Source of the DNA: Acidobacteriota bacterium
GTDB lineage: Bacteria; Acidobacteriota; Blastocatellia; Pyrinomonadales; Pyrinomonadaceae
Direction: 5' to 3'
Length of the DNA: 64,000 bases
Assembly: GCA_020199995.1 (NCBI GenBank)
Contig: JAIVJM010000002.1
Location: forward strand, 1 to 64,000
Shown: piece after piece, positions 1 to 64,000 of the stretch
How positions within the stretch are numbered: position 1 is the first letter of the stretch
How the letters are laid out: each line of letters starts with the position of its first letter
Position numbers and translations under genes: made by a program
Notes under the pieces: model-generated
Databases searched by the model: none
What the model was told of the DNA's origin: nothing
Seen by the model: the letters and a program-made list of their open reading frames with translations, nothing else

Positions 1-1304
1 TCGTAGAGGACTGCCTCCTTGCCCGGCAGCTTGCGGAGGATTCGCCCGAGACGTTGGATGTGCTCGCGCGTCGAGCCTGAGCCGGAGAGAATAACGGCGA
101 CCGAAGCGTCAGGAATGTTGACTCCCTCGTTGAGGACTTTTGATGTGGCGAGCGCGAGCACCTCGCCCTCTTTGAAGGCTTCGAGCCACGCGCGGCGCTC
201 CTTGATGCCGGTCTCGTGCGTGATGGCCGGAATCAGGAACTTCTCGGAGATGCGGTAGACCATCTCGTTCTCGGCGGTGAAGATCAGAACCTTGTCGCGG
301 CGGTGACGCTGCAACAGCTCCGCGAGCACGCGCAGCTTCGAGTGCGTGCCGAGCGCGATGCGCTTCGACTCGCGGTAGGCCATCATCGCGCGGCGGCCCT
401 CGCTCGTGCGCGCGCTGGCGGCGACGAACATCTGCCACCCGTGCATCCCGCCGAGCCCAATGCCCTTCTCGCGCAGAAAGGCGCGGAAGATTTCCCGCTC
501 GCGGTCGTAGGCCGTGCGCTCCTCCGCGCTCAGCTCGACGCGCAGCCGCACGACGCTGTAGTCCGAAAGGTATTCGCCCGCCAGCTCGTGCGTCTCGCGT
601 CGGTAGACGAAGGGGCCGATCAGTTGTTCGAGCATCGCCTCGGCGCCGTCGGCGCGCTCGGGCGTGGCCGTGAGGCCGAGGCGGAAGGGGGCGATTGAGA
701 GTTCGGCGGCGTAGCGGTAGACGCTTGAGGGAAGGTGATGGCACTCGTCGAAGATGACGAGGCCGAATTGGTTGCCGAGCCGTTCCATGAAGCGGAAGGC
801 CGAGGCGTAGGTCGTGACGGTGAGCGCGCCCGTCTCGAAGTAGCCGCCGCCGATCAAGCCCACCTCGGCCTGAAAGCACGAGAGCAGGAGGTCGTACCAC
901 TGATTCATCAGGTCAAGCGTGGGGACGACGACGAGCGTCGAGCGTTTGATTTGCTCGACGGCCATCTGCGCGACGAGGCTCTTGCCCGCTCCGGTGGGAA
1001 GCACGACCACGCCGCGCGAGCCCGCGCGCTTCCACTCGGCAATCGCCTCCTGCTGGTACGGACGCGGCTCGACGAGGAATTTGGTCGGGAAGTCGAACTC
1101 GTGGTAGGCGCGCGCGCGGTCTTCGTGCGGGACTCCAGCGCGGACGAGTTCCTTGAGCGCCTGCCGGTAACCCCACGCCGGCGCGCGCCAGCGCATGACG
1201 CGCTCGTCCCAGCGGAACACCGCGGGCACGCGCGCCTCGGCGTCCGCCCCGTCGAGCAGAAGCGTCCCCGAATCGAATCGCAGTACGAGCGGCGCGGCGT
1301 TCAT
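1..1304 (-). CDS. DEAD/DEAH-box (XPB/SSL2-like superfamily 2) helicase, C-terminus truncated by window edge
   Basis: Reverse-strand reading from ATG at 1304: MNAAPLVLRFDSG...RGSRGVVVLPTGAGKSLVAQ (Walker A), VIFDECHHLP (DExH), LGLTATPERADG, ...REHIQRLGRILRKLPGKEAVLYE (motif VI). Not in ORF track because it runs off the edge. Confidence 0.9.
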   Translation of the reverse strand, partial: MNAAPLVLRFDSGTLLLDGADAEARVPAVFRWDERVMRWRAPAWGYRQALKELVRAGVPHEDRARAYHEFDFPTKFLVEPRPYQQEAIAEWKRAGSRGVVVLPTGAGKSLVAQMAVEQIKRSTLVVVPTLDLMNQWYDLLLSCFQAEVGLIGGGYFETGALTVTTYASAFRFMERLGNQFGLVIFDECHHLPSSVYRYAAELSIAPFRLGLTATPERADGAEAMLEQLIGPFVYRRETHELAGEYLSDYSVVRLRVELSAEERTAYDREREIFRAFLREKGIGLGGMHGWQMFVAASARTSEGRRAMMAYRESKRIALGTHSKLRVLAELLQRHRRDKVLIFTAENEMVYRISEKFLIPAITHETGIKERRAWLEAFKEGEVLALATSKVLNEGVNIPDASVAVILSGSGSTREHIQRLGRILRKLPGKEAVLY

Positions 1305-1356
1305 TTCGACGGACAGATTACATCAGTTGAGGGGCCGTGCAGGAGCGAGCGCGCCG

Positions 1357-1803
1357 CTAAAACGGAATCTCGTCGTCCTCAATATCGGGCGCGCCGCCGC
1401 GACCGCCGTCCGAACTCGCCGCCGAAGTGTTCGCGGGCCGCGCCGACTGGTTGACGGGGATGCCCTCGACGCCCTGCGCGCTGTCGAGGAAATGGACGTC
1501 CGTCGCGTTCACTTCAAGCGTGTGGCGCTGCTTGCCCTCGCGGTCAGTCCACTCCTCGACGTGGAGACGGCCCTCGACGTAGGCCCGCCGCCCCTTCGTC
1601 AGGTACTTCGAGACCGTCTCGGCCTGCTTGCCCCAGACCGTAACCTTGAACCACGTGGTCACGTCCTGCTGCTCGCCCGACTTGTCTTTGCGGCGCTCGT
1701 TCGTCGCCATCGTGAATGAACAGACGGCGGTGCCCTGCGGCGTGTAGCGCATCTCCGGGTCGCGCCCCAGATTTCCGACGATAATCATCTTGTTGAAGGA
1801 CAT
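1357..1803 (-). CDS. ssb: Single-stranded DNA-binding protein
   Basis: 148 aa, MSFNKMIIVGNLGRDPEMRYTPQGTAVCSFTMATNER..., acidic C-terminal tail DIEDDEIPF. Confidence 0.97.
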   Translation of the reverse strand: MSFNKMIIVGNLGRDPEMRYTPQGTAVCSFTMATNERRKDKSGEQQDVTTWFKVTVWGKQAETVSKYLTKGRRAYVEGRLHVEEWTDREGKQRHTLEVNATDVHFLDSAQGVEGIPVNQSARPANTSAASSDGGRGGAPDIEDDEIPF

Positions 1804-1896
1804 CTCTCTATCTCCTCATCTCTTTTTCTCGCCCGCCGGCGGGAATCGGGCGGCGTTACGTTGCAAGCGCGGCACATCGTACCACACACAACAGAG

Positions 1897-1950
1897 AGAG
1901 GCTAGAGGCTTGCGGCCACGGACTTATTCGGGAACCAGCCTCTAGCCTCT
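1897..1950. repeat. 14-bp perfect inverted repeat (AGAGGCTAGAGGCT / AGCCTCTAGCCTCT) at the 3' end of rnz
   Basis: Arms 1897-1910 and 1937-1950. Confidence 0.92.
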
Positions 1951-2883
1951 AGTCTCCAGTTTCGGCACTTCGACGGTCATGAAGTCGTGGGCCAGCTCCG
2001 TGTTGGGGAAGACGGCGCGGGCCTCGCGGAGCAGGTCGGCGGGTTCGACCATGTTGCCGGGGAAGTAGCGCGGGCTGAAGTGCGTCAGGACAAGCAGGCG
2101 CGCGCGCGCCTCTTGTGCCACGCGCGCGGCCATCGTGGCCGTCGAGTGCATGCTGCGCCGCGCGAGGTCTTCTTCCGATTCCGAGAAGGTCGCCTCGTGG
2201 ATGAGGAGATCGGCGTCGCGCGCCAGCTCGACCGCGCCGCGGCAGTACATCGTGTCGGTGCAGTAGACGACGCTGCGGCCCACCTGCGCGGGGCCGCAAA
2301 AGTCCGCGCCGTCAAAGGCGCGACCATCGGGGAGCGTGACGCGCTCGCCGCGCTTGAGCCTGCCATAGAGCGGCCCCGAAGGGATGCCTTCGGCGCGCGC
2401 CCTCTCGATGTCGAAGTGGCCGGGTTTGTCCTTCTCGGTCACGCGGTATCCTTGTGCCGGGACGCGGTGCTTGAGCGGCGCGCAGTTAACGACGTACTCC
2501 TCGTCCTCGAAGACCCGTCCCGCCTCGATTGTGTGGAGGCCGAGCGGGTACGAGAAGTTGACCTCGGTGATGCGGCTCACCTCGCGCACGTACTCCTCGA
2601 CGCCGCGCGGGCCATAGACGTCTATGCCGCGCGCGTGGCCAGACATCCCGCAGGTCGCCAGCAAGCCCAACAGCCCGTAGATGTGGTCGCCGTGCAGGTG
2701 CGTGATGAAGATGCGCGTGAGCTGGCTGATGTTGAGGTCGCTCCGCAGGAGCTGGTGCTGCGTCGCCTCGCCGCAGTCGAAGAGCCAGAACTCCCCGCGC
2801 TGCGGCAGGCGCAGCGCGACCGCCGAGACGTTGCGCGAGCGCGTCGGCACGCCCGAGCTGGTTCCGAGAAAAGTTATCTGCAA
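1942..2883 (-). CDS. rnz: Ribonuclease Z (metallo-beta-lactamase fold)
   Basis: 313 aa, MQITFLGTSSGVPTRSRNVSAVAL..., FITHLHGDHIYGLLGLL motif. Confidence 0.96.
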   Translation of the reverse strand: MQITFLGTSSGVPTRSRNVSAVALRLPQRGEFWLFDCGEATQHQLLRSDLNISQLTRIFITHLHGDHIYGLLGLLATCGMSGHARGIDVYGPRGVEEYVREVSRITEVNFSYPLGLHTIEAGRVFEDEEYVVNCAPLKHRVPAQGYRVTEKDKPGHFDIERARAEGIPSGPLYGRLKRGERVTLPDGRAFDGADFCGPAQVGRSVVYCTDTMYCRGAVELARDADLLIHEATFSESEEDLARRSMHSTATMAARVAQEARARLLVLTHFSPRYFPGNMVEPADLLREARAVFPNTELAHDFMTVEVPKLETRG

Positions 2884-2893
2884 AATCCCCCCA

Positions 2894-3026
2894 AGCAGTG
2901 AGCAGTAAGCGGTGCGCAGCCAGCAGTGAGAACCTGAAATCTCAAATCTTGATGCCGGGTGCCGAAAACTGCTTACCGCTTACCGCTTACTGCTTACTTT
3001 TTTCTGCTTACTGCTCACTTCTTACT
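2894..3026. repeat. Inverted heptamer array (AGCAGTA/AGCGGTA units) between rnz and mpg
   Basis: aagcagtgagcagtaagcggtgcgcag ... actgcttaccgcttaccgcttactgcttac...ctgcttactgctcacttcttac. Confidence 0.85.
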
Positions 3027-3659
3027 GACGTAAATGTTACCCTTGAGCCAGAAGCGCCAGGGCTTCTGCGCGTACTCCTCCGCGTAGGCGATGCCGATGC
3101 GCGGCCCCGCCGCGATCTGTTCGGGAGAGATGAGCGCGCCTATGTCCTCAATCCAAACTCTTTTGCCCAGCAGGTCTTCACCGTCGAAACTGCGGTCAAT
3201 GCCGAGCGCGCGGCACAGCTTGCCCGGCCCGCTCGTCAGCTCGCGGTCGCCCCTCGACGGGCGGCGCAGGCGCATCCATTCAATCCCCTCTTCGGGCTCC
3301 AGCGCGCGGACGAGGACGGCGTGCGGCTGGCCCTCGACGCCCGCGACGACGTTGAACTGGTGGTGCATGCCGTAGACGAAGAAGACGTAAACCGTGCCGC
3401 CGACGGCGTACATCGAACTGTTGCGCGCCGTCCGGCGATTCCCGTACGAGTGCGCCGCCTTATCGTCCGCGCCGAGGTACGCCTCGGTCTCGACGATGCG
3501 GCCCGAGACGCGCGCGCCATCCGCCGCAGGCACGACGAGCCGCTTGCCGAGCAGCGAGCGCGCGACTTCGAGCGCGTCCGTGCGCGTGTAGAAATCGCGC
3601 CGAAGCTTGAGCCTGCGGCGCGCGCCACTCGCCTTACTCGAACTGCTTTTTGAAGTCAT
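3015..3659 (-). CDS. mpg: DNA-3-methyladenine glycosylase (AAG/MPG family)
   Basis: LARSLLGKRLVVP..., GRIVETEAYLGADDKAAHSYGNRRTARNSSMYAVGGTVYVFFVYGMHHQFNVV; probable start is internal ATG at 3659. Confidence 0.94.
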   Translation of the reverse strand: MTSKSSSSKASGARRRLKLRRDFYTRTDALEVARSLLGKRLVVPAADGARVSGRIVETEAYLGADDKAAHSYGNRRTARNSSMYAVGGTVYVFFVYGMHHQFNVVAGVEGQPHAVLVRALEPEEGIEWMRLRRPSRGDRELTSGPGKLCRALGIDRSFDGEDLLGKRVWIEDIGALISPEQIAAGPRIGIAYAEEYAQKPWRFWLKGNIYVSKK

Positions 3660-4344
3660 CAAATTGCCCGCGGAGCGCGGCCACCTCGGCGCGCAGCGCT
3701 TCGACCTCGGATTCGAGCCGCGCGACATGCTCGTTCTCGGCGCGGACTTCGAGCGTGGCCGCCTCGGGCCGCGGCTCGGCGCGCGGCGGCTCTTCGATTG
3801 GCGGCGTGCCCATCAGCAGATGCGCGTAGCGCGAATCCTTCCTTCCGGGCTGCCGCGGGAGTTTCAAGACGAGCGGCAGCTCTTCTCTCCCCGCCAGACC
3901 TTCGAGCGTGGCCTCGACCTCGGCGAGGTCGTCGAAGCCGTAGAGGCGGTTCGTGCGCCCGCGCAGCTCGCCGACGGTCTGCGGCCCCCGGAGCATCAGC
4001 GCGCACATCAAGGCCAGCTCAGGCGGCGTGAGGTGTAAATTCTCGACGCAGACGTGCTTGTACTTGGGCACGCGGCTGTCGCTGCCGTAGAAGACGTAGG
4101 CCAGATTCTTCTCGCGCAAAGTTTCGAGCGCGCGGGCCACCGTCCGCTCGTCGAACGAGACGACGGGGTCGCGGTTCGAGATTTGGTTGCACGCGTGCAG
4201 GAGCGCGTTGAGAGTCAGGGGATAATACTCCGGCGTCGTCACCTGCTTCTCAACGAGCGCGCCGAGCACCCGAACTTCCGCCTCGTTCAAAAGAGCGTCC
4301 ACAGTTTTAGAGTCCCCCGGATTCTGGATAAGGGCGCGGCGCAA
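3634..4344 (-). CDS. yceH: YceH family protein (DUF480)
   Basis: 236 aa, LLNEAEVRVLGALVEKQVTTPEYYPLTLNALLHACNQISNRDPVV...; C-terminal coiled coil. Confidence 0.92.
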   Translation of the reverse strand: MRRALIQNPGDSKTVDALLNEAEVRVLGALVEKQVTTPEYYPLTLNALLHACNQISNRDPVVSFDERTVARALETLREKNLAYVFYGSDSRVPKYKHVCVENLHLTPPELALMCALMLRGPQTVGELRGRTNRLYGFDDLAEVEATLEGLAGREELPLVLKLPRQPGRKDSRYAHLLMGTPPIEEPPRAEPRPEAATLEVRAENEHVARLESEVEALRAEVAALRGQFDDFKKQFE

Positions 4345-4630
4345 GCGCGCGCGGCCCGCGCCCTCAGAATTTCATTGACACGGTCTCACGGTCAAGTGTA
4401 TAAGCCACGACGTTTCGAGGCTTCCGTCAACGCCGTCCGTCATTTAACTTCACGCCGGAAACTTCCCGCGCCCTATCTTACTCCAAACCTCTGCACGAAA
4501 AGGCGGCGGCGGCGGCAGGTGGGCGAGCAGCCCGGCCCCCCCGGCCCTCTTCCTGCCCGGGGCGCGCGCGGCGCTGACTCACATGCTTTCCACCCGACTC
4601 ACAAGACTTGCGACCCAAGAGGCATAAACC

Positions 4631-7294
4631 ATGAGCCAGAGCGAATCCGTAGAGAAAGCGCAGCGCATCCTGCGCGGCCAGAGCGCCAATGACCCCGCCG
4701 AGATGCTGCAACTCGCCAAAGCGCTGATGAAGGAGAAGTCTTTCACCTACGCGCGCCGTATTCTGGGCCGCGCGCTGAGCGAGACGAGCATCAACGAAAG
4801 CCATAAGCTCAAGCGCCAAATTCACCAGAAGGCCGCGGTCTGCACTTACAAGGACATGGACCTCCCCGCCGACACGCGGCTCGACCGCGCGCTCGACCTC
4901 CTGCGCGCGACCGACGACCTCGCCACCACCACGGATCAGGAGACGCTCGGCATCGCCGGGGCCGTCTACAAACGCAAGTGGGAAGTAGACAGCCAGAAGC
5001 AGCAGCTCGAACGCTCGCTCTTCTATTACCTGCGCGGCTACGAGCAGGGCGCGCAGAAAGATCAGGGCTATACGGGAATCAACGCCGCCTTCGTCCTCGA
5101 CCTGCTCGCGCATCAGGAGGCCGAGGACGCGAAGAAGGCCGGCTTCGTCTCGCTCGTCTCCGACGAGCGGCGCGCGCGCGCGCGGCTCATCCGCGAAGAG
5201 ATCATCGAGAAGGTCGAGCCGCTGGCGCGACAGCCCGGCACCGAGTGGCTGGCCGGCGAGTGGTGGTTCTACAGTACCATCGCCGAGGCCTACTTCGGCC
5301 TCGGGCCGCACGACGAGGAGGAACACGAGCCCGGTCATGAGGGCTTCTACCGGAAGGCCGTCGAGTGGCTGCTGGAGGGGAAGAAGAAGACCTCGCCGCC
5401 GGAGTGGGAGTACGAGACGGCGGCGCGGCAGTTGGCCGCGCTGGCGCGCCTCCAGAGCCCGCCGGGCACGACTGAGGTCAATCTGGCCGACTCGCCTCCG
5501 TGGCGCGCGCTGAAGATATTCCTCGGCGACAGCACGGCTGCCGTCAACAGCGCCTTCGTCGGAAAGATCGGGCTCGGGCTCTCGGGCGGCGGCTTCCGCG
5601 CCTCGCTCTACCACATCGGCGTGCTGGCAAAACTCGCCGAGCTCGACGTGCTGCGCCGCGTCGAAGTCCTCTCGTGCGTCTCGGGCGGCTCGATCATCGG
5701 CGCGCACTACTACCTCGAAGTCCGCCGCCTCCTTCAGTCCAAAGAGGACAAGGACATCACGCGCGAGGACTACATCGAGATCGTCAAATGCCTTGAGGAG
5801 GACTTCCTCCGGGGCGTGCAGACCAACGTCCGCACGCGCGTCGCCGCCGAGTTCGTCACCAACGTGAAGATGATGTTCTCGCAAAAGTACTCGCGCACGA
5901 TGCGCGCGGGCGAGCTCTACGAGCGCGAGATTTTCTCGCGTGTTCAGGACGGCGAAGGCCACAAGGAGCGTTGGCTGAGCGACCTCATCATCAGGCCCGC
6001 AGGCGGGCCGGAGAATTTTTCGCCCCGGAACGGGAACTGGCAGCGCACGGCCAAGGTGCCCATCCTCATCCTCAACGCGGCGACGCTCAACACCGGGCAC
6101 TCGTGGCAGTTCACCGCCCAGTGGATGGGTGAGCCGCCCGCCGGCATCGACAGCAAGATAGACGGCAACGACCGCTACCGGCGCATGTACTACTGGGAGG
6201 CTCCAGAGGGCCACCGGAAGGTGCGCCTCGGCCACGCGGTCGCCGCCTCGGCCTGCGTGCCCGGACTCTTCGAGCCGATTGTCTTAGACGGCCTCTTCCC
6301 CGAGCGCACCGTCCGGCTCGTGGACGGCGGCGTGTGCGACAATCAGGGCGTCGGCGGCCTCGTCGAGCAGGACTGCAACGTCATCCTGATCAGCGACGGG
6401 AGCGGCCAGATGGGTTCGCAGAACGAGCCGAGCCGGGGACTGCTCGGCGTCCCCCTGCGCTCGATGGACATCGTGCAGGCGCGCGTGCGCGCCTCGCAGT
6501 ATCAGGACCTCAACGCGCGCAAGCGCTCGTCGCTCCTGCGCGGCTTCATGTTCGTCCACCTCAAGGGCGACCTCGACGTAGACCCGATTGACTGGGTTGA
6601 TTGCCAGGACCCCTTCGACGCTTCGGACGACGCGCGGCCCGTCTCGCGGCGCGGCCCGCTGACGGGCTACGGCATCGCCAAGAGCGTCCAGCAGCAACTG
6701 GCGGCGGTGCGCACTGACCTCGACTCCTTCTCCGATGTCGAAGCCTACACGCTGATGACGAGCGCTTATCGGATTACCGAGCAGGCGTTCCGGCTGAAGT
6801 GCGTCGAGGGATTCCCGGAGCCGAAGAGTCCGCTGGCATGGAAGTTCCTCGAAGTCGAGGACGCGATGAGGTATCCGGGCAAGCGTTACCGGCATGTGCA
6901 GAAGCTGCTCGGCGTGAGCGGCAGCAAGGCCTTCAAAATCTGGATGCTCTCGACGCCGCTCAAAATCCTCGCCGCCGTTTTGGCGCTCGCCGCCGCCGCC
7001 TTCATCGTCTACGCCTTCATTCGCTGGCGTCACGAGCCCATCGTCCAGACCATCACGCTCGGGGCCGTCGGCATCGCCGTCCTCACTTACCTCCTCACGC
7101 AGGTCATCACGATGGTCGTGGGGAAGAACGCGATGAAGGTCATCAAGCTGCGCCAGACGCTGATCCGCATCGCCGTCGGGATGGGGACGGCACTCCTCGG
7201 CTGGCTCGCCGCGCGCCTGCACCTGCACGTCTTCGACCGAATGTTTCTGAGCCGCGGGAGCCTCAAAAACTTCAAGAAGCAGGAAGAATCCTGA
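4631..7294 (+). CDS. Patatin-like phospholipase with N-terminal TRAFs-binding/DUF4071-like region and C-terminal TM helices
   Basis: 887 aa; GLGLSGGGFRASLYHIGVL (oxyanion loop), SCVSGGSIIGAHYY (nucleophile elbow), VDGGVCDNQG (catalytic Asp); N-terminus GYTGINAAFVLDLLA resembles DUF4071; about 3 hydrophobic segments after residue 770. Confidence 0.85.
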   Translation: MSQSESVEKAQRILRGQSANDPAEMLQLAKALMKEKSFTYARRILGRALSETSINESHKLKRQIHQKAAVCTYKDMDLPADTRLDRALDLLRATDDLATTTDQETLGIAGAVYKRKWEVDSQKQQLERSLFYYLRGYEQGAQKDQGYTGINAAFVLDLLAHQEAEDAKKAGFVSLVSDERRARARLIREEIIEKVEPLARQPGTEWLAGEWWFYSTIAEAYFGLGPHDEEEHEPGHEGFYRKAVEWLLEGKKKTSPPEWEYETAARQLAALARLQSPPGTTEVNLADSPPWRALKIFLGDSTAAVNSAFVGKIGLGLSGGGFRASLYHIGVLAKLAELDVLRRVEVLSCVSGGSIIGAHYYLEVRRLLQSKEDKDITREDYIEIVKCLEEDFLRGVQTNVRTRVAAEFVTNVKMMFSQKYSRTMRAGELYEREIFSRVQDGEGHKERWLSDLIIRPAGGPENFSPRNGNWQRTAKVPILILNAATLNTGHSWQFTAQWMGEPPAGIDSKIDGNDRYRRMYYWEAPEGHRKVRLGHAVAASACVPGLFEPIVLDGLFPERTVRLVDGGVCDNQGVGGLVEQDCNVILISDGSGQMGSQNEPSRGLLGVPLRSMDIVQARVRASQYQDLNARKRSSLLRGFMFVHLKGDLDVDPIDWVDCQDPFDASDDARPVSRRGPLTGYGIAKSVQQQLAAVRTDLDSFSDVEAYTLMTSAYRITEQAFRLKCVEGFPEPKSPLAWKFLEVEDAMRYPGKRYRHVQKLLGVSGSKAFKIWMLSTPLKILAAVLALAAAAFIVYAFIRWRHEPIVQTITLGAVGIAVLTYLLTQVITMVVGKNAMKVIKLRQTLIRIAVGMGTALLGWLAARLHLHVFDRMFLSRGSLKNFKKQEES

Positions 7295-7327
7295 GCACGA
7301 CGTGGGTGGGCGTCTTTTTCATCCGCC

Positions 7328-8130
7328 TTACTTGCCGCCCTCCCGCGCGCGCCTCGGCCTCTCGATTGCCGAGAGGTTTTCATCGAATGTCTTGACGGCG
7401 TCGAGGATGGTCTCGGTCGCGCGGACGAAGAACTCCTGCGTGATGGTCCCGAAGTCGTCCGAAGGCTTGTGGTAGTCCTGATGGTCTTCGACGCCGAAGT
7501 AGACGAAGGGGATTTTTTCGCGGTGAAAAGCCTGATGGTCTGACTGCATCGTCCAGTCTTCGCTCTTCGGCTCGGGGCGGTCGTGCCCGAGCAGGAGCTT
7601 GACGGCGGCGCGCGCCGCGACCCGCTCGACGAGCGGCTTGAGCGATAGGTAGTGGTACGTCCCCGAGGCGTAAAGCTCGCCGCGGTCGCTGTGGCTGATC
7701 ATGTCGAGGTTGATGTCGAGCGCGACATCGCGCTTCGCTGCGAGCAGCGACTTGACGAGCGTGCGCGCGCCCGCGCCGCCGCCCTCCTCGTTGTCGAGCG
7801 CCGCGAAGACCAGAGAGTTGTCCGGCTGCCGGCGGCTGAAGTGCGCGGCCATCGCGAGCAGCGCCGCCACGCCCGAGGCGTTGTCGTCCGCCCCATTGTA
7901 AACCTGCCCGCCCCGGCGCGCGCCCGCGCCCCCCCCGGCGTGCCCGCCCTGCGCCCCTCCATCGCATCGTCTGAAAGCACGCGCACATCCTCGAAGAGCT
8001 TTCCGGCGTCAATGATGCGCGACGAGGGAACGGCAGCGATCTTCAAGCCCTGTGGGGGCTGCGCCGTCTGGGCGCGGCACGGCGCGGCGAGCGCGAGCGC
8101 CAGAGTGATGATGGCAATGGTTTGATTCAT
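7328..8130 (-). pseudogene. M28-family metallopeptidase, internally deleted and frameshifted
   Basis: N-terminal part MNQTIAIITLALALAAPCRAQ...VLSDDAMEGRRAGTPGGARAR in one frame, C-terminal part GQVYNGADDNASGVAALLAMAAHF...NEEGGGAG...HQDYHKPSDDF in another; junction near 7920-7945. Confidence 0.8.
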
Positions 8131-8289
8131 GAATTTGATGGTCTCACCTCCCGAACCCGGCGCGCAAACATTGATGCCCCGCGGGCCGCGCCGGATGTCT
8201 CGCAAGCAGTCGGGGCGCGGGCGAGCCGATACGGAACGCTTTCACGTCAGACCGGAACGGTGTCAGATGCGAAGCATCTCTCTCATGCT

Positions 8290-9185
8290 TTACGCTGTCG
8301 CCGCCGTGACGCCGTCGGCGAGCCATTCGGCGTGCAGTTTTTCGATGGCGAGTTCTTTGTGTTTGGCCTCGACCTCGATCCACGGCACGCGGCGATAGGC
8401 CTCGGGCATCGCTTCGATGAGGTCGCTGTGTTGACGGTCGCCGAAGCGCGCGCGCCCATTCGAGATGTGTGCGAGCTGCCACTCGGGGTCGGCCCACGTC
8501 GTGCGCGCCGCCTCGACCATCTCGGCCACGCTCGGATGGTCGTAACTGTCGAGCTTCTCGTGGACGACGTGGTGGTGCGCGTCGAAGACCATCGGCACGA
8601 GAGCGCGCCGGCAGATGTCGAGAATCTCCGCGGCGCTGTAGATGTATTCATCATTCTCGAACGCGATGCGAGTGCGCACGCCCTCAGGCAGCCTTGCGAT
8701 GTTCTCGACGAGCCGTCCGGCGCGCCCGCCCTTGCCGCCGTGAATTTCAATCAGCGCCCACGGGCTGCGCGGCTGCCCGAGCAAATCCAGCACGTGCGCG
8801 TGCGTCTCGAGAATCTTGAAGCTGTTGGCGACGGTCTGCGGCGAGTCCGAGTTGAGCACGACGAACTGGTCGGGGTGCAGCACGAGCCGGATGCCGCCGC
8901 ATCGTCAGCGAACGGGAAGAGTCCCGAGGTCATGCGGTAGAGCCGCCATCCGCGCGCGAGGCAGAAGTCGAGCGCGAGGTTGAGGCGCGCGAGGTTGGCC
9001 GCGTACAGCTCGCGCAGCATGCGCTTCCGCTCAGGCTCCTCGAATTGCAGCAGCCGCTTGCGCGTCAGCGCGCGATACCTCACCTCGTCCGAGTGCGTGA
9101 TGCAGACCAGCCCCAGACGCGGCTGCGCGTCTCCCCCTGCTCCCGCGTCGCCCGAATCTTTCGCCCGCCGAGAATCGTTTCGCAT
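8290..9185 (-). pseudogene. uvsE: UV DNA damage endonuclease UvsE, frameshifted
   Basis: N-terminus RLGLVCITHSDEVRYRALTRKRLL...LNLALDFCLARGWRLYRMTSGLFPFADD; C-terminus in another frame GIRLVLHPDQFVVLNSDSPQTVANS...AFENDEYIYS...VFDAHHHVVH...EVEAKHKELAI. Confidence 0.82.
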
Positions 9186-9317
9186 GCGCCTATGATAAGG
9201 GCCTTCTCTGTCTCATTGATAACGAAAGCGTCACGGAGTGATTGATTCAATTGACTCAACGATTCATCGGCTCATCGAGTCGTTTCTGCCCGGTTCAAAT
9301 GAATGAATAAGTCAATC

Positions 9318-10081
9318 TTAAACCTCGACCGCCGGTCTCAGTCTCACGCCTTTTAAGTCCTCCGGCGCTTCCTGCTCGCGCTCGAGCGACGCGGCGGTGA
9401 GGAGGACGAGCGCGAGCCAGAGCAGGTCGGCGAGCAGCAGATGGACAAGCTGAAGCCAGACGGGGGCGGCGAGCGCCGCGTTCAGGAGGCCCACGCCGAG
9501 TTGCGCCAGCACCAGCGCCGTGACCGCTGCGGCGAGGCGTCCGGCCCACACGCCGGGGCGACTCTTGCGCGCGATGGCGGCAATCGCGATGAGGTACGCG
9601 CCGACCACGGCGGCGAGCAGCGGATGCAGTTGGTACTGGCGCAGGCTGAACATCAGTCGCGCCGTCGCCGACAAGTCCTCGCGCATCGCCTCTGCGGCGG
9701 CGCTTCCGGGAAAGAGCGTCGCGCCGAGCGCCGCCACCGCCCCACTCACGCCCAGCGCGAGCATCGCGAGGAGCGCGACATAGAGCTGCGCGCCGCGTGC
9801 CCCTTCGGGAACGCGCGGAAGACGCGGATGACGAGTGCCACCACCAGCAGGAACGCCAGACCGCTCGTGGCGCGGTGCGCGAACTCGATGAGGGTCTTCC
9901 CCCCCACGGCGGCGGCCTGCGGGACGACCTCGCCGTTGCACAGCGGCCAGTGGCTCCCGCAACCCGCGCCCGAGCCCGTCGCGCGCACGTAAGCGCCCCA
10001 CAAAATCACCGCCAGATTGAAGCCCACGACCGCCCACGCAAAGGCCGCCAGCCGGCCAGTTTTTTTCGTCGAAGATTCCAC
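9318..10081 (-). pseudogene. ctaA: Heme A synthase (COX15/CtaA-like), frameshifted
   Basis: [32 protein letters not shown]...[10 protein letters not shown] in one frame; [29 protein letters not shown]...HPLLAAVVGAYLIAI in another; shift near 9800. Confidence 0.82.
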
Positions 10082-10151
10082 GTTCCGGATCAGCTTTCGT
10101 TAAAGAGATGAAGGCGCGTTCGATTATAGCGAATCGCGGAGCGGAGTGAGG

Positions 10152-10269
10152 AGCGGAGAGCGGGGGCAAGCCCCCTTCCCGACCTTTGAGACAGCGAAAG
10201 CAGATTGCCTTCGCGGCAACCTTCAAGCTTCTACGTCTTGCAGGTCAGGAAAGGGGCTTGCCCCCTCTA
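10152..10269. repeat. Palindromic repeat GAGCGGGGGCAAGCCCCCTTCCCGACCTTTGAGA...CAGGTCAGGAAAGGGGCTTGCCCCCTC, copy 1
   Basis: See copy 2 at 29523-29645. Confidence 0.88.
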
Positions 10270-10294
10270 CGCTGTATTGTCACCAAGTTGGGGC

Positions 10295-10900
10295 TCATCC
10301 GCCGCGCATGGCCCGACGCCAGACGGCGGCCTCGCCTTCGCGCCGGATAAGCGCGACGACCTCGGAGAGGGCCGCGGCGTAGAGAGCGCGCGTCTCGTGC
10401 GACGTGGCCGCGAGCGCGAGCCCGCGCTCGATCTCTTCGACGGAGAGCCTGTGCTTCCCCGCCGAGCGCGCGAGCATGGCCCCTTCACCGGCGACGTGCG
10501 CGGCCAGACCTTCGAGGAGCCAGAGCGGCGCGCGCCCCCGGCCCAGTGTCTCAAGCGCGACGTGGACGAACTCGTGGCGCAGCGTCGAGGAGAGCACCCC
10601 GCGACGGCGCAGAACTCCGGTCGGCTGCGACTCGATGCGCCGCCCAACGGTCGAGGCGGCGACCCACGCGGGCTGCCCCGTCGAGGCCGTAAAATCGCCC
10701 GTCGTCTCGTGGACGTATAACTCGGTCGTTCCCAGCCCCGCAGTGTTGACGCCCGCGCCCTCCAGTCGCCCCAGCACGTCGCGGCGCGCGCCCTCCAGCG
10801 CGCTCAGCATCGCCTCGACCTCGCGGCGCGCGACGCGCGACGGATAGCTCACGCGGAAGTGCTCGCCCGCAAGCGTCAGGCGCGGCGCGCGTCCGCGTGC
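10295..10900 (-). CDS. Gluzincin-like (peptidase MA-like) metallopeptidase; possibly the frameshifted C-terminus of the upstream SpoIID protein
   Basis: RLTLAGEHFRVSYPSRVARREVEAML...LRHEFVHVALETLGRGRAPLWLLEGLAAHVAGEG (HExxH-like HEFVH plus downstream EGLA). Start uncertain. Confidence 0.65.
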   Translation of the reverse strand, partial: ARGRAPRLTLAGEHFRVSYPSRVARREVEAMLSALEGARRDVLGRLEGAGVNTAGLGTTELYVHETTGDFTASTGQPAWVAASTVGRRIESQPTGVLRRRGVLSSTLRHEFVHVALETLGRGRAPLWLLEGLAAHVAGEGAMLARSAGKHRLSVEEIERGLALAATSHETRALYAAALSEVVALIRREGEAAVWRRAMRGG

Positions 10901-13056
10901 TCAAGTCGGTCAATTCTCTGCTCCTGTCCTCCCACCACCACTCCGGGGAAGAACTGGCCGACGATCTGCTGGTACGAAGCGCCGCGCCGCGCGAGGACGT
11001 GCGCGCCCGACTGGCAGAGGCCGAGGCCGTGGCCGAAGCCGCTGCCGCGGAAGACGAAATTACCGCCGACGCGCGCGACCTCGAAGCGCGAGCTTTTGAG
11101 GACGTTCCAGCCGAGCGTGCGCCCGACGATGATCTTGAAGTCCCAGCCCCGGACGATGCGTCGGCGCTCGCCTTCGAGCGCGACCTGCTCGGCGCGGCCC
11201 GTCGCGTCGCGCCGCACGACGCGCACGTCACCGAGTTGCGCGCCCACGTCGCTGCGCCGGTCGGCGCGCACGGCCCTCAACAGCTCCGACGCCCGAATCA
11301 CATCCCGCCATGCGCTGTAGGCAGTCCCCGCGCAGAAGTCGTCGCGCACGCCGCGCAGGTGCGCGGGAACCGAGGCCGCGCCCCAGAGCGTCCTCATGTT
11401 CGCCGTCGCGCCGCCGCACGACGCGCTGAAGTAACTCTCCGCCAGCCGCCCCTCGCGGTCGCGCAGGACTTCGCCCGACGTCTCGCTGACGGCGCGTCGG
11501 AGTAGCTCATAGAAATCGGGGCGCGCGCTCCCGTCGCCGACGCTCAGGTATCTCTGGCAGTGCGTGCTGGCGCAGAAGTCGAAACCTTCGCGCGTGTGGC
11601 GGCGCAGATTTTTGAGCGCGTAGGTGCGGCTCACGACCGCCTGCGCTTTCAAAGCTTCCGGCTCCGTCTCGGTGCTCGCTTCAGCCGCCAGCACGCCGAA
11701 GACGTACTCGTCGAGCGGCAGCGCGAGCGTACGGTCGGCGCGAGAGAGGTGGACGCGTACGACGCGCGCCGCGCCCGCCGCGACGCCCGCCTGAGCGTCC
11801 CGCTCCGCTTCCGACGCGCTCGCACCCGCGCCGCTTGTCGCGCCCGCGTCGTCCGTCGCACCCGCGCCGCCCGTCTGCTTCAAAGACTCGACGGCGGCGC
11901 GCCGCGACTCCTCGATGCGCGCGTGCGTTTGAAAGATTAGGCGCGCGAGTTCGGCGGCCTCCACGCCGTGCCCTCGCTTGAGGAGGACGAGGACGGCGAG
12001 TCCGACCGACTCCGGCGTCACGCCGCGCTCCGCGTCCCCCCCGGCGTCGAGGCCGACGAACCACCCCTGCGTGCGGAAGTCGCCGGGCGGCGTCGAAGTG
12101 CCGGTCTTGCCGAAGACATAGGCGGGCAGCGTGTTGAGGTCGGCGCGCGCCGCCGTCCCGTAGGCGACCGCGCCGCGCATCCCTTCGACGAGCAGCGCGC
12201 GTTGCTCCGGCTCGATTTCGACGCGGGCGCGCTCGCGAGGGCTGAAGCCTGCGGACGGCGCGCGGCGCGGCGCGTAGAGATGACCGCCGTTAAAGAGCGC
12301 CGCGTAGGCCGCGACGAGCTGCGCGGGGGTGACGAGCAGTTGCTCGCTCTCGCCGAGCGCGTCCGCCACACGCCAGCGGTCGCGCGCGGGCAGACGCCCC
12401 GCGGCCTCCCGCTCGGCGACGCCTCCCGTGCGCACGCCGAAGCCGAACGAGGCGAGCGTGCGCGTGAAAGACTCGGCGTCCAGACGCTCGCCCGCGTGCC
12501 CGAAAAAGTAGTTGCACGAGTAGGCCAAAGCCTGCGTGGGGCCGAAGGCGGTCTTGGAAGGCGCGTGCGCGCAGGTAATCTTGAAGTCTTCGTGTTTGAA
12601 GGATTGATGACAGAACGTGCGCGACTCCGCGCCGAGGACTCCCGCGCGCAGGGCGGCGAGCATCGTGAAGGGCTTGATGGTCGAGCCCGGCGCGAAGCTC
12701 TCTTCGTAAGCGAGCCGCGGGTTGACGACCGCGCGCACGCGCCCCGTCCGCGCGTCCAGCACGAGGATCGTCCCCTCGCGCGCGCCGAGCGCCGAGAGGG
12801 CCGCGCGCCTCAACGTCTCGTCGGCCTCGTCTTCGCCCGGCGCGGCGACGGCGGCGGCCATGCCCTTCGACGACGGTGCTTCTTCACGCGCGCCCGGCAG
12901 CGCCCACGCAAACAGCAGCGTCGCGCACAGGCAGGCGTGCGCGAGCCCGTGCGGCGCGCGCGCGGGTCGAAGGCCCGACGCCGACGCCATCAGGCGCGCG
13001 AGCGAGCGCCGCGCGGCCAGCGCCGACCATTCAATTTTCCGGCGCTGGTTCATCAA
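10876..13056 (-). CDS. Penicillin-binding transpeptidase domain fused to SpoIID/LytB-type domain
   Basis: 726 aa; APGSTIKPFTML (SxxK), YSCNYF (SxN), VFGKTGTST (KTG) followed by RTLALPLDEYVFGVLAAEASTETEPEALKAQAVVSRTYAL...FSASCGGATAN...GSGFGHGLGLCQSGAHVLARRGASYQQI. Confidence 0.9.
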   Translation of the reverse strand: MMNQRRKIEWSALAARRSLARLMASASGLRPARAPHGLAHACLCATLLFAWALPGAREEAPSSKGMAAAVAAPGEDEADETLRRAALSALGAREGTILVLDARTGRVRAVVNPRLAYEESFAPGSTIKPFTMLAALRAGVLGAESRTFCHQSFKHEDFKITCAHAPSKTAFGPTQALAYSCNYFFGHAGERLDAESFTRTLASFGFGVRTGGVAEREAAGRLPARDRWRVADALGESEQLLVTPAQLVAAYAALFNGGHLYAPRRAPSAGFSPRERARVEIEPEQRALLVEGMRGAVAYGTAARADLNTLPAYVFGKTGTSTPPGDFRTQGWFVGLDAGGDAERGVTPESVGLAVLVLLKRGHGVEAAELARLIFQTHARIEESRRAAVESLKQTGGAGATDDAGATSGAGASASEAERDAQAGVAAGAARVVRVHLSRADRTLALPLDEYVFGVLAAEASTETEPEALKAQAVVSRTYALKNLRRHTREGFDFCASTHCQRYLSVGDGSARPDFYELLRRAVSETSGEVLRDREGRLAESYFSASCGGATANMRTLWGAASVPAHLRGVRDDFCAGTAYSAWRDVIRASELLRAVRADRRSDVGAQLGDVRVVRRDATGRAEQVALEGERRRIVRGWDFKIIVGRTLGWNVLKSSRFEVARVGGNFVFRGSGFGHGLGLCQSGAHVLARRGASYQQIVGQFFPGVVVGGQEQRIDRLEHADARRA

Positions 13057-13865
13057 TGATCTTCACGTCCGAGACGAAGCGCCGGTAGTCCGCGAAGGTG
13101 CGCTTGAAGCGGACGCGCGGCTCTCGCGCGCCCCGGATGACCCTCAGAGATTCGTAGTATTCCGGCAGGAGCAACTCCTGTTCCGGGTCTTTGAACGGCA
13201 CGCGCCGGAAGCTCATCGTGTGCTCGGCGCGGTCGAGCCTGAGCTTGCGCTTCGGGCCGAAGCGCGCGAAACCGGCGCTGAACAGGCGCGGCGACTCGAA
13301 TGCGTAAGGCTCGACGAGCCGCGAGGCGGTCTGGAGCACGTCGAAGTTTTCGGCGTCCACCCAGAGCGTCCCCTTGTAGACGCCCCACGCCTTCGTAGGC
13401 GAAGACGAGGCGCGCTCGATACTTCGGCAGGAGGAAGGTGAGCGGGTCGGCGTAGCTCGATCCGGGCGCGCCGCACTTGTCCAGCTCTTCCTTCTGCTTC
13501 GAGGGCTTGACGACCTTCCCGTTAATCGACCTGAGCCGCCTGATTGCCTTGCCGTAGAAATCCTGCTCGTCCTTCGAGCGCTGCTCGCGCAGCACAACGT
13601 TATGGAAAACGTACTCCTTCGACTTGTCCTTCGCCGTCAGGTCGTCATTCACCTCTTCGGCCCGGAGCACCTCTGTGAAGGCGATGCTGAACATCCCGCC
13701 GAGGTATCGCTCCACGCTCTCGCCGACGCGCGCGAGGATGAAGTCGAGCCGCGCGCCATCCCCCTCCGGCTGCCGCTCCGGGCCCGCCGTCTGCGCAGAC
13801 GCTTCGACGCAAAGCAGCCCCGCGAGCAGAAACGTCGCGAGCAATTCCCGGTTAATACTTCTCAT
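13031..13865 (-). pseudogene. Secreted protein of unknown family (outer-membrane lipoprotein-carrier-like?), frameshifted
   Basis: Signal peptide MRSINRELLATFLLAGLLCVEASAQ...YRARLVFAYEG then frame change to AWGVYKGTLWVDAENFDVLQTASRLVEPYAFESPRLF...; shift near 13385. Confidence 0.7.
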
Positions 13866-13907
13866 CGCGCCTCTTTCTTTTTTCGCGCGCCAACGGCCCG
13901 CATCCAT

Positions 13908-14513
13908 TTACGCTTGCTGCGGCACCTCCTCGACGGCGGCGCTCTCATTCACGGCGACCGGCTCCGTCGTGACGCGCGCCAGCGCGCCGAGCGTGACGGC
14001 CCAGCCCCAGAGCGTGAAGACGAAGGCGAGCGCGAGTCGGAGGCCGAACAGCAGCACCTCGGCCCACGCGCCCTTGACCGGCGTGCGCGTGAAGAGGACG
14101 AAGTACGGCATGAGGCCGAAGACGAAGAAGCCCACGGCGTAGACGAGCACGGAGGCCGGCGCGAAGGCGCGGGCCGCGACGCGGTGCGCGCCCCTGAGCG
14201 TCGCCTTGAGGCCGTCGCGCGCCACCGCGAGCCACAGCCCCACCGCGACGAGCGGAAGCACGAAGCCGAGCAGCGTCAGCCACAGGGACGAGAGCGCGAG
14301 CGCGGCCTGCAGGAAAAAGAACAGGAGCGGCGCGAGGAGGACGGCCAGCGCCGAGAGCGCGAGCTGCCACACGCTTGCCACCCCCGTCTTGAAGAAGACG
14401 TAGAGCGCCGCGAGCAGCGCCGCGTAGAGCACGTTGAGGACGAAGAGAGCGCGCCAGTTGCGCAGCAGCCCGCGCGCGGAGCCGCCGAGGGCGTTGAATG
14501 CGTTTTTAATCAT
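13908..14513 (-). CDS. Multi-pass membrane protein of unknown function
   Basis: 201 aa, several hydrophobic helices; between A2M and secreted-protein genes in same orientation. Confidence 0.75.
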   Translation of the reverse strand: MIKNAFNALGGSARGLLRNWRALFVLNVLYAALLAALYVFFKTGVASVWQLALSALAVLLAPLLFFFLQAALALSSLWLTLLGFVLPLVAVGLWLAVARDGLKATLRGAHRVAARAFAPASVLVYAVGFFVFGLMPYFVLFTRTPVKGAWAEVLLFGLRLALAFVFTLWGWAVTLGALARVTTEPVAVNESAAVEEVPQQA

Positions 14514-14519
14514 GCTCGT

Positions 14520-19451
<4,932 letters not shown>

Positions 19452-19465
19452 AAAACCTCAAAAAC

Positions 19466-19579
19466 GAGTCTGGAGTCTGAAGTCTGAAGTCTGGAGTCTG
19501 GAGCATGAAGTTAAGGAGTTCGGAGTCGAAGGGAATGTCTCTTTCCGGCTCCGGACTCCAGACTTCGAACTCCAGACTT

Positions 19580-19581
<2 letters not shown>
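19466..19581. repeat. Inverted array of GTCTGGA/GTCTGAA heptamers, hairpin-forming, adjoining DUF1175 stop
   Basis: gagtctggagtctgaagtctgaagtctggagtctggag ... ctccggactccagacttcgaactccagacttt. Confidence 0.8.
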
Positions 19582-20401
<820 letters not shown>

Positions 20402-20688
20402 CAGGGGGTTTGATCCGCGTTCAGATTCTTCTCAAGGCCGACGCGACGGTCAAATCGTCTCTCTTCCTTGTTCCCCTTGAACTTCTCTTAACAGGCCGAG
20501 TCGTCGGGAAAGCGGCGCGGTGCGATCGGACGAATCGTGTGCCCGCTAAAGCTATCATGCCTGTCAACTTTTTTTCCACGCGGATGAATTCCGGCGGATT
20601 GTCGCCCGCCGTACCGGCGCGTGCGAGGCGGGACAGAACAGCGGCGTCGCGTGCTGCCCCCCCGCGCCTGACTGTGGATAACCACAAA

Positions 20689-20795
20689 GCAGTGAGCAGT
20701 AAACAGTGAGCAGTGAGCAGTGAGCAGTACCGCGAGCGGTAGCGAGCGGGTTGATGCAGGCGACACCCGAACCCGCTCGCTACCGCTCGCGGTAC
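20689..20795. repeat. AGTGAGC heptamer array plus 26-bp perfect inverted repeat (17-nt loop)
   Basis: Arms 20727-20752 gtaccgcgagcggtagcgagcgggtt and 20770-20795 aacccgctcgctaccgctcgcggtac. Confidence 0.95.
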
Positions 20796-21040
20796 TGAGC
20801 TTAGTCATCAATGAGCCGACTCGGACGATGAGTCAATAGACCTCTCTGCGTATTCAAGCGAGCTTCGACGCCGTGAGCGCGGGCGGCTGTCCCCCTTCGA
20901 CCACGCCGACGCCGACGCCGCCCCCGATGAACCTGAGCCCGCCTCTTGCTTTCGTCGTGACCTTCCCGCTATCTTGCTCGGTAAAGCACCAGACACAGAC
21001 GGCAGAGAGACTCACGTCAAGAGGGAGGACAGGGAAGAAA

Positions 21041-21478
21041 ATGCTGAAATCACTCGGGAGCGGACTGGTGGGCGCGTGCGCGCTCACGCTGATACACGAG
21101 ACGGCGCGGCGCTACATCCCGGACGCGCCGCGGATGGATGTCGTCGGCATGCGCGCCATCGCCAAGACGATGCGGGCCGTGGACGTCGAGCCGCCGACGC
21201 CGCTCCACGAGGCGGCGCTCGTCGGAGACCTCGTCTCCAACTCGCTCTTCTACAGTCTGGTCGGCGCGGGCGGCAGGGAGGACGCGCTGCGCAACGGCGC
21301 ACTGCTCGGCCTCGCCGCGGGCCTCGGAGCGGTCTTCCTGCCCGAGCCGCTCGGCCTCGGTCGGCAACCCACCGGGCGGGCGAGCGCCACGCAGGCCATG
21401 ACCGTCGCCTGGTATCTCGCGGGCGGAATCGCCGCCGCCGCCGCGTATCGTGCGTTCTCGTCAGAGGATGAAGATTAG
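21041..21478 (+). CDS. Conserved hypothetical membrane protein
   Basis: MLKSLGSGLVGACALTLIHETARRYIPDAPRMDVVGMRAIAKTMRAVD...; probable start is internal ATG of ORF 20873..21478. Confidence 0.7.
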   Translation: MLKSLGSGLVGACALTLIHETARRYIPDAPRMDVVGMRAIAKTMRAVDVEPPTPLHEAALVGDLVSNSLFYSLVGAGGREDALRNGALLGLAAGLGAVFLPEPLGLGRQPTGRASATQAMTVAWYLAGGIAAAAAYRAFSSEDED

Positions 21479-21686
21479 AAAAGCCCCCGAAGGGGGCGGA
21501 AGAACTTAGCCCACGGATCGAGCCGTGGGAAAGCTGTGGGGTAGATTTTGAAGCCCCTCAAAGGGGCGAAAGATATTCAACGCCCGCCCTCTTTCGCCCC
21601 TTTGAGGGGCTCACTGCTTCATCGCCGCGTCCTTCCCCACGGCTCACGCCGTGGGCTAAATTTTATCGCCCCTTAACAGGGGCTTG
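21479..21686. repeat. Compound palindromic repeat (GCCCCT..AGGGGCGAAAGA / TAGCCCACGG..CCGTGGG), copy 1
   Basis: 20-bp perfect IR 21553-21572/21591-21610; cccacgg hairpins at 21510-21529 and 21636-21655; second copy at 32197-32414. Confidence 0.92.
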
Positions 21687-21726
21687 CATGCCACAAATCG
21701 TCGCAACACGCGTGCGACATGCTCCT

Positions 21727-22812
21727 TCACTCCGCGAGCATCAAACGGACGTTCTCTCTGAAGAGTTGCGGGTCAACGACGAGGTTCGCGGTGTGTGGGC
21801 CTTCGTCGGGGTTTTCGGCGTCGCAGAGCTGGTAAAAGTATTCGAGCCCGGAGGCCGAGGCGAGGTTGAAGAACCAGTTCCGCTCGCGCTCGTCTCGGCG
21901 GCGCAGCTCCAGCACGCGGCCCCCGGGTTTCATGAACAGCATGTTCGTGAGGCCCGCCCCGTGGCTCGAGACGAGGACGCGCGCGCGCGCCGCGATCCAC
22001 ACCTGCTCCTCGAAGGGGTGATCCTCGAAATGCACGACGCGGAAGTCGAACTCCCTGAGCGTGTCGAGCAGCTCCGCCTCGTTCGAGACCTTCCGCTTCG
22101 GCGCGCGTCCGCGGCTCAGGTACACGCGCTCGCTCCCGCCGGAGCCCGCGCCCTCCCCGTAGAACCCGAAGAGAAACTCCCGCAGGCCGCGGACGACCTC
22201 CTCGTTATAATTCCCCGAAGGCACGATATTCATCGAAGGCATGAAGAGCTTGCGGCAGAAGTAGACCTCGCCCGGCCCGATGTATTCGACGCCCCCGACG
22301 GCGAAGGCTTTGAGGGACGACTGAACGAACTCCAAACGACGGTAGCGGTGCGGCATGAGCAGGACCAAGTCTTTCGCCGCTTTGCGCGCGGCGTAGAGCC
22401 TCGGCAACGCGTCCGCCAGCCAGTGGAAGTAGCCTGCGCTCCAGTCGTCAACTATCCAGAGACAGTCGCGCTCGAACCTCCGCCGGGCGCGCAGCAGGTG
22501 GCTGTTGAAGAGGAACTTGAGGACGCTCCGACGCCTGCCGAGGAAATAATTCATGGTGACGGGGGAGGAAAAAGACTCCGGCAGAATCCTCGCGCCCTTG
22601 AAGAGCATCCCTTCGGGGCTCACCCCCACGTCCGCGAGTTCGAGCAGGAGGGTCGGAGGAATCACCATCTCCAGCGCGTCCTCGAAGAGCGGCAAATCTT
22701 CCGCCCTGAAATTGAGCGGAAGCCGCCGCCGCGAGACGCCGCCCGCGGCGAGCACGGGCGCGCCGTCGCGCGGTGTGTCGTAAGGTCTGAAGATTCTCAA
22801 TGCCGACCTCAA
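21727..22812 (-). CDS. Glycosyltransferase family 61 (DUF563) protein
   Basis: 361 aa; CLWIVDDWSAGYFHWLADALPRLYAAR...VYLSRGRAPKRKVSNEAEL...VLVSSHGAGLTNMLFMKPG. Confidence 0.9.
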   Translation of the reverse strand: MRSALRIFRPYDTPRDGAPVLAAGGVSRRRLPLNFRAEDLPLFEDALEMVIPPTLLLELADVGVSPEGMLFKGARILPESFSSPVTMNYFLGRRRSVLKFLFNSHLLRARRRFERDCLWIVDDWSAGYFHWLADALPRLYAARKAAKDLVLLMPHRYRRLEFVQSSLKAFAVGGVEYIGPGEVYFCRKLFMPSMNIVPSGNYNEEVVRGLREFLFGFYGEGAGSGGSERVYLSRGRAPKRKVSNEAELLDTLREFDFRVVHFEDHPFEEQVWIAARARVLVSSHGAGLTNMLFMKPGGRVLELRRRDERERNWFFNLASASGLEYFYQLCDAENPDEGPHTANLVVDPQLFRENVRLMLAE

Positions 22813-22863
22813 AAGGACTCGGGTGGCGAGTCCGGCGCGCGCCTCGCGGGGGCGGGCGCGGGC

Positions 22864-23591
22864 TCAGAGCGTCGTTCTGTCAACGAAGAAGTATTCGTTG
22901 AGCTTGCCGAGGATGATCACGTTCTGCGCGCACACGTCGTAGCCGTGGCCCCTCATCGCCCGCACGACCTCGGAGCGCTCGGGGTCTATCTGCGCGTCTT
23001 CCACCACGACGAAGTGCGGCCTGAAGCGCCGCCAGTCGTTCGATTCGAGCACCTCAAGGTCGTGCCCCTCGACGTCCACGTTCATGAAGTCTATGGCCTG
23101 CCCCTCGGGCGCGTGCCGTTCGAGGACTTCCGCCAGCGGGAGGACGGGGACGGCGATCTCGCGCCGCACCTCCCCGAGCATCCCGATGTGCTCGAGGAAT
23201 TCGCGCGAGAAGCTGTCATCGTCGAGTCCTCGCCGATGAAATAGTAGGTCAACTCGCCGCGCCCGGACGAGATGCCGAGCTCAAGGTTGATGTCTCTGGG
23301 CCGCACCTTGTCGAATAGCTTGCGGCTCCCGGGCCGCGCCTCGACGTTGATGCCGCGCCAGCCGTAGAGGTAGAAAAAATAGGTGTTGGAGAAGAGCGTC
23401 GGGTGGTATGCGCCGACGTCCACGTAGAACCCGTCCTGCTTGTCCGAGCCGATGATGTGCCGCAGGATCATGTCTTCGCCCGCCGACGAAAAAGAAGGTG
23501 CGTAGTTGTCATAGCCCAGCAGCATCCGCTGCACCGACTTCTTCAAGCCCCGCGGCATCCACGACCTGGTGAGAGACCTGAGATTGACCAT
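22864..23591 (-). pseudogene. FkbM-family methyltransferase, frameshifted
   Basis: SSAGEDMILRHIIGSDKQDGFYVDVGAYHPTLFSNTYFFYLYGWRGINVEARPGS...TYYFIGEDSTM then second frame DFMNVDVEGHDLEVLESNDW; shift near 23215. Confidence 0.85.
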
Positions 23592-23626
23592 AGTAATTTT
23601 TTAGAGGCCGGCCCCCGGCTTGACTC

Positions 23627-24598
23627 CTATTTCACTCCCGGGGGCCGCGGGACGAAGTCGAGCACGATGGGGTCGTGATCGGAGAGCGCGACCGACGCGT
23701 CGCCGAGGCGGCTGACAACGCGGGGCGGCTCGCGCGGGTCGGGCTCGATGTCGCGGCCCGCGAACCAGTCGAGCTTGAGCGCGCAGCGCCCGCCGTGCTC
23801 GCGCAGAGACCACTGAAGGAACCAGAAGCACCACTGCGGAACCCACTCGGCGAGGTTCTTGTAGGCGGCCAGATCGGCCACGTCGTAGTGGAGCGTGCCG
23901 GCGCCCATCTCGTTGAGGTCACGGACGCGGTAGCCGCGCCGCTCAAGCTCGCGGAAAAGGTGTCGCTCGAACCAGCGCTCGGGGTAGAGATAGTGGTTGC
24001 GGATGAAGTAGCTCGGCCCCATCGCCACGCGGCGGAAGAACCCGAAGACGGCGTAGAGCGCGCGGCTCGAATTGTAGGTCGTGGTGTTCCAGTCGCCGCC
24101 GATGAGGACGGGCAGCCGGGGCTCGAGGGTGTCGAGGAGGTCGAGGACGACTGACATCTGGCGCTGGCGGTGGCGCTGGCTCGAATGTGCGTCGAGGTGC
24201 ACGCTCACGGTGCGGAACGCGCCCGCCGTGGGGGGCTCGATTTCGGCGACCACGGCGCGCTGGCTCCCCAGACGCTTCTCGTTGCCGCTCATCTTGTCCT
24301 TGCCGTTCGGCAGCGCCACCGACCACGCGCGCCGCAGTGGGTGTCGCGACAGCACCGCGTTGCCGTGCAGCGCCTCCGCGTTCTCGCCCGCGGCGCGGCT
24401 CTCGAGGCCCGCCCCCTTGCTCAGGTTGATGTAGCTCGGCGCGAAGGCATAGCTTGCTTCCGTCGAGTTGAACTGCGCGAGCTCTTGGAAGTGCGAGCCG
24501 AGTTGGTGTTCGAGCAGCGTCGGCGGCTCTGTTTTCTGGCGAACGACTGTATTCATCTGGGCATGCGAAATGGTACAGGCTCGCCCGCCTCTTTTCAA
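23627..24598 (-). CDS. Endonuclease/exonuclease/phosphatase family protein (N-terminus apparently incomplete)
   Basis: NAVLSRHPLRRAWSVALPNG...VLIGGDWNTTTYNSSRAL...SDHDPIVLDFVPRP. Confidence 0.75.
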   Translation of the reverse strand: MKRGGRACTISHAQMNTVVRQKTEPPTLLEHQLGSHFQELAQFNSTEASYAFAPSYINLSKGAGLESRAAGENAEALHGNAVLSRHPLRRAWSVALPNGKDKMSGNEKRLGSQRAVVAEIEPPTAGAFRTVSVHLDAHSSQRHRQRQMSVVLDLLDTLEPRLPVLIGGDWNTTTYNSSRALYAVFGFFRRVAMGPSYFIRNHYLYPERWFERHLFRELERRGYRVRDLNEMGAGTLHYDVADLAAYKNLAEWVPQWCFWFLQWSLREHGGRCALKLDWFAGRDIEPDPREPPRVVSRLGDASVALSDHDPIVLDFVPRPPGVK

Positions 24599-24653
24599 CC
24601 TCGACGACCTTGAGGTAAAAATAATTAACGCCGGTGGACGGGAGGAAAAGTCT

Positions 24654-25187
24654 TCAGCGCCACTTCCTGAGCTTCTGGAACCGGCGCTTGACCATTTCGC
24701 GGCGGAGCGGCGTGAGCCGGTCGATGAAGAGGACGCCGTCGCAGTGGTCGGTTTCGTGGAGGAAGCAGCGCGCGGCGAGGCCCTCGGCTTCCTGCTCGAA
24801 CACTTCGCCGCGCACGTCCTGCGCGCGGAGGCGGACGCGTTCGGCGCGCCGGAGCGGGGCGTGAACTTTGCCCACCGAGAGGCAACCCTCCTCGCCCTCC
24901 TGCGCGCCCTCCGCCGAGACTATTTCCGGGTTGGCCGCGACCAGCCTGAGGCCCTCGCAATCCATCACGAAGAGCCGCAGGGGCAGTCCCACCTGCGCCG
25001 CCGCCAGCCCCACGCCTTCTTCGGCGTACATCGTCTCGAACATCTCAGAGACCAGCCGCTCCAGCTCAGCGCCGAACTCCTCGACGGGCTCGCCCGCCTG
25101 TTTGAGAACCCTCTCGGGGAACTCAGTGATCTTCAAGACGGCCATCCCTCTCCTCGCCCCCTCACGTTTTTGACTCTCAGGATTGAA
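24654..25187 (-). CDS. def: Peptide deformylase
   Basis: EEGVGLAAAQVGLPLRLFVMD; EEGCLSVGKVHAPLRR; CFLHETDHCDGVLFIDRL. ORF 24654..25241; approximate start placed near MAVLKITEFPERVLKQ (25145-25187 region). Confidence 0.93.
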   Translation of the reverse strand, partial: FNPESQKREGARRGMAVLKITEFPERVLKQAGEPVEEFGAELERLVSEMFETMYAEEGVGLAAAQVGLPLRLFVMDCEGLRLVAANPEIVSAEGAQEGEEGCLSVGKVHAPLRRAERVRLRAQDVRGEVFEQEAEGLAARCFLHETDHCDGVLFIDRLTPLRREMVKRRFQKLRKWR

Positions 25188-25347
25188 ATTCGCTTGTGAG
25201 TCGAGTTTAGCAGGAAAGCTGTAGTTGCGATGAAGAGCCATGCGACAAAATCCCCGCCGGGGATGAAGACAAAAGCCGGGAGCAAGCGAACGCGTGTGAG
25301 CGCCGCCCCCGGCTCTTATCTTTCGCCCTTGCAGAACTCGACGAAAG

Positions 25348-26352
25348 TTATTTCGTCAGGAAGCTTCTGAGATAGCTGATGGCTGCGGGGTCGCCGGTGC
25401 GCCCGAGCAGGACGAGCGCCTGTTTGCGCACCTCCGGCTTGGCGTGCGTCTGCGCGAGCTTGATGAGGAGCGGCACGGCCTCGGCTGCGGGGCGACGGCT
25501 GATAGCGACGACGGCCTGCTTCTGCAACTCGGTGTCGGCGTCTACGCGGCCCGCCGTCTCGGTCAGAGTGCCGAGGGCGCGCTCGCCCGCCATCTCGCCG
25601 AGGTGCGCGAGCGCCTTCTTCCGCAGCTCGATGTCGGAGTCCTGCTCCGCGACTTTGACGAGAAAGCTGACGACGGCACTCCGGTTATCGTTCCCCGCCA
25701 CCGCCGACAGCACGCTCCGCTTCAGCTCGCGGCTCGTGACCGCGTCGTAGAGGCGTTGGAGAAAGTCGAGCGACTGCGCGTCGCGGCCCCGACCATAGGC
25801 CGCGATGGCCGAGCGGCGGATGTCAGTGCCTTCGCGCTCGTCGCGCGCGACCCCGGCGAGGAAGTCGCGCGTGGCGGGGGCAACGGGCGGGTAGCCGAGC
25901 GCACGGACGGCGCGCGCGCGCACGCCCTGTGACAGCGAGCCGCGCGCCAGCGAGAGGAGCACCTCGGCGACGCGCCGGTCGTCGTGCAGAGCGATGGCGC
26001 GGGTCGCGTCTTCGTCCACGTCGCCCGTCCGGTTCGACTCGGCGATGCCGCGCAAAAGGCTCAGGCTCTCTTCGTTCGCCGCGCGCCCGAGCCAGTAGAC
26101 GGGGAAGCCCGCGTACTCGCGCCGCCGCGCGAGGTTGTAAATCTCGACGCGCACGACCCGACCGCCCGCCGCCGCGTCGCGCAAAAGGAAGACCCCGAGG
26201 TCGCGCGTCTCGACGGAAGAGCCCGAGGCTGTGCCGCCGAAGTCGTTATTGAAGACGACGCCGTCGAAGTTGAAGACGGTGCCTTCGCCGATATAAAAAT
26301 GGCTGCCGTCGTCGCCCACGAACTCGAAGTCCACGGCGACGCCGGGCCGCAC
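25348..26352 (-). CDS. HEAT-repeat protein (second ORF; lacks its own signal peptide)
   Basis: FDVRPGVAVDFEFVGDDGSHFYIGEGTVFNFDGVVF...repeated HEAT-like units AVVAISRRPAAEAVPLLIKLAQTHAKPEVRKQALVLLGRTGD. Confidence 0.8.
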   Translation of the reverse strand: MRPGVAVDFEFVGDDGSHFYIGEGTVFNFDGVVFNNDFGGTASGSSVETRDLGVFLLRDAAAGGRVVRVEIYNLARRREYAGFPVYWLGRAANEESLSLLRGIAESNRTGDVDEDATRAIALHDDRRVAEVLLSLARGSLSQGVRARAVRALGYPPVAPATRDFLAGVARDEREGTDIRRSAIAAYGRGRDAQSLDFLQRLYDAVTSRELKRSVLSAVAGNDNRSAVVSFLVKVAEQDSDIELRKKALAHLGEMAGERALGTLTETAGRVDADTELQKQAVVAISRRPAAEAVPLLIKLAQTHAKPEVRKQALVLLGRTGDPAAISYLRSFLTK

Positions 26353-27646
26353 GTCGAAGGCGTAGGCGGGCGCGCTTCCTGCGCTCCAGCGGCTCGCTCG
26401 CGTTGCGCGCGATCTGCATCAGCTTCCGGTAGGCGCGCGGGTCCTGATAGCGGCTGATGGCTTCGAGCAGGTAATTCTGAAGCTCGGGATTGCGCTCGCC
26501 GTCGTAGAGCGACAGGATCACGTCAATGCTCTGTTCATCGCCGCGGTTGGGGATCGCGTGGATGGCCTGCTTGCGCAGCTCGAGGTCGGTCGAGGTGCGC
26601 GCGATCTCGGCGAGCTTGGCCCCGGCGCGCGGCGACTTGCGGTTGCCGAAGGCGGCCACCACGTACTTCCTGATCTGCACGTCCGAGACGGCGTCGTAGA
26701 GCCGCAGGAGTTCGTCCACCACGGGCTCGCCCGCGCGGCGGCTGAGGAGCGAGACGGCGTGCTGGCGCGCCGTGAGGTTTTTGCCGTTGGCGATGACGTC
26801 GCCGACGATGCCCACGGCGCGCGCGTTCTCGTGGTCGGCCAGCGCATGGATCGCCGAATCGGTCGGGCTCTCGTCCTCGTAAGCCGCGCTCATCGCCACC
26901 TCGCGGAGCACTTCGAGGCCGCGCTCGTCGCCGGTGCGCCCCAGCGCGGTGATGGCCCTCATGCGCAGCTTCTCGTTCGACTCGCTGCGCGCCATCTGGA
27001 TGAGCACGGGCACGGCTTCGTTCCCGCCGTATCTGCCGAGCAGAGTGATGGCGGCTTCCCTCACGCGCGGGGAGTTGTTCGCGTTCGAGCGGAGCACGTC
27101 GCCGACGAGCGTCGCGCAGCGTGCGCGGTCGGCCTGGCAGAGGCTTTGGAGTGCGATAATCTTGAGTTCGGCGTCGGCATCCTGCGGAACGTTGACGCTC
27201 TGCGGGTCGGTCTTCGACTTCAACTTGACGAGCGACTTCGCGCCGTCCTTGGCCCAGTTAGACGTTGGGTACTGCTGGATGAGACGCACCAGCGACCGCT
27301 CGGCTTCCGGCAGCTTGTTCTGCTTCTCGTAGGCATAGGCGAGCCAGTAAAGCGCCGCGTCCGTGTTCTTGTCCGCGGGGAACTCGGAGACGAACTTGTT
27401 GAAGGTCGCCGCCGCCCTGTCCCATTTCTCTTCGTTAATGAGGTCGCGGCCCTGAATGAAAGCCTTCGTCGCGGGGTCGTTCCCGCTCGCGCCCTGCACG
27501 AGCCGGTTGAGCATGTCGCGCTCGGGCGTGAACAACTGCGCGGAGGCGGGAGCCGCGCTCGCCAGCACGAGGGCGAAGGCTGCGAGCAGTCCCGCCGCAA
27601 GGGCCGTGCGTCGAATTTGATTGCCGATAGTGATTAAGTGAAACAT
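26246..27646 (-). CDS. Secreted TPR/HEAT-repeat protein, frame lost at C-terminus
   Basis: Signal peptide ...LLAAFALVLASAAPASAQ; TPR-like KWDRAAATFNKFVSEFPADKNTDAALYWLAYAYEKQNKLPEAERSL; multiple HEAT units; garbage tail after SEPLERRK. Confidence 0.8.
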   Translation of the reverse strand: MFHLITIGNQIRRTALAAGLLAAFALVLASAAPASAQLFTPERDMLNRLVQGASGNDPATKAFIQGRDLINEEKWDRAAATFNKFVSEFPADKNTDAALYWLAYAYEKQNKLPEAERSLVRLIQQYPTSNWAKDGAKSLVKLKSKTDPQSVNVPQDADAELKIIALQSLCQADRARCATLVGDVLRSNANNSPRVREAAITLLGRYGGNEAVPVLIQMARSESNEKLRMRAITALGRTGDERGLEVLREVAMSAAYEDESPTDSAIHALADHENARAVGIVGDVIANGKNLTARQHAVSLLSRRAGEPVVDELLRLYDAVSDVQIRKYVVAAFGNRKSPRAGAKLAEIARTSTDLELRKQAIHAIPNRGDEQSIDVILSLYDGERNPELQNYLLEAISRYQDPRAYRKLMQIARNASEPLERRKRARLRLRRAARRRRGLRVRGRRRQPFLYRRRHRLQLRRRRLQ

Positions 27647-27700
27647 GATTTTTTCGTCCTTACTTCCGAAGGGTTGTCGAGACTTTCTCCTCGCGCACGC

Positions 27701-28765
27701 CTAGTAGACCTGCAACGACGCGATGATCTCCTTTTTCTGCATCCGGTCCTTGATTGAACGCACTTCGTCGCGCGAGGGCTCGTCGCGCAGGTTCGAGATG
27801 TCGAGCAGGAAGGGCTCAAGTGAATTCAAAATCCGCGCGGTCGTCTTGTTGCCCGCCGCCTCGGCTTCGAGCTGGAGCGAGATGTTCTGGTCCAGCAGCT
27901 TTCTCGACTGGCTCTTCTCGTAAGCGATGTTGATCACGCCCTCTCCCTCCGTGTCGCGGGCGTTTCTGAAAGAGCGCAGGAGCAGCTGCGCGTGCTCGAC
28001 GTGCCGCGCCACCTCTTTCTCTTCCGGGTCGAGCAAACGCGTGTTGATCGCCAGCACGTCGTCGTCGAGCAGGGAGGGCTGCACCGAGAGCAGCACGTCG
28101 TCTTGAGCTACGGGGTGATTTTCGCTCGGCAAGACATCGCCCGCGACGCCGGGATTAAACGGCCTCCGCGTCGGCGTGGCCGAAGCCTTCATCAACTTCA
28201 CGGATTGACTGGCGGAAGCGAGCTGCGCGTCGTTCTTGTGCGGCGTGGCTGTCCGGGGAACATCGCCTTCAACACTCTCAACACGGTCGGGCAGCGGGCC
28301 GGGATTGGGCACGCCGCCAGAGGGCGGCTTCGTGTCTGGAACCGGAGTTGATCGCGCAATCGTCTCTCGCCGCACGGGGCGCGGCGCTTGCATGAACCAG
28401 AGCACGCCAGCGGCGACGCCAACTAAGAGCAGCGCCATCGAAGAGGCGAGCGCGGGCCGGAGGGCGAGCGCGCCGAGGACTATGGCGAGTTGCCCGCGCA
28501 GCCTCGTTAGTAAAGGCACCGGCTTCGCCACGCGCTCCGCCGGAGCTTCGGCGATTCGCTCGCTGACGGCGTGCCACATCGCGGGCGATACTTCCAGCTC
28601 GCGGTCGTAGCGCAGGTACATCTCCTGCTCGGCGCTGAGCGCGTCGAAGGCTTCGGCGCACTCCGCGCAGGCCGCCATGTGCGCGCCCATCAACTCACTC
28701 GTTCGTCTGTCAACCTCGCCGTCCGCGAACTCTTCGAGCAACGGTAGGCACTCTTCGCATTTCAT
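27701..28765 (-). CDS. Anti-sigma factor with N-terminal zinc finger (zf-HC2) and one TM helix
   Basis: MKCEECLPLLEEFADGEVDRRTSELMGAHMAACAECAEAF (HxxxCxxC); central hydrophobic helix. Confidence 0.88.
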   Translation of the reverse strand: MKCEECLPLLEEFADGEVDRRTSELMGAHMAACAECAEAFDALSAEQEMYLRYDRELEVSPAMWHAVSERIAEAPAERVAKPVPLLTRLRGQLAIVLGALALRPALASSMALLLVGVAAGVLWFMQAPRPVRRETIARSTPVPDTKPPSGGVPNPGPLPDRVESVEGDVPRTATPHKNDAQLASASQSVKLMKASATPTRRPFNPGVAGDVLPSENHPVAQDDVLLSVQPSLLDDDVLAINTRLLDPEEKEVARHVEHAQLLLRSFRNARDTEGEGVINIAYEKSQSRKLLDQNISLQLEAEAAGNKTTARILNSLEPFLLDISNLRDEPSRDEVRSIKDRMQKKEIIASLQVY

Positions 28766-29328
28766 TACTGCTCACCCCCAAGATATGGGCCGAGGCGGCG
28801 GCGCATCTCGGCGCGCGCCCGGTGCAAATCTGTCTTCAACTTGCCGATTGAGAAACCCGTAATCTCCGCAATCTCTTCGTAGCTGCGCTGCTGGAAAACC
28901 TTGAGCGTGAAGACGAGCCGCTTGTCCTCGTCGAGCCTGAGCAGCGCGCTCTGGATGACGCCGTTCAGCTCCTTGTCGAGCAACTGCCCGGCCGGGCCGC
29001 GCTGGCCGTCGCACAGCTCGAAGACTTCCGCCTCGTCGTCCACGTGGACGTTCCGGCTTTCGCGTGCGCGCGTGCGCAGCGACTCACGCGCGACGTTCTT
29101 GGCGATGCCGAAGAGCCACGTCGAGAGCTTCGTCTCGTCGCGCAAGGCCCCGAGGCTCTTGTAGGCCCGCACGAAGGTCTCCTGCGTCAAATCTTCGGCC
29201 AGCTCGCGCGAGCCGACCATGTCGTAGACGAAGCTGATGAGCGGGCGGGCATAGCGGTCGAAGATGAGGCGGAAAGCCTCCTCGTCGCCGTGCCTGACGC
29301 GCGCCACCAGTTCCTCCGTGCTGTTCAT
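28765..29328 (-). CDS. RNA polymerase ECF sigma factor
   Basis: MNSTEELVARVRHGDEEAFRLIFDRYARPLISFVYDMVGSRELAEDLTQETFVRAYKSLG...STWLFGIAKNVARE...RSYEEIAEITGFSIGKLKTDLHRARAEMRRRL. Confidence 0.95.
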   Translation of the reverse strand: MNSTEELVARVRHGDEEAFRLIFDRYARPLISFVYDMVGSRELAEDLTQETFVRAYKSLGALRDETKLSTWLFGIAKNVARESLRTRARESRNVHVDDEAEVFELCDGQRGPAGQLLDKELNGVIQSALLRLDEDKRLVFTLKVFQQRSYEEIAEITGFSIGKLKTDLHRARAEMRRRLGPYLGGEQ

Positions 29329-29522
29329 CAAGGTCCCAGTGTACGCGCCTGACTGACCCACTGCTTCGATATTCACCATTGTCTTGATCGCCAGCCGCTT
29401 CATCGTCTTATACCGCCAGTAAGTGTCCCCGACCCCCGGAAGGTTTCAGAAAAATTCGAGGCGTCGCGCGCCGGGGGAAAGCAGCCTGAAAGAATACATT
29501 TTCGCCCGCTTTTCGTGAGAAG

Positions 29523-29645
29523 CGGCGAGAGCGGGGGCAAATCCCTTTCCCGACCTTTGAGATTACGAAAGCCGAGAGGCTACGGCGAGCCCTCAAGGCT
29601 TTGCTGCCTCACAGGTCGGGAAGGGGGCTGGCCCCCGCTCCCGCA
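29523..29645. repeat. Palindromic repeat GAGCGGGGGC..CCCGACCTTTGAGA...CAGGTCGGGAAGGGGGCTGGCCCCCGCTC, copy 2
   Basis: Related copy at 10152-10269 with same arms and GCGAAAGC core. Confidence 0.88.
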
Positions 29646-29652
29646 TGCCGCT

Positions 29653-31176
29653 TCAAATCATTCGAGTCTTCCAGCGCCCTTTGCGGAAGACGACGGCGCT
29701 GACGACGGCCAGCGTCGAGAAGGCCACGGTGACGGCGATGAAGACTCCGTGAGGGCCGAGGTTGAAGACGAGGGCCAGCGTGTAGGCGAGCGGGATTTCC
29801 CAGAGCCAGAAGACGAAGAGGTTGATGATGGTCGGCGTCCGCGTGTCGCCCGCGCCGTTGAAAGACTGCGTGATGACCATCCCGTAGGCGTAGAAGAGAA
29901 AGCCGCAGGCGATGATGCGCAGGCAATCAATGCCGTAGTTCTGCACGCTCGGCTCGGAGGTGAAGAGCCGGACGATGGGGCCCGCGAAGAGGACAAAGAT
30001 GAGCCCGATCACGCCGAGGAAGCACATGTTGTAGAAGCCCGCCATCCAGACGGCGCGCTCGGCGCGTTCCGGCTTGCGCGCGCCCAACGCCTGCCCGACC
30101 ATCGTCGCCGCGGCGTTGCTCATCCCCCATGAAGGCAGCAGCGCGAAGAGGATGATGCGGATGCCGATGGTGTAGCCGGCCAGCGCGTCGCTCCCGAAGC
30201 CTGAGAGGATACGGATGAGCCCGATCCAGCTCGCCATCCCGATGAAGACCTGAAAGGCCGCCGAGGAAGAGAGTCTGACGATCCGCCGCATGACTTCCGG
30301 CTCGAGGCGCAGATGCCTGCGTGCGACGTGGATACGCCCGCCGGGCCGGAGCAGGCGCGAGAGCGCGTAGAGCGCGCCCGTGCTGCGCCCGATGGTGGTG
30401 GCGACCGCCGCGCCCGTCACGCCGAGTTCGGGGAACGGCCCGAGGCCGAAGATGAGACAGGGACCCAACAGGATGTTGATGGCGTTGGCGAGCCAGAGGA
30501 CGCGCATGGCAATCGTCGCGTCGCCCGCGCCGCGGAAGATGGCGTTGACGAGAAACAGCATGACGACCGAGGCGTTGCCGCCGAGCATCACGCGCGTGTA
30601 GTTGGTTCCCTTCTCGACGACGCCGGGCGAGGCCCCCATCAGCGCGAGCAGCCGCGGGGCGAGCGTGATGCCGAGGACGGCCAGGACTAACGACACGCAA
30701 ATGCCGATGATGAGCGTCTGTGCGGCGGCGCGCGAAGCGCCCTCCGCGTCGTGCTCGCCCGTGCGGCGCGCGACCATCGCCGTCGCGCCGATGCCGAGCC
30801 CGATGGCGAGCGTGTAGATGAGCGTCAGCATGGACTCGGTGAGCCCGACGGTGGCGACGGCGTCCGAGCCGAGCCGCGCGACGAAAAAGACGTCGGCCAC
30901 GGCGAAGACGCTCTCCATCACCATCTCGAGCACCATCGGGATCGCGAGCAGCATGATGGCGCGCCCGATTGAGCCCTCGGTATAGTCGTAGCGGACGTGT
31001 GTGCCGCGCAAAGCCTGCCAGACCGACGAGATGAAACCGGGGGCTTCGCCTGCGGGCTCTTGCCCCGGAGCGGCGGCCAGATGTTCGGTCGAGTCAGACA
31101 TCCGTTTCTTCTGCTTCAGAGTTTGAGTCCGTGAGGATGAAAGAGCATTTAAAGCGCGGCGATTCGACTGCTGCAC
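29653..31176 (-). CDS. MATE-family multidrug efflux transporter
   Basis: 507 aa, 12 TM-type pattern; IGRAIMLLAIPMVLEMVMESVFAVADVFFVARLGSDAVATVGLTES. Confidence 0.94.
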   Translation of the reverse strand: MQQSNRRALNALSSSRTQTLKQKKRMSDSTEHLAAAPGQEPAGEAPGFISSVWQALRGTHVRYDYTEGSIGRAIMLLAIPMVLEMVMESVFAVADVFFVARLGSDAVATVGLTESMLTLIYTLAIGLGIGATAMVARRTGEHDAEGASRAAAQTLIIGICVSLVLAVLGITLAPRLLALMGASPGVVEKGTNYTRVMLGGNASVVMLFLVNAIFRGAGDATIAMRVLWLANAINILLGPCLIFGLGPFPELGVTGAAVATTIGRSTGALYALSRLLRPGGRIHVARRHLRLEPEVMRRIVRLSSSAAFQVFIGMASWIGLIRILSGFGSDALAGYTIGIRIILFALLPSWGMSNAAATMVGQALGARKPERAERAVWMAGFYNMCFLGVIGLIFVLFAGPIVRLFTSEPSVQNYGIDCLRIIACGFLFYAYGMVITQSFNGAGDTRTPTIINLFVFWLWEIPLAYTLALVFNLGPHGVFIAVTVAFSTLAVVSAVVFRKGRWKTRMI

Positions 31177-31213
31177 GGCGCGCGTCTTTCCGAACGCCCC
31201 CGCCAGCCCCGGC

Positions 31214-32143
31214 TCACTTTATCATGCCTTCGTAGATTGCCTTTGAGATGTCGGCGATGAGCCGGTGCGCGCGCTTCTCTTCGGCCAGCCCGCGTGTCAG
31301 CACGACGAGCACGTAGGGCTTTCTGCGCCCCGGCACGTAGATGATCCCGGCGTCGTGGTTGATCTTCGTAATCGAGCCGGTCTTGTGCGCCACGCGCGCG
31401 GCGGCGGGGAGGCCCGCCGGGAGCCCCTCGTTGAACTTCTGCGCGAGCAGCACTCTGACCATCTCGTCGGACGCCTTCTTCGAGACGGCGCGGCGCGCAG
31501 CGATGGCTTTGAGGATAAGGTGGAGGTCGCGCGCGGTGGTCGTATTGTTCAGGCCGCGCGCGAAAGCCTTGCCGTCCTCGACGCCGCGCAGCACGCGGAT
31601 GTCTTTCGCGCCGAGCCCGCGCATCGTCTCCATGACGCGCTGCGGCGTGACGAGCTCGATGAGGATGTTGGTGGCGAGGTTGCTGCTCTCGGTAATCATG
31701 AGGTGCAGGAGGCGGCGCACCGTCTCCGACCCGCCGATCTGTTTATAGAGCGACGGCTCCGCGTCGTCTGCCGAGGCGACGGAGAAGCTGCTGCCGTCGG
31801 CGATGCTCTTGAAGTCGTTTCTGACGGACACGCGCGCGTCGAGCGAGAGCCGCCCGGCGCGGGCCTGTCTGAACAACTCCAGCATGACCGGCACCTTCAT
31901 CGTGCTCGCGGCGTGGAAGCTCGCGCCCTCGTCGAGCATGACCTCCCACCCGGTTTCGAGGTCGTGGAAAGCGACGGCGACCGTCTCAGCGCCGCTCGCG
32001 GCGATCAACTCCCGAAGCTTCCTCTTCACTTCGGCCTCACGCACGCCCGTCTGTCCCGCGACATGCCCCGGCGGGAACACGCAGAGCACACACCACAGCA
32101 CGAACAGGCAGCAGGCAATGCGGCGAAATGGTTGGGACGGCAT
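31214..32143 (-). CDS. Class A-like serine beta-lactamase / serine hydrolase
   Basis: 309 aa, signal peptide; FHAASTMKVPVMLEL (SxxK), MITESSNLATN, AHKTGSI (KTG). Confidence 0.88.
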   Translation of the reverse strand: MPSQPFRRIACCLFVLWCVLCVFPPGHVAGQTGVREAEVKRKLRELIAASGAETVAVAFHDLETGWEVMLDEGASFHAASTMKVPVMLELFRQARAGRLSLDARVSVRNDFKSIADGSSFSVASADDAEPSLYKQIGGSETVRRLLHLMITESSNLATNILIELVTPQRVMETMRGLGAKDIRVLRGVEDGKAFARGLNNTTTARDLHLILKAIAARRAVSKKASDEMVRVLLAQKFNEGLPAGLPAAARVAHKTGSITKINHDAGIIYVPGRRKPYVLVVLTRGLAEEKRAHRLIADISKAIYEGMIK

Positions 32144-32196
32144 GGTCTTCTCCAGAATGTTTCCGACGAAGGGTCGAACAACGGCAATTTTTTCTG

Positions 32197-32414
32197 AAGC
32201 CCCGGCAGGGGCGAAATAATTTAGCCCACGGCGCGAGCCGTGGGAACCGGGTCAGCAGGAAAACCCTGAGCCCCAGCAGGGGCGAAAGATAATTCGAGTC
32301 GGCTTCCAGCTCAAGCTCGAACTTCTTACGCCCCTCCGGGGGGTTTTGTTTTCTTTTTCGCTTCTCTCACGGCTCATGCCGTGGGCTAAACTCTTCCGCC
32401 CCTTTCAGGGGCTC
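32197..32414. repeat. Compound palindromic repeat, copy 2 (TAGCCCACGGC..GCCGTGGG family)
   Basis: gaagccccggcaggggcgaaataatttagcccacggcgcgagccgtggg ... ctcacggctcatgccgtgggctaaactcttccgcccctttcaggggctc. Confidence 0.9.
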
Positions 32415-32417
32415 GAC

Positions 32418-32756
32418 TCATCTCTTTCCGGCCCGCGTATGAAGATGTTCCATGCCTCCGTTGGCGGCTATGAAATCCTGACGCCCTCGCGGAGTCAGAC
32501 GATAACGCCGCTCGCTCTCTTCGGCAAAGACGCTGACGCTCGCGAGCACGCGCATCAGCCGGAAGAGCGGCGCGGGTTGCGTCCCCGTCGCGCGCGCCAG
32601 CTCTTCGACGCCCGCGGGGCCGTCCTTCAACAAGTCCGCGAGGCCGAGCCGGGCGGCGACGTAGAGGGCCTGCGAAACCCAGCAGCCAGTGCCCAACTGC
32701 AACAGCATGACCTCGGGCGGCGTATCGTTTGTCTTCTGCGGTGCTGCTTTCGACAT
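32418..32756 (-). pseudogene. O-methyltransferase N-terminal dimerisation-domain fragment (SAM domain absent)
   Basis: VMLLQLGTGCWVSQALYVAARLGLADLLKDGPAGVEELARATGTQPAPLFRLMRVLASVSVFAEESERRYRLTPRG; stops directly at palindromic repeat. Confidence 0.72.
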
Positions 32757-33223
32757 ATTCTCTCCAGTCCATTCTAAATTTTCGCGCCAGACGTCGGCTG
32801 AACCTCAGCACGTTTTTCGTCCCCGCCAACTAACGCGTGAATTCAGAGAGAATCGAATCATCGTTTTCTTTTCGCCCGCTTCCCCGTTTCGTCTCCGGAC
32901 TCCGTTCTGCCCAACGAGCGAGGCGAGATAAGGGCGCGACGCGAGCCGCCGTTTTTGTGGCATGGGCTGTGCATTGATTCTTTATTGATGGGTACGAAAA
33001 GCAGATTTGAGTGCTTGAGTGGGTCAACCGTCACAGGCGTTTCACCCCTCCCGCCCTGTTCTGCCACATGCTTCGACTCGGTGGACGCGGCGTATTCAAT
33101 CTCGCGCCAAAGCTTCGCCGCACCCGCCAGTCAAGCCTTCTATTTCAGCCGCCGCGGAACCGACGCCGCGTGACGCCCGCACGTCCCGCGCGGGAGAGTT
33201 TCTCCGGCGGCGAAGAGGCCCCT

Positions 33224-34216
33224 ATGTTCTCACGACGATTCCGAAGGACGACCCTGCCGTTCCTCCTCCTCCTCCTTCTTTGCTCGCACGCGCGCGCGGA
33301 TTCCGGCCCCGAGCTGCGCGGCGGAGAAATAAAAAAAGCGGAAGATGTCATGGCCCGGCTCTGGCGTCTGGAAGAGGCCGCCGGAGCGCCCGACGGCTCA
33401 CGCGCGTTTGGCGCGCTGGTCAGGGACTTCTACCCGGAGCTTCAGCGGAAGATCGAAGGTCTGCCCGAAGGCGATCTCCGGACAGACCTCTTGACGGCGG
33501 CCCTCCTCTACGAGACCGCTGCGAAAGCGACTCGGCGCGCGGGCGCTTCCATGCCTGTCTGCGGACGCGAATTGCGAGACTCATACCGAAAGCTCTGCCT
33601 CGAAAATTCCTCGGGCGACCGCGCACAGTTTCTCCGCGCGAAGGCACGGCTGCACGCACGTTGGGCCGAGGCCGCGCTCCGGCACCTGCGGGGCGCGCGT
33701 GATACGGCAACGCTCGATGCGCTCAACGAGATGCGGGCCTCGCGCGACGTTGACGGCGTGCTCGGCGTGCGCGCCATCGCCGCCCTCAAGACTCTCGCCG
33801 CGCGAGCCCGCGCCCTCACGTCGGACGAGGATTCGGAGCGACGCACGGCGCGCGTGCGCTTCTCCTTCGACCAAATCTCGGACGGCTTCAACGAAGAATT
33901 GGCGACCGTTGACGGCGTGCTGGCATCGCTCCCGCGCGGGCGCGTCTACGACCTCCTGCGCAACGCGAGGAACTCATACCGCGACGGCCTGTACTGGTCT
34001 GGAAAGACGTTTCAGAGACGCGCGCCGGTCCTCTCGGCCAACTCCTTCGACGCGACGGACGAACTGACGAAGATGAGGCTGGACGCCTCGACCGTTGATC
34101 ACACGGTGCTCGGTAACTGGCTCAGCGCCGACAGGTTCACGAAGAGGGCCGAGAAGGTTCTGGAAGAGGGCGCGCGCCGTTCGGCGCTGCGTCCTTCGGA
34201 CACGCTCGGGCGTTGA
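33224..34216 (+). CDS. Secreted protein of unknown function
   Basis: Signal peptide MFSRRFRRTTLPFLLLLLLCSHARA; in-frame within ORF 33011..34216. Confidence 0.65.
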   Translation: MFSRRFRRTTLPFLLLLLLCSHARADSGPELRGGEIKKAEDVMARLWRLEEAAGAPDGSRAFGALVRDFYPELQRKIEGLPEGDLRTDLLTAALLYETAAKATRRAGASMPVCGRELRDSYRKLCLENSSGDRAQFLRAKARLHARWAEAALRHLRGARDTATLDALNEMRASRDVDGVLGVRAIAALKTLAARARALTSDEDSERRTARVRFSFDQISDGFNEELATVDGVLASLPRGRVYDLLRNARNSYRDGLYWSGKTFQRRAPVLSANSFDATDELTKMRLDASTVDHTVLGNWLSADRFTKRAEKVLEEGARRSALRPSDTLGR

Positions 34217-34271
34217 TCTTCGAGCGCGAGCAGACGGCGAGAGTGTGGCGCGCTCTCGGTGCGATGCGCTC

Positions 34272-35954
34272 TCAATCGCCGCGGGCCGTGACGGGCTCCG
34301 GCTCGTGTTCCGAATCGAGCGGGGCCAGTTCGGCGATCATCAGCCGCTCGCAGGCCTCCACGCTGCACGAATCCTCGGTCAGATGTTTGTCGTCGCCCGC
34401 GCCGTCGCCCTCGTCGCGCGGGAGGCGGAAGGTGACGAGCAGGGCCAGCGCGGCGAGCACCGTCCCCACCCAGAAAACGTTTTGGATGGACGCGGCCAGC
34501 GCGTCCTGAAGCGCGTCGAGCGTGTCGGGCGGCATCGCGGCGCGCGCCTGTGGCTCGATCAGCGCGTTCGGGTTCGCGGCCAGCTCCGCGGCCCTCTTGG
34601 GAGTCAGCGAAGCGCGACCGGCGCGCGCCATCTCGCCCAGCTGAGAGGCGAGGCCCGCCGAGAGCACCGTGCCCATCACGGCCACGCCCACCGCGCCGCC
34701 GATTGAGCGCGAGAACTGGTTGAGCGAGGTCACGACGCCGAGCTGCGTGCGCGGCACGGCCTGCTGCACCGCGATGAGCAGCGTGAGCATCGTGAGCCCC
34801 AGCCCCGCGCCGATCAACACCAAATCCACGTAGAGCCAGACCCGCGCCGTCCCGCGCCCGAAGCTCGAGAGCAGCACGAAGCCGATTGTGAGCAGCGCGA
34901 ACCCGACGATGCACGTCCTGCGGTAACCGACCCTCAGCAGCAGCCGCCCGCCGACGACCGAGAGCCCCACCCAACTAAGCATCAGCGGCATCAGCAGCGA
35001 ACCGGCCTCGGTGGCGCTCGCGCCGAGCGCGCCCTGCGCCAGAAGCGGGACGAAGGTGAGCGCCCCGAACATCGCCACGCCCGCCAGAAAGCCCGCGCCG
35101 ATGGCGACGGCGACGACGCGATTCCGGAACAGCCTGAACGGCACGACGGGGTCGCTCGCGCGCGTCTCGATCCACACGAAAAGAGCCGCGAGCGCCGCCG
35201 CGCCCGCGAAGAGCGCGAGGTTGCGTGGCGCGGTCAGAGTCGCGAGGCTCCCGCCGCCCTCCACCAGCGCGAGCATGAGCAAAGTAATCGCGGCCATGAG
35301 CGTCGCCGCTCCCGCGTAGTCAATCGCCGGGCGCTCTTGCCGCCGGGGCTCTTTGAGCGCGAGCCCCATCACGAGCGCCGCCGCCAGCCCGAAGGGCACG
35401 TTGAGATAAAAGACCCAGCGCCACGACAGTTGGTCGGTGATGAAGCCGCCGACGACCGGCCCGATGACGCTCGCCAAACCCCACACGCCGCTGAAGTAAG
35501 CCTGCATCCGCGTCCGCTCTTCGATGGTGTAGACGTCGCCGATGATCGTCATGCCGAGCGGGATGAGCGCCCCCGCGCCGAGCCCCTGCACGGCGCGGAA
35601 GGCGATCAACTGCGTCATCGAAGTCGAGAGGCCCGAGAGCACTGAGCCGAGCAGGAAGACGGCGATGCCGAGCTGGTAAAAGAGCCTGCGCCCGTAGAGG
35701 TCGGAGAGCTTGCCCCAGACGGGGACGGTCACGGTTGAGGTGATGAGATAGGCCGAGAAGACCCAACTATAATGATTGAGCCCGCCGAGCGAGGCGATCA
35801 CGGTCGGCATCGCCGTGCTCACGACCGTGGCTTCGAGCGCCGCCAGAAACATCCCCATCATCACGCCGACGGTGACGGCGAGGCGTCTCTTCGACGACAT
35901 CAGGAGCGTCGGCCCGGGGCCGCGACGCGCGGCCTCAACAGAAGTTTCTTCCAT
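34272..35954 (-). CDS. MFS transporter, DHA2 (14-TMS, EmrB/QacA-type)
   Basis: 560 aa; GMFLAALEATVVSTAMPTVIASLGGLNHYSWVFSAYLITSTVTVPVWGKLSDLYGRR. Confidence 0.95.
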   Translation of the reverse strand: MEETSVEAARRGPGPTLLMSSKRRLAVTVGVMMGMFLAALEATVVSTAMPTVIASLGGLNHYSWVFSAYLITSTVTVPVWGKLSDLYGRRLFYQLGIAVFLLGSVLSGLSTSMTQLIAFRAVQGLGAGALIPLGMTIIGDVYTIEERTRMQAYFSGVWGLASVIGPVVGGFITDQLSWRWVFYLNVPFGLAAALVMGLALKEPRRQERPAIDYAGAATLMAAITLLMLALVEGGGSLATLTAPRNLALFAGAAALAALFVWIETRASDPVVPFRLFRNRVVAVAIGAGFLAGVAMFGALTFVPLLAQGALGASATEAGSLLMPLMLSWVGLSVVGGRLLLRVGYRRTCIVGFALLTIGFVLLSSFGRGTARVWLYVDLVLIGAGLGLTMLTLLIAVQQAVPRTQLGVVTSLNQFSRSIGGAVGVAVMGTVLSAGLASQLGEMARAGRASLTPKRAAELAANPNALIEPQARAAMPPDTLDALQDALAASIQNVFWVGTVLAALALLVTFRLPRDEGDGAGDDKHLTEDSCSVEACERLMIAELAPLDSEHEPEPVTARGD

Positions 35955-36139
35955 CCACCCCTCTCAGCAGAAATATTTGACGAGTCCTCTTTAGAGTAAC
36001 CTCCGGCGACGCCGCGAGTCATCCTGCGGGCTTCACGAATTCACTCCGAAAGCGTGACGGCCCGGCTTGTGAAGTCGGCGAGGCGCGCGCGGCGGCGTTT
36101 CTTTTGTGCGTCGTTCGGGTGGATAATGAGGGCTCGCAC

Positions 36140-37090
36140 ATGAAGGAACAACTTTACGACTGCATCGTGGTCGGGGCGGGGCCGGCGGGGCTCTCGGCCT
36201 CGCTCTTTCTGGCGCGCTACCGCCGGCGCGTGCTCACCTTCCACCACAACAGCCCGCGCAACCTCTACTCGCACGGCGTCCACGGCTTCCTCGGCCACGA
36301 CGGGATTCCGCCGAGCAAGCTTCTGGCCCGGGGCCGCGAGGAGGTCGAGTCTTACGGCGGCCTCGTCGAAGAGGGCTGCGTGACGCGCGTCGAGCGCATC
36401 GGGGATGAGCGTTTCCGCGTCACAGCTAGCGAACGGGGGGGCGAAGCTGGCGTGGACGGTGTGCAAAGCTTCGACGCGCGGCGGCTGGTGCTGGCGACGG
36501 GACTGCGCGACCTGACGCCTGACTGCCCCGGCTTCCGCGAATTCTATGGCCTCTCAGTCCACCACTGCCCCGACTGCGACGGCTTCGAGGCGACGGGCAA
36601 GCGCCTCGTCGTCCTCGGCAACGGGAAGAAGACCGTCGGCTTCGCCCTCGGCCTCCTCACGTGGACTGACAAGCTCACGCTCGTCACCGGCGGCGACCCC
36701 GGCGATATGACCGCGGAGCATCGCGCGCGCCTCGAAGCGTTCGGCATCCCCGTCCTCGACCGCGGCGTGATCGCGCTCGAAGGCGACGCGGAGGCTGGCC
36801 GGCTCGAACGCGCGCGGCTCGACGACGGAGGGGCGCTCGAATGCGACGCGCTCTTCTTCAACCTCGGAACCGTCCCGGCCTCGGACCTCCACGAGACGCT
36901 CGGTTGCCGCCTCGACCCCGAGTGCGGGCTGGTCTGGGTTGACGAAGAGCAGCAGACGAGCGTGCCGGGCGTCTACGCCGCGGGCGACCTCACGCCCCGC
37001 TCGCAGCTCGCCGTCGTCGCCGCCGCCGAAGGCGCGATGGCCGCCATCCATGTCCACAAATCTCTGATTCCAGAATCGCAGCGCATCTAG
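36140..37090 (+). CDS. NAD(P)/FAD-dependent oxidoreductase, thioredoxin reductase-like
   Basis: DCIVVGAGPAGLSASLFLARYRRRVL; CPDCDGFEATGKRLVVLGNG; GVYAAGDLTPRSQLAVVAAAEGAMAA. Confidence 0.92.
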   Translation: MKEQLYDCIVVGAGPAGLSASLFLARYRRRVLTFHHNSPRNLYSHGVHGFLGHDGIPPSKLLARGREEVESYGGLVEEGCVTRVERIGDERFRVTASERGGEAGVDGVQSFDARRLVLATGLRDLTPDCPGFREFYGLSVHHCPDCDGFEATGKRLVVLGNGKKTVGFALGLLTWTDKLTLVTGGDPGDMTAEHRARLEAFGIPVLDRGVIALEGDAEAGRLERARLDDGGALECDALFFNLGTVPASDLHETLGCRLDPECGLVWVDEEQQTSVPGVYAAGDLTPRSQLAVVAAAEGAMAAIHVHKSLIPESQRI

Positions 37091-37093
37091 AAG

Positions 37094-37183
37094 AAACGCA
37101 GAAGTCCGCAACGCTCAACGATGAACTAAAAAGCAGATGCTTTGCTTTCAGTTCATCGTTCAGCGTTGCGGACTTCTGCGTTT
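37094..37183. repeat. 34-bp inverted repeat (33/34), AAACGCAGAAGTCCGCAACG... family copy 1
   Basis: Arms 37094-37127 and 37150-37183; second copy at 43880-43959. Confidence 0.95.
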
Positions 37184-37186
37184 AAT

Positions 37187-39433
37187 TCAGCGCCGCGTGA
37201 AGCAGTTCCCCGTCTCGGCGAAGGCGGCGGGGTTGATGGGGGCGTCGTGTGTGACGTGTTCGAGGCGGATCGCCATTTCGAGGCCGGAGAAGGAGAGGCG
37301 CACAGAGAAAGGGACCTTCACGGCCCCGACCTGCCTGTAATCGTCGAATGACATCCCGCTGTGGTGGACGAGCAGGCCGCTCGTCACGTCGAAGAGCATC
37401 TCCTCGATTGAGCCTTCGGGGGTCGTCAGATAGAGGACGTTCGTCTTGCCGCGCACGCCCATGTAATCCATGCGGACATACTGCTCGCTGTAATTGACGA
37501 CCTTGTGGAAGTCCGCTTCGCGGCGCGCGAGCGGGAGGGCCTCGTCCGTATACTCGACGAAGCCCATGAGGGGGTGCTGCATCCACCCGCGCGCGCCGTC
37601 GAACGCGAACTGCATGACACCCATGTTGGGGACGTTGATCTCCATGCTCCGCTTGTTCGGGGCCTCTTCGTAGATCAGGACCTTGCCCGTCACGTTCTGC
37701 ATCGGGAGGGTACACGTCCCTTCGGAGACGCGGGTCTTCAAAGCTTTGAGCGCCTCCCTGCCCCCGATGGCCTCGATGTGCCGCTGCATGACCCGCTCGG
37801 CCTCGGGCGTCGAGACGAAGGAGCGTCGGCCCGCGCCCTCGACCGCGCCTGCGCCTTGCGGAACTCTCTCACTCAGCACCGATACTCCGCTGACCACACC
37901 GACGGGACCCGCGAGCGCGGGAGCCTTGACAATCACAGGGGCCGGAGGAGGTGGAGGCGGAGGAGCGCCGCCGCCGGCTTCGCCTGACTTGCGAAGCTGA
38001 ACCTGCCTGACGGCCTCTTCGAGCTGTTCGTCGCGGCCCCTCAAGAGCGACTCGCGGTCGAGCTTCTTCTCCACGTCCGGGATGACCCCCCGGCCCTCAA
38101 GCGCGACTCCTTCCATGGTCATGAAGCTCGCGCGCGCGTAGAGCAGTATCGCCCCGGTCGGGAGCTTCCGCGTGTCGGCCCCGAGCACCATCCCGGCGCT
38201 GCGCTCGCCGACCACCTCGGCGCGGCCCGACTCCTGCAACGCCGCGGCGAGGACTTCCGCGGTCGAACCCGAGAGCCCGTCAATCAGGACGACCAACGGC
38301 CCCGTGTAAGGAGACTTCTGCGGGAACGAAGGGAGCGGCATGACCCCCGTCCGCGTCCGCATCACGCCGAGGAGCCCGGGCCGCGTCGTGATCAGCCCCG
38401 AGAGCCCGGAGGCGATGCCCATCACGCCTCCGGGATTGCCGCGCAAGTCTATGACGAGGCCGCGCGCGTCGCCCAGAGACCTCAGCGCCGAGCAGATTCT
38501 CTCCATCAGTTGCGGCGTGAACGCGCTGAAGCGGACGTAACCCACGTCTCCCGGCAGGCGCTTCGATTCGAGCTCCGTGTACATCGGCGGCAGGTTGCCG
38601 AGCGGCGGCGACATCTCGCCCGAGAGTCGCTCGCGCTTGACGACGGCCTGCCGCTCGCGCCCCGCCTCGTCAACGTAGCCGACGCGGACTTCGGTCCCCG
38701 GAGTCCCGCCGAGGTAGTTGATCAAAATCTCGCCGCGGATACGCACAAACGTGAGGGGCGGGACGTTGGGGCCGGAGGTCGCGACTTTGACGAACTCCCC
38801 GACCGGCGCGTCGTCCACGCTCTTAATGATGAAGCCGGGCCGCAAGCCCGCGCGCGCCGCCGGGCCGTCCGGCGCGACGCGCGTTATCACCACCTGCCCG
38901 CCCAGCACGCGCACGTCAACGCCGATGCCGTTCATCATCCGCACCGACATCTCCTCGCTGCCGCTTTCTTCTTCCAACGCTTCGTCCGGCGCGTCTTCTT
39001 CCGCCCCCTTGCCCTCCGCGCGCGCACTCCCCCAGCGGCGCGCGTTGAAGCGCGGAATGCTCTCGGGCGGGACGATGGCGAAGTGCGACTGGTGAAGCTC
39101 GTTGAGCATCGCCTGAAGCAGCAAGTGGAGTTCGCGGTCACTCCGCGCTCGCGCCGCGCGCGGGGCATAGCGGACGCGCACCGCATCCCAGTCGAGGCCG
39201 CCGAACGTCGGGTCGAAGTGCTCGTCCTTGACCGTCTGCCACACGACGCGGAAGGCCGCCTCGCGCCGCCGCGCGGGGTCTTGCCTCGCGGCGACTCGAC
39301 CGGCGCGGCCACGGCGCTGCGCGGCACGGACACCGGCGACCGGGCCTGTGCCCCCGAAAGGCAGCCCCGTGGACGGGGCGCTGAGCGCGGCGCACAGCGC
39401 GGCGGAGATGACGAGCTTGAAGATTTGCGACAT
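37187..39433 (-). CDS. S41-family C-terminal processing peptidase with PDZ domain and extra C-terminal domain
   Basis: 748 aa; GIGVDVRVLGGQVVITRVAPDGPAARAGLRPGFIIKSV (PDZ), VIDLRGNPGGVMGIASGLSG, VLIDGLSGSTAEVLAAALQESGRAEVVGERSAG. Confidence 0.92.
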   Translation of the reverse strand: MSQIFKLVISAALCAALSAPSTGLPFGGTGPVAGVRAAQRRGRAGRVAARQDPARRREAAFRVVWQTVKDEHFDPTFGGLDWDAVRVRYAPRAARARSDRELHLLLQAMLNELHQSHFAIVPPESIPRFNARRWGSARAEGKGAEEDAPDEALEEESGSEEMSVRMMNGIGVDVRVLGGQVVITRVAPDGPAARAGLRPGFIIKSVDDAPVGEFVKVATSGPNVPPLTFVRIRGEILINYLGGTPGTEVRVGYVDEAGRERQAVVKRERLSGEMSPPLGNLPPMYTELESKRLPGDVGYVRFSAFTPQLMERICSALRSLGDARGLVIDLRGNPGGVMGIASGLSGLITTRPGLLGVMRTRTGVMPLPSFPQKSPYTGPLVVLIDGLSGSTAEVLAAALQESGRAEVVGERSAGMVLGADTRKLPTGAILLYARASFMTMEGVALEGRGVIPDVEKKLDRESLLRGRDEQLEEAVRQVQLRKSGEAGGGAPPPPPPPAPVIVKAPALAGPVGVVSGVSVLSERVPQGAGAVEGAGRRSFVSTPEAERVMQRHIEAIGGREALKALKTRVSEGTCTLPMQNVTGKVLIYEEAPNKRSMEINVPNMGVMQFAFDGARGWMQHPLMGFVEYTDEALPLARREADFHKVVNYSEQYVRMDYMGVRGKTNVLYLTTPEGSIEEMLFDVTSGLLVHHSGMSFDDYRQVGAVKVPFSVRLSFSGLEMAIRLEHVTHDAPINPAAFAETGNCFTRR

Positions 39434-39568
39434 TATTTCTTCCCGAATGTTTTGCGGAGAACCTCTGTGACGGCTGGCAGCTCGATCTCTTCGACTCGCG
39501 GAGCGTCAGGCATGTCTCTCTCTACGAACGCGCCGACGGAGCGTCATCAGGCCCGAAGGAATCAACGC

Positions 39569-40645
39569 TCACTTCAGACGCTTAACTTCAATCAAGGGCG
39601 AGGGCCGCTTTTCGCTCGTGGCGTAGACGGCAGAGCCGTCCGTGCCGTAGCAGATACTCTCGCCCTGCGCGCGCTCGCCGAGTTCGATCAAGAGCGGCGG
39701 CTGCTTCCAGACCGTGTCGAAGACGGCGGCGGCAGGGGCCGGAGCAGTGGGCAGGCTCAGCTCGTAGGCGTTGCGGTAGTCGCACAGCACGACGTGCGCG
39801 CCGTCGGGCGAGATGTCGCCGCCCGTGATGAGGCCGCCGAAGAGTCCCGGCAGCCCCACCTTGCCGACGCGCTGGAGAGTGTTGACCGGCGCGGTCGTGT
39901 ACGGCGCGGAGAGCTTGTAGATGCCCGCCGCGCCCAGCGCCTCTTTGGTGACGACGTAGAGGTCGCCCGTCCGCGGGTGAACCATGAGCGCTTCGGCGTC
40001 GTGTCTGCCGTCGGGATATTTGAGGCGGATGGCTTCCGCCGCTTCGGTCTGGCGCGGGCTCTTCTTGCTCGACCCGGCGTCGGCGGGAGCGACTTCGGGC
40101 TCGGCCACGCGGTAGACCACCAACTGCTCGCGCGCGCGGTCGTTGTCGCCGATGTCGCCGATGTAGAGGTACGTGCGCCCCTCTGCGGGCCCCGGCCCCG
40201 CCGCGATGTCTTCCCAGTCGCGCGCCCGCGCGCCCGCGACGAGCCAGACGCCGCGCTTGCTCCCTCGGCGGTCGAAGGCGTAGAGATACGGGCCGTCGCC
40301 CGAATCGTTGTGCGTCCACAATAGGCCGGCGTTGCGGCGCGAGGCGACGATGCCGCTGCTCTCCCTGATGGCGTCGTCTTCGAGCTTCGCGATGCGCTCC
40401 GGGCTGCCGAAGGACGCGCGCGGCCTTTCGACGGGCGGCTCTGACTTACTCAGCCGCTTGACTTCGGACGCCCCCGGCGGATACTGGCTCCCCGGCGACT
40501 TCGCGGCGTAGCCGCACGCGCCGAGAGGGGCGGACGAGACGGCGAGGGTGAGGGCGAGGGCGCTCTTGAGCACGACGCGCAAGAGCGCCGCGCGGATGTC
40601 TTTTGGTGTCGGCTTCACAATGGGGATGATAGTACGAGCACGCAC
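39569..40645 (-). CDS. Hypothetical secreted beta-propeller-like protein
   Basis: 358 aa; IRESSGIVASRRNAGLLWTHNDSGDGPYLYAFDRRG...DWEDIAAGPGPAEGRTYLYIGDIGDN. Confidence 0.75.
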   Translation of the reverse strand: MRARTIIPIVKPTPKDIRAALLRVVLKSALALTLAVSSAPLGACGYAAKSPGSQYPPGASEVKRLSKSEPPVERPRASFGSPERIAKLEDDAIRESSGIVASRRNAGLLWTHNDSGDGPYLYAFDRRGSKRGVWLVAGARARDWEDIAAGPGPAEGRTYLYIGDIGDNDRAREQLVVYRVAEPEVAPADAGSSKKSPRQTEAAEAIRLKYPDGRHDAEALMVHPRTGDLYVVTKEALGAAGIYKLSAPYTTAPVNTLQRVGKVGLPGLFGGLITGGDISPDGAHVVLCDYRNAYELSLPTAPAPAAAVFDTVWKQPPLLIELGERAQGESICYGTDGSAVYATSEKRPSPLIEVKRLK

Positions 40646-40674
40646 GCGGGCCTAAGCCCCGGCAGGCCGCCGCG

Positions 40675-41115
40675 TCAGACCCTCAACGTGTCGGCGCGCC
40701 AGTTTTTGATCGCGCGCTTGATCTCGGCGGGCTTCGTGAGTCGGCCCGCGAGCACCTCACGGACGAGCCCTTCGAGCTCTTCGTCGGGCGCGAAGCGGAG
40801 CGCGACGAACTGCCCTCTGATCAGTGAAGTTGCGGCCTGCCCCGCGAGTTCCGCCGGGAGGACTTCGCGCAGGCGTAAACGCTCTTCGAGACGGATGAGT
40901 CGATCCTGCGCCGTCAGAGGGTTGAGGCGGACGAGGGCGGCGAGCACCACCAGCGCCAGCGCGACGACGACCCACCAGCCCCTCTCCCAGCCCGGATACC
41001 GGTAGAGCTGCACGACCGTCAGGATGAAGTTAATGAGCAACACCGGCACGACGAAAAAGTGAAAAGGGGGATGCCAGCGCGTGTGCGTGGCGTAAGTCTG
41101 TGGAGTGGCTGCCAT
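40675..41115 (-). CDS. Small membrane protein, DUF6526-like
   Basis: 146 aa; YRYPGWERGWWVVVALALVVLAALVRLNPLTAQDRLIRLEERLRLREVLP. Confidence 0.75.
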   Translation of the reverse strand: MAATPQTYATHTRWHPPFHFFVVPVLLINFILTVVQLYRYPGWERGWWVVVALALVVLAALVRLNPLTAQDRLIRLEERLRLREVLPAELAGQAATSLIRGQFVALRFAPDEELEGLVREVLAGRLTKPAEIKRAIKNWRADTLRV

Positions 41116-41168
41116 CGTTCGGGCTCCTTCTCGGTGTGTGCAGTTGTGGGAGAGCCTCGGCCCCGCCT

Positions 41169-43030
<1,862 letters not shown>

Positions 43031-43040
<10 letters not shown>

Positions 43041-43837
43041 GAGCTCAGGTAGAACCAGAGCATGAGGATGATGACTGCGCCGAGCGACCCGTAAGTCACG
43101 CTGTAGGAATCGAAGTAGCGCAGGTAGAGGCGAAACACGAAGGAGACGAGCAGCCACAGCGCAACGCCGGCGAGCGAGCCGGGCGTAATCCAGTACCACT
43201 TCTGCTCGCGCACGTCGGGCGCGAAGTAGTAGATGAGCGCGAACGCCATGAGCACGAAGGCCAGCACGACGGGCCACTGCGCGACCGCCCACACGGCCTT
43301 AAAGACTTCGCCCATCCCGAGCCGCGCCGAGAGACTGTCGCCAATCGTGCCGCCATAAAGGACGAGCGCGAGTGCCGTGATGATGAGCACGGCGAGCGCC
43401 ACCGTGAGGCCGATGGAGAGGAGCCGCACCCTCCACCACGGACGCGTCTCGCGCACGCCGTAGGCCGAGTTGAGCGTCTCGGTGATCGCGCCCATGCCGT
43501 AGGAAGCGACCCACAATCCCATGAGCAACCCGAAGGTGAGCTTGCCGCCGTCGGCGTTGCGGTTGATCTCGTCAACGGTCGCGTAGATCAGCGCGGAGGC
43601 CGAGCGCGGCATGAGCGTGCCGAGATAGCGGAGCATGTTCCGGCGCAACTCAGTCCCCGCATCGACGAAATAGCCGAGCATGGCCAGCAGAAAAAGGAGC
43701 AGCGGGAAGAGCGCGAGCAGGAAAAAATAGGAGAGCGCCGCCGCGCGCGTCAGCATGTCGCCCGCGTAAATCTCCGCCCACACGCGCCGCGCCAGTTCCC
43801 TCCACTTCAGCCCGCCGATTTCCCAGACCGACGCCAT
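43031..43837 (-). CDS. YihY/BrkB-family inner-membrane protein
   Basis: 268 aa; MLTRAAALSYFFLLALFPLLLFLLAMLGYF...SYGSLGAVIILMLWFYLSS. Confidence 0.92.
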
Positions 43838-43879
43838 CTCAACCCCTCCACGCCCCTCGATACGAACTAATAAGGAAGT

Positions 43880-43959
43880 CAGAAGTCCGCAACGCAGAAC
43901 GATGAACGAATAGCATCCGCCTCGTCTTTCAGTTCATCGTTCATCGTTGCGGACTTCTG
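43880..43959. repeat. Inverted repeat, CAGAAGTCCGCAACG... family copy 2, overlapping stop codon of glucan synthase gene
   Basis: Arms 43880-43907 and 43932-43959 (two or so mismatches). Confidence 0.92.
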
Positions 43960-46900
43960 CGTTGGTCATTGCGCCGCTTCGGCGCGCCGCCTCGCCCTCC
44001 GGCGTCGCCTTTGGCTCGCCGAGCACGACGCGCACCTCATGACGCGCGCCGTCGTCCGCGAGCGCGACCTCGCCCGAGGGCTGCGCGACGCCGTCCACTT
44101 CGACGCTTCTCACGCCGCGGCTCAGTCCGTGCGGGTTCTCGACCCTGATCGAGTAGCGCGCGGTCTTGTAGCGGTATTCTATCTCGTACTCGCGCCAGCC
44201 GCGCGGGATACAGGGGTCGAGCCGCAGCGTCTCACCGCGCAGCCGGAAGCCGAGGATGAATTCAAGGCCCGCGCGGTACATCCAACTGGCCGAGCCCGTG
44301 TACCACGTCCAGCCGCCGCGCCCCGTGTGCGGCCAGACGGCGTAGATGTCGGCGGCGGCGACGTAAGGCTCGACCTTGTACTTGTGCATCCCGGCGCGCG
44401 TCGAGCCGTGGTTGACCGGATTGAGGAGCGCGAAGAGCTCGCCCGCGCGGTCGCCGTCGCCCAAAAGCGCGTAGGCGATCAGAACCCACAGCGCGGCGTG
44501 CGTGTACTGCCCGCCGTTCTCGCGCACGCCCGGGACGTAGCCCTTGATGTAGCCGGGGTCGAGCGCGCCGCGGTCGAAGGGCGGCGTGAAGAGGATGACG
44601 AGACCGTCGCCGCGGCGGATGAGGAACTCTTCGACCGCCGCCATCGCGCGCTGCGTGCGGTGCGCGTCAGCCGCGCCCGAGATGACGCCCCACGTCTGCG
44701 CGATGGAATCAATGCGGCACTCCTCGTTCTGCGCCGAGCCGAGCGGCGTGCCGTCGTCGAAGTAGGCGCGCCTGTACCAGTCGCCGTCCCACGCCTCGCC
44801 TTCGAGCGCCTGTTTGAGATTCAAAGTGTGTGCGAGGTAAGTCTTGGCACGGGCATCGTCGCCGCGCGTCTCGCTGAACGGCGCGAACTGCGTGAGCGTC
44901 GTGTGGAGAAACCAGCCGACCCAGACGCTCTCGCCCTGCCCGAGGTTTCCGACGCGGTTCATGCCGTCGTTCCAGTCGCCCGAACCCATCAGGGGCAGCC
45001 CGTGCGCGCCGACCTTCAAGCTCCGGTCGAGGGCGCGCGCGCAGTGCTCGTAGATGGTTGCCGACTCGGCGGAGACCGTGGGCTGCGTGTAGGATTCGTC
45101 CTCGCCTTCCGCCAGCGGCGGCGCTTCGACGAACGGGACGACTTCGTCGAGCACGCCTCGGTCGCCCGTCACGCCCACATAAAAGCTCACGACGTAGGGG
45201 AGCCACAAAAGGTCGTCCGAGAAGCGCGTGCGGACGCCGCGGCCCGTCGGGGGGTGCCACCAGTGCTGCACGTCGCCCTCTGGAAATTGGTGCGCGGCGG
45301 CGCGCAGAATCTGCGCGCGCGCGAGGTCGGGCCTCGAGTAGACGATTGCCATCACGTCCTGCAACTGGTCGCGGAAGCCGTAGGCTCCGCCCGACTGGTA
45401 GAAGGCCGAGCGCGCCCAGACGCGGCAGGCTAAGGTCTGGCAGAGCAGCCAGCGGTTGAGAATCGTGTCCATCGCCGCGTCGGGCGTGCGCACCTGAACG
45501 GTCGTGAGCGTCTCGTCCCACTGCGCCACGACGCGCTCGAAGGCTTCGCCGACCGCGCCGGGCCGGCGAAATCGTGTGACCAGAGCGCGCGCCGCCTCGC
45601 GGCTCTCGCTTTCGCCGAGGAGGAAGAAGACCTCGCGCACTTCGCCCGGCGCGAGCTCGACTTCCGCCTGAAGGGCCACGCAGGGGTCGAGCCCCGCGCC
45701 CGCGCGCCCCGAGAGCCGCGCGCGCCTCAGGGCGGCGGGGCGCGCGAGACTGCCGTTGCGCCCGACGAACTCTTTGCGGTCGCAGGTCAGCGTCCGTTTC
45801 TCAACGCTCACGTCGGCGAAGGCGACCCTCCCGGCAAACTCGTTGTTGTAAGGGTTGCGCGCGAAGATGGCGCCGCTCTCTTCGTCCACTTCGGTGACAA
45901 CGTAAGGCGCGGACGCGCCGCGACTCAAGCCGAGCACCAGCTCGTTGTAGCCCGTCACGGAGAGGAGGCGGCGGCGGTCCGTTTGGTTGCGCAGGCGGAG
46001 GACGGAGATTTTGACGGTCGCGTCCGAGGGGACGAAGAGCAGCAGCTCCTGCGAGATGCCGTGGCTCGTGTGCTCGAAGACCGTGTACCCTTGGCCGTGG
46101 CGCACGACGTAGGGCTCGGCCTCGCGGATGGGGAGAGGCGTCGGCGTCCACGTCGCGCCCGTCTCTTCATCGCGCAGGTAGATGACCTCGCCGGGCGGGT
46201 CGCTCACGGCGTCGTTCGACCATGGCGTAAGGCGGTTCTCGCGGCTGTTCACGGACCACGTATAGCCCGCGCCCGTCTCCGTCACCTGAAAGCCGAAGTC
46301 GTGCTCGTTGGCGATGACGTTCGTCCACGGCGCGGGCGTCCACTGCCCTTCGCCGAGCACGGTCACGTACTCACGCCCGCCCGGGCTGAAGCCGCCGAGC
46401 CCGTTGAAGAATGAGAGGTCGGGAGTCTGCGCGGGCGGCGCGGGGTAGGTCCGCGAGGGCGCGCGCGGCACGAAAGCGGCGGGCAGCTCCTCTTCGATCT
46501 CGCGGCGCACGAGCTGCTCTTCGAGCGTCCCGCGCTCGGGCACGATGACGACGCGCGCGACCGCGTGGAGCAGAATCCGGTCGGCCTCGGGCATCACGTC
46601 GGCGCGACGCAGGAAGACGCCGCCCGGCTTGTCCTGCAAGGCCTGCGCGCCGCTCGCGCGGACCAGCGCCTGCAACTCTTCCTGAAGGGCCTGAATGTAG
46701 CTCGGCGGGTGGTCGTTGAGGATGACGAGGTCAATCGCCAGCCCCTTGAGGCGCAGGTAGCCGTGGTTGCGCAGCAGCTCCCGCACCACGTTCATGTCCT
46801 CAGTCTTATCAACGCGCACCAGCACGACGGGCAGGTCGCCGCTGATGCCGTAGGGCCAGAGGCCCGACTGCGCACGCGTGTTCAAGGCGAGCACATGCGA

Positions 46901-49900
46901 GCGCGGCCTCAGCGATGGGTCGGAATAGAGCACGCGCCCGGCGAGGCGCTGGAAGAGGTGCGCCTCTTCAGCGTCGATGTTGTGGTGGCGCATCTCGACC
47001 TGCGCCTGCGTCCATGCGAGCTGCGCCGCGCGCTCGAAGATCGAAACGTCGTGATACTTGTCGGCGAGAGCATGTGCCTCTTCGCGCGAGCGCGCTAAGG
47101 CCGTGGTGAAGGTCAGGCGCGCCGTCTCGCCGGGTTGGAGGCGGACTCTGCGGCGGAGCGAGAAGACGGGGTCGAGCACCGCGCCCGTGGTGTTCGAGAG
47201 CGGGCGGTCTTCGAGCACGGCGACGGGGTCTGCCGCGCTGTGGCCGCGCCCGACGAAGCGGCTGCGATCGGTCTCGTACTGAATCGCGCCGATTGCCTGC
47301 CCCTCGGTGACGACGACGTGGACGCCGTAGACAGGCTCGTCTTTGGCCGAGCGCGGGCGGCGGCGCGCGATGAGCGCGTCCTCGGCGCCGACGAACTCGG
47401 TCTCGACGAAGAGGTTGCTGAAGGCCGGGTGCGCCGCGTCCGCCGCGAGCGGCGCGAGCACCCACTCGCCGTAGCTCGTGACCTCGATCTCGCGCACGCG
47501 CGACGACTGGTTGGTGAGAGAGAGGCGGCGCACCTCGGCCTCGTCCTCGGGCGTGACGATGATCTCGGTGTGCGTCAGAATTCCCGCATCGGCCTGCCGG
47601 AAATCAACCTTGTCTTCGGCGAAAATCACCTCGTAGGACTTCGGCCTCCGGCCCACGGGCTGGTAGCCGGCGGACCAGACCGCGCCGCTCCGCACATCGC
47701 GCAGGTAGAAGAACGAGCCGTAATTGTCGCGCGTCACGTCCTCGCGCCAGCGCGTTACGGCGAGGCCGCGGCACGCCGAGTAGCCCGCGCCGGCGGTCGT
47801 GACCATCACTGAATAAGTGCCGTTCGAGAGCAGTTGCGTGCGCGGCGTCGGCAGGTCGGGCGAGTCGTAGCCGCGCGTCACGAACCCGGTCAGCCCGCGC
47901 ACGACGCGGCCCGACATGACCTCCTCGGCGCGCGGGTGCGACGCCGGGATGCCGCGCGGGACGCGCTCCTGCAACAAAAGCTCGGTCGCCTGCACCAACG
48001 GCTCGGCGTGGAAGCGCCGCCGCATCGCGTCCGCGTTCAAGAGGTTGTCGAGCGCGACGAGGCTCATGCCCTGATGGTGCGCCATGAAGGCGCGGATGAG
48101 CGCGCGCTTCTGGTTCTGCGGCAGGCGCTCGGGCGTGTAGTCAATCGCCTCGTAATAGCCGAAGCGCGCGAGCGCGCCTTCGCGTTCGAGGCGGCGCAGG
48201 TTCACGGCGGCGCGACGCGGCGCGACTAAGGCCGCGAGCATCGTCGCGTAGGGGGCGACGACGAGGTCTTCGGCGAGCCCGCGCTTGAGGCCGAGCCCCG
48301 GCACGCCGAAGGGCGCGTACTGGTAGTTCAACTGGAGGTCGCGCCCGTTGTAGGCCGACTCCGAGATGCCCCACGGGACGCCGCGCTCTTCGCCGTACTC
48401 GATCTGCCGCCCGACGATTGCGCCGTATGTCTCGTGCAGCAGAGTCCGCTCGTAGTCGCGCATCACCAAGAGCGGCATGAGGTACTCGAACATCGTCCCC
48501 GTCCAGGAGATGAGCGCGCGCCCGCCGTCCACGGGCGTGAGCTTGCGGCCCAGACGGAACCAGTGCTCCTGCGGGACGTCGCCCTTCGCGATGGCGGCGA
48601 AGCTGGCGAGGCGCGACTCGGAGGCGAAGAGGTCGTAGAAGGAGTTGTCGGCGCGCGCGTCCGTGACGTTATAGCCGATGCGGAAGACCTTGCGCTCGGA
48701 ATCGAGCAGGAACTTGAAGTCGGTCTCGTCGAAGACGCGCTGGCACGCGCCCGCCAGCACCGCGGCGCGCGCGACGAGCGCGGCGACCGCGGCGGCGGCG
48801 TCTTCGACGCTGCGGCGGACTAAGGCGAGCGCCCCGCGCGCCGCCGCGCGCGACTGCTCGTCAGCCGGTGTGCTCCGCTCGACCTCGACGCCGAGGTCTG
48901 AGAGCTGCGCCAGCGCCTCCTCGTAGAGCGCGGCCAACCGCGCGGGCGCGTATGTTTCGTCCAGCGAGCGCGCCGTCTCTTCCCAGCGGGCAAGCTGTTC
49001 GGCGGGGCAGAAACTGACGAGCGGCGCGAGCTGCGCGGCGAGCGTGAAGCTCTCGCGCGTGAGGTCGTCGAGGTCGCGCGCGAGGTTCTGCGTCTGCCGC
49101 CGGAGCGCGCCGAGCCAGAAGCGCAGCTCCGCAAAAGCCTCCTCGCCCTGCTCGTGCGAGAGCGCGCCGACGATGTCTTCGATGACGGAGGCGTCGCGCG
49201 CGAGCGCGTCGAAGACGGCAGACCACCCGCTCAGAGTATGGGGCGGCGCGCCCGCGATGAGCTGGGCGAGGCGCTCAAGCTCTTCGCGCAACTGTTTGAC
49301 GCCGACGCCCCCCGTGCGCGCGAGCACCGCGCCGAGCCGCGACGCCTCCTCGCGCGCGAGCGCGACGGCGTCCGCCAGCCCTTCGAGCGTGCGCGCGCCA
49401 AAGAGCTCGCAGTCCGGCAGCTCGACGCACGCCTGCTTGACGGCGAGGAGGTGTCCGACGAGGTTGCCGCTGTCCACGGTCGAGACATACTGCGGCGCGA
49501 GCGGCTCCAGCGTGCGCGTGTCGTACCAGTTGAAGAAGTGGCCGCGGAAACGCGGCAGGCGTTCGAGCGTCTTGAAGGTCAAAGAGAGGCGCTCGACGAG
49601 TTCGAGCGTCCCCATGTAGCCGAAGTCGTGCGCGGCGACGGTCGAAAGCAGCAGCAGCCCCACGTTGGTCGGCGAGGTGCGGTGCGCGATGGCGGGCCGC
49701 GGGTCTTCCTGAAAATTGTCGGGGGGCAGCCAGTGGTCTTCCTCGCCGACGAAGCTCTCGAAGAAGCGCCACGTGCGCCGCGCGATGAGGCGCAAGGCGT
49801 GCGTCTCCGCCGCCGAGAGCCGCTCGCGCGCCGGAGAGAGACGGCGGCTCATGCGGTAGGCGACGAGCGGCGAGAGCGCCCACGCCAGCACGAGCGGTGC

Positions 49901-52867
49901 GGCGACCGCGAGCGAGGCGGGGCGCAGCAGCAGCACAGTCGCGCCCGCGGCGAGCGCCACCGCGACGGCGGGCCACATGAAGCGGAAGTAGCTGGCGGCG
50001 GTCATCGCCGTCCCCTGCTCGGCCTGCGCGGCGGTCGTCCATTCGAGCAGCCGGCGGCGCGAGACGAGCTTGCGCCAGAGCGTGCGCGCGACGGCGTCGG
50101 CCATCAGGCCGGCCTGATGCGCGAGGAAGATGACGGAGAGCGCGACCTGCGCCGTGTTCGTCAGCAGGTCGCCCCAGACGCTCCAGAAGTGGCTCGTCCA
50201 AGGGATGCCGCGCGGGTGGAGCAGAAGACTCGTCGTGACGTGCGCGTAGACCGGGAAGGCGAGCGTGAGGACGACAAAAAGCATCCACAGCCCGACTGAT
50301 CCGGGCCACAGAGTCCACGCGGCGACGAGCCACACGAGCGTCGCGGGCGCGAAGAGGCTGCGCCGCAGGTTGTCGAAAATCTTCCAGCGCGCCGCGAGCG
50401 GAAGGCGGTTGCGGACGCTGCGGCCTTGCGCGCCCGGGACGCGCGGCAGAAGCCAGCGCGCGATCTGCCAGTCGCCTCGCGTCCAGCGGTGCTGGCGCTT
50501 GGCGTAGGTGTCGTAGTGCGCCGGGTAGTCGTCCAGCAGCTCGATGTCGGTGACGAGCGCGGCGCGCGTGTAGAGCGACTCGAAGAGGTCGTGGCTGAGG
50601 AGCGCGTTCTCGGGCACGCGCCCTTCGAGCGCGCGCGCGAAGGCGTCCACGTCGTAGAGCCCCTTGCCCGTGAAGCTGCCTTCGCCGAAGAGGTCTTGAT
50701 AAACGTCGGAGGCGGCGGTCGTGTAAGGGTCAATGCCGGTGTTGCCCGAGAAGACGCGCGCGAACGAAGAGCGCGCGGCGCTCTCCAGAGAGACGCTGAC
50801 GCGCGGCTGGAGGATGCCGTAGCCGCGCACGACCCGGCCCGCGCCCGGGTCGTAGTGCGGGCGGTTTAAGGGGTGGTGCGCGACCGCGACCAGACGCCGC
50901 GCCGCATCGCGCGGGAGCTGCGTGTCGGAGTCGAGCGTGATGACGTAGCGGACTTTCGAGAGCAGCGAAGCGGGGGCGGTCGAGACCGCAAACGTCGTGT
51001 CGCGCGCGCCGCGCAGCAGGCGGTTGAACTCTTCGAGCTTGCCGCGCTTGCGCTCCCAGCCCATCCACTTCGCTTCGCCCTCGTTCCAGAGGCGGCGGCG
51101 CGTGAAGAGGTGGAAGCGCTTCGGCGCTTCGCCTTCGCCGCCGCGGTGCCGCGCGTTCAGCTCTTCGACGCCGCCGAAGGCCAGCCCCAGCAGCGCCTCG
51201 TCTTCTTCGATCACTTCCGCCCCGGCGTCGCCGAAATCCCCGAGCAGCGCGAAGTAGAGATTTTCGTCCTGATTGGCGAGGTAGTGGACTTCCAATTTCT
51301 CGACCAGCTCGCGGACGCCCTCCGGGCTCGTCAAAAGAGTCGGCACGACGACCATCGTGAGCGCGTCGGCGGGCACTCCATCCTCGCTCTCCATCGAGGG
51401 CAGCAGGCGTGGCGCGAGGAGGTGCGTCACATCCCAGTTGAGCACGCTCAGGGCGAGGTCACTGGCCGGGACGAGCGAGAGCAGGACGAGGGCGGCGAGC
51501 ATCACGACGCCCGCGCCCGAGGCATAAGCGGCGAAGGCCAGCAGGACGACGACGAGCGCGGTCATCAGGGCGAGCGTGCCGAGGTAGAAAGGCGTCGGGT
51601 GCCTGAGGACGAAGCGGAGCACGCGCTCGCGCGGGCGCGGGCGGTAGGCGAAACTCCGCTCCAGCTCCTTCGAGCCTTCGTCTATGAGGTAGAACCCGAC
51701 ATGGTCGCGCCCGGCCTCGGTGTCGCGCCCGGCCCCGGAATCGCGCCCGGCCTCGGTGTCGCGCCCGCCCGCGGCCAGCTCGACGGCCCCGCGCGCCACT
51801 TCGATTTCGGTCGCCTTCGTGCGCTTGCTGACGCGCTCGACGACGTGCCGGTAGCGGTCGCGCGTCTGGAAGCTCATCAGCGCATAGACGCCCGCGGGGT
51901 CTTCCGCGAGCACGGGGTCAACGAGGCTCACGCTCTCGAAGAAGTCGCGCCAGTCGAGCGTCGAGAGCAGGCGCATCGAGGTGATGATGTTGCCGACCGT
52001 GACCTGCGCGGCGGCCTGCCGCTGATGTTCGAGGTGGACGATCTGCTCGGTCGTCTGGCCGCGCTTGCCGAGGTGACGTTCGAGCCAGTCGAAGACGGGC
52101 GCGAGCGAGGGGTCCTGCTCGCGCAGACGCTGCGTGAGCTGGACGACGAAGGCGCGGTCTAAATCCTCGCGGCGGCCCACGCGCCCGGCGAGCTGCGGCA
52201 CAAGCGCCTCGGGCTGGCGGCTCGCAATCTCGAGCAGCCGGTCGGCGAGCGCGTCAGCCTCCTCGCGCTCCTCGCGCGCCGCCACGATGCGCGTGGCGAG
52301 CCGCGCAAGATTTTCGACGAGCGCGAGCCTGAGCGTGATCGCGACGGCCCACAGCTCGCCCATCGTGAGCGGCGCTTTCGCCTGATAGGCCGTGATGAAG
52401 CGCCGCAGCGTCTCGGTTTCCAGCCGGCTGTCGGTGTGCGCGATGAGCGCCAGCGAGACGGCGTAGATGCGCGGGTAGCCCTCCAGCTCGCCGCGCACGA
52501 GCTTGGGCAGCTCCCTGTAATAGCCTGCGGGGAGGTCTTCGCGGATTTCGCGCAGCTGCTCTTCGACGATGTGGAAATTATCCACCAGCCATTCGGCGGC
52601 GGGCGAGATGGAATGCTCTTTGCGGATGGCCTCGGCGAGTGCGCGGTAGGCCGCGACCAACTGCCGACCGTTCTCTTCGAGGCGCGGCAGGAGGCGGCGA
52701 CCACGGCGCGGCCCGGCCGAGACTTCGTGCTCCGAGGCGAGCGCGGCGGCGTACTGTTCGAGGCGCTCGACACTGAACAGCTCTTCGCGAATCGGCGGCT
52801 CGTCGCGCGCCTCCGCAGCGCCGCCCGAGCGCCCGAACAGGAATGCCAGAAGTGGTGTGGTGCTCAT
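43934..52867 (-). CDS. ndvB: Cyclic beta-1,2-glucan synthase (GT84/GH94-type, NdvB/ChvB-like)
   Basis: 2977 aa; VITLDSDTQLPRDAARRLVAVAHHPLNRPHYDP; ALISWTGTMFEYLMPLLVMRDYERTLLHETY; C-terminal GH94-like GSGDWNDGMNRVGNLGQGESVWVGWFLHTTL. Confidence 0.95.
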   Translation of the reverse strand: MSTTPLLAFLFGRSGGAAEARDEPPIREELFSVERLEQYAAALASEHEVSAGPRRGRRLLPRLEENGRQLVAAYRALAEAIRKEHSISPAAEWLVDNFHIVEEQLREIREDLPAGYYRELPKLVRGELEGYPRIYAVSLALIAHTDSRLETETLRRFITAYQAKAPLTMGELWAVAITLRLALVENLARLATRIVAAREEREEADALADRLLEIASRQPEALVPQLAGRVGRREDLDRAFVVQLTQRLREQDPSLAPVFDWLERHLGKRGQTTEQIVHLEHQRQAAAQVTVGNIITSMRLLSTLDWRDFFESVSLVDPVLAEDPAGVYALMSFQTRDRYRHVVERVSKRTKATEIEVARGAVELAAGGRDTEAGRDSGAGRDTEAGRDHVGFYLIDEGSKELERSFAYRPRPRERVLRFVLRHPTPFYLGTLALMTALVVVLLAFAAYASGAGVVMLAALVLLSLVPASDLALSVLNWDVTHLLAPRLLPSMESEDGVPADALTMVVVPTLLTSPEGVRELVEKLEVHYLANQDENLYFALLGDFGDAGAEVIEEDEALLGLAFGGVEELNARHRGGEGEAPKRFHLFTRRRLWNEGEAKWMGWERKRGKLEEFNRLLRGARDTTFAVSTAPASLLSKVRYVITLDSDTQLPRDAARRLVAVAHHPLNRPHYDPGAGRVVRGYGILQPRVSVSLESAARSSFARVFSGNTGIDPYTTAASDVYQDLFGEGSFTGKGLYDVDAFARALEGRVPENALLSHDLFESLYTRAALVTDIELLDDYPAHYDTYAKRQHRWTRGDWQIARWLLPRVPGAQGRSVRNRLPLAARWKIFDNLRRSLFAPATLVWLVAAWTLWPGSVGLWMLFVVLTLAFPVYAHVTTSLLLHPRGIPWTSHFWSVWGDLLTNTAQVALSVIFLAHQAGLMADAVARTLWRKLVSRRRLLEWTTAAQAEQGTAMTAASYFRFMWPAVAVALAAGATVLLLRPASLAVAAPLVLAWALSPLVAYRMSRRLSPARERLSAAETHALRLIARRTWRFFESFVGEEDHWLPPDNFQEDPRPAIAHRTSPTNVGLLLLSTVAAHDFGYMGTLELVERLSLTFKTLERLPRFRGHFFNWYDTRTLEPLAPQYVSTVDSGNLVGHLLAVKQACVELPDCELFGARTLEGLADAVALAREEASRLGAVLARTGGVGVKQLREELERLAQLIAGAPPHTLSGWSAVFDALARDASVIEDIVGALSHEQGEEAFAELRFWLGALRRQTQNLARDLDDLTRESFTLAAQLAPLVSFCPAEQLARWEETARSLDETYAPARLAALYEEALAQLSDLGVEVERSTPADEQSRAAARGALALVRRSVEDAAAAVAALVARAAVLAGACQRVFDETDFKFLLDSERKVFRIGYNVTDARADNSFYDLFASESRLASFAAIAKGDVPQEHWFRLGRKLTPVDGGRALISWTGTMFEYLMPLLVMRDYERTLLHETYGAIVGRQIEYGEERGVPWGISESAYNGRDLQLNYQYAPFGVPGLGLKRGLAEDLVVAPYATMLAALVAPRRAAVNLRRLEREGALARFGYYEAIDYTPERLPQNQKRALIRAFMAHHQGMSLVALDNLLNADAMRRRFHAEPLVQATELLLQERVPRGIPASHPRAEEVMSGRVVRGLTGFVTRGYDSPDLPTPRTQLLSNGTYSVMVTTAGAGYSACRGLAVTRWREDVTRDNYGSFFYLRDVRSGAVWSAGYQPVGRRPKSYEVIFAEDKVDFRQADAGILTHTEIIVTPEDEAEVRRLSLTNQSSRVREIEVTSYGEWVLAPLAADAAHPAFSNLFVETEFVGAEDALIARRRPRSAKDEPVYGVHVVVTEGQAIGAIQYETDRSRFVGRGHSAADPVAVLEDRPLSNTTGAVLDPVFSLRRRVRLQPGETARLTFTTALARSREEAHALADKYHDVSIFERAAQLAWTQAQVEMRHHNIDAEEAHLFQRLAGRVLYSDPSLRPRSHVLALNTRAQSGLWPYGISGDLPVVLVRVDKTEDMNVVRELLRNHGYLRLKGLAIDLVILNDHPPSYIQALQEELQALVRASGAQALQDKPGGVFLRRADVMPEADRILLHAVARVVIVPERGTLEEQLVRREIEEELPAAFVPRAPSRTYPAPPAQTPDLSFFNGLGGFSPGGREYVTVLGEGQWTPAPWTNVIANEHDFGFQVTETGAGYTWSVNSRENRLTPWSNDAVSDPPGEVIYLRDEETGATWTPTPLPIREAEPYVVRHGQGYTVFEHTSHGISQELLLFVPSDATVKISVLRLRNQTDRRRLLSVTGYNELVLGLSRGASAPYVVTEVDEESGAIFARNPYNNEFAGRVAFADVSVEKRTLTCDRKEFVGRNGSLARPAALRRARLSGRAGAGLDPCVALQAEVELAPGEVREVFFLLGESESREAARALVTRFRRPGAVGEAFERVVAQWDETLTTVQVRTPDAAMDTILNRWLLCQTLACRVWARSAFYQSGGAYGFRDQLQDVMAIVYSRPDLARAQILRAAAHQFPEGDVQHWWHPPTGRGVRTRFSDDLLWLPYVVSFYVGVTGDRGVLDEVVPFVEAPPLAEGEDESYTQPTVSAESATIYEHCARALDRSLKVGAHGLPLMGSGDWNDGMNRVGNLGQGESVWVGWFLHTTLTQFAPFSETRGDDARAKTYLAHTLNLKQALEGEAWDGDWYRRAYFDDGTPLGSAQNEECRIDSIAQTWGVISGAADAHRTQRAMAAVEEFLIRRGDGLVILFTPPFDRGALDPGYIKGYVPGVRENGGQYTHAALWVLIAYALLGDGDRAGELFALLNPVNHGSTRAGMHKYKVEPYVAAADIYAVWPHTGRGGWTWYTGSASWMYRAGLEFILGFRLRGETLRLDPCIPRGWREYEIEYRYKTARYSIRVENPHGLSRGVRSVEVDGVAQPSGEVALADDGARHEVRVVLGEPKATPEGEAARRSGAMTNAEVRNDER
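51707..51780. repeat. 18-bp tandem repeat inside the glucan synthase gene (GRDTEA/GRDSGA)
   Basis: Translation AAGGRDTEAGRDSGAGRDTEAGRDHVGF. Confidence 0.9.
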
Positions 52868-53016
52868 CCGTTTGAGCGGCGGGGGCTCGATAGACGCCCG
52901 GCGTGCCGGGCTCCTCCCCGTCTCGCGTTCTCTCTAATTGTTTCGGCGTTTGATCTCGCCCGAAGTATGCCACAGAAGGGCGCGCATTTCAGTCGCGGGC
53001 GGCGGGAGAAGGCCGC

Positions 53017-53148
53017 AAGACAGACCGTGAGGGAGGGCGCGGGGACAGTAAGCAGTGAGCAGTGAGCAGTAAGCAGTCAAGACTGACCGATCTTGACTGC
53101 TTACTGCTCACTGCTCACTCTTGGGACGCCTCCCTCACGGTCTGTCTT
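53017..53148. repeat. Nested inverted repeat: 20-bp outer perfect IR and 29-bp inner perfect IR of AGTGAGC/AGTAAGC heptamers
   Basis: Outer 53017-53036/53129-53148; inner 53054-53082/53091-53119. Confidence 0.96.
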
Positions 53149-53935
53149 CCGCCATGAAAAACGCGGGCGCGGGCTCGTCCTGCGGGCGCTCGCTTGTGTA
53201 GAAGACGCGCTCAAGGAAGAGGCCGGAGGGCGGGGCCGTCCACGCGGCGGGCTCGTTGGAATAACTTTCCAGCAGCGCGCGCAGCCCTCTGGCCGAGAGG
53301 TTGCCCCGCCCGACCTCGACCAGCGCGCCCGTCACGCGCCGCACCATCTTCCAGAGGAAGTGGCTCGCCCGGATGCGGAACAGAATCAGTCCGCCGCGGG
53401 CGATGACGCGTGCCTCTTCGACCTCGACGAGCGTGGAGGATTGCGACTCGGGGCTCTCGCAGAAAGAGCTGAAGTCGTGCCGGCCCGTGAGCAGCGCGCA
53501 GGCTTCGGCCATCGCGTGTGCGTCCAGACGATCCCTCATCCACCAGACGAAAGATTTGCCGAAGGCCGTCCGCCGCGTGGAAATCTGGTAGAGATAGGAG
53601 CGCGCTCGCGCGTCGTGGCGGGCGTGGAAATCGGGGCGCGCGCGCCCGCACGAGAGGAGGTTGATGTCGTGCGGGAGCAGTCCGTTGATGCCCCGCAGGA
53701 GCTGCGCCGTAGGGGGGACGGGGGCGGAAGAGTTTGTCTTCAGATGCGCGACCTGCCGGAGCGCGTGGACGCCCGCGTCGGTGCGGCCCGAGCCTCCGAT
53801 TTCGACCTTCCGGTCGAGAAAGGTCTCGGCGGCTCTCTGCAGCTCGCCCTGAATCGTCCGCTTGTCGGGCTGTCGCTGCCACCCGCCGTAACGCGTGCCT
53901 TCGTACTCGACCTCCAGCCTCCACGTTCTCATCAA
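53135..53935 (-). CDS. truA: tRNA pseudouridine synthase A
   Basis: 266 aa; EVEYEGTRYGGWQRQPDKRTIQGEL; GSGRTDAGVHALRQVAHL; SHFLWKMVRRVTGALVEVG. Confidence 0.96.
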   Translation of the reverse strand: MMRTWRLEVEYEGTRYGGWQRQPDKRTIQGELQRAAETFLDRKVEIGGSGRTDAGVHALRQVAHLKTNSSAPVPPTAQLLRGINGLLPHDINLLSCGRARPDFHARHDARARSYLYQISTRRTAFGKSFVWWMRDRLDAHAMAEACALLTGRHDFSSFCESPESQSSTLVEVEEARVIARGGLILFRIRASHFLWKMVRRVTGALVEVGRGNLSARGLRALLESYSNEPAAWTAPPSGLFLERVFYTSERPQDEPAPAFFMAEDRP

Positions 53936-54095
53936 AGCTCGGCCCCTCCCCGCTCACAAACTCTATCGGACTCCCACGCATTGAACCTTCGGCGCGAGGT
54001 CTGAGTCAAACCGGAGCCGGGGCGGCGGCGGGGCTTTTTTAAGTTTGGCCGGGCCGCCCGATAGGGGTATCCTCCCGCTGAGGGAGGGCTCGCGG

Positions 54096-54506
54096 GTGAA
54101 AATATTCTGCTGCGTGGCTGCGCTGCTGATGTTCGGGATGTTCGATGCGGACGGGCGCGAAGGCGCGCGCGGGCGGGTCGAGACTTTCGAACTCAAGCCC
54201 GGCCGGGAGAAGCTCATCCGGAGCGCGGGCATCCGCATCAAGCTCGTCGAAGTGGCCGAGGACTCACGCTGCCCGCAGGGCGTCAACTGCATCTGGGCGG
54301 GGAACGTGCGGGTCGTGCTGCGCATCAAGGCCCACGGCAGGAGCACGAGACTGGAGAAGCTCAACTCCGCGACCGAGCCCATGGCGCTCGCGCTCAAGGG
54401 GCGGCGCCTCTCGATCTCGAAGGTCAGCCCGTCCAAGCTCAACGACCAAAAAATCAAGCCGGAAGACTACATCGTCACCCTCACGCTCTCGGCCCCTCCG
54501 AAATAA
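54096..54506 (+). CDS. Secreted hypothetical protein with CPxGVxCIWAGN motif
   Basis: GTG start VKIFCCVAALLMFGMFDADG...EDSRCPQGVNCIWAGNVRVVLRI. Confidence 0.65.
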   Translation: MKIFCCVAALLMFGMFDADGREGARGRVETFELKPGREKLIRSAGIRIKLVEVAEDSRCPQGVNCIWAGNVRVVLRIKAHGRSTRLEKLNSATEPMALALKGRRLSISKVSPSKLNDQKIKPEDYIVTLTLSAPPK

Positions 54507-54761
54507 CCAAACAGTCTCTCGACGAGAGAAGACGCCCGGTGGCCTGTGTGTGCCGCCGGGCATCTCCGGTGTCGCGCCCGTCGCTGCTGCGCCTGCCTTC
54601 CCCCTCGTCCGCCCGGCGCGAACCTTATCCGCCGTGACGCCGAGCGGAACGACGCGGCAGCGCGCTCGATTAAGACGACACGCAAACGGCCCTCGCCCCT
54701 CATCTGTCCGCGATGCGCCCTTCAGCCCTCAATCTGAGCGATGTTGGAAAAGTTCGCGTCA

Positions 54762-55310
54762 TTAATCCCCGCGTGCCCTCCAGTAGCGCGCGGCGTACTT
54801 GCCGTAGATGAACTCTCTGCCGAGCGGCCCCCACGAGCGCGAGTCGCTTGAGTTGTCGCGGTTGTCGCCCAACGCGAAGTAGCTCTCCTCGGGCAGGCTG
54901 ACGGGCGCGAGGTCGAGGAGAGCTTGATTGCGTTCCGGGTCGAGGTACGGCTCCGCGAGGGGGCTGCCGTCTATCAGCACGCGCCCGCCGCGGACTTCGA
55001 CGACTTCACCGGGCAGGCCGACGATGCGCTTGATATAACTCTTCGAGGGCTCCGGCGGGTAGTGGAAGACGACGATGTCGCCGCGCTTGAGCCCGCCGAA
55101 TCTTCTGCTGACGAGAATCCGGTCGCCGTCGGCGAGCGCGGGGAGCATCGCCGTCCCTTCGACCTTCACCGGCAGCGCGAGGTAAAGCAGTGTCAACGCG
55201 ATGCCGACCGGCACGAGCAGTCCGACGAAGACGATGGCCAACACGACCACCTTCCCCGTCCCGCCCCGCCCGCGCTTTTCTCGCTCCTCCATTTTGACTT
55301 CGCTCGCCAT
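54762..55310 (-). CDS. lepB: Signal peptidase I
   Basis: 182 aa; VEGTAMLPALADGDRILVSRRFGGLKRGDIVVFHYP; YIKRIVGLPGEVVEVRGG; YFALGDNRDNSSDSRSWGPL. Confidence 0.93.
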   Translation of the reverse strand: MASEVKMEEREKRGRGGTGKVVVLAIVFVGLLVPVGIALTLLYLALPVKVEGTAMLPALADGDRILVSRRFGGLKRGDIVVFHYPPEPSKSYIKRIVGLPGEVVEVRGGRVLIDGSPLAEPYLDPERNQALLDLAPVSLPEESYFALGDNRDNSSDSRSWGPLGREFIYGKYAARYWRARGD

Positions 55311-55404
55311 CCGGCCCCTATGCTAACAGCTCGCGGTAGAGCGCGATTGTTTTTCGACGTCCTCTTCCCACGTGAACCGCGACGCCCGGCTGCGCCGCCC
55401 GCGC

Positions 55405-56298
55405 CTAGTTCGTCGTGTGAATCGGCGTCGCGCGCCGGAGCGGGTTGTGGAGCATCAGCCAGCCCGAGGGCGCGGCGACGAGGATGATGCCGACGACCGT
55501 CAGCGCGTCGAAGGGGCGACGCCACAGGAGCAGGTCGAAGAGGAACGCGAAGACGATCTGCGTGAGGCCGACGACCGACACCTTCGAGGGACTCCCGAGC
55601 GCAAACGCCCTCGTCATCGCCAACTGCCCGAGCGTCCCCGCGAGCCCCACCCCGGCCAGCACGAAGACGACGCGCGCCTCCCCAAGCGGGGCGTAAGAGA
55701 CGCCGCCGCCGGAGAGCAGCAGGACGGCCAAGGTGAAGACGGTCGAGACGCCCGAGAAGTGCGTCACGACGGCGCGCGCGTCCACGCCGCCCAGACGGTT
55801 CAGGCCGAGCACCGCGACGGCGGTCGCCACGGCGTTGCCGAGGGCCAAAAGCCCCGCCAGCTTGTCGCCCGCCGCCTCCGGCTTCTGGATGAGCGCGATG
55901 CCGATGATTCCGACCGCGATGGCGAGCCACACCGAGGAGAGAGGGCGCTGGCTGAGGACGGGCCACGCGAGCAGCGTCACCCACACGGGCGTGGTGTTCG
56001 AGAGCGTGAGCGCGGTCGAGATGGGAAGGTGCGTGAGCGCGTAGAAGGCGCAGAGGACGCCGAAGCTCCCGGCGAGGCTCCGCATCCAGAGGATGGGGGG
56101 GCCGAGGACGACGAGCCGCACGCCGGTCGCGCGCGCAAACGTCGCCGAGAGGATGAAGGCCACGCTGGTGCGCGCCACCGCCACCAGCCGCCAGTCGCAA
56201 CGCTCGCCCGCGAGGTGGCTGAGCGCGCCCATCGTGGCGAAGGCCAGCGCGCCCGAGAGCATCAGGAGGTACGCGCGTGTCGGGTGCTCTTCCGCCAC
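55405..56298 (-). CDS. DMT-superfamily (EamA) transporter
   Basis: About 10 hydrophobic segments; GTG start near 56298. Confidence 0.88.
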   Translation of the reverse strand: MAEEHPTRAYLLMLSGALAFATMGALSHLAGERCDWRLVAVARTSVAFILSATFARATGVRLVVLGPPILWMRSLAGSFGVLCAFYALTHLPISTALTLSNTTPVWVTLLAWPVLSQRPLSSVWLAIAVGIIGIALIQKPEAAGDKLAGLLALGNAVATAVAVLGLNRLGGVDARAVVTHFSGVSTVFTLAVLLLSGGGVSYAPLGEARVVFVLAGVGLAGTLGQLAMTRAFALGSPSKVSVVGLTQIVFAFLFDLLLWRRPFDALTVVGIILVAAPSGWLMLHNPLRRATPIHTTN

Positions 56299-56299
56299 C

Positions 56300-56779
56300 T
56301 CAGCCGCTGAAGACCTTGCGGTAGGCCGCGTACAAGTCCGAGAGACGGTCGGCGGAGGCCGGGTCGCTTCTGGCGAGCAGCGTGATGATCTCGTCGCGCT
56401 GCGCAAAGAGCGGCTCGACGCCGTTTCTCTGCGCCGCCGTAAACGACGAAGACTCGCCCCGGTCGGCCTCGGCCCGCAGCTCAGTGAAGAACTGGCTCGC
56501 GGCCTGTCGCGACGGCTCGTAGTCGCCGCGCCGCGCGTCTATCACCGCCGACGAGATCGTGTTCTGGAGGCGCGCGAGTCCCAGTTGCTGCTCGGTCTTC
56601 GCGAGTTTGTCCGCGCTCTCGCGCGCCTTGAGCCACGTGGGCACGAAGCCCAGCAGGAGGCCCGCCAGCAGCACGACGGCGTAAATTCCGACGCGACGCG
56701 CGAGCGGCGTTGACTTAACGACCGGCTCGGGCCTCGGCTGCACGTCTCTGGCCCGCACACTTTCTTCTTCTTCGCTCAT
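56300..56779 (-). CDS. Hypothetical membrane-anchored protein
   Basis: MSEEEESVRARDVQPRPEPVVKSTPLARRVGIYAVVLLAGLLLGFVPTWLKARESADKLAKTEQQL... Confidence 0.75.
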   Translation of the reverse strand: MSEEEESVRARDVQPRPEPVVKSTPLARRVGIYAVVLLAGLLLGFVPTWLKARESADKLAKTEQQLGLARLQNTISSAVIDARRGDYEPSRQAASQFFTELRAEADRGESSSFTAAQRNGVEPLFAQRDEIITLLARSDPASADRLSDLYAAYRKVFSG

Positions 56780-56892
56780 AAATACTCCTTCGGAGAGTGT
56801 TGACCTCCGCGACCGGCGATGGGCGGTATGCCCTCTAGCGGCGCGAGTCAACGGATGCGCCATTCTATCCCAATGCCCGTGTCGGAAGAATT

Positions 56893-57390
56893 TCAGACGG
56901 GCTCGACTTTGATGCCGTACTGCCCGAGCAGCGAGAGGTCGAGCGTCCATTCGTGGTTGCTGCGCCGGTGCCACAGCTCGAAGCAGGCTTCGAGGTAGAG
57001 CTCGGCGTCCGCCGCCGACCAGCCGTTGACGCGCGCCAGATGCCTGAGCGCCTCGGCGCGACGCCCGCGCACGCCCGCGAGCCCGATGTGCTTCACCTCG
57101 TGGCACGCCGGGCAGAGCGCGACGAGCCGTTCGAGTCGCTGGACGTGGTGCTCGTCGTCGTAAGAGAAGACCTCGTGGCACTCGACCGGCCAGCGCGGCC
57201 CCCGCCCGCCGCACATCTCGCAACGGCGGCCCGCGCGCTCCGAGACGATTCTTTTGAGGCGCTCCCACTCAGCCGCCGTGACGTGCGAGCGGACGTTGGT
57301 GTACCACGACGTGCGCGGAATCAACTCGACCGTCAGCAACTCTCGCGAAGGCATCCCTTTCTCCGGCGGCGGTATCGGTTCCCCTCTCAC
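56893..57390 (-). CDS. HNH-type nuclease domain protein
   Basis: RRCEMCGGRGPRWPVECHEVFSYDDEHHVQRLERLVALCPACHEVKHIGLAGVRG. Confidence 0.78.
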   Translation of the reverse strand: MRGEPIPPPEKGMPSRELLTVELIPRTSWYTNVRSHVTAAEWERLKRIVSERAGRRCEMCGGRGPRWPVECHEVFSYDDEHHVQRLERLVALCPACHEVKHIGLAGVRGRRAEALRHLARVNGWSAADAELYLEACFELWHRRSNHEWTLDLSLLGQYGIKVEPV

Positions 57391-57941
57391 TTCCCCGCGG
57401 CTGACGACGACAACACGGCTTTGAGCAGGACATAGACGGCCAGCACGTCGCGCGCGGCGCGGTGGTTCCCGCCCTCGACGCCGTAGCGCGCGCAGGCGTC
57501 AGTGAGCGTCAGAGACTTTTTCATCCCCAGCGCCTGCTTGACGAGCTGGAGGGCGCAGCGCCAGCCGCGCTCTTCGGAGCGCTGGCGGAAGCGCGCGCAC
57601 GTCGCGGCCAGAGCGCGGCGGTCGAAGGCCGCGTTGTAGGCGATGAGGAGCTTGCCTTCGACGATGGGCGCGAGCCGCGCCCACACCTCGGGCCAGTGCG
57701 GCGCCGACGCGAACTCCGCGCGTGCGAAACGCTTGTGCTTTGAGGGGACGGGGAGCGGGTTGAAGGTCGGACGCACGAGCGTGTCGAAAATGATCTCGCC
57801 CCGCGAGTCGCACAAAGCGACCTCGATGATCTCGATGTGCGGCCCCGCACCGATTGTCTCGGTATCAATGATGAGCGCGCGCTCGTTGAACTCGTGCGAG
57901 TGGAGCTGCGGCGTGTAGAACTGTTTCGTCGTGTAAAGCAT
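57387..57941 (-). CDS. DEDDh 3'-5' exonuclease (DnaQ-like)
   Basis: ALIIDTETIGAGPHIEIIEVALCD; LLIAYNAAFDRRAL; GGNHRAARDVLAV. Confidence 0.9.
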   Translation of the reverse strand: MLYTTKQFYTPQLHSHEFNERALIIDTETIGAGPHIEIIEVALCDSRGEIIFDTLVRPTFNPLPVPSKHKRFARAEFASAPHWPEVWARLAPIVEGKLLIAYNAAFDRRALAATCARFRQRSEERGWRCALQLVKQALGMKKSLTLTDACARYGVEGGNHRAARDVLAVYVLLKAVLSSSAAGK

Positions 57942-57982
57942 CAGTCCCCTCGGCGGTAGGCGACTCGTCGGCTTTCAAATTT

Positions 57983-58177
57983 GCCACACAGACACCGCAG
58001 GCACGGAGAAAAGAAAAGGAAGGAAGAAGATTGTTAGAGGGAGGGTTGTGTTGTTCCTCTAACCTTCTGCTTCCGTCAACTCTCGCATTCTTCCCTCAAC
58101 GCTCCCTTAACACAACCTCTCTTCTATTCCTTTTCAAAATCTCTGTGCCTGCGGTGTCTCCGTGGCTATTTCTTTTC
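57983..58177. repeat. Imperfect inverted repeat GCCACACAGACACCGCAGGCACGGAG / CTCTGTGCCTGCGGTGTCTCCGTGGC
   Basis: Read directly; arms flank a pyrimidine/purine-rich interior. Confidence 0.75.
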
Positions 58178-61100
58178 ACGGCTTCGGCAGCTCGATGGGC
58201 TTGCCGGTCATCAGCGTCGGCGCGTCGAAGCGGCGGAGCGTCTCGTTGAATTGGGGCACTGACTCGCCGAGGAATTTGTTGACGGCGGCGATCTTCGTGT
58301 CGAACTCCTTTTGCAGCTCGACGTAGAGCTCGCGCTGCGGGAGTGTGGGCGCGGCGTTCGTCGAATCAATCGTGAAGAAGAGGCCGCCGATGCGGTCAAC
58401 GAGCTGCGCCTTCCCCTCGAAGCCGAGCCCGCCGTCGGGCTGCGCGAGGCGGTTCTGCAATTCCTCGACCTGCTTCTTCTGCGCCGCGAGTTTATCAGAC
58501 AAGTCCTTCGGCACTTCGGCCAGACGATCCTTGACGGTCTTTTCGACGAACTCGATCTGCGTCTTGAGACTGTCGAGCGTGCGCAGCGCCGTGTTCGTCG
58601 CCGTCTGCATGTCGCGCAAACGAAGCGACATCTCCAACTGCTGCTGAAGGTCGCTCGCCGCGACCGTGATGGTCGGGTCGAGCCGCACCTCGACGCGCGA
58701 CTCGAAGCTCTTGTCGCCGACCAAGAGTTTTACCATGTACATCCCGGGCAGAACCTGTGGCCCGCGCGGGCCGCCCGTGAACTGCGTCTCCTCGTCCGTG
58801 GGCGGACGCCGCACCTTCGGGCCGCCGTAGCGCAGATTCCAAGAGACGCGGTTGATCCCCTTCTCCTTCGCGACGTTCTCCAGCTCGGCCACGAGCTTCC
58901 CCTTGTCGTCGAGAATCTGCACCTTGAGCTTCGTCTTCTCGTCCGGCTTCTCCCTGAGGTAATAGCTGACGAGCGCGCCGTAGGGCGGGTTCGCGCCCGT
59001 GAAGACTTTGTCGCCGATGCCGTAGCGCGTGAAGCGCGACGTGTAGCGAAGCGCGGGCCGGGGGTCGAAGAGCACGATCTCGCGACCAGCAGCAGCCTCG
59101 GGCGTCAACTGCTGGACGGGCGCGGCGTCGTCGAGAATCCAGATGCTGCGCCCGTGCGTGGCGAGTATCAAGTCGTTCTCGCGCGGGTGGACGAGGATGT
59201 CGTGGACGGCGACGTGCGGGAGGTTCTTGAGGCCCAGACTCGTCCAGTTGCCCCCGCCCGTGTACGAGACGTAGAGCCCCAGTTCTGTCCCCGCGTAGAG
59301 CAGCTTCGGGTTCCGTGGGTCTTCGCGCACGACCCAGACGTAAGCCTTCGAGGGGAGGTTGCCCGCGATGTTCTGCCACGTCCGCCCGGCGTCCGTCGTC
59401 TTGTAGAGGTAGGGGCGGAAGTCGTCGAGCATGTGGCGGTCGAAGGAGGCGTAGACGAGCGAGGGCTCGACGCGCGAGGGCTCGACATGCGAGACGGGCG
59501 AGTTGGGCGCGAGCCCCGCGAAGTTCTTCGTGAGGTTCGTCCAGTTTTTGCCGCCGTCGGTGGTCAACTGCACCTGCCCGTCGTCAGTGCCCGCCCAGAT
59601 CGTGCCGGGCTTCAAGGGCGATTCGGCGAGGCTGATGACCGTCGTGTGATACTCCGCGCCCGTGTTCTCGAAGGCGACGGGGCCGCCCGCCTGCCCTTGC
59701 TTCTCGCGGTCGTTGGTCGTCAGGTCGGGGCTGATGGTCGCCCACGTCCTGCCGAAGTCAGTTGACCTGAAGACGACGTTGCCGCCGAGGTAGACCGTGT
59801 TCTTGTCGTGCGGCGAGAGGACGACGGGCGAGTTCCAGTTGAAGCGGTACTTCGCGCCCGAGGCGGGGCCGCCGTCGTCGCCCATGTAGGGAACGATGAG
59901 CTGCTGCTCGCGCGTCCGCATGTCGGTGCGGACAAGGTTTCCGCCCTGCGACTCCGAAAGGTAAAGCTCGGGGTCGTCGGGGTGATTTAACATGTAGAAG
60001 CCGTCGCCGAAAGAGACCATCCGCCAGTCGTCGTTGAGAATCCCGGCGGGCTCGCGCGTGCGCGACGGCCCCGTCCATGAGCCGTTGTCCTGCAACCCGC
60101 CCATCACGTAATAGAAGGGCTGCCGGTTGTCGGCGTGAATCTGGTAGAACTGTCCCAACGGCATGTTGTTGACGTACTCCCAACTCTCGCCCGCGTCATA
60201 CGAGACGGCGACGCCGCCGTCCTGCCCCTGCCACATCCTTCGCGGGTCCTGCGGGTCAATCCACAGCGCGTGATAATCAATGTGCGTGCGGCCCGTAATC
60301 GAGCGAAAGCTGCGGCCCCCGTCAATCGAGACGAAGAGCGTGGAGGCCACGGCGTAGACGCGGTTCTCGTTCGAGGGGTCAACCCTCAAGTCCGTGTAGT
60401 AGAAGCCGCGCGAGACGATGTTGGTCTGCTTCGAGACGTTGCGCCAAGTCTCGCCGCGGTCGTCCGAGCGGTAGAGCGTCCCGTCCTTGGCCTCCATGAT
60501 CGCGTAGACGACCGAAGAATTCGACGGCGCGACCTTGACGCCGATCCGGCCCGCGAGTTTCGGCAAGCCCTTCTCCAGCTTCTTCCACGTTCGCCCGCCG
60601 TCGGTCGAGCGGAAGACGCCCCCGCGCTCACTCCCCGAAGTGTGTGTCCACGGCGTGCGCCGGAACTTCCACACGGCGGCGTAGAGGATGTTCGGGTTCG
60701 AGGGGTCAATGTCCATGTCGGCGACGCCGTGCTCGGCGTCAACGTAGAGAGTCTTCGTCCACGTCCGCCCGCCGTCGGTCGTCATAAAGACGCCGCGCTC
60801 CTCGTTCGGGCCGAAGGCATGGCCGAGCGCGCCGACGTAGACGATGTCGGGGTTGCGCGGGTTGACGAGGATGCGCGAGACGCGCTCCGTGTCGCGCAGT
60901 CCCATGTGCTGCCACGACTTCCCGCCGTCGGTGGACTTGTAGACGCCGTCGCCGAACGAGACCGAATTACGCACGTTCGACTCGCCCGTGCCGACCCAGA
61001 TGACTTCGGGGTTGCCCGGCTCCAAAGCTACGTCGCCGATTGAGATCGTGCCCTGCCGCTCGAAGATCGGTGTCCAGCGCACGCCGCCGTTGGTCGTCTT

Positions 61101-61415
61101 CCAGAGTCCGCCCGAGGCTGTCGCGACATAGACGAGGTTCGGGTTGCCCGCGACGCCCTCGACATCAGCCGTCCGCCCGCCCATGTTGGCCGGGCCGATC
61201 TGCCGCCACTCCAGACGCTCGAATGATTTCATTTCGAGCGAAGCGTCCTCGATGCTCTCCGGCGTCGGCGTCGGCTGCTGCGCCGAGGGCGTCGGCGTCG
61301 GCTGCTGTGCGGTCGGTGTTGCCGGCTGCTGCGCCGTGGAGACGGACGAGAAACTCCACAGCGCGGCGAGAAAGGCCGCCGCCGCGCGCAAGAAGGGGGA
61401 CTTGCCTTTGGGCAT
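58176..61415 (-). CDS. Secreted BNR/VPS10 (sortilin-like) repeat protein
   Basis: 1079 aa; signal peptide; repeated SxDGGxTW blades (STDGGKSWQHM, TTDGGRTWTKT, STDGGRTWKKL, TTDAGRTWQNI). Confidence 0.93.
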   Translation of the reverse strand: MPKGKSPFLRAAAAFLAALWSFSSVSTAQQPATPTAQQPTPTPSAQQPTPTPESIEDASLEMKSFERLEWRQIGPANMGGRTADVEGVAGNPNLVYVATASGGLWKTTNGGVRWTPIFERQGTISIGDVALEPGNPEVIWVGTGESNVRNSVSFGDGVYKSTDGGKSWQHMGLRDTERVSRILVNPRNPDIVYVGALGHAFGPNEERGVFMTTDGGRTWTKTLYVDAEHGVADMDIDPSNPNILYAAVWKFRRTPWTHTSGSERGGVFRSTDGGRTWKKLEKGLPKLAGRIGVKVAPSNSSVVYAIMEAKDGTLYRSDDRGETWRNVSKQTNIVSRGFYYTDLRVDPSNENRVYAVASTLFVSIDGGRSFRSITGRTHIDYHALWIDPQDPRRMWQGQDGGVAVSYDAGESWEYVNNMPLGQFYQIHADNRQPFYYVMGGLQDNGSWTGPSRTREPAGILNDDWRMVSFGDGFYMLNHPDDPELYLSESQGGNLVRTDMRTREQQLIVPYMGDDGGPASGAKYRFNWNSPVVLSPHDKNTVYLGGNVVFRSTDFGRTWATISPDLTTNDREKQGQAGGPVAFENTGAEYHTTVISLAESPLKPGTIWAGTDDGQVQLTTDGGKNWTNLTKNFAGLAPNSPVSHVEPSRVEPSLVYASFDRHMLDDFRPYLYKTTDAGRTWQNIAGNLPSKAYVWVVREDPRNPKLLYAGTELGLYVSYTGGGNWTSLGLKNLPHVAVHDILVHPRENDLILATHGRSIWILDDAAPVQQLTPEAAAGREIVLFDPRPALRYTSRFTRYGIGDKVFTGANPPYGALVSYYLREKPDEKTKLKVQILDDKGKLVAELENVAKEKGINRVSWNLRYGGPKVRRPPTDEETQFTGGPRGPQVLPGMYMVKLLVGDKSFESRVEVRLDPTITVAASDLQQQLEMSLRLRDMQTATNTALRTLDSLKTQIEFVEKTVKDRLAEVPKDLSDKLAAQKKQVEELQNRLAQPDGGLGFEGKAQLVDRIGGLFFTIDSTNAAPTLPQRELYVELQKEFDTKIAAVNKFLGESVPQFNETLRRFDAPTLMTGKPIELPKP

Positions 61416-61581
61416 TCTTGTAGACTCCGTGAAGGAATTTTTCGGTCTCTAAGACGTGGTGCGAGCAGGATAAACCAACACTCCGCCGAACGTCCATCGG
61501 CGGGCGGAACCTTAAGCGAAGCGAGGCGCGGGGTTGACACACGCGCCGCCGTAAGGAAAAACTTCCGCCAGATGAAACACA

Positions 61582-61658
61582 GGCCGCAAGCCCGACCGTC
61601 AGCGAGGGCGTCTCCAGATGGGAGAAGAACGCCCTCGCTGACGGTCGGGCTTGCGGCC
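61582..61658. repeat. 30-bp perfect inverted repeat in a divergent intergenic region
   Basis: ggccgcaagcccgaccgtcagcgagggcgt (61582-61611) / acgccctcgctgacggtcgggcttgcggcc (61629-61658). Confidence 0.97.
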
Positions 61659-61668
61659 CGAATTTGCG

Positions 61669-62823
61669 ATGTCACCGAGACGCTTCGTCACCAGACTGTC
61701 CGTGGCCCTCTTGGCCATGGTGCTGTCACTCGTCTTCTTCGAGGTCGCTTTACGAGGCTACGACGCGGCGCGCAAGTTTTTAGCGCCCGACACCGCAGCG
61801 CAGTCGCCGCCCGTGCCCCTCCACCTCGCCAACGACTCGCCGGTTCTTTACGCGCTCAACCCCGAGCACCCCGACATCAGTTCACAGGGCCTGCGCGACG
61901 ACGAGGCAATCATTCCGAAGTCCGCGGGGACATTCCGAATCCTCGTGCTCGGCGACTCGGTCGCCTACGGGAGTTCAGTGCCGAGGGGCGACACTTTTTC
62001 CAACCGCCTTGAGCGCCGCCTGCGCGAGCAGACGGGGGCGGTCGAAGTGATTAACGCGGGGGTGATGGGCTACACTCCCTACAACGAGCTTCAATACTAT
62101 CTGAGCGGGGGCAAAGAGTTCGGGGCCGATCTTGTCGTCATCGCCTTCTGCATGAACGACGTAGCCAACCCGAGGCTCCACTGGGGCGACGCGCCCGGGG
62201 TGAAGATTCCGCCCGAGGCGATACCGAATCAGGAATACGACCGCGAACACGTCCTCCCCAGAGTCCGCGAGCTGGAAGAAGAAAAGGCGCGTCCCCAAAG
62301 TCCCGGCGCGGGCGCAGCCCGCTTGCTCAGACACTCACGCCTGTACAGAGCTTTGGGGCCGTCCGTCGAACGCGTCCTCCGCGGGAAGCCCAAAAACTTT
62401 GCCGACACGGGTGCGCGCGTGCCCACCTACATCACGGGCGAGGACACGCTCGGCATCGAGGTCTTGCTCGACCGAAACACGCCCGAGTGGCGCTGGCTCG
62501 CGTCCATCTACGACCGCCTCAACGAAGCGGTGCGCGGGAACGGCGCGACGATGGTGATCGCCGTCTTCCCGCTCGTCTACCAGTTGGACGAAGGCTACCC
62601 CTTCTTCCCGCAGGAGCGGATCAGTGAATACTGCCGCGAGCGCTCCATCCCCTGCCTCGACCTGCTTCCCGTCTTCAAGAGTCAACGTAAGGAGGACATC
62701 TTCGTCCTCGACAAGGAAGGGCACGACGACATCTGGCATCTGACCGATGCCGGCCACGCGCTGAGCGCGGAAGAGATTCAAAAATTCCTGCGAGAGCAAG
62801 GACTGCTGCCGGTCGAGAAGTGA
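61669..62823 (+). CDS. SGNH/GDSL-type hydrolase, membrane anchored
   Basis: LVLGDSVAYGSSVPRGDTFSNRLERRL; VINAGVMGYTPYNELQYYL; DDIWHLTDAGHALSAEEIQ. Confidence 0.88.
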   Translation: MSPRRFVTRLSVALLAMVLSLVFFEVALRGYDAARKFLAPDTAAQSPPVPLHLANDSPVLYALNPEHPDISSQGLRDDEAIIPKSAGTFRILVLGDSVAYGSSVPRGDTFSNRLERRLREQTGAVEVINAGVMGYTPYNELQYYLSGGKEFGADLVVIAFCMNDVANPRLHWGDAPGVKIPPEAIPNQEYDREHVLPRVRELEEEKARPQSPGAGAARLLRHSRLYRALGPSVERVLRGKPKNFADTGARVPTYITGEDTLGIEVLLDRNTPEWRWLASIYDRLNEAVRGNGATMVIAVFPLVYQLDEGYPFFPQERISEYCRERSIPCLDLLPVFKSQRKEDIFVLDKEGHDDIWHLTDAGHALSAEEIQKFLREQGLLPVEK

Positions 62824-64000
62824 TTCCGGGACGAAAGACTTTGGGACAAACAAACACCCCCCATCGCACGCGCGGGCGCGTCTTCAAGCTCATCCTGCTC
62901 GCGGCGGTTCTCTTCTCCGCGGTCGGTCTGACGCTCTTCTTTGTCTACCGCAAGCTCACGGAGAAGCCGCCGCCGACCGTCGCGGGCTGGCGCGCGACCG
63001 TCAGGACGCTCGCGGGCGACGGCGCGCCCGGCGCGCATGACGACGCGTCGGCGGCGCGGGCGCGCTTCGGCGAGCCGTTCGGCATCGCGTTGGGCCGGGA
63101 CGGCACCATCTACGTCGCGGATGCGGGCGAGTCGAACCGGATTCGGAAGATCACGCCGGGGGGAGCGGTCGAGACGCTGGCGGGCGGCGCGGAAGGCTAC
63201 GCGGACGGCGCGGGGGCGGCAGCCCGCTTCGACACGCCCTCGGCGCTCGCCGCCGACGGCGAAGGCAACCTCTACGTCGCCGACACGGGCAACCACCGTG
63301 TCCGCAAGGTGACGCCCGAAGGCGTGGTGACGACCGTGGCGGGTGAAGGCACGGCGGGCTACAGAGACGGCCCCGCGCACGCCGCGCAGTTCAATGCCCC
63401 CGTCGGCGTCGCGGTGGACAAAGAGGGGCGCGTCTATGTCGCCGATACCTACAACGACCGCATCCGCCTCATCACGAAAGAGGGCGAAGTCAAAACGGTG
63501 GCCGGCGCGGGCTCGCCCGGCTATGCGGACGGCGACGCGCTCTCCGCCGCGCTCTTCGACACGCCCTGCGCCGTGGCCGCCGGCGACGCCGGAGAAATCC
63601 TCATCGCCGACACGGGCAACGACCGACTGCGCAAGCTCACGAAGGACGGACAGGTCGTCACGCTTCACATGAGCGTGCCGGAGAACGCGCCGGAGGGCGC
63701 GCCGGGAGGCGCGACGCCCGATGAAATCTCGCGCCCCGTCGGGCTCGCCGTGACGCATGACGGATTTCTCTACGTCACCGAACTCGACCGCGGGCGCGTG
63801 CGGCAGGTCGCGCCCGACGGGACGGCGCGCGTCATCGCCGGGCGCGGCTCAGGGTTTGCCGACGGCGACGGGGCTGAGGAGGCCCGCTTCAACCAGCCCG
63901 CCGGGATCGCCGTCGAGCCACGCAGCGGCGCGCTCCTCGTCGCCGACAGCGCCAACTATCTCGTGCGTCGTGTGTCGCCCGTCGAACAGGACAAAGGGGA
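62820..64000 (+). CDS. Membrane-anchored NHL-repeat beta-propeller protein, truncated by window edge
   Basis: GTG start overlapping previous stop (GTGA): VIPGRKTLGQTNTPHRTRGRVFKLILLAAVLFSAVGLTLFFVYR...VRTLAGDGAPGAHDD...LYVADTGNHRVRKVTPEGVVTTVAGEG. Confidence 0.88.
   Translation, partial: MIPGRKTLGQTNTPHRTRGRVFKLILLAAVLFSAVGLTLFFVYRKLTEKPPPTVAGWRATVRTLAGDGAPGAHDDASAARARFGEPFGIALGRDGTIYVADAGESNRIRKITPGGAVETLAGGAEGYADGAGAAARFDTPSALAADGEGNLYVADTGNHRVRKVTPEGVVTTVAGEGTAGYRDGPAHAAQFNAPVGVAVDKEGRVYVADTYNDRIRLITKEGEVKTVAGAGSPGYADGDALSAALFDTPCAVAAGDAGEILIADTGNDRLRKLTKDGQVVTLHMSVPENAPEGAPGGATPDEISRPVGLAVTHDGFLYVTELDRGRVRQVAPDGTARVIAGRGSGFADGDGAEEARFNQPAGIAVEPRSGALLVADSANYLVRRVSPVEQDKG

Follow-up and report, generated by a model that had tools for sequence, protein, structure and literature searches.

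A penicillin-binding transpeptidase–SpoIID fusion with intact active-site residues in a YfaQ/MagE-type macroglobulin operon of Acidobacteriota

The stretch of DNA analysed here (the window, 64,000 nucleotides from a soil-type acidobacterium of the family Pyrinomonadaceae) encodes a single protein in which a penicillin-binding transpeptidase domain is followed by a complete SpoIID domain, and the active-site residues of both are intact. The ancestral chain has three domains, the third carrying an HExxH motif. The gene stands in one operon with a thioester alpha-2-macroglobulin (A2M) and a DUF1175 lipoprotein, a cluster that is the yfaT-yfaS-yfaQ or magC-D-E arrangement, and the protein is homologous to Escherichia coli YfaQ over its full length. 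We consider it somewhat better than an even bet that this is a catalytically intact, acidobacterial three-domain enzyme of the YfaQ/MagE type, working in envelope repair or defence together with the macroglobulin.

Domains and active sites of the fusion protein

The initial annotation had read from the letters alone one uninterrupted 726-aa ORF with STIK, SCN and KTGT motifs, a complete SpoIID-like region behind them, and no N-terminal dimerisation domain of penicillin-binding proteins (PBPs). All of this was borne out on the minus strand (Table 1), where translation may start from TTG at 13056 or ATG at 13053. Pfam PF00905 matched residues 95–336 (E 7.4e-36, 124.3 bits against a cut-off of 22.1), PF08486 matched residues 445–531 (E 7.5e-23, 81.4 against 23 bits), and NCBIfam TIGR02669 matched residues 446–708 (E 4.5e-47, 161 against 83.3 bits). 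Both folds were thus above their cut-offs, and these E-values rule out chance motif matches. Among solved structures, the first half matched PBP transpeptidase domains (E 2.5e-10), and the SpoIID half matched the SpoIID proteins of Bacillus anthracis (E 1e-20) and Clostridioides difficile (E 1e-16). Pfam revealed no class B pedestal or dimerisation domain ahead of PF00905, where there is only a hydrophobic segment.

Table 1. Features of the fusion gene and its operon in the window
Feature	Coordinates	Strand	Basis or remark
Third domain, encoded by an ORF of its own whose frame differs from that of P0001	10295..10852	-	fused in-frame in most relatives
WLLEGLA with third ligand-type Glu	10502..10522	-	sequence
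HEFVH zinc-site motif (predicted)	10562..10576	-	sequence
Transpeptidase–SpoIID protein ORF (P0001)	10876..13056	-	726 aa
SpoIID/LytB domain TIGR02669, residues 446–708	10933..11721	-	NCBIfam and solved-structure matches
SpoIID signature GFGHGLGLCQ, residues 673–682	11011..11040	-	sequence
HTREGFDFCASTHC, H/C/H/C of SpoIID domain	11557..11598	-	all four invariant 28/28
SpoIID motif AAEAS with catalytic-type Glu459	11674..11688	-	aligned with C. difficile SpoIID
Penicillin-binding transpeptidase domain PF00905	12049..12774	-	Pfam
KTGT motif, residues 317–320	12097..12108	-	KTG invariant 28/28
SxN motif SCN, residues 180–182	12511..12519	-	invariant 28/28
SxxK motif STIK, residues 125–128	12673..12684	-	S and K invariant 28/28
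N-terminal hydrophobic signal/anchor segment, residues 34–55	12892..12957	-	from sequence; signal role predicted
Secreted protein, frame-broken near 13350, present in few relatives	13031..13907	-	upstream of P0001
Multi-pass membrane protein, 201 aa (~290 aa in relatives)	13908..14513	-	operon member
Alpha-2-macroglobulin, 1643 aa, N-terminal membrane anchor	14520..19451	-	Pfam
Thioester motif CTEQ of alpha-2-macroglobulin	15930..15941	-	sequence
DUF1175 (YfaT-like) NlpC/P60-type lipoprotein	19580..20401	-	Asp95-Cys96 and His205 invariant 59/59

Both folds were also recovered when a complete relative of 848 aa was modelled with AlphaFold (mean pLDDT 86, pTM 0.46). Foldseek matched this model to SpoVD and PBP3 for the transpeptidase (E 2e-17) and to SpoIID 5i1t for the second domain (E 3e-16, target TM 0.81). 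Since the linkers at residues 330–341 and 631–651 are of low confidence and apparently disordered, and the pTM is 0.46, the arrangement of the domains relative to each other is not fixed. The window genome encodes six further transpeptidase domains and three further macroglobulins, indicating that the fusion protein is not the housekeeping PBP.

Residue conservation was assessed in an alignment of 28 homologues with 31–59% identity to the first sequence. Besides the transpeptidase motifs, Glu459 was invariant in all 28, as were His487, Cys495, His499 and Cys500, the putative zinc ligands. The last four are of the same kind and in the same order as the zinc ligands H134, C140, H145 and C146 of C. 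difficile SpoIID, in which E101 is catalytic (PMC6221140). The window protein therefore resembles the SpoIID structures of B. anthracis (4RWR) and C. difficile (5I1T) in its full domain, catalytic-type Glu, GFGHG motif and predicted clostridial-type Cys/His zinc site, and differs from them in being fused to transpeptidase and gluzincin-like domains and encoded in a non-sporulation operon.

Some 40 further Blastocatellia genomes carry the fusion, and it is also found in acidobacterial classes other than this one. Every one of the 79 genomes searched had a matching PBP or SpoIID of some kind, whereas the fusion itself (E below 1e-50) was present in 33, the window's own included. About one half of the family to which the window belongs has it, and it also occurs in several other families of that class. 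A contig scan revealed 41 close relatives of nearly full length. All came from Acidobacteriota, under the record names Pyrinomonadaceae, Blastocatellia, Chloracidobacterium sp. or Acidobacteria. The scan also gave two divergent relatives with 31–32% identity, and several of its loci belong to genomes already in the set of 79. Other phyla gave SpoIID-only matches in this genome-wide scan, which used two peptide patterns and is biased to close relatives. Plasmid searches yielded copies of YfaQ in Escherichia and Citrobacter, and no complete fusion outside acidobacteria. Because the fusion recurs at 44–63% identity in many independently assembled genomes, an assembly join at the PBP–SpoIID boundary was ruled out.

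The two-domain description stood as far as both folds lie in one chain, but it had overlooked a third, gluzincin-like domain and the four-gene macroglobulin operon. In 37 of the 41 related loci, the reading frame stays open beyond SpoIID; a variable linker leads to a further domain, which has HExxH followed by a glutamate in WLxEG(L). Across 39 copies of this domain H93, E94 and E114 were invariant and H97 nearly so, and HExxH...E was kept in all 27 homologues of the 28-sequence alignment that contain it. For this domain the AlphaFold model had a mean pLDDT of 94.7 and a pTM of 0.90. Collagenase units, which are MA-clan zinc proteases, were its best Foldseek matches (query TM 0.60, weak E of 0.4–0.5), and Peptidase_MA_2 (PF13485) scored below threshold at 20 against 32 bits. 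On these grounds we describe the domain as gluzincin-like (Peptidase MA-like) and a putative, unproven peptidase.

The connection between the three domains varies. L056 and L078 encode the third domain in a gene apart, which has a signal or anchor sequence of its own; in L056 this gene follows an in-frame stop. A different family of the same phylum (L154 13811–16377 and L155 4127–6762) has a transpeptidase gene that overlaps a downstream SpoIID–HExxH gene, which supports a functional association of the fused parts. At L161 4426–6156 and L163 14321–16096, also outside the window's family, HExxH is N-terminal to a SpoIID-like domain, and the gene sits near A2M and DUF1175, so that the same parts occur in another order. 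These split and reordered arrangements indicate that the parts remain together while the fusion varies.

The macroglobulin operon and its relation to YfaQ and MagE

On one strand, the genes follow in the order DUF1175, thioester A2M, multi-pass membrane protein and three-domain enzyme, and this order is kept in nearly all of 20 relative loci inspected. The DUF1175 protein resembles NlpC/P60 and starts with a lipobox-like sequence. The intermediate membrane protein has no Pfam match, yet is conserved (for example at L058 6402–7286). Every complete macroglobulin ORF inspected at the relative loci has C[TV]EQ. Among the 79 genomes, 29 had both DUF1175 and the fusion, 4 the fusion alone, 3 DUF1175 alone and 43 neither, a co-occurrence with a Fisher p of 5e-14 when genomes are counted as independent despite their kinship. 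Of the four fusion-alone genomes, three have fragmented assemblies. The distribution of the module is patchy, which fits an accessory system. Three further macroglobulin genes of the window genome lie outside the operon, on contigs C17, C251 and C286.

The initial annotation had also suggested that YfaQ/DUF2300 proteins may be degenerate relatives. Their full-length collinear homology and the decayed motifs of YfaQ agree with this; the DUF2300 model itself does not reach the acidobacterial protein. With a broad family alignment, hhalign matched YfaQ over its whole length (525 columns, E 4e-9, probability 96%), pairing SLWK with STIK, SCG with SCN, KTW with KTG, the SpoIID glutamate with its counterpart and HEYLH with HExxH. 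A narrower alignment gave 42 columns and a probability of 65%, and BLASTP between YfaQ and the window protein was weak (E 0.001–0.05). PF10062 (DUF2300) had no match in the window protein or its genome and none above cut-off in 199 acidobacterial genomes; it fits E. coli YfaQ, not the acidobacterial protein. A single weak PF10062 match at L132 was rejected as an unrelated TPR/sulfatase-like ORF.

Like the window family, E. coli YfaQ has the domain order transpeptidase-like, SpoIID-like and C-terminal HExxH, and DUF1175 and A2M genes adjoin it. The DUF1175, macroglobulin and DUF2300 genes of the E. coli yfaA-yfaT-yfaS-yfaQ-yfaP operon are in the same order as in the window, as they also are on a Citrobacter plasmid. 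No equivalents of YfaA and YfaP turned up at the locus in the window. The two differ in their motifs: E. coli and Citrobacter YfaQ kept SxxK and HExxH and lost SxN (SCG instead of SCN in E. coli), KTG and GFGHG, whereas these last three are present in the acidobacterial protein.

CxEQ is absent from the YfaS-type macroglobulins of E. coli and Citrobacter, whereas YfhM has CLEQ and the window macroglobulin CTEQ. Tested as type II (mag-type), a class marked by the absence of CxEQ, the window macroglobulin was found to have the motif. Its BLAST scores against YfaS and YfhM (122 and 119 bits) are not decisive, and for this reason only synteny was used to relate it to either.

The magABCDEF operon of Pseudomonas aeruginosa likewise contains a bacterial macroglobulin, MagD, for which an envelope-defence function has been shown; MagE was compared by its published description only. 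MagD is of type II and has no CxEQ, in contrast to the window macroglobulin. Macroglobulins with a thioester were reported to be encoded together with PBP1C, and those lacking it to belong to the six-gene operon (PMC5764988). The acidobacterial operon, which combines a thioester macroglobulin with the mag-type gene set, breaks this rule. It shares with E. coli yfhM-pbpC (type I A2M and PBP1C) a thioester macroglobulin gene adjoining a penicillin-binding protein gene, and the proposed logic, protease trapping with wall repair, is the same. However, PbpC is a class A glycosyltransferase–transpeptidase, whereas the window partner has a lytic SpoIID domain and no glycosyltransferase, and only the window system comes with DUF1175.

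Proposed role and alternatives

From the domains and the gene neighbourhood we infer enzymatic activity, an order of action, the macroglobulin as protease substrate and a role in repair or defence. The enzyme would be exported and stay in the periplasm or at the inner membrane. In its complete form, flexible linkers would connect a D,D-transpeptidase with a lytic transglycosylase of the SpoIID type and a gluzincin-like metallopeptidase. It would act at sites of wall damage such as competitors' peptidoglycan-attacking enzymes may cause. Hydrolases (amidase or endopeptidase), possibly the operon's own NlpC/P60-like DUF1175 lipoprotein, would first strip the peptides; the SpoIID domain would then trim the denuded glycan, and the transpeptidase would re-cross-link neighbouring strands. 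The metallopeptidase would cut a protein, most plausibly the partner macroglobulin, and so set or clear its protease trap.

The initial annotation had proposed that one chain would couple cross-linking to glycan cutting. SpoIID requires denuded glycan (PMC6934232), which argues against a simple, direct coupling on one strand, as the SpoIID and transpeptidase domains would have no directly common substrate. Part of the function may even be non-catalytic, given that E. coli keeps the gene despite its decayed transpeptidase and SpoIID motifs. Two further points count against the favoured explanation. In P. aeruginosa, MagE was reported to be cytoplasmic and without stable MagD binding (PMC5764988). 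The window copy has its third domain in a different frame, and the reading of that domain as a metallopeptidase draws on HExxH...E, weak fold matches and Pfam scores below threshold.

If the protein were a pseudo-enzyme or scaffold, its transpeptidase and SpoIID folds would mainly bind peptidoglycan and place the macroglobulin and the metallopeptidase at the wall with little or no catalysis. The loss of SxN, KTG and GFGHG from E. coli and Citrobacter YfaQ while the operon persists indicates that a non-catalytic function of the transpeptidase and SpoIID domains exists in the family. However, the catalytic residues of every domain are invariant in Blastocatellia homologues down to 31% identity, which would be unexpected were catalysis dispensable there, and we consider a scaffold unlikely.

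A maturation factor for the macroglobulin, in which the HExxH domain would be the essential activity that processes A2M and the wall domains would only localise it, appears improbable to us. Deletion of magE alters the processing and forms of MagD in P. aeruginosa (PMC5764988), HExxH is the best-preserved motif in YfaQ, and the linkage with A2M is strict, all of which would fit such a factor. But it leaves the retention of SxxK, SCN, KTG and the SpoIID Glu in acidobacteria unexplained, and in L056 and L078 the HExxH domain has a gene to itself. A stand-alone serine domain without a pedestal, of a size near that of class D beta-lactamases and with a weak OXA-model match, might suggest a beta-lactam-responsive or defence protein, in which this domain would serve as a beta-lactam sink or sensor instead of a wall synthase. 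We regard this as very improbable, as class B PBPs are the best matches by sequence and fold, the OXA match (21 bits) is far under its cut-off, and the gene is linked to SpoIID and a macroglobulin, not to resistance regulators.

The mag/yfa operons protect P. aeruginosa and affect cell width in E. coli, and the three-domain repair or defence enzyme that we favour bears on how they may do so. The bipartite plan of YfaQ is already known: it was described in 2025 as transpeptidase-like and SpoIID-like, and yfaQ deletion led to wider cells and showed links to peptidoglycan genes (PMC12282094). MagD protects P. aeruginosa against peptidoglycan-targeting T6SS effectors (PMC12663445). In the open-access literature we found no description of intact active sites in a YfaQ-type family, of the HExxH domain of YfaQ-type proteins, or of a mag-type operon whose macroglobulin has a thioester. 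A form with all sites intact turns the annotations 'transpeptidase-like' and 'SpoIID-like' into three testable activities, and a protease domain in YfaQ/MagE could account for the MagD processing disturbed by magE deletion. More tentatively, and with the doubt on the larger side, Acidobacteria might have kept the ancestral, fully catalytic YfaQ/MagE, which would cut glycan, re-cross-link peptides and cleave protein in one chain alongside a thioester macroglobulin and an NlpC/P60 lipoprotein, its HExxH domain processing the macroglobulin. If true, this would explain how mag operons confer resistance to T6SS effectors that target peptidoglycan.

Frame breaks and neighbouring genes in the window

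The transpeptidase–SpoIID part of the window copy has no interruption, and the frames of this part and of the third domain are both open between 10878 and 10903. The window genome assembly consists of 352 contigs and is 88% complete. The split of the third domain probably reflects an assembly deletion or frameshift, or regional decay. A natural fission, of which L056 and L078 would be examples elsewhere, is less likely here, because the window ORF has no signal peptide, unlike those two, and because comparable breaks occur in the genes around it.

Between 7300 and 14500, five or six genes are each short by roughly 28–90 codons compared with relatives, and most have changed frame. The shortened genes encode an M28 peptidase (~7920), UvdE (~8880), CtaA/COX15 (~9800), the three-domain protein (~10900), the product of the gene at 13.0–13.9 kb (~13350) and the membrane protein (~14290), while the macroglobulin and patatin genes of the window are intact. 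The latter, at 4631–7294 on the plus strand, encodes an 887-aa protein that joins a TPR-S domain to a patatin-like phospholipase. In genome G024 the same TPR-S–patatin gene, 73% identical, adjoins that genome's copy of the operon.
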